Shown: positions 1 to 13,838 of the stretch, piece after piece
Numbering within the stretch: position 1 is the stretch's first letter
Layout of the letters: every line of letters begins with the position of its first letter
Source: Willaertia magna
Lineage: Eukaryota > Heterolobosea > Eutetramitea > Acrasida > Naegleriidae
NCBI GenBank assembly: GCA_902984215.1
Contig: CADWAF010004468.1
Span: 1-13,838, forward strand
Direction of reading: 5' to 3'
Length of the DNA stretch: 13,838 nt
Program-made: the position numbers and the translations under genes
Notes under the pieces: generated by a model
What the model was told of the DNA's origin: nothing
Database searches by the model: none
The model's input: only the letters and a program-made list of their open reading frames with translations

Positions 1-106
1 TATATTGAACACTTGAATTTGTACCTGAAGTCCCTCTATCATTCGAAGAAGAAGTTGGACTTTTGTGTTTTTTCGCTATTGAGTTGCTTTCATCAATGAA
101 ATTCAT
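1..106 (-). CDS. 5' fragment of a tagged gene, product unknown (runs off left edge)
   Basis: Thirty-five codons are visible. The start is the ATG at 104-106, chosen because it is preceded in the coding sense by a run of A, as in most genes here. The visible peptide begins MNFIDESN, has a basic stretch AKKHK at residues 11-15, and carries the motif TSSSNDRGT at residues 18-26. That is the local version of the tag found near the N-terminus of the next five genes on this strand. The rest is Ser/Thr/Asn-rich and probably disordered. No domain is visible, so the function cannot be given. It is the last member of the minus-strand row, lying about 220 bp downstream of the Ulp1-like gene. Coding status is inferred from the shared motif and start context, because the fragment is too short to judge alone. 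Confidence 0.6.
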   Translation of the reverse strand, partial: MNFIDESNSIAKKHKSPTSSSNDRGTSGTNSSVQY

Positions 107-328
107 TTTTTTTTTATTTTTATTTTTAAAATTTTCTAGGGTGCAATGAATTCAAAACAAACAACAAACCATAATACTTAAAAAATAAAATTAATTAATT
201 TATAATACACCACCTTTAACGACAATTAAATAGTTTTACAAATAATAGTTTCGTGTTTTTATCTGAGATATAATATAGAAAAGATTATTGAGTTTATTTT
301 AAAAAAATTTTGGTTTTATTATTACAAC

Positions 329-346
329 ATTTAAAGTGCTTTAAAT
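329..346. repeat. Perfect 8+2+8 palindrome over the stop codon of the Ulp1-like gene
   Basis: The 18 bases ATTTAAAG-TG-CTTTAAAT form a perfect inverted repeat with a 2-nt centre and include the TAA stop (331-333, minus). The 9-mer TTAAAGTGC inside it is also the core of the three direct repeats at 6182-6248. A role in transcript ending is possible, but in DNA this AT-rich chance is a fair alternative. Confidence 0.4.
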
Positions 347-3300
347 CTAATTGCTTCATCTGCATAACTAATAACATCTCTTTGAGAACAATGGGCCAAT
401 CCTTTCTTCAAGTATCTAGGAACACTGTAATGGAACTTGCAACAGTGATCAGAAAAAACTTTTTCTTGGTTGTCCTTAATTGAAGAATTTAATGCACCTT
501 CCTCATCTTCGTAACCTACCTCTGACATTAATTCATAAATATCAAACAATTTAGGCAATTCAATACCGCACTCCTTTTCGAATAATGAAAACAACTGAAC
601 TTCCATTCTTGTATCTTTTGCAAAACACACGCCAGAATTAATCAATTCTTTAATTTTATAACCAATTGCTTTTCTATTTAATATTACGTTACACTTATGG
701 TTAAGCAATTTTTTTCTTTCATATTCATGAACTAATGGAATACGTGTAAGACATCTATATATCCATTCATATGATTTTATAAACTTGTGGTCCAAAACAT
801 ATACATTGAAACCATCATTGATAATTAATTTGTCGTCAGTTTTAATGCCATCATAATGATAGATCCTTTCTTTTGCATCCTCAGGTTCAAGTGTATAATA
901 ATCGTATTCTATAAAATAATGATAAATTGTTGTTCTTTTTGGTGGAGCGAAAGTGTTTGTATCAAAGTTAAAAGGTAAGTGGAGTATTGTAAATTCTGAA
1001 GGAAATACAATACTGTCAACGTTTAAAAATGCTTCAAAATCAATGTAATATATTCCTCTTGATAATATATGTGTGATGTTTATATTATTGTTAGCCATAT
1101 ATTTAGTTAAAGAAGAATAATCATAATTATTATTTGGAAATAATTGTTTGTTAACTGGTTTTGTAAAAATTAATTGCAAATAATCATTAATATTCCCAAT
1201 AATACTATTAACCACTTCAATTTCTTTATAACTTTCCACACCTCCATAAATATGTGATACAATTATATTATTCAAAGAAATAATAGTATCTTCACATGAT
1301 TTTTCCATAGTTGTAAAAAGGTTCAACAATTCTTCCTTATAAAGATCCATATCTAATGGCCCACAAGTGTTATGCTTTTTTCCAAAAGAGTTAGGTTGCA
1401 TTAATATAGCAACTAAATCCTTCTTAGAACAATAATTTGTAAAAGCAATATCTTCATAAATAGAAAATATTTTCAATAATTTCTCATCTGTGGATTTAAA
1501 TTGCCGTTTTGCACATAAATTTTCTTTCAAGTAATCAATAAAATTATTAATTTTAGCATAATATTGCTCTTCAACAAGTTTAAATGATGTGTCTATAGCA
1601 AAATCCAAAGAGTTAGAATCTATTTCTATATCATTAAATTCATAATTATATGAACCTCTATGTTCATTTTCAACTTTAAACATTTGGCAATATTCTTTTC
1701 TATAAGCAAAAACAGATGGAACGTAACGTAATTTTTTTTTTTCAAATCTCTTTAAATCTTCATAAGTGACACAATTATCTAAATAAGCAAGGGCAAAAAC
1801 ACCACAATCACATTCATACCTTAACCTTTTACTTATTGGTTTTTCTACTTGTAAAGAATCTGAATCTAAAGAAATGCTACACCTACTGTACATAGAAATA
1901 ATAAAATTTTTAAATTCATTAATCAAACTGTCATCATATTTTTTAGAGAAATTGTCAATGTAAACAATTTTGTTCAATTTTCTAAAGTAAAAAATAATTT
2001 GTTTAAAATTATTATTCTTATTTCCATTAACAGGCAATACTATAGTATCAACATTTTCAAAATTAATATTTGTATAAAAATCATCGAAATTTTTATCCTT
2101 TGCAAGTAAAATATCAGTTATACATGAATTTAAATATAGATTTCTATGATGGCAAGAATTCAACTGTTCAATAAAAGAATTTACGCATTTATCTGATACG
2201 TATTGGAAAGGCAATAAACTAACAAAGTCTTTAATATTCAAAAGCAAATAACCTAACGAATTATTGACACGCAATATATATGCTAATTCATTACAATTTT
2301 CTTTTAATGGTGGTTGATCTATTTTATATTTAATATTTCTCTCACTCGTACGTGATGACCTACCTTTATTCGATCCAAGCCTTATATTTGAACCTCTAAA
2401 TGCAGCTTGCAGCACAAGGACCAAATTCTTATTTTTTGTCACTATGTTTTGAATTTTAGCACGTAAACAAAAGTAAAATATCATTTCTTTTTGTGTCAAT
2501 TTTTCATTAAGGTCTACTTGACTTACTATAATTTCATTATCGTCCATTTCAACATCACTATCTGAATCAAATTGCTGCAAAGAAACATCTTTAGAGGTAG
2601 AACCAACACTCAATCTGAAATTTTCAAACTTCATTCTTAATTCCTCGTCAAGTATGTCAACTAATTTATCTTTTTCAATGTTACACAATTCGTTCTTTAT
2701 TTTAGAATATTCCTCAGACTCAATAATGTTATTCACATTTAAATACTCCAATATTTCAAGATAATATTGGTTAACTCTTAAATCATCAATCATTTTCATG
2801 TCTAAATTTTTATTTTCAAACACATTATTTAACTTTCTGCTTCTATGATGTTTTTGTTTGTTCAAATGCAATTCTTTTTTAGTTTCAAACTTTTTAATAA
2901 TATCATCCTCAATATGAATAGAATTTAAATAGTTATAAATACCAAGAAGAACTTTTAAACGAACAATTTTCAATGTTTGACTTTTTTCCAATAAGGACCA
3001 TTGTTTTTTACCATTATAATCCATTCTTCTTAAAGCAAAATAAACGTAAATTTTACCCTCTGGAGTATTGGTTTGTGGATAAGTTGAATAATGGAAACTA
3101 ACAGTTGACACTTTTTTTTTTGTGTTATATAATTGTTCTAATTTCATCATTAAATCCCCAGGTAAAGTCTTCTTTTTAAATAAATACTCATAATATTTAC
3201 CAACAAATACTTTTTCTGCTTCAATTTCTTCAGTGTCCATATTTAGTGCAAGCTTTGGAAAAAATTCCTTTGTGTATTTACTTATAACATTTTTATTAGT

Positions 3301-3684
3301 ATATAGAAAATCAGGATCATTAAATGATTTAAGTTTTAAATATGAGTCTACATTGTGAATAATTTCGTTAGTTAATGCATTCATTTGTTTTTTTTCATTT
3401 CTATCAGCCAATTGCGGAATTGAATTAAGCAAATAATAATGTTCAAATTCACCAACTTTATAAATTTCTTCATCATCAGCAAATGGTTTTCTAAGTCTTT
3501 TTTGTTTGTTTTTTCTGTACAATTTTTGGTATTCAGTTTTTCTGTTTGGAGTAGCGTTGTTCATAGGGTTTTGTTCATAATTTCTTTTCTTATCTGTTTG
3601 GTTAAGAGAAAGTGCTTCATTGTTCCGACGATCATCAAAACGAGATGTTGGAACGTTTGGGTTGTGATTATCCTTTTGGTACAT
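331..3684 (-). CDS. Large Ulp1/SENP-like (C48 fold) protein with incomplete catalytic site
   Basis: An uninterrupted 1117-aa protein. Residues 13-20 (TSRFDDRR) match the tag shared by the neighbouring minus-strand genes, followed by a basic region (DKKR, then KNKQKRLRK). Residues of about 490-660 look like a Ulp1 cysteine-protease domain. LPFQYVSDKCVNSFIEQL resembles the entry helix, VLPVNG is at 549-554, VYID ends in D577 (the place of the catalytic Asp), and CDCGVFALAYLD has C627 as the presumed nucleophile. In active family members a His-Trp pair lies about 17 residues before the Asp. Here that stretch reads NNNFKQIIFYF with no histidine, and the oxyanion Gln about six residues before the Cys is also not seen. 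The fold call is fairly safe but activity is doubtful: it may be a pseudoprotease that binds SUMO or another ubiquitin-like protein. The flanking 480-aa N-terminal and 450-aa C-terminal parts are unrecognised. Domesticated transposon origin is possible because C48 domains occur in some DNA transposons, but no transposase was seen. Confidence 0.72.
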   Translation of the reverse strand: MYQKDNHNPNVPTSRFDDRRNNEALSLNQTDKKRNYEQNPMNNATPNRKTEYQKLYRKNKQKRLRKPFADDEEIYKVGEFEHYYLLNSIPQLADRNEKKQMNALTNEIIHNVDSYLKLKSFNDPDFLYTNKNVISKYTKEFFPKLALNMDTEEIEAEKVFVGKYYEYLFKKKTLPGDLMMKLEQLYNTKKKVSTVSFHYSTYPQTNTPEGKIYVYFALRRMDYNGKKQWSLLEKSQTLKIVRLKVLLGIYNYLNSIHIEDDIIKKFETKKELHLNKQKHHRSRKLNNVFENKNLDMKMIDDLRVNQYYLEILEYLNVNNIIESEEYSKIKNELCNIEKDKLVDILDEELRMKFENFRLSVGSTSKDVSLQQFDSDSDVEMDDNEIIVSQVDLNEKLTQKEMIFYFCLRAKIQNIVTKNKNLVLVLQAAFRGSNIRLGSNKGRSSRTSERNIKYKIDQPPLKENCNELAYILRVNNSLGYLLLNIKDFVSLLPFQYVSDKCVNSFIEQLNSCHHRNLYLNSCITDILLAKDKNFDDFYTNINFENVDTIVLPVNGNKNNNFKQIIFYFRKLNKIVYIDNFSKKYDDSLINEFKNFIISMYSRCSISLDSDSLQVEKPISKRLRYECDCGVFALAYLDNCVTYEDLKRFEKKKLRYVPSVFAYRKEYCQMFKVENEHRGSYNYEFNDIEIDSNSLDFAIDTSFKLVEEQYYAKINNFIDYLKENLCAKRQFKSTDEKLLKIFSIYEDIAFTNYCSKKDLVAILMQPNSFGKKHNTCGPLDMDLYKEELLNLFTTMEKSCEDTIISLNNIIVSHIYGGVESYKEIEVVNSIIGNINDYLQLIFTKPVNKQLFPNNNYDYSSLTKYMANNNINITHILSRGIYYIDFEAFLNVDSIVFPSEFTILHLPFNFDTNTFAPPKRTTIYHYFIEYDYYTLEPEDAKERIYHYDGIKTDDKLIINDGFNVYVLDHKFIKSYEWIYRCLTRIPLVHEYERKKLLNHKCNVILNRKAIGYKIKELINSGVCFAKDTRMEVQLFSLFEKECGIELPKLFDIYELMSEVGYEDEEGALNSSIKDNQEKVFSDHCCKFHYSVPRYLKKGLAHCSQRDVISYADEAIRFKAL

Positions 3685-3757
3685 GGTTTGTTGTTATTTT
3701 TTATTTTTTTTATTTTTGTTTTTTAATATCAACCAGCTACAATCGAAATGAATGAAC

Positions 3758-3795
3758 AATTTTGTAAAGAACCCCATTTAATATTTTACAAAATT
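3758..3795. repeat. Hairpin-forming inverted repeat upstream of the Ulp1-like gene
   Basis: AATTTTGTAAA (3758-3768) and its exact reverse complement TTTACAAAATT (3785-3795) are separated by 16 nt. It lies in the 265-bp gap between two minus-strand genes, about 75 bp upstream of the Ulp1-like start. It could be a regulatory hairpin or operator, or a decayed element end. No function can be assigned. Confidence 0.45.
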
Positions 3796-3866
3796 CCTAA
3801 ACCATAACACGAAAAACAAAATCTCTTTTTTGATTGAACCAATAGGCTATATTTCTTATTATTCAA

Positions 3867-3944
3867 GACAAACAAGCAAGCAAGTATACAATTACAGTGT
3901 ACAGATAGGGCCCAATACAAAACACATAGGCTTGCTTGTTTGTC
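3867..3944. repeat. Perfect 15-bp inverted repeat with 48-nt loop
   Basis: GACAAACAAGCAAGC (3867-3881) is matched exactly by GCTTGCTTGTTTGTC (3930-3944). The loop holds further small palindromes, including GGGCCC and the GTATAC/GTGTAC pair. A perfect 15-bp pairing that is not pure A/T is unlikely by chance in a gap this small. It lies just past the stop codon (3950-3952) of the lysine-rich tagged gene. Likely explanations are a 3'-end hairpin for that transcript or a very short foldback element (MITE-like remnant). No target-site duplication was recognised. Confidence 0.6.
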
Positions 3945-3949
3945 GGTTT

Positions 3950-4369
3950 TTATTTGTACAATAAATTATTTAGTTTTTCTTTTTTAATTATAACAGTCTC
4001 CAATTGCAATGTTGTTTGTTCATTATTCAATAATACACTTTTGTTCACCTTTATTTTAGACGCTTTTGACTCATCTTCTTTTATTTCTTTTCTTTTTTTA
4101 ATTCTTACTTTTGTTTTAACGATTTTGTCGCTCTTTGGCATGTCTTTTGTTGTGTGTGTCTCTTGTTTTGTGAAATATTTCTTTTTAATAGTAACCGTAC
4201 TTTTTTTTTCTTTGCTTCCTCTATCATCTATCTGAAACGAAGAAGTTACTGCTATTTGTTGCTTCTGTTTGTTATCTTTCTTTTGTTTTTTCGGATCACA
4301 ACTTCCTCTATCATCTACTTGAGACGAAGAAGTTTCTGTTACTTTTCTCTTGTGTTCAATAACTGGCAT
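3950..4369 (-). CDS. Lysine-rich protein with two copies of the N-terminal tag
   Basis: A 139-aa protein. The start at 4367-4369 (MPVIEHKRK) is preferred over an in-frame ATG ten codons upstream, because it follows the A-run leader that is duplicated with the module at 6872-7053. The tag occurs twice: SSSQVDDRGS at 14-23 and SSFQIDDRGS at 43-52, 29 residues apart, with KKQKKDNKQK between them. Basic clusters on both sides (KRK at 7-9, KKQKK at 27-31) could form a long-linker bipartite nuclear signal. The remainder is extremely Lys-rich (for example RIKKRKEIKEDESK), probably disordered or helical, with no known domain. It may be a small nucleic-acid-binding protein, or the surviving 5' part of a longer gene whose body was lost. 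Its first 52 codons are nearly identical to the start of the pseudogene at 6267-7027, after which the two diverge sharply. Confidence 0.6.
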   Translation of the reverse strand: MPVIEHKRKVTETSSSQVDDRGSCDPKKQKKDNKQKQQIAVTSSFQIDDRGSKEKKSTVTIKKKYFTKQETHTTKDMPKSDKIVKTKVRIKKRKEIKEDESKASKIKVNKSVLLNNEQTTLQLETVIIKKEKLNNLLYK

Positions 4370-4395
4370 TTTTTTTAATTTTTTTTTAAATAAAA
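4214..4395 (-). repeat. 5' tag cassette, copy 1 (97% identical to 6872-7053)
   Basis: This 182-nt segment covers the A-rich leader, the ATG and the first 52 codons of the lysine-rich gene. Reading it against 6872-7053, I count five substitutions in the coding part and about one difference in the leader T/A run. Similarity stops abruptly at both ends, so the repeat unit is the leader plus the tag-encoding 5' end and not the whole gene. Confidence 0.85.
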
Positions 4396-4485
4396 TCAAA
4401 GCTACAAATTATTAAATTAATTTTATTTTTTAGTTTTACATTTCACAATAAATTATTCTTCAATACCATTACAATTCACAATAAA

Positions 4486-6156
4486 TTAATCTTCAATATC
4501 ATCAAACCCTTCCATGTATAATCTATAGTCACATTCTTCTAATTTCTTAATTAATTCGTCAATATCTCTGTCAATAAATCTATGATGGTACATTTTATCA
4601 TGAGGATAGCTAATAGTTAATTTTCTTAACCCTGCTAATTTCCTTAAATCCACTAAGAATTTACCTTTGAAAGGAACTTCAATACTTAAGTGCTCTAAGT
4701 AACTTATATATCTCAAACTTCTTTCAAAGTAGGCGACACCGAACTTTATTTTGAGGCTTCTTAATTTTAAATCAATCCAACTATTGTCATCTCTATAAAT
4801 ATCATAGCAATCAACAATAACCAACTTTGTGACATTTTTGAAATAATTCAAATTAACAATTGATTTTTCATCATTAATATCGCCATTAATATATATTGTT
4901 TTCAAATTAACGCAGTCATTAAAATCATAATTTGTATCATGTGTTCTCAAACAACGCAATGAAGCAAAGTCTTTATATGGGAATTTATTTAGACTTACGT
5001 GTAATTCAACCAAGTTTTTACAATTTCTAATATTCTCATATTTAATATTTGTATGCATGGCTTTTAAAGTTTTTAAATTTACTAATCTATTTAAATCTAT
5101 TGTTCTTTCAACTTCATCATTATAACTTTGATATTTATATTTATTATTAATGTTCAAGTAAGTGAGATTGTTAAGGTTTTGTGGTGTAAATTTGATTTTT
5201 GGCAATCCAATGTAAACATTACTGATATCTAATTCTAATAAACTTTCTGGTAATTCAAGAGACTTCTCTAAATTAACAAAACAATTGGTTATGTTTAATT
5301 TTGTTAAGTTATAATTATTAAACAATTTCCCATTAACTACAAATTCTTTAACATATAATACTTTCAATTCGCTGCCAATAATATCTTTTAAATCTAAATA
5401 TATAGTATCCTCACCGTTTTCTACTTCCAAGTAAGTTAAACGTTTTAATTCTTTGAGCTCTTCAATAAAGTGGTCTATGTTCGGACTATCTAAAGTTATT
5501 TTTAAGTATTTCAAATGTTTAAAAAGATTAAGGGGAAGTTCATTGTATGTATTTGTACCTAAACGGTTAAGGTATGTTAAATTTTCGAATTCAGCACAAA
5601 GAGAGGGATCCATAAAGGTATATGGAGCATCAAGGTAAGTTAATTGTTTCCTTACTCTAATAAAAGGTCCGATAGGGTTATTAAATTCTCTCAAATATTT
5701 TGGCAATTTTATCTGAAGCAAATTGGGGTATTCTTGCAATTTTTGTAAAGTATTTTTGCAATACTTTAAATTTAAAACTTTGACGTTTTCTTTTAACTCA
5801 TTTGGCATTATTGGCACTTCTCTGAATATGATGTTGGATAGCAAGCAGTTAACAAGTGCACCTTTAAACAAATGTTCATAAAATTTCTTACACACAAGCC
5901 CTAAATTTAAGTAGTCTAAAGGGAACCTAATAAATGATATTATTTCCTGTAATGCATCAACACTTAAGTTGTAGACAACTGGTTTTTCTGTGTACACTAC
6001 TCTAACAGGTAATAGATTTAAATTTATAGTATTGCTTAATTGTTCTTCGCTCATTAAATGAAGAAATTCTTGCTTTAATTTCTTCGGATCGCTTCCTCTA
6101 TCATCAACACGAGACGAAGAAGCTTTAGTTTGATTTCTTTTGTTGTGTTTGTCCAT
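4486..6156 (-). CDS. F-box / leucine-rich-repeat protein with N-terminal tag
   Basis: A 556-aa protein. The chosen start (ATG at 6154-6156, MDKHNKRNQ) follows a run of A. An in-frame ATG at 6280-6282 would add 42 codons, but these are made of the direct repeats at 6182-6248 and look like leader DNA. The tag SSSRVDDRGS is at residues 13-22, followed by DPKKLK. An F-box lies at about 62-103 (VDALQEIISFIRFPLDYLNLG, then VCKKFYEHLF). From about 120 to the end there are irregular leucine-rich repeats of the L-x-x-L-x-L type (KHLKYLKITL, KRLTYLEVE, LVNLKTLKAM, LRSLKIKF). By family knowledge such proteins bind Skp1 through the F-box and a substrate through the LRRs, as adaptors of SCF ubiquitin ligases. 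The substrate is unknown. A decayed paralogue lies immediately upstream (6267-7027), so the family duplicates locally. Confidence 0.85.
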   Translation of the reverse strand: MDKHNKRNQTKASSSRVDDRGSDPKKLKQEFLHLMSEEQLSNTINLNLLPVRVVYTEKPVVYNLSVDALQEIISFIRFPLDYLNLGLVCKKFYEHLFKGALVNCLLSNIIFREVPIMPNELKENVKVLNLKYCKNTLQKLQEYPNLLQIKLPKYLREFNNPIGPFIRVRKQLTYLDAPYTFMDPSLCAEFENLTYLNRLGTNTYNELPLNLFKHLKYLKITLDSPNIDHFIEELKELKRLTYLEVENGEDTIYLDLKDIIGSELKVLYVKEFVVNGKLFNNYNLTKLNITNCFVNLEKSLELPESLLELDISNVYIGLPKIKFTPQNLNNLTYLNINNKYKYQSYNDEVERTIDLNRLVNLKTLKAMHTNIKYENIRNCKNLVELHVSLNKFPYKDFASLRCLRTHDTNYDFNDCVNLKTIYINGDINDEKSIVNLNYFKNVTKLVIVDCYDIYRDDNSWIDLKLRSLKIKFGVAYFERSLRYISYLEHLSIEVPFKGKFLVDLRKLAGLRKLTISYPHDKMYHHRFIDRDIDELIKKLEECDYRLYMEGFDDIED

Positions 6157-6181
6157 TTTTTTTTTTTGTGGGTAAAGTAAA

Positions 6182-6248
6182 AATCTTAAAGTGCACATTT
6201 TCAAAACAATCTTAAAGTGCAGAATAATATAAACAATCTTAAAGTGCA
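6182..6248 (-). repeat. Three exact 14-bp direct repeats before the F-box gene
   Basis: AATCTTAAAGTGCA (plus-strand reading) occurs exactly at 6182-6195, 6208-6221 and 6235-6248, with periods of 26 and 27 bp. It lies 26-92 bp upstream of the preferred F-box gene start. The regular phase suggests either a cluster of transcription-factor sites in the promoter/leader or a short tandem array. If translation began at the distal ATG, the repeats would encode LHFKIV-like segments, which looks accidental. Confidence 0.65.
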
Positions 6249-6266
6249 AAAATTTACATTTCTTAT

Positions 6267-7027
6267 TCAAAGACTTTCCCATTTGTTGTTATTAATAAAA
6301 TTTTTTTGTATTTTGCTGATTAACAGTTGTAAAGATAAATCTAAATATCTTTCTTTTGTATTGTTTTTAACTAAGGTAAGTTTTCTCAATTTCTTCATGT
6401 CACAAAGATACCTACCAGTAAATAAAGTTGTTTTTGTTACACTTAGATGTTCTAAATTCTTTAATAATACCAACTCTTGTTCGTTAACTTTTTGACATAT
6501 CAATTTTAAACTGCGTAATCTTGTTAGGCCAGAAAATCCATAAGAACTTTTTTTGGGGAAAAAACAAAAACATAGAACTAATTTTGTAATATTGTGATAT
6601 TCAAATATATAGTTTGGTTTTAAATTTGCTTCACAAAAAACTAGAGTTTTCAAATTATTCAGTTTTTCTAAATTAATATATTGATCTTTTTTAACAATCT
6701 ATTAATTACACTAGTTTTAAACACTATTTCAAAAAGTGCTGAACAAGAAATACTAAACATTAACACATCTTTTCCATATTTTATAAAAGAAATAATCTCC
6801 CCAATTTCATCCATGTTCAATTGAAGTAATTAGTTCTTGTTTTTTAAACATTTCAATTCAAACATACATTCGCTTCCTCTATCATCTATCTGAAACGAAG
6901 AAGTTACTACTATTTGTTGCTTCTGTTTGTTATCTTTCTTTTGTTTTTTCGGATCACAACTTCTTCTATTATCTACTTGAGACGAAGAAGTTTCTGTAAC
7001 TTTTCTCTTGTGTTCAATTACTGGCAT
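6267..7027 (-). pseudogene. Decayed tagged F-box/LRR gene
   Basis: Three pieces lie in gene order on the minus strand. First (7027 to about 6833) is the N-terminal module MPVIEHKRK with two tag copies, the first changed to VDNRRS. It ends at TAA 6830-6832. Second, in the same frame beyond that stop (6814 to about 6671), is an F-box-like segment MDEIGEIISFIKYGKDVL, closely parallel to ALQEIISFIRFPLDYLNL of the intact neighbour. That frame ends at TAG 6668-6670. Third, one base back in frame (about 6690 to 6267), is an open LRR segment (LEKLNNLKTLVF, LTRLRSLKLI, LKNLEHLSVT). The frame change coincides with A-AAA-AAG near 6690, so it is either a homopolymer indel or, less likely, a slippery site. 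One nonsense codon, one frame change and a shortened LRR body make loss of function the simplest reading. The 6267-6653 part could still be translated as a 128-aa fragment. Confidence 0.8.
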
Positions 7028-7053
7028 TTTTTTTAATTTTTTTTTTAATAAAA
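6872..7053 (-). repeat. 5' tag cassette, copy 2 (partner of 4214-4395)
   Basis: This segment includes the A-rich leader, ATG at 7025-7027 and two tag-encoding blocks. The few differences from copy 1 include changes inside the first tag (D to N and G to R), consistent with relaxed constraint in a pseudogene. Downstream of the cassette this gene continues towards an F-box, whereas copy 1 continues into a lysine-rich tail. Confidence 0.85.
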
Positions 7054-7332
7054 GTTCGTTTTGTTTATTTACAATTTGTGTTATGCTATTGTTACAGGTT
7101 CCATGTATAAATTTAAAGAGCTATTATTTGTTATTATTTGGGCCTCAACTTCAAAACCAAACGCAAATAAAACTTTAAATGTTGTACAATTTAATGTTAA
7201 TCTAATATAATTTAAATGAGTAACTGTTTTTTTCACTATTTCCTCTCCACCCACAAAAGAACACACATTCTATTTATCTAGATAAACACATTGAATCTCA
7301 TTTATATTTAAAAGCATTTTACCTCTTTCTAC
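7028..7332. other. Gap between pseudogene and 180-aa gene; one doubtful small ORF
   Basis: This is 305 bp of AT-rich DNA. Its first part is the A-rich leader of the pseudogene (to about 7053). A 61-codon minus-strand ORF at 7081-7266 has a faint LRR-like phrase (THLNYIRLTLN) but no tag, no A-run before its ATG and no recognisable domain. It may be a remnant of an LRR gene or chance. Nothing else was seen. Confidence 0.4.
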
Positions 7333-7875
7333 TCATTGAAAAGTAATGTAATAATTTCCTTTAAATTTATATGCATGCCTTATTCCCTCATTTCTAGTAT
7401 TGAAATAGTCAAAATGTCTTAGATGTATTGTACATAAATCAATGCATTCTGTAATCCTTTTACTGTTCAAACTCATCCTTTTACATATTTCTTGCTTCAT
7501 TTTTCTCATCATTATATTATAGCTAAACACTGCCGCCCCTATTTCTTTATTGTTATCTTTCAATTGAAGCTCTAAATTATAAAATCCATTTAATATATAT
7601 TCATTAAACACTTCAACATGTTCTCTTTCTAATGTATCCCATTCAGATGTTATTTTAAGATAGTCAATAAGTATTTGTTCTTTCATTCTATTGCTTTGTG
7701 GTTTATTTAAACCTTTTTTACTTCTCTTTCCTTTTCTTTTATTATTATTTCTTTCTCTATCATCTTGTTGAGACGAGAAAGAAGTATTGTTTTGTTCATC
7801 TTGAGAAGATGTTTCTTCTTGGAATTTGTGGGTTGCCGGATTGTAGATAAAAAACTTCTTTACCTGTGGTGCCAT
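7333..7875 (-). CDS. 180-aa tagged protein of unknown function
   Basis: Starts at ATG 7873-7875 (MAPQVKKFFIYNPATHKF). Residues 34-42 (SSQQDDRER) are a diverged version of the cluster's tag, preceded by a second Ser/Gln-rich patch (TSSQDEQNNTS) and followed by a strong basic run (NNNKRKGKRSKKG, 43-55) that could be a nuclear signal. Residues of about 65-180 look like a compact, mostly helical domain (RMKEQILIDYLKITSEW, then MMRKMKQEICKRMSLNS, ending YKFKGNYYITFQ). I do not recognise the family. It is the first gene of the minus-strand row and diverges from the Crinkler-type gene across 131 bp, so the two may share a promoter region. The clear sequence complexity and intact frame support a real gene. 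Confidence 0.65.
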   Translation of the reverse strand: MAPQVKKFFIYNPATHKFQEETSSQDEQNNTSFSSQQDDRERNNNKRKGKRSKKGLNKPQSNRMKEQILIDYLKITSEWDTLEREHVEVFNEYILNGFYNLELQLKDNNKEIGAAVFSYNIMMRKMKQEICKRMSLNSKRITECIDLCTIHLRHFDYFNTRNEGIRHAYKFKGNYYITFQ

Positions 7876-8006
7876 GTTGTTGCAACTTTTTCCACTTCAT
7901 TTTTTCCCTCTCTTTCAAATATAGTATTACTTTATATGGTTTCCATTAAGAGGCTGGTGCCTTGGTTCCAGAGCGTTTTGCCGGGTAGTGTTAATTTTGA
8001 AAAAAA
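7876..8006. promoter_or_regulatory. Divergent promoter region with a GC-richer patch
   Basis: 131 bp separates the start codons of the 180-aa tagged gene (minus) and the Crinkler-type gene (plus), so it must hold both promoters or leaders. Positions of about 7950-7990 are clearly richer in G and C than the surroundings, and contain GGTGCC, TTGGTTCCAGAGC and GCCGGG. The plus-strand ATG at 8007 is preceded by eight A. No TATA or initiator element is claimed. Confidence 0.4.
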
Positions 8007-10261
8007 ATGGTTTTGTTAAGAGATAGAAAAAAACGAAAAACATTGTCCTTGACGTTTTCTGACTTTGAAGCAGATTTGGAGGAAAAAATAAGAACCAAAA
8101 ACAATATCGAAATATTGCAGGTACTTACGGAAGAAGCAGGTTTTGATGAAGAAGACTTGAAAAAAACTGGACAATTAAAAGGAAGACATTTAATTAATGC
8201 TTTTAAAACTTACAAAGTAAACATTGAAAGCAATAAAACTCCGGAAACTGCAATTGAAGCACTTATAACTTCATTAATGAGGAAAATATAACAGATAAAA
8301 GTATCGCTAAATCTATTGCATTTTGGTTGATTGCCAAATTTACTGCGCCAAAACCAAAAAAGCAATTAGAACCCTCCAATTACATATATGAAGAAAGTGA
8401 TGAAATAGATAGAAAATACCTAAAAGTTATAGGCTTAGGTCGTGAAGAACTACTATTTTTAAGATATTTGAACAAATGTAATTTAAAAGATTTAACAGCT
8501 CCTTCTTCAATGGCCATGGATCGATTGAGCTTTAAATTAAAACACCGAGAAAACACAACTAAACAAATAATAGAAGTTGCAGAAACACATTACAAAAATT
8601 TTTATGTAGAAAATCAAAACAAACAACATATAAATTTCTTTATTGCTAGTGGAGGCATTGGTTGTGGTAAAACACGTATTCTGGCCGAAATTCCTAATGT
8701 ACTTCGTACTATCAAATTGGATAATATTTTTGCAAAAACTAACATTATTTATTTTAACTTTGCTAATGGACTTTCTTTAGCTGATACTGACAGAGATCAT
8801 AAGCCAATTTCTATGATTTTATCTAGAATTATTTTTGCTGCCTTTGAACATCCAGAATTATTTATTAATACACCAGCAAGTGACAATAATTTATTTCTGT
8901 ACGAAGTAATGAGAATTATATCAGAAAAGCTTCATGAAAAATATGGTGACGCTATTATTCCATTAGTATTAGCATTTGATGAATATCAATTAGCCACAAG
9001 AGCTAATCCTAATTTAAATAATTCAATTCAACATATATTAGGGTGGTATATGAGAAATATTCAAAGTAAACACGGTATTATACTATTCCCAGCATTTGCA
9101 GGAACTTTGAGCGAATCTGATGTAAAGATGGAACCAACACAATATACTCCTGTTCATTTAGCACTTCCTTCGTTAAGACCCATTGATATTACAGAGATTA
9201 TGGCAGATATGGGTTTATCAACACTTTATGAAGGAGAATACAAGGATTTTTGGAATATGATTGGTATTGTACCTAGACATTTGGAATGGGCTTTGGGCAA
9301 TGATACTGAGAAGTTAAAAACATTAGTATTGAATGATGAAGTTGTGAAATCTACTATATATATCAATATTGTTAATACTGTAATGAAGCAGTATCATCAT
9401 AACTTGTATGACGATTATTATGGAAAATTGGCTTTGGATACACTATCTGGACTAAAACAAAAGTTAAACGAAGATGAAAAACTTACTAAGTATATCAAAG
9501 AAGGTAGAGTTTATTTAGATGATAATGGCTTAATTGGAATTCCTCTTGTGGTGATTGATGTATTATCAACTAAGATGAATTATATTCCAAAAGGTGTCGT
9601 AAGTGATTTTATAACTGTGTCCAATAAGCCGTTAAGGGAAAGGTTTGAAGAATTATTCCTTAAAACAATGACCGCAAGATTTAACGTTTTATACACCACC
9701 AGGTGTGTTGATAAAGTGTTATTTTCGGAGCTGTTTAAAGGGGCACACTATAAATCTGGCTTGGGATGTATTTCTTTACTGACAGCAAACTCCTCGTGGT
9801 TTGAATATGATATCTTAGATGCCAAAATATCAAAGAACAAAGATGAAAATAATGATTTAATTGATCATGTTACCATAAAGAAAGCAAAAAAGAACCAAAA
9901 CGACATTGATGGTGTTCTTTGTCCACTAACTAATGCAAAAACTAACAAAAGAATGGTGTTTGTAACACTAAATAAGTTTCAATACGAGGATTCACATAAA
10001 GGGATGATAGAGCCAACTGATCTTGTATCCTATTACGAAAAAGCCATTAGAACATCATTCAAAGATTCAGATACTTTTGTTATTATTTTTACAAACAAGA
10101 CAGTTCCAAAAAATACTAAAGAAATGATAATTAATGGCCTAATAACAAAATCAAAAAAGGGACAAAGTAAAATAACAGTCGACACGAGTAATTTAATTCT
10201 AGTTTCAGGTGATTGTTTTCCTAACTTCTTTCATCCTTTCATTTCCAACAATTTACAATAG
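8007..10261 (+). CDS. Crinkler/RHS-type P-loop NTPase protein, frame interrupted once
   Basis: Two open segments form one apparent gene. An N-terminal part (ATG 8007, A-run before it, to TAA 8289-8291) is helical and charged with an unrecognised N-terminus (RDRKKRK, then EEDLKKTGQLKGR). The main part is open from 8258 in another frame to TAG 10259-10261. It has Walker A GGIGCGKT (8651-8674), followed by RILAEIPNVLR, and Walker B VLAFDE (ending about 8983). The KTRxLxExP and FDE(Y/F) pattern is typical of the Crinkler/RHS-type NTPases known from oomycetes, early fungi and other eukaryotes. The C-terminal 180 residues resemble the restriction-nuclease-like domain often fused to it. DIDGVL (about 9902-9919) could supply an acidic residue, but the expected E/Q-x-K reads LNK, so catalysis is uncertain. 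In known systems these are secreted or nuclear effectors or selfish-element proteins; which applies here is unknown. The break could be a frameshift or an intron. Confidence 0.72.
8217..8301 (+). other. Reading-frame break in the Crinkler-type gene
   Basis: The upstream frame reads sensibly (TPETAIEALITS) and stops at 8289-8291. The downstream frame opens only after a TGA at 8255-8257 and reads sensibly at once (FINEENITDKSIAK). The two coding-like frames overlap by about 30 nt, which favours a one- or two-base indel near 8258-8275. A GTAAAC donor at 8217 with an ATGAG acceptor ending at 8281 would be a 65-nt intron restoring the frame, but it is not T-rich and its sequence looks coding. A sequencing error remains possible. 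Confidence 0.55.
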
Positions 10262-10441
10262 ACCAACAAGTCCCTTTTCATGTCACTACCACTAAGCTTT
10301 TGCTAATTCGCTCAATCCTCATTGTAAATGTATCATAATAAATTCCTCACTCTCTTAATGTTTCGATTAGAAGGTCTAATTCAAAAAGGCTCCGATTTTG
10401 CAAAACTGTTGATAATTCTTACAAAATCCAATTCCAAAAAA

Positions 10442-12020
10442 ATGAATAGAAATGATAACAAAAGGATTAATTTTTTAGCTTTGAAGATTCAAAGAAAATC
10501 AAATTTCTTCACAACTATTGTCTTTATTGCGACTTTACTCTATCTTTTCTCTACAGTACTTTCCGTTGTTTCCGCTAGATCTTTCTCACAAAGTAATATT
10601 ATTGAAAGTAAATCGGTAGCAGCATCGGTACTTCAACAACAATCTCTAAATATTAATGTTTCTTCTTTTTTCACTCTTAAATGTACAAACAACCCAGCAC
10701 TAGGAAGTGAAAGTCAATCACCGGACAATGGTGGTAATGGATTTCTATTCGCAATGAATGGTTGCCACTTTGATCCAACCAGTACTTATATCTCTGGAAA
10801 TACTAAACAAGTACTTTATAGGCTATCTAATTATATTTTACAATGGTTTAATACTTTAAAATTTGTTAATCCTTTATTATTTGCATTATGTTTTCTTTTA
10901 CCTTTTTTACATAGTGTTTATGATGATAGTCATTATACAGAAGCATTAGGAAGTAATTTTGCTTTTTATATTTTACAAACATTAGCTTTATTTTATAGAT
11001 TGGCAATTATTCAAGCATTGTCTTTGGTTTTAATTTTAACAATTAGGTATGTATAATATTATTGTTAAATTAGTTGTTATATTATATTATTTATGTACAG
11101 ACAACCTTGTCCTTGTTTGTGTGAGTATGTTGGAAGTGGTAGTTTACATAATAGTGGTGATATTCAATCAGATTATGTTAGTTCTCTTATTAATGGTACT
11201 GTATCAAATGCTTTTGTTTTAGGTAATAGTTTAGGTTGGTGTATGGTAAGTATAATTTATTTTAATTTATAATTTAATACCAATAAAGCCAAGTGAAGAA
11301 GTAATTATGGGTACAGTGTTAATCATGCATATTTTAGAAAGATATTCTATATTTGTTGGCATTCCAGCACTTATTATTCTTCCAACAGCAACTATCTTTA
11401 GTGGAGAATCAAGTTTAGGGCAAATTATAACAGCAGTATCCATTGGTATTATTTATCATTTCTATTCAACTAGAACACCATTAATAGCACGTTCCATTGA
11501 TTTTATTGTAACATTTGTAGCTGGAATAATTGCTTTATTCGTTACAAAACATTTCTATCCAGAAGTTGATTTTGCATATACAGGATACTTTTTTGAAGGA
11601 TTAATTTTCCAAATCTTTTGTATTTTAATGTTATTACTTTGTTTCTCAATGGATTTCTTAAAATTAATAATGTTAAAATGGTCTTTATATTCATTATCAC
11701 CACAAGATATACAATATATGAATATGAAGTTATTGCCTGATAATCAAAACTTTTCAACATTTGATCAACAATTAGAAGACATTGGAACTAATGATAGAAT
11801 TGGTGGAAGAAGAAGAAGAATTAATAATAATGAAGATGAAAGTACTTCTTTGGTTAGAGAAAGTTCTTCTTCTTTACGTGGAACTGGAAATGTATTTTCA
11901 AAAGTTTATCACAAGAAATACTTAATGATGTTTGTTGGAATCATTACATTTATTGCTTTGTGTGGTATTCAAGTTTTAAATGAATTTTCAAATGAAATTT
12001 TAAGTTTTGGTAGAGATTAA
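10442..12020 (+). CDS. Multi-pass membrane protein, PAP2-like with altered catalytic motifs (3 exons)
   Basis: Proposed exons are 10442-11046, 11101-11245 and 11289-12020, giving 493 aa. The frame is kept across both introns. The start at 10442 (MNRNDNKR) follows an A-run; an in-frame ATG at 10328 would add 38 residues. Membrane segments: one near the N-terminus (TTIVFIATLLYLFSTVLSVV), two before the first intron, about five more in exon 3, the last near the C-terminus. A polar Arg-rich loop (GGRRRRINNNEDE) precedes it. Three spots line up with PAP2 phosphatase motifs. R-Q-P at 202-204 fits the K-x6-R-P site, M-P-S-E-E at 250-254 sits where G-M-P-S-G-H is expected, and Y-S-T-R-T-P-L-I-A-R at 309-318 sits where S-R-x5-H is expected. 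The histidines are thus replaced by E and R, so it is probably not an active phosphatase. The membrane call is firm; the PAP2 call is moderate. A Cys cluster (PCPCLC) marks the loop after motif 1. Confidence 0.65.
11047..11100 (+). other. Intron 1 of the PAP2-like gene (54 nt)
   Basis: GTATGT donor and TTATGTACAG acceptor. Without it the frame hits TAA two codons after the donor. Removing it joins a split Arg codon (AG|A) and leads into QPCPCLCEYVG. It is AT-rich and T-rich, unlike the exons. Confidence 0.85.
11246..11288 (+). other. Intron 2 of the PAP2-like gene (43 nt)
   Basis: GTAAGT donor after the codon for the Met of GWCM, and acceptor CAATAAAG. Splicing is in phase 0 and produces MPSEEV running into the long exon 3 frame. 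An alternative AG a few bases on would create an immediate stop, supporting 11288 as the boundary. At 43 nt it is very short for a spliceosomal intron. Confidence 0.75.
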
Positions 12021-12286
12021 AAAAGTTGATACGTAATATATATTTAACAACTTTACAAAATCCATTTTCAAGGCAAATAAAGAAAATAAATTTTTACGCC
12101 CTAATTTACTGATAAAAATGTTTGATTGACAAGGAAATACCATTGAGATAATTCCCACGAATCTAGGATTACTCCAACGATCTTGTAAGTGTTGTTTTGG
12201 GATTTTCTTGAATAAATGTTCTGTTAAGGCGAATCAAAGCAAGAACAAAATTACATTCACATTTAAAAATTAGTTTATTTGATAAA
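12021..12286. other. 3'-3' gap between convergent genes
   Basis: 266 bp between the stop codons of the PAP2-like gene (plus) and the small membrane protein (minus). A short stem (AAAGTTG at 12022-12028 with CAACTTT at 12048-12054) follows the plus-strand stop. Positions of about 12140-12190 have higher complexity and GC than normal for the gaps here (for example TTCCCACGAATCTAGGATTA), but no ORF, tRNA B-box or convincing snoRNA boxes were found. Confidence 0.35.
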
Positions 12287-12691
12287 TTATCGTAGTTTAT
12301 CAAATGGTGTTGGATTAAAATATTTATCATTAAATATATCCTGAATTACTTTATTTACTTTAATATCATCAAATGTTAAATTATTTTTATTTAAATAATA
12401 TTCTCGTTCATAACTTTTAAACATTTCTCTTCTTTCAGAATTAGAAAGATTTAATAATAAATTATTAATTTCATTTTCTCTGTCTTTATTCATTTGTTTT
12501 CTTTCCCAATAAGGATGTTCATAAATATATCTGTAAATAAATTTACCTGGATAATAATTTATAATAAAAAATATAGATAAAAAGATAAATATTTTTGATT
12601 TTGGTGATTTAGTGTTTGTGAAATGTCTATCGTAAAAGAAATTAAATCCCGATCTATCTTTCAATTTGCCCGTAAATATCTTTCCTATCAT
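12287..12691 (-). CDS. Small single-span membrane protein, unknown
   Basis: A 134-aa protein starting at ATG 12689-12691. The N-terminus is basic with few acidic residues (MIGKIFTGKLKDRSG). One hydrophobic segment follows at about 33-47 (SKIFIFLSIFFIINY), then an aromatic-basic stretch (FIYRYIYEHPYWERK) and a charged helical tail with many Asn, Glu and Lys to the C-terminal DKLR. Size, basic N-terminus and a single span resemble small subunits or assembly factors of mitochondrial inner-membrane complexes, but no family is recognised, so this is only a suggestion. It diverges from the RNA ligase across about 150 bp and converges with the PAP2-like gene. It lacks the tag of the left cluster. 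The intact frame and non-repetitive composition favour a real gene. Confidence 0.65.
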   Translation of the reverse strand: MIGKIFTGKLKDRSGFNFFYDRHFTNTKSPKSKIFIFLSIFFIINYYPGKFIYRYIYEHPYWERKQMNKDRENEINNLLLNLSNSERREMFKSYEREYYLNKNNLTFDDIKVNKVIQDIFNDKYFNPTPFDKLR

Positions 12692-12843
12692 TTTATTTTA
12701 TTTTTTTTTAAATTATTTTTGTAAAACCTATTGTTACAAAGGTATCGTTGGCTTGTTGGTTTTTACATTCACTTTTCAAAATTGCAGTTAGAAAACTCTT
12801 GTAAAATAAATTCAGTTTTATTTGTAAAATAAAAATAAAAAAA
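12692..12843. promoter_or_regulatory. Divergent promoter region of small membrane protein and RNA ligase
   Basis: The 152 bp separate two start codons. The 12-mer TTGTAAAATAAA occurs twice on the plus strand (12799-12810 and 12822-12833), and a related TTTGTAAAAC lies near 12719. The ligase ATG follows an A-run. The repeats are candidate regulatory words but are weak given the base composition. Confidence 0.4.
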
Positions 12844-13838
12844 ATGGAATTTGTTGAATATCAATCAATTGATAATTTTTATAAAAGTTACAAGACATTT
12901 CTTATAGATCCAAATTATGATAAAATTAAAGAAATACCATGGGTAGTAACAGAAAAAGTTCATGGATCGAATTTTAGTTTTATTGTTTCTAAAAATAACG
13001 GTGATACAGAAGAATTAAAAGTTTGTAAAAGAGGATCTATATTAACTCTAGGTGATTTAAGTTATTATCCAAAAGCAGTCGAAATTGTAAAACCAAAATA
13101 TGAAGAAAAATGTTTAAAATTATTTAAAATTATTGAAAATTACTTTGAAGATAAATATATTATTAAATCAATCCAAATTTATGGTGAATTATTTGGTGGT
13201 CATTACCCTCATCCAGAAGTTGAAAACGTTTTAGGAAGAGTGCCTATCCAAAGACATGTTTATTATTCAATTGATTATGATTTTTACGTTTTTGACATAC
13301 GTGTTACTGGAATGACAGCTAGTGAATTTAAACAAGAAGTAAAGTTCTTTATTGGATATGATGAAATGATTAAATTTTTAATGGAAAGTGGATTTGAAAT
13401 TTTTGCAAAAGAATTATTTAGAGGAACATTAGAAGAATGTTTAAATAATTTTAATTCTGTATTTAATTCAATTATTCCAAAAGAATTTTATAATTTACCT
13501 GAAATGGAGGAAAATAAGAATATTTGTGAAGGAATAGTGATTAAACCAATTAAAGATACATATACAAAATATAAAAGAGAAAGAATGATAATTAAGAAGA
13601 AGAATGACCAATTTAATGAAAAGATTAAAAATCCAAATAGAATTTTTGATAAAAAGATTAAAGAAGAAGAAGAGGAAGATGAAAAGATTGTTTTTATTGG
13701 AAAAGAGACATCGGAAAATATTTATAAAAAATTATTAGGTTATTTAAATGAAAATCGTTTAGAAGGGAATGTTTCAAAGATTGGAGACATTTACAGTTTT
13801 GTTCAGTTAAGAGAACAATGTATTGGGTTGTTCGCTAA
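12844..13838 (+). CDS. Rnl2-family RNA ligase (nucleotidyltransferase), 3' end beyond window
   Basis: Open from ATG 12844 (A-run before it) to the right edge: 331 complete codons and no in-frame stop. The terminal TAA letters at 13836-13838 are out of frame. Nucleotidyltransferase motifs appear in order: motif I T-E-K-V-H-G-S-N with the adenylated lysine K38, KRG at about 58-60, motif III IYGELFGG at 112-119, motif IIIa F-D-I at 150-152, motif IV EGIVIKP at 229-235, motif V IIKKKN at about 249-254. A Glu-rich linker (EEEEEDE) leads to a C-terminal part with YLNENRL and VSKIG, which resembles the helical C-domain of T4 Rnl2-type ligases. Family members use ATP to adenylate the enzyme and then the RNA 5'-phosphate, and seal 3'-OH/5'-phosphate nicks in duplex RNA (repair or editing). 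The EKVHG form of motif I is shared with T4 Rnl2 and the trypanosomatid editing ligases. Whether this one is mitochondrial is not evident from the N-terminus. Confidence 0.9.
   Translation, partial: MEFVEYQSIDNFYKSYKTFLIDPNYDKIKEIPWVVTEKVHGSNFSFIVSKNNGDTEELKVCKRGSILTLGDLSYYPKAVEIVKPKYEEKCLKLFKIIENYFEDKYIIKSIQIYGELFGGHYPHPEVENVLGRVPIQRHVYYSIDYDFYVFDIRVTGMTASEFKQEVKFFIGYDEMIKFLMESGFEIFAKELFRGTLEECLNNFNSVFNSIIPKEFYNLPEMEENKNICEGIVIKPIKDTYTKYKRERMIIKKKNDQFNEKIKNPNRIFDKKIKEEEEEDEKIVFIGKETSENIYKKLLGYLNENRLEGNVSKIGDIYSFVQLREQCIGLFA

Follow-up and report, generated by a model that had tools for sequence, protein, structure and literature searches.

Why should six neighbouring genes with otherwise unrelated products carry the same short segment near their N-termini? 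The question is raised by one end of a contig of Willaertia magna (the window, 13,838 nt, is the whole stretch of DNA analysed), where a sequence-only reading had taken the segment for a shared address or regulatory tag.

Tags in the window

All eight quoted tags were verified in the window sequence, in frame and on the minus strand:

26..58, minus strand: tag in G, PTSSSNDRGTS (quoted core TSSSNDRGT); sequence, shuffle test
3616..3651, minus strand: tag in D, PTSRFDDRRNNE (quoted core TSRFDDRR); sequence, shuffle test
4214..4246, minus strand: tag 2 in C, TSSFQIDDRGS; DNA repeat family
4301..4333, minus strand: tag 1 in C, TSSSQVDDRGS; DNA repeat family
6091..6123, minus strand: tag in B, ASSSRVDDRGS; DNA repeat family
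6872..6904, minus strand: tag 2 in a decayed LRR gene, TSSFQIDDRGS; DNA repeat family
6959..6991, minus strand: tag 1 in the decayed LRR gene, TSSSQVDNRRS; DNA repeat family
7750..7785, minus strand: tag in A, TSFSSQQDDRER (quoted core SSQQDDRER); DNA repeat family, shuffle test

The commonest form is [ST]S-x(2-4)-hydrophobic-[DE](D)-R-[GS], set in a low-complexity stretch mostly close to the N-terminus and, as had been noted, often adjacent to basic clusters. Except for those of D and G, the window tags (6 of 8) belong to one DNA repeat family with 62-100% identity over 52 nt. The tagged genes do not represent six independent cases, because the leaders of C and of the decayed LRR gene are products of a 185-nt duplication (96% identical). 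The leaders of B and C are also similar past the limits of the tag. The tag of B occupies residues 55-64 of the 598-aa reading, beyond the limit of 55 residues given earlier, but residues 13-22 if the inner ATG at 6156 is the start.

When tags were scored against the B and C tags only, with 1000 shuffles per N-terminus, few shuffles reached the observed score: 3 for A of the window and 0 for A of contig C231, 1 and 3 for D of the same two, 1 for C of C231, 0 and 0 for two F sequences, and for G 4 (window, 35 aa), 43 (C48) and 0 (C487). Tags scored 20-35 and a background of 24 ORFs at most 24, so that the weakest tags overlap the background, which was itself non-random, coming mostly from contigs picked by a match to a degenerate tag pattern. 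This pattern, SS-x(3)-D-[DN]-R-G, had 14 matches genome-wide compared with 10 for its reversed control, which is near chance. Five of the 14 lie in the element described below and nine on nine other contigs, where ORFs of at least 150 aa reached no more than 24 in the tag scoring.

Genes and termini of the element

We take the left 7990 bases of the window for the greater part of a single copy of an element that is DNA-transposon-like, has several genes and bears CACTA-type ends:

7974..7990, minus strand: left end of the element, reading 5'-CACTACCCGGCAAAACG; the copies in C487, C269, C231 and C368 start matching here
7333..7875, minus strand: gene A, 180 aa, cut short by comparison with its homologue of 261 aa in C231
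6283..7027, minus strand: decayed LRR gene, leader MPVIEHKRKVTE..., matching a W. magna protein
4486..6282, minus strand: gene B, weak F-box/LRR (Pfam, below cut-off), probable start ATG 6156
3950..4369, minus strand: gene C, lysine-rich, body ..ASKIKVNK..QTTLQLETVIIKKEK conserved in three lineages
331..3684, minus strand: gene D, 1117 aa, with matches on other contigs and a W. magna homologue
1801..2241, minus strand: region of D (approximately residues 482-628) with a predicted Ulp1/SENP-like fold and with Asn at the expected catalytic His
1..106, minus strand: start of gene G, putative transposase, the remainder lying past the contig end

Two tagged genes differ from their first description: with the ORF at 1-106 the large gene G of the element begins, and the 180-aa gene is a shortened A. 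Homology of A runs past its stop to about 7086. Counting the window, A has 19 matches on 14 contigs and D 20 on 13, and the two occur together on nine. The AlphaFold model of A (pLDDT 33.6) was unusable. D is 93% identical to W. magna ABK040_012844, its sole homologue among 7992 scored candidates, and W. magna ABK040_012845 begins with 52 aa identical to the leader of the decayed LRR gene. For the F-box/LRR gene a single W. magna protein was found among 7998 scored candidates; the Pfam matches of B (F-box-like, E 0.014; LRR_4, E 0.11) were both below cut-off. Among the copies seen, B is confined to lineage 1, and a further gene, F, absent from the window, to lineage 2. No homologue of G was found at E<=0.01 among 7987 scored candidates. 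The four genes to the right were correctly reported as untagged; they lie outside the element, whose left end is just past the last tagged gene.

Left ends were CACTACCCGG (C735; window 7990), CACTACCCAG (C487), CACTATTCAG (C269), TACTATCTAG (C231) and TACTATTCAG (C368), and right ends CACTACCCGGG (C319:9817-9827) and CACTATCTGGG (C797:6587). CACTA begins three of the five left ends, TACTA the other two, and both right ends have CACTA, giving a CACTA terminal inverted repeat whose two sides come from different copies; no single copy showed both. Further matches to this left-end pattern, in C6 and C537, had no recognised element gene in the surrounding 0.7 kb and were taken as chance. Two fragments of G, searched at E<=10, gave no Transposase_21 match. 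The only genome-wide match to PF02992 (C431, 24.7 bits, below cut-off) is not G, although the two are partly similar by eye (BLAST E 0.25 and 1.3). Since Transposase_21 was not detected in G, we speak of CACTA-type ends and assign no membership of CACTA (En/Spm).

The tag is confined to the element and tends to follow its lineages

Tags recur in genes A, B, C, D, F and G of element copies on nine other contigs, and each of these genes is tagged in at least one lineage. Some copies lack a tag, and gene A is untagged in C319, C368, C283 and C416. Across lineages the wording changes, with SSSQVDDRGS, SSSHDNDDTGS, TSHYDDGIKS and SSSASFERSN as examples. DNA searches with four wordings placed 34 of 35 matches inside element copies (10/10, 7/7, 9/9 and 8/9; one match to the 9/9 wording is the right-end fragment in C797). 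The single match outside is antisense in an actin-like ORF, and a host-like F-box/LRR gene in C276 is untagged. The proposed organism-wide address or regulatory signal is not supported, and a host-wide tag was rejected, the degenerate pattern being near chance across the genome. Confinement to one repeat likewise argues against a leader of the Crinkler or RXLR type. In those effectors a single N-terminal leader stands ahead of varied bodies; the likeness goes that far, but here the leader belongs to the genes of one transposon-like element and not to many dispersed effector genes. Recent paralogy of a single gene, named earlier as the finding that would dispose of the tag, is half right: the tag is confined to one element family, but it is found on at least five of the gene families there. 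A, C, D, F and G lack evident mutual homology and are tagged in diverged element copies, so that the observation of a short segment common to proteins with unrelated bodies stands.

Resemblance between tags was compared for 15 of them, picked by eye, one per gene and lineage; the second tag of C, the two of the decayed LRR gene, four of the five of C in lineage 3, extra repeats of lineage 4, the N-terminal tag of D in lineage 3 and the right-end repeats were left out. Tag DNA from different genes of the same lineage scored 10.9 on average (24 pairs) and that from the same gene in different lineages 5.9 (15 pairs). Of 20000 label permutations, 14 reached this result. Genes of one lineage therefore tend to have a common wording. 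Lineage 2 is divided, with DDRG-like wording in A, F and G and DNDDTGS in C and D, so that one wording per lineage describes best C and D (lineages 2 and 3), A and D (lineage 4) and A, B and C (lineage 1). The number of tags in C also varies, from two to five in lineages 1 to 3 to one in C231. The tag is an element-specific segment that seems to evolve in concert: we infer that it spread between genes by copying and that the copies within an element lineage were replaced together.

What might the tag do?

Gene D offers one conceivable answer, as the tag could be where the Ulp1-like protein of the element itself cleaves. An Ulp1/SENP fold is predicted for D, and Asp148 and Cys198 (CDC) are kept in three aligned sequences. 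However, NNF or SNF stands at the expected His-Trp, and Gln is absent by spacing (the structural register near Cys being uncertain). Asn takes the place of the expected His in lineages 1, 2 and 3, and His is lacking there in lineage 4 too. D had no Pfam match to C48 at E<=1 and no match in sequence searches of PDB. It is probably not a working protease, and its role as tag protease was dropped for the missing catalytic residues. Ulp1 enzymes cut after Gly-Gly, which most tags lack. A cleavage site is thus barely credible.

A phospho-regulated nuclear import signal, that is a serine/acidic site beside a basic cluster in the manner of a CK2 site plus NLS, would fit the S-x-x-D of many tags and the K/R runs before or after them. 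But S-x-x-[DE] is missing from TSSFQIDD, ASASGVHD, TSTSCLND and SSSASFER, so a CK2 site was dropped as the common denominator, and the lineage-specific wording would go unexplained. We regard this signal as improbable.

The reading we favour, if tentatively, is that the tag is a docking peptide gathering the proteins of the element. It would bind one common partner, which would bring these proteins into one nuclear assembly, and C with its several tags would act as a multivalent hub. Selection at the peptide level would agree with the tag DNA matches of lineages 1 and 2, all 17 of which are in the frame of their own gene's leader. The frame is kept although the tag differs in position according to lineage, lying before or after the F-x-YNP motif of A and at residue 18 or 79 of G. 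One serine column is encoded variously by TCG (4), TCT (2) and AGT (3), and an Asp recurs in all rows (12 of 12). Against docking, codon differences of the tag across families comprise 112 synonymous and 328 nonsynonymous changes, which gives no sign of strong peptide constraint. Tags in decayed copies change at least as fast as the remainder (C48, 13/234 and 181/6636; C415, 32/261 and 719/6297), so that recent constraint on tag DNA was not seen. The untagged A copies and the divided wording of lineage 2 also count against docking.

Alternatively, the tag may be a DNA site that codes only by accident of position. An element DNA-binding protein would bind it, as with TNPA and the subterminal repeats of En/Spm, and copies near gene starts and ends would regulate or mobilise the element. 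Two lineage-3 copies do show tag repeats in subterminal DNA on the right, where no gene is evident. C319 has three, at C319:9461-9616 (some 210-365 bp short of its right end), and similar ones begin at C797:6758, where the right end is about 170 bp away. The tag frame of these repeats is interrupted by stops and lacks an ATG, an observation at odds with docking, but they may be a stray copy of the tag array of C. On the left, the A tag lies 205-240 bp from the end; the 115 bp from the end to the ATG of A are without a tag. Codon identity between genes is high, for example GACAACGATGATACAGGAAGC in C and D of C231, whereas the change between TCN and AGT in the serine column alters the DNA and keeps the peptide. 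The divergence of CACTA subterminal motifs by family, described in PMC2613891, would suit a DNA site; the 17 in-frame matches would not. A DNA site is possible, though we think it rather unlikely.

We give similar, rather low, weight to neutral spread, in which a leader was duplicated between neighbours, kept alike by gene conversion and tolerated, functionless, in low-complexity N-termini. The duplicated leaders of C and the decayed LRR gene, the similarity of B and C leaders beyond the tag, tags that in decayed copies are no better conserved than their surroundings, and the loss of the tag from some A copies all agree with such a history. It explains less well why A, D, F and G share the tag although their N-termini are dissimilar and the copies are about 39-60% alike in protein, why D has a tag at its N-terminus in each of lineages 1, 2 and 3, and why lineages 1 and 2 keep the reading frame.

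The tag might further serve as a self-recognition code, although this is doubtful: the address peptide would be replaced in each lineage, only proteins of the same lineage would assemble, and foreign or dead copies would go unserved. Autonomous DNA transposons usually cannot prevent their proteins from being of service to dead relatives, and a lineage-specific tag shared by its various proteins would give an element the means of marking its own. Even as a mere copied leader, the tag is a short segment standardised across unrelated neighbouring genes, and the case cautions against taking tags of this kind for signals of host targeting.

Comparison with known systems

A literature search that included the available parts of PMC2528002, PMC2613891, PMC1636069 and PMC11702301 found neither this element nor a tag shared by transposon proteins; such a tag is not described in those parts of the first three. 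With Ulp1/SENP peptidases (C48) D shares the predicted fold but neither the His-Asp-Gln-Cys set nor a sequence match. CACTA (En/Spm) elements, including plant CACTA-ULP, have CACTA-type termini and a multi-gene organisation in common with the present element, which differs in its five or more separate genes and in a G without detected Transposase_21. Several families of grapevine Cactavine combine an Ulp1-like protein with a transposase (PMC2528002), as D and the putative transposase G are combined here. Closest to the tag itself are the TNPA sites and subterminal repeats of CACTA elements, likewise short, repeated, element-specific and divergent between families (PMC2613891). There the motif is mainly terminal, whereas here it lies mostly in frame within coding 5' ends.

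Tags in the window and annotated relatives

All eight tags quoted in the sequence-only reading (short SSSQVDDRGS-like segments, mostly near the N-terminus) were found in the window sequence, each in frame. Two of the genes said to carry them had to be redefined. The ORF at 1-106 is tagged but is not a complete gene; it is the start of G (putative transposase), with fuller copies on contigs C487 and C319. The 180-aa gene is likewise tagged but is a shortened A (261 aa in C231), since sequence homologous to the C-terminal region of A extends past its stop (7086-7333).

Gene D (Ulp1/SENP-like predicted fold) is 93% identical over its full length to Willaertia magna ABK040_012844, and the F-box/LRR gene B matches ABK040_012845, the first 52 residues of which are exactly the leader carried by the window's decayed LRR gene (6283-7027, minus strand). 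These matches place the host, a heterolobosean amoeba, either near W. magna or inside that species. In its annotated form ABK040_012845 combines that leader and an LRR stretch with the second, C-terminal half of B; this could be a chimeric gene model, or else a true fusion in that strain.

The element and its ends

Gene A gave 19 matches on 14 contigs and D 20 on 13, the two occurring together on nine. The likeness to the copies in C487, C269, C231 and C368 starts at window position 7990, and the left end there and in these copies is CACTACCCRGCAAAACG or a decayed version of it. The right end is CACTACCCGGG in C319 and CACTATCTGGG in C797, which is counted among the copies of the element on the grounds that its stretch matches the right-end region of C319 as a repeat and ends in CACTATCTGGG; left and right ends are known from different copies, never both from one. 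That the genes to the right of the tagged set lack the tag was correctly noticed, and those at 8007-13838 fall outside the element:

8007-10261: two ORFs of 94 and 583 aa, the latter with a P-loop-like GGIGCGKTR near its start
12844-13836: gene for an RNA ligase (PF09414, E 1.9e-20; C-terminal domain of T4 Rnl2), truncated by the contig end

A Pfam search gave no match for the 583-aa ORF, which we take to resemble Crinkler-type NTPases, and a single weak match below cut-off for the 94-aa ORF.

Stops are present in many element copies. Where they align, C48 shares 97% and C415 86-93% identity with the window, and C>T and G>A changes account for most of their differences from window 1-7990 (130/188 and 415/646); in C48 CpG sites were changed more often (21/148 versus 109/1668). 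The decay of both copies thus shows a deamination-like bias. Beside gene D in a lineage-4 element, C361:7600-8885 holds repeats, one frame of which reads as glutamine-rich units (QQQKQP..) interrupted by stops. A separate Transposase_21-like stretch (G000:C431:7669-8037; 24.7 bits, below cut-off; open frame of 501 aa) is possibly another CACTA-like element.

Recurrence of the tag

The proposal that different genes share one tag held for A, B, C (lysine-rich), D, F and G, the tag being bound to the element and not to one gene. It did not hold for every copy: by eye, no tag was visible in gene A of C319, C283, C416 and C368, and A of C371 has only a decayed one (SQQNDRE).

Tags by lineage (version of the element)
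Lineage 1 (C735, the window; C48, C415): A, B, C (twice), D, G
Lineage 2 (C231, C487, C269), A: TSSSRVDDRE
Lineage 2, C: SSSHDNDDTGS, one or two copies
Lineage 2, D: FSSRDNDDTGS
Lineage 2, F: ASASGVHDRGS
Lineage 2, G: TSTSCLNDRGG
Lineage 3 (C319), C: five, TSHYDDGIKS type
Lineage 3, D: TSHYDDGDKF; at the N-terminus TSISNYFDRGG
Lineage 3, G: SSFNFDRGS
Lineage 4 (C121, C96, C361), A: TSQYNVERSN and SSLAIVERSN
Lineage 4, N-terminal part of D: SSSASFERSN and related repeats

With a score derived solely from the tags of B and C (best match within the first 100 residues of the other genes), the shuffles per 1000 that reached the observed score numbered 3 and 0 for A, 1 for C of C231, 1 and 3 for D, 0 and 0 for F, and 4, 43 and 0 for G. 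Because tag scores (20 to 35) overlap the best of 24 background ORFs (24), the weakest tags are insufficient singly, and the argument rests on recurrence. The tag is real and element-specific, and is unlikely to be chance.

DNA patterns for four wordings of the tag matched inside element copies in 10/10, 7/7, 9/9 and 8/9 cases, the sole exception (C696) being antisense to an actin-like ORF; reversed control patterns gave zero matches. Mean likeness of tag DNA was 10.9 for different genes of one lineage (24 pairs), 5.9 for one gene in different lineages (15 pairs) and 5.45 where neither was shared (66 pairs), and 14 of 20000 label permutations matched the within-lineage value. Tag DNA was closer between genes of one lineage than across lineages of one gene, an indication and no proof of concerted wording, because the 15 tags (one per gene and lineage) were picked by eye and decayed copies stand for some lineages. 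Lineage 2 is mixed: DNDDTGS is common to C and D, and DDRG-like forms are kept in A, F and G.

Possible roles of the tag

A role for the tag is plausible, though putative. That it is a docking peptide is a fair possibility falling somewhat short of probable. All 17 lineage 1 and 2 matches (17/17) lie in frame with their gene's leader, as do all five lineage 3 tags of C with the C body; the differing frames of tags and bodies in C121 (lineage 4) are taken for decay. Tag position in A and in G differs between lineages, serine is encoded by TCN in some rows and AGT in others of one column, and an Asp stands in 12/12 rows, all of which speak for a peptide. A DNA site read in frame seems unlikely; it would account for the striking similarity of tag codons between genes and for the lineage 3 tag repeats that lie some 210-365 bp from the C319 right end and belong to no evident gene, with similar repeats in C797. 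In the right subterminal region of these two lineage-3 copies (C319:9461-9616, L086 1724-1879; C797 from 6758, L090) the tag frame has stops and no ATG, but both copies have an ATG and an open reading in a different frame. Neither peptide nor DNA site is favoured by the decayed copies, which show no excess tag conservation, or by the tag differences between families (112 synonymous versus 328 nonsynonymous). Neutral copying of the leader is about as unlikely as the DNA site. A transposon-like element with CACTA-type ends is a known kind of system; what is unusual here is the behaviour of the tag.
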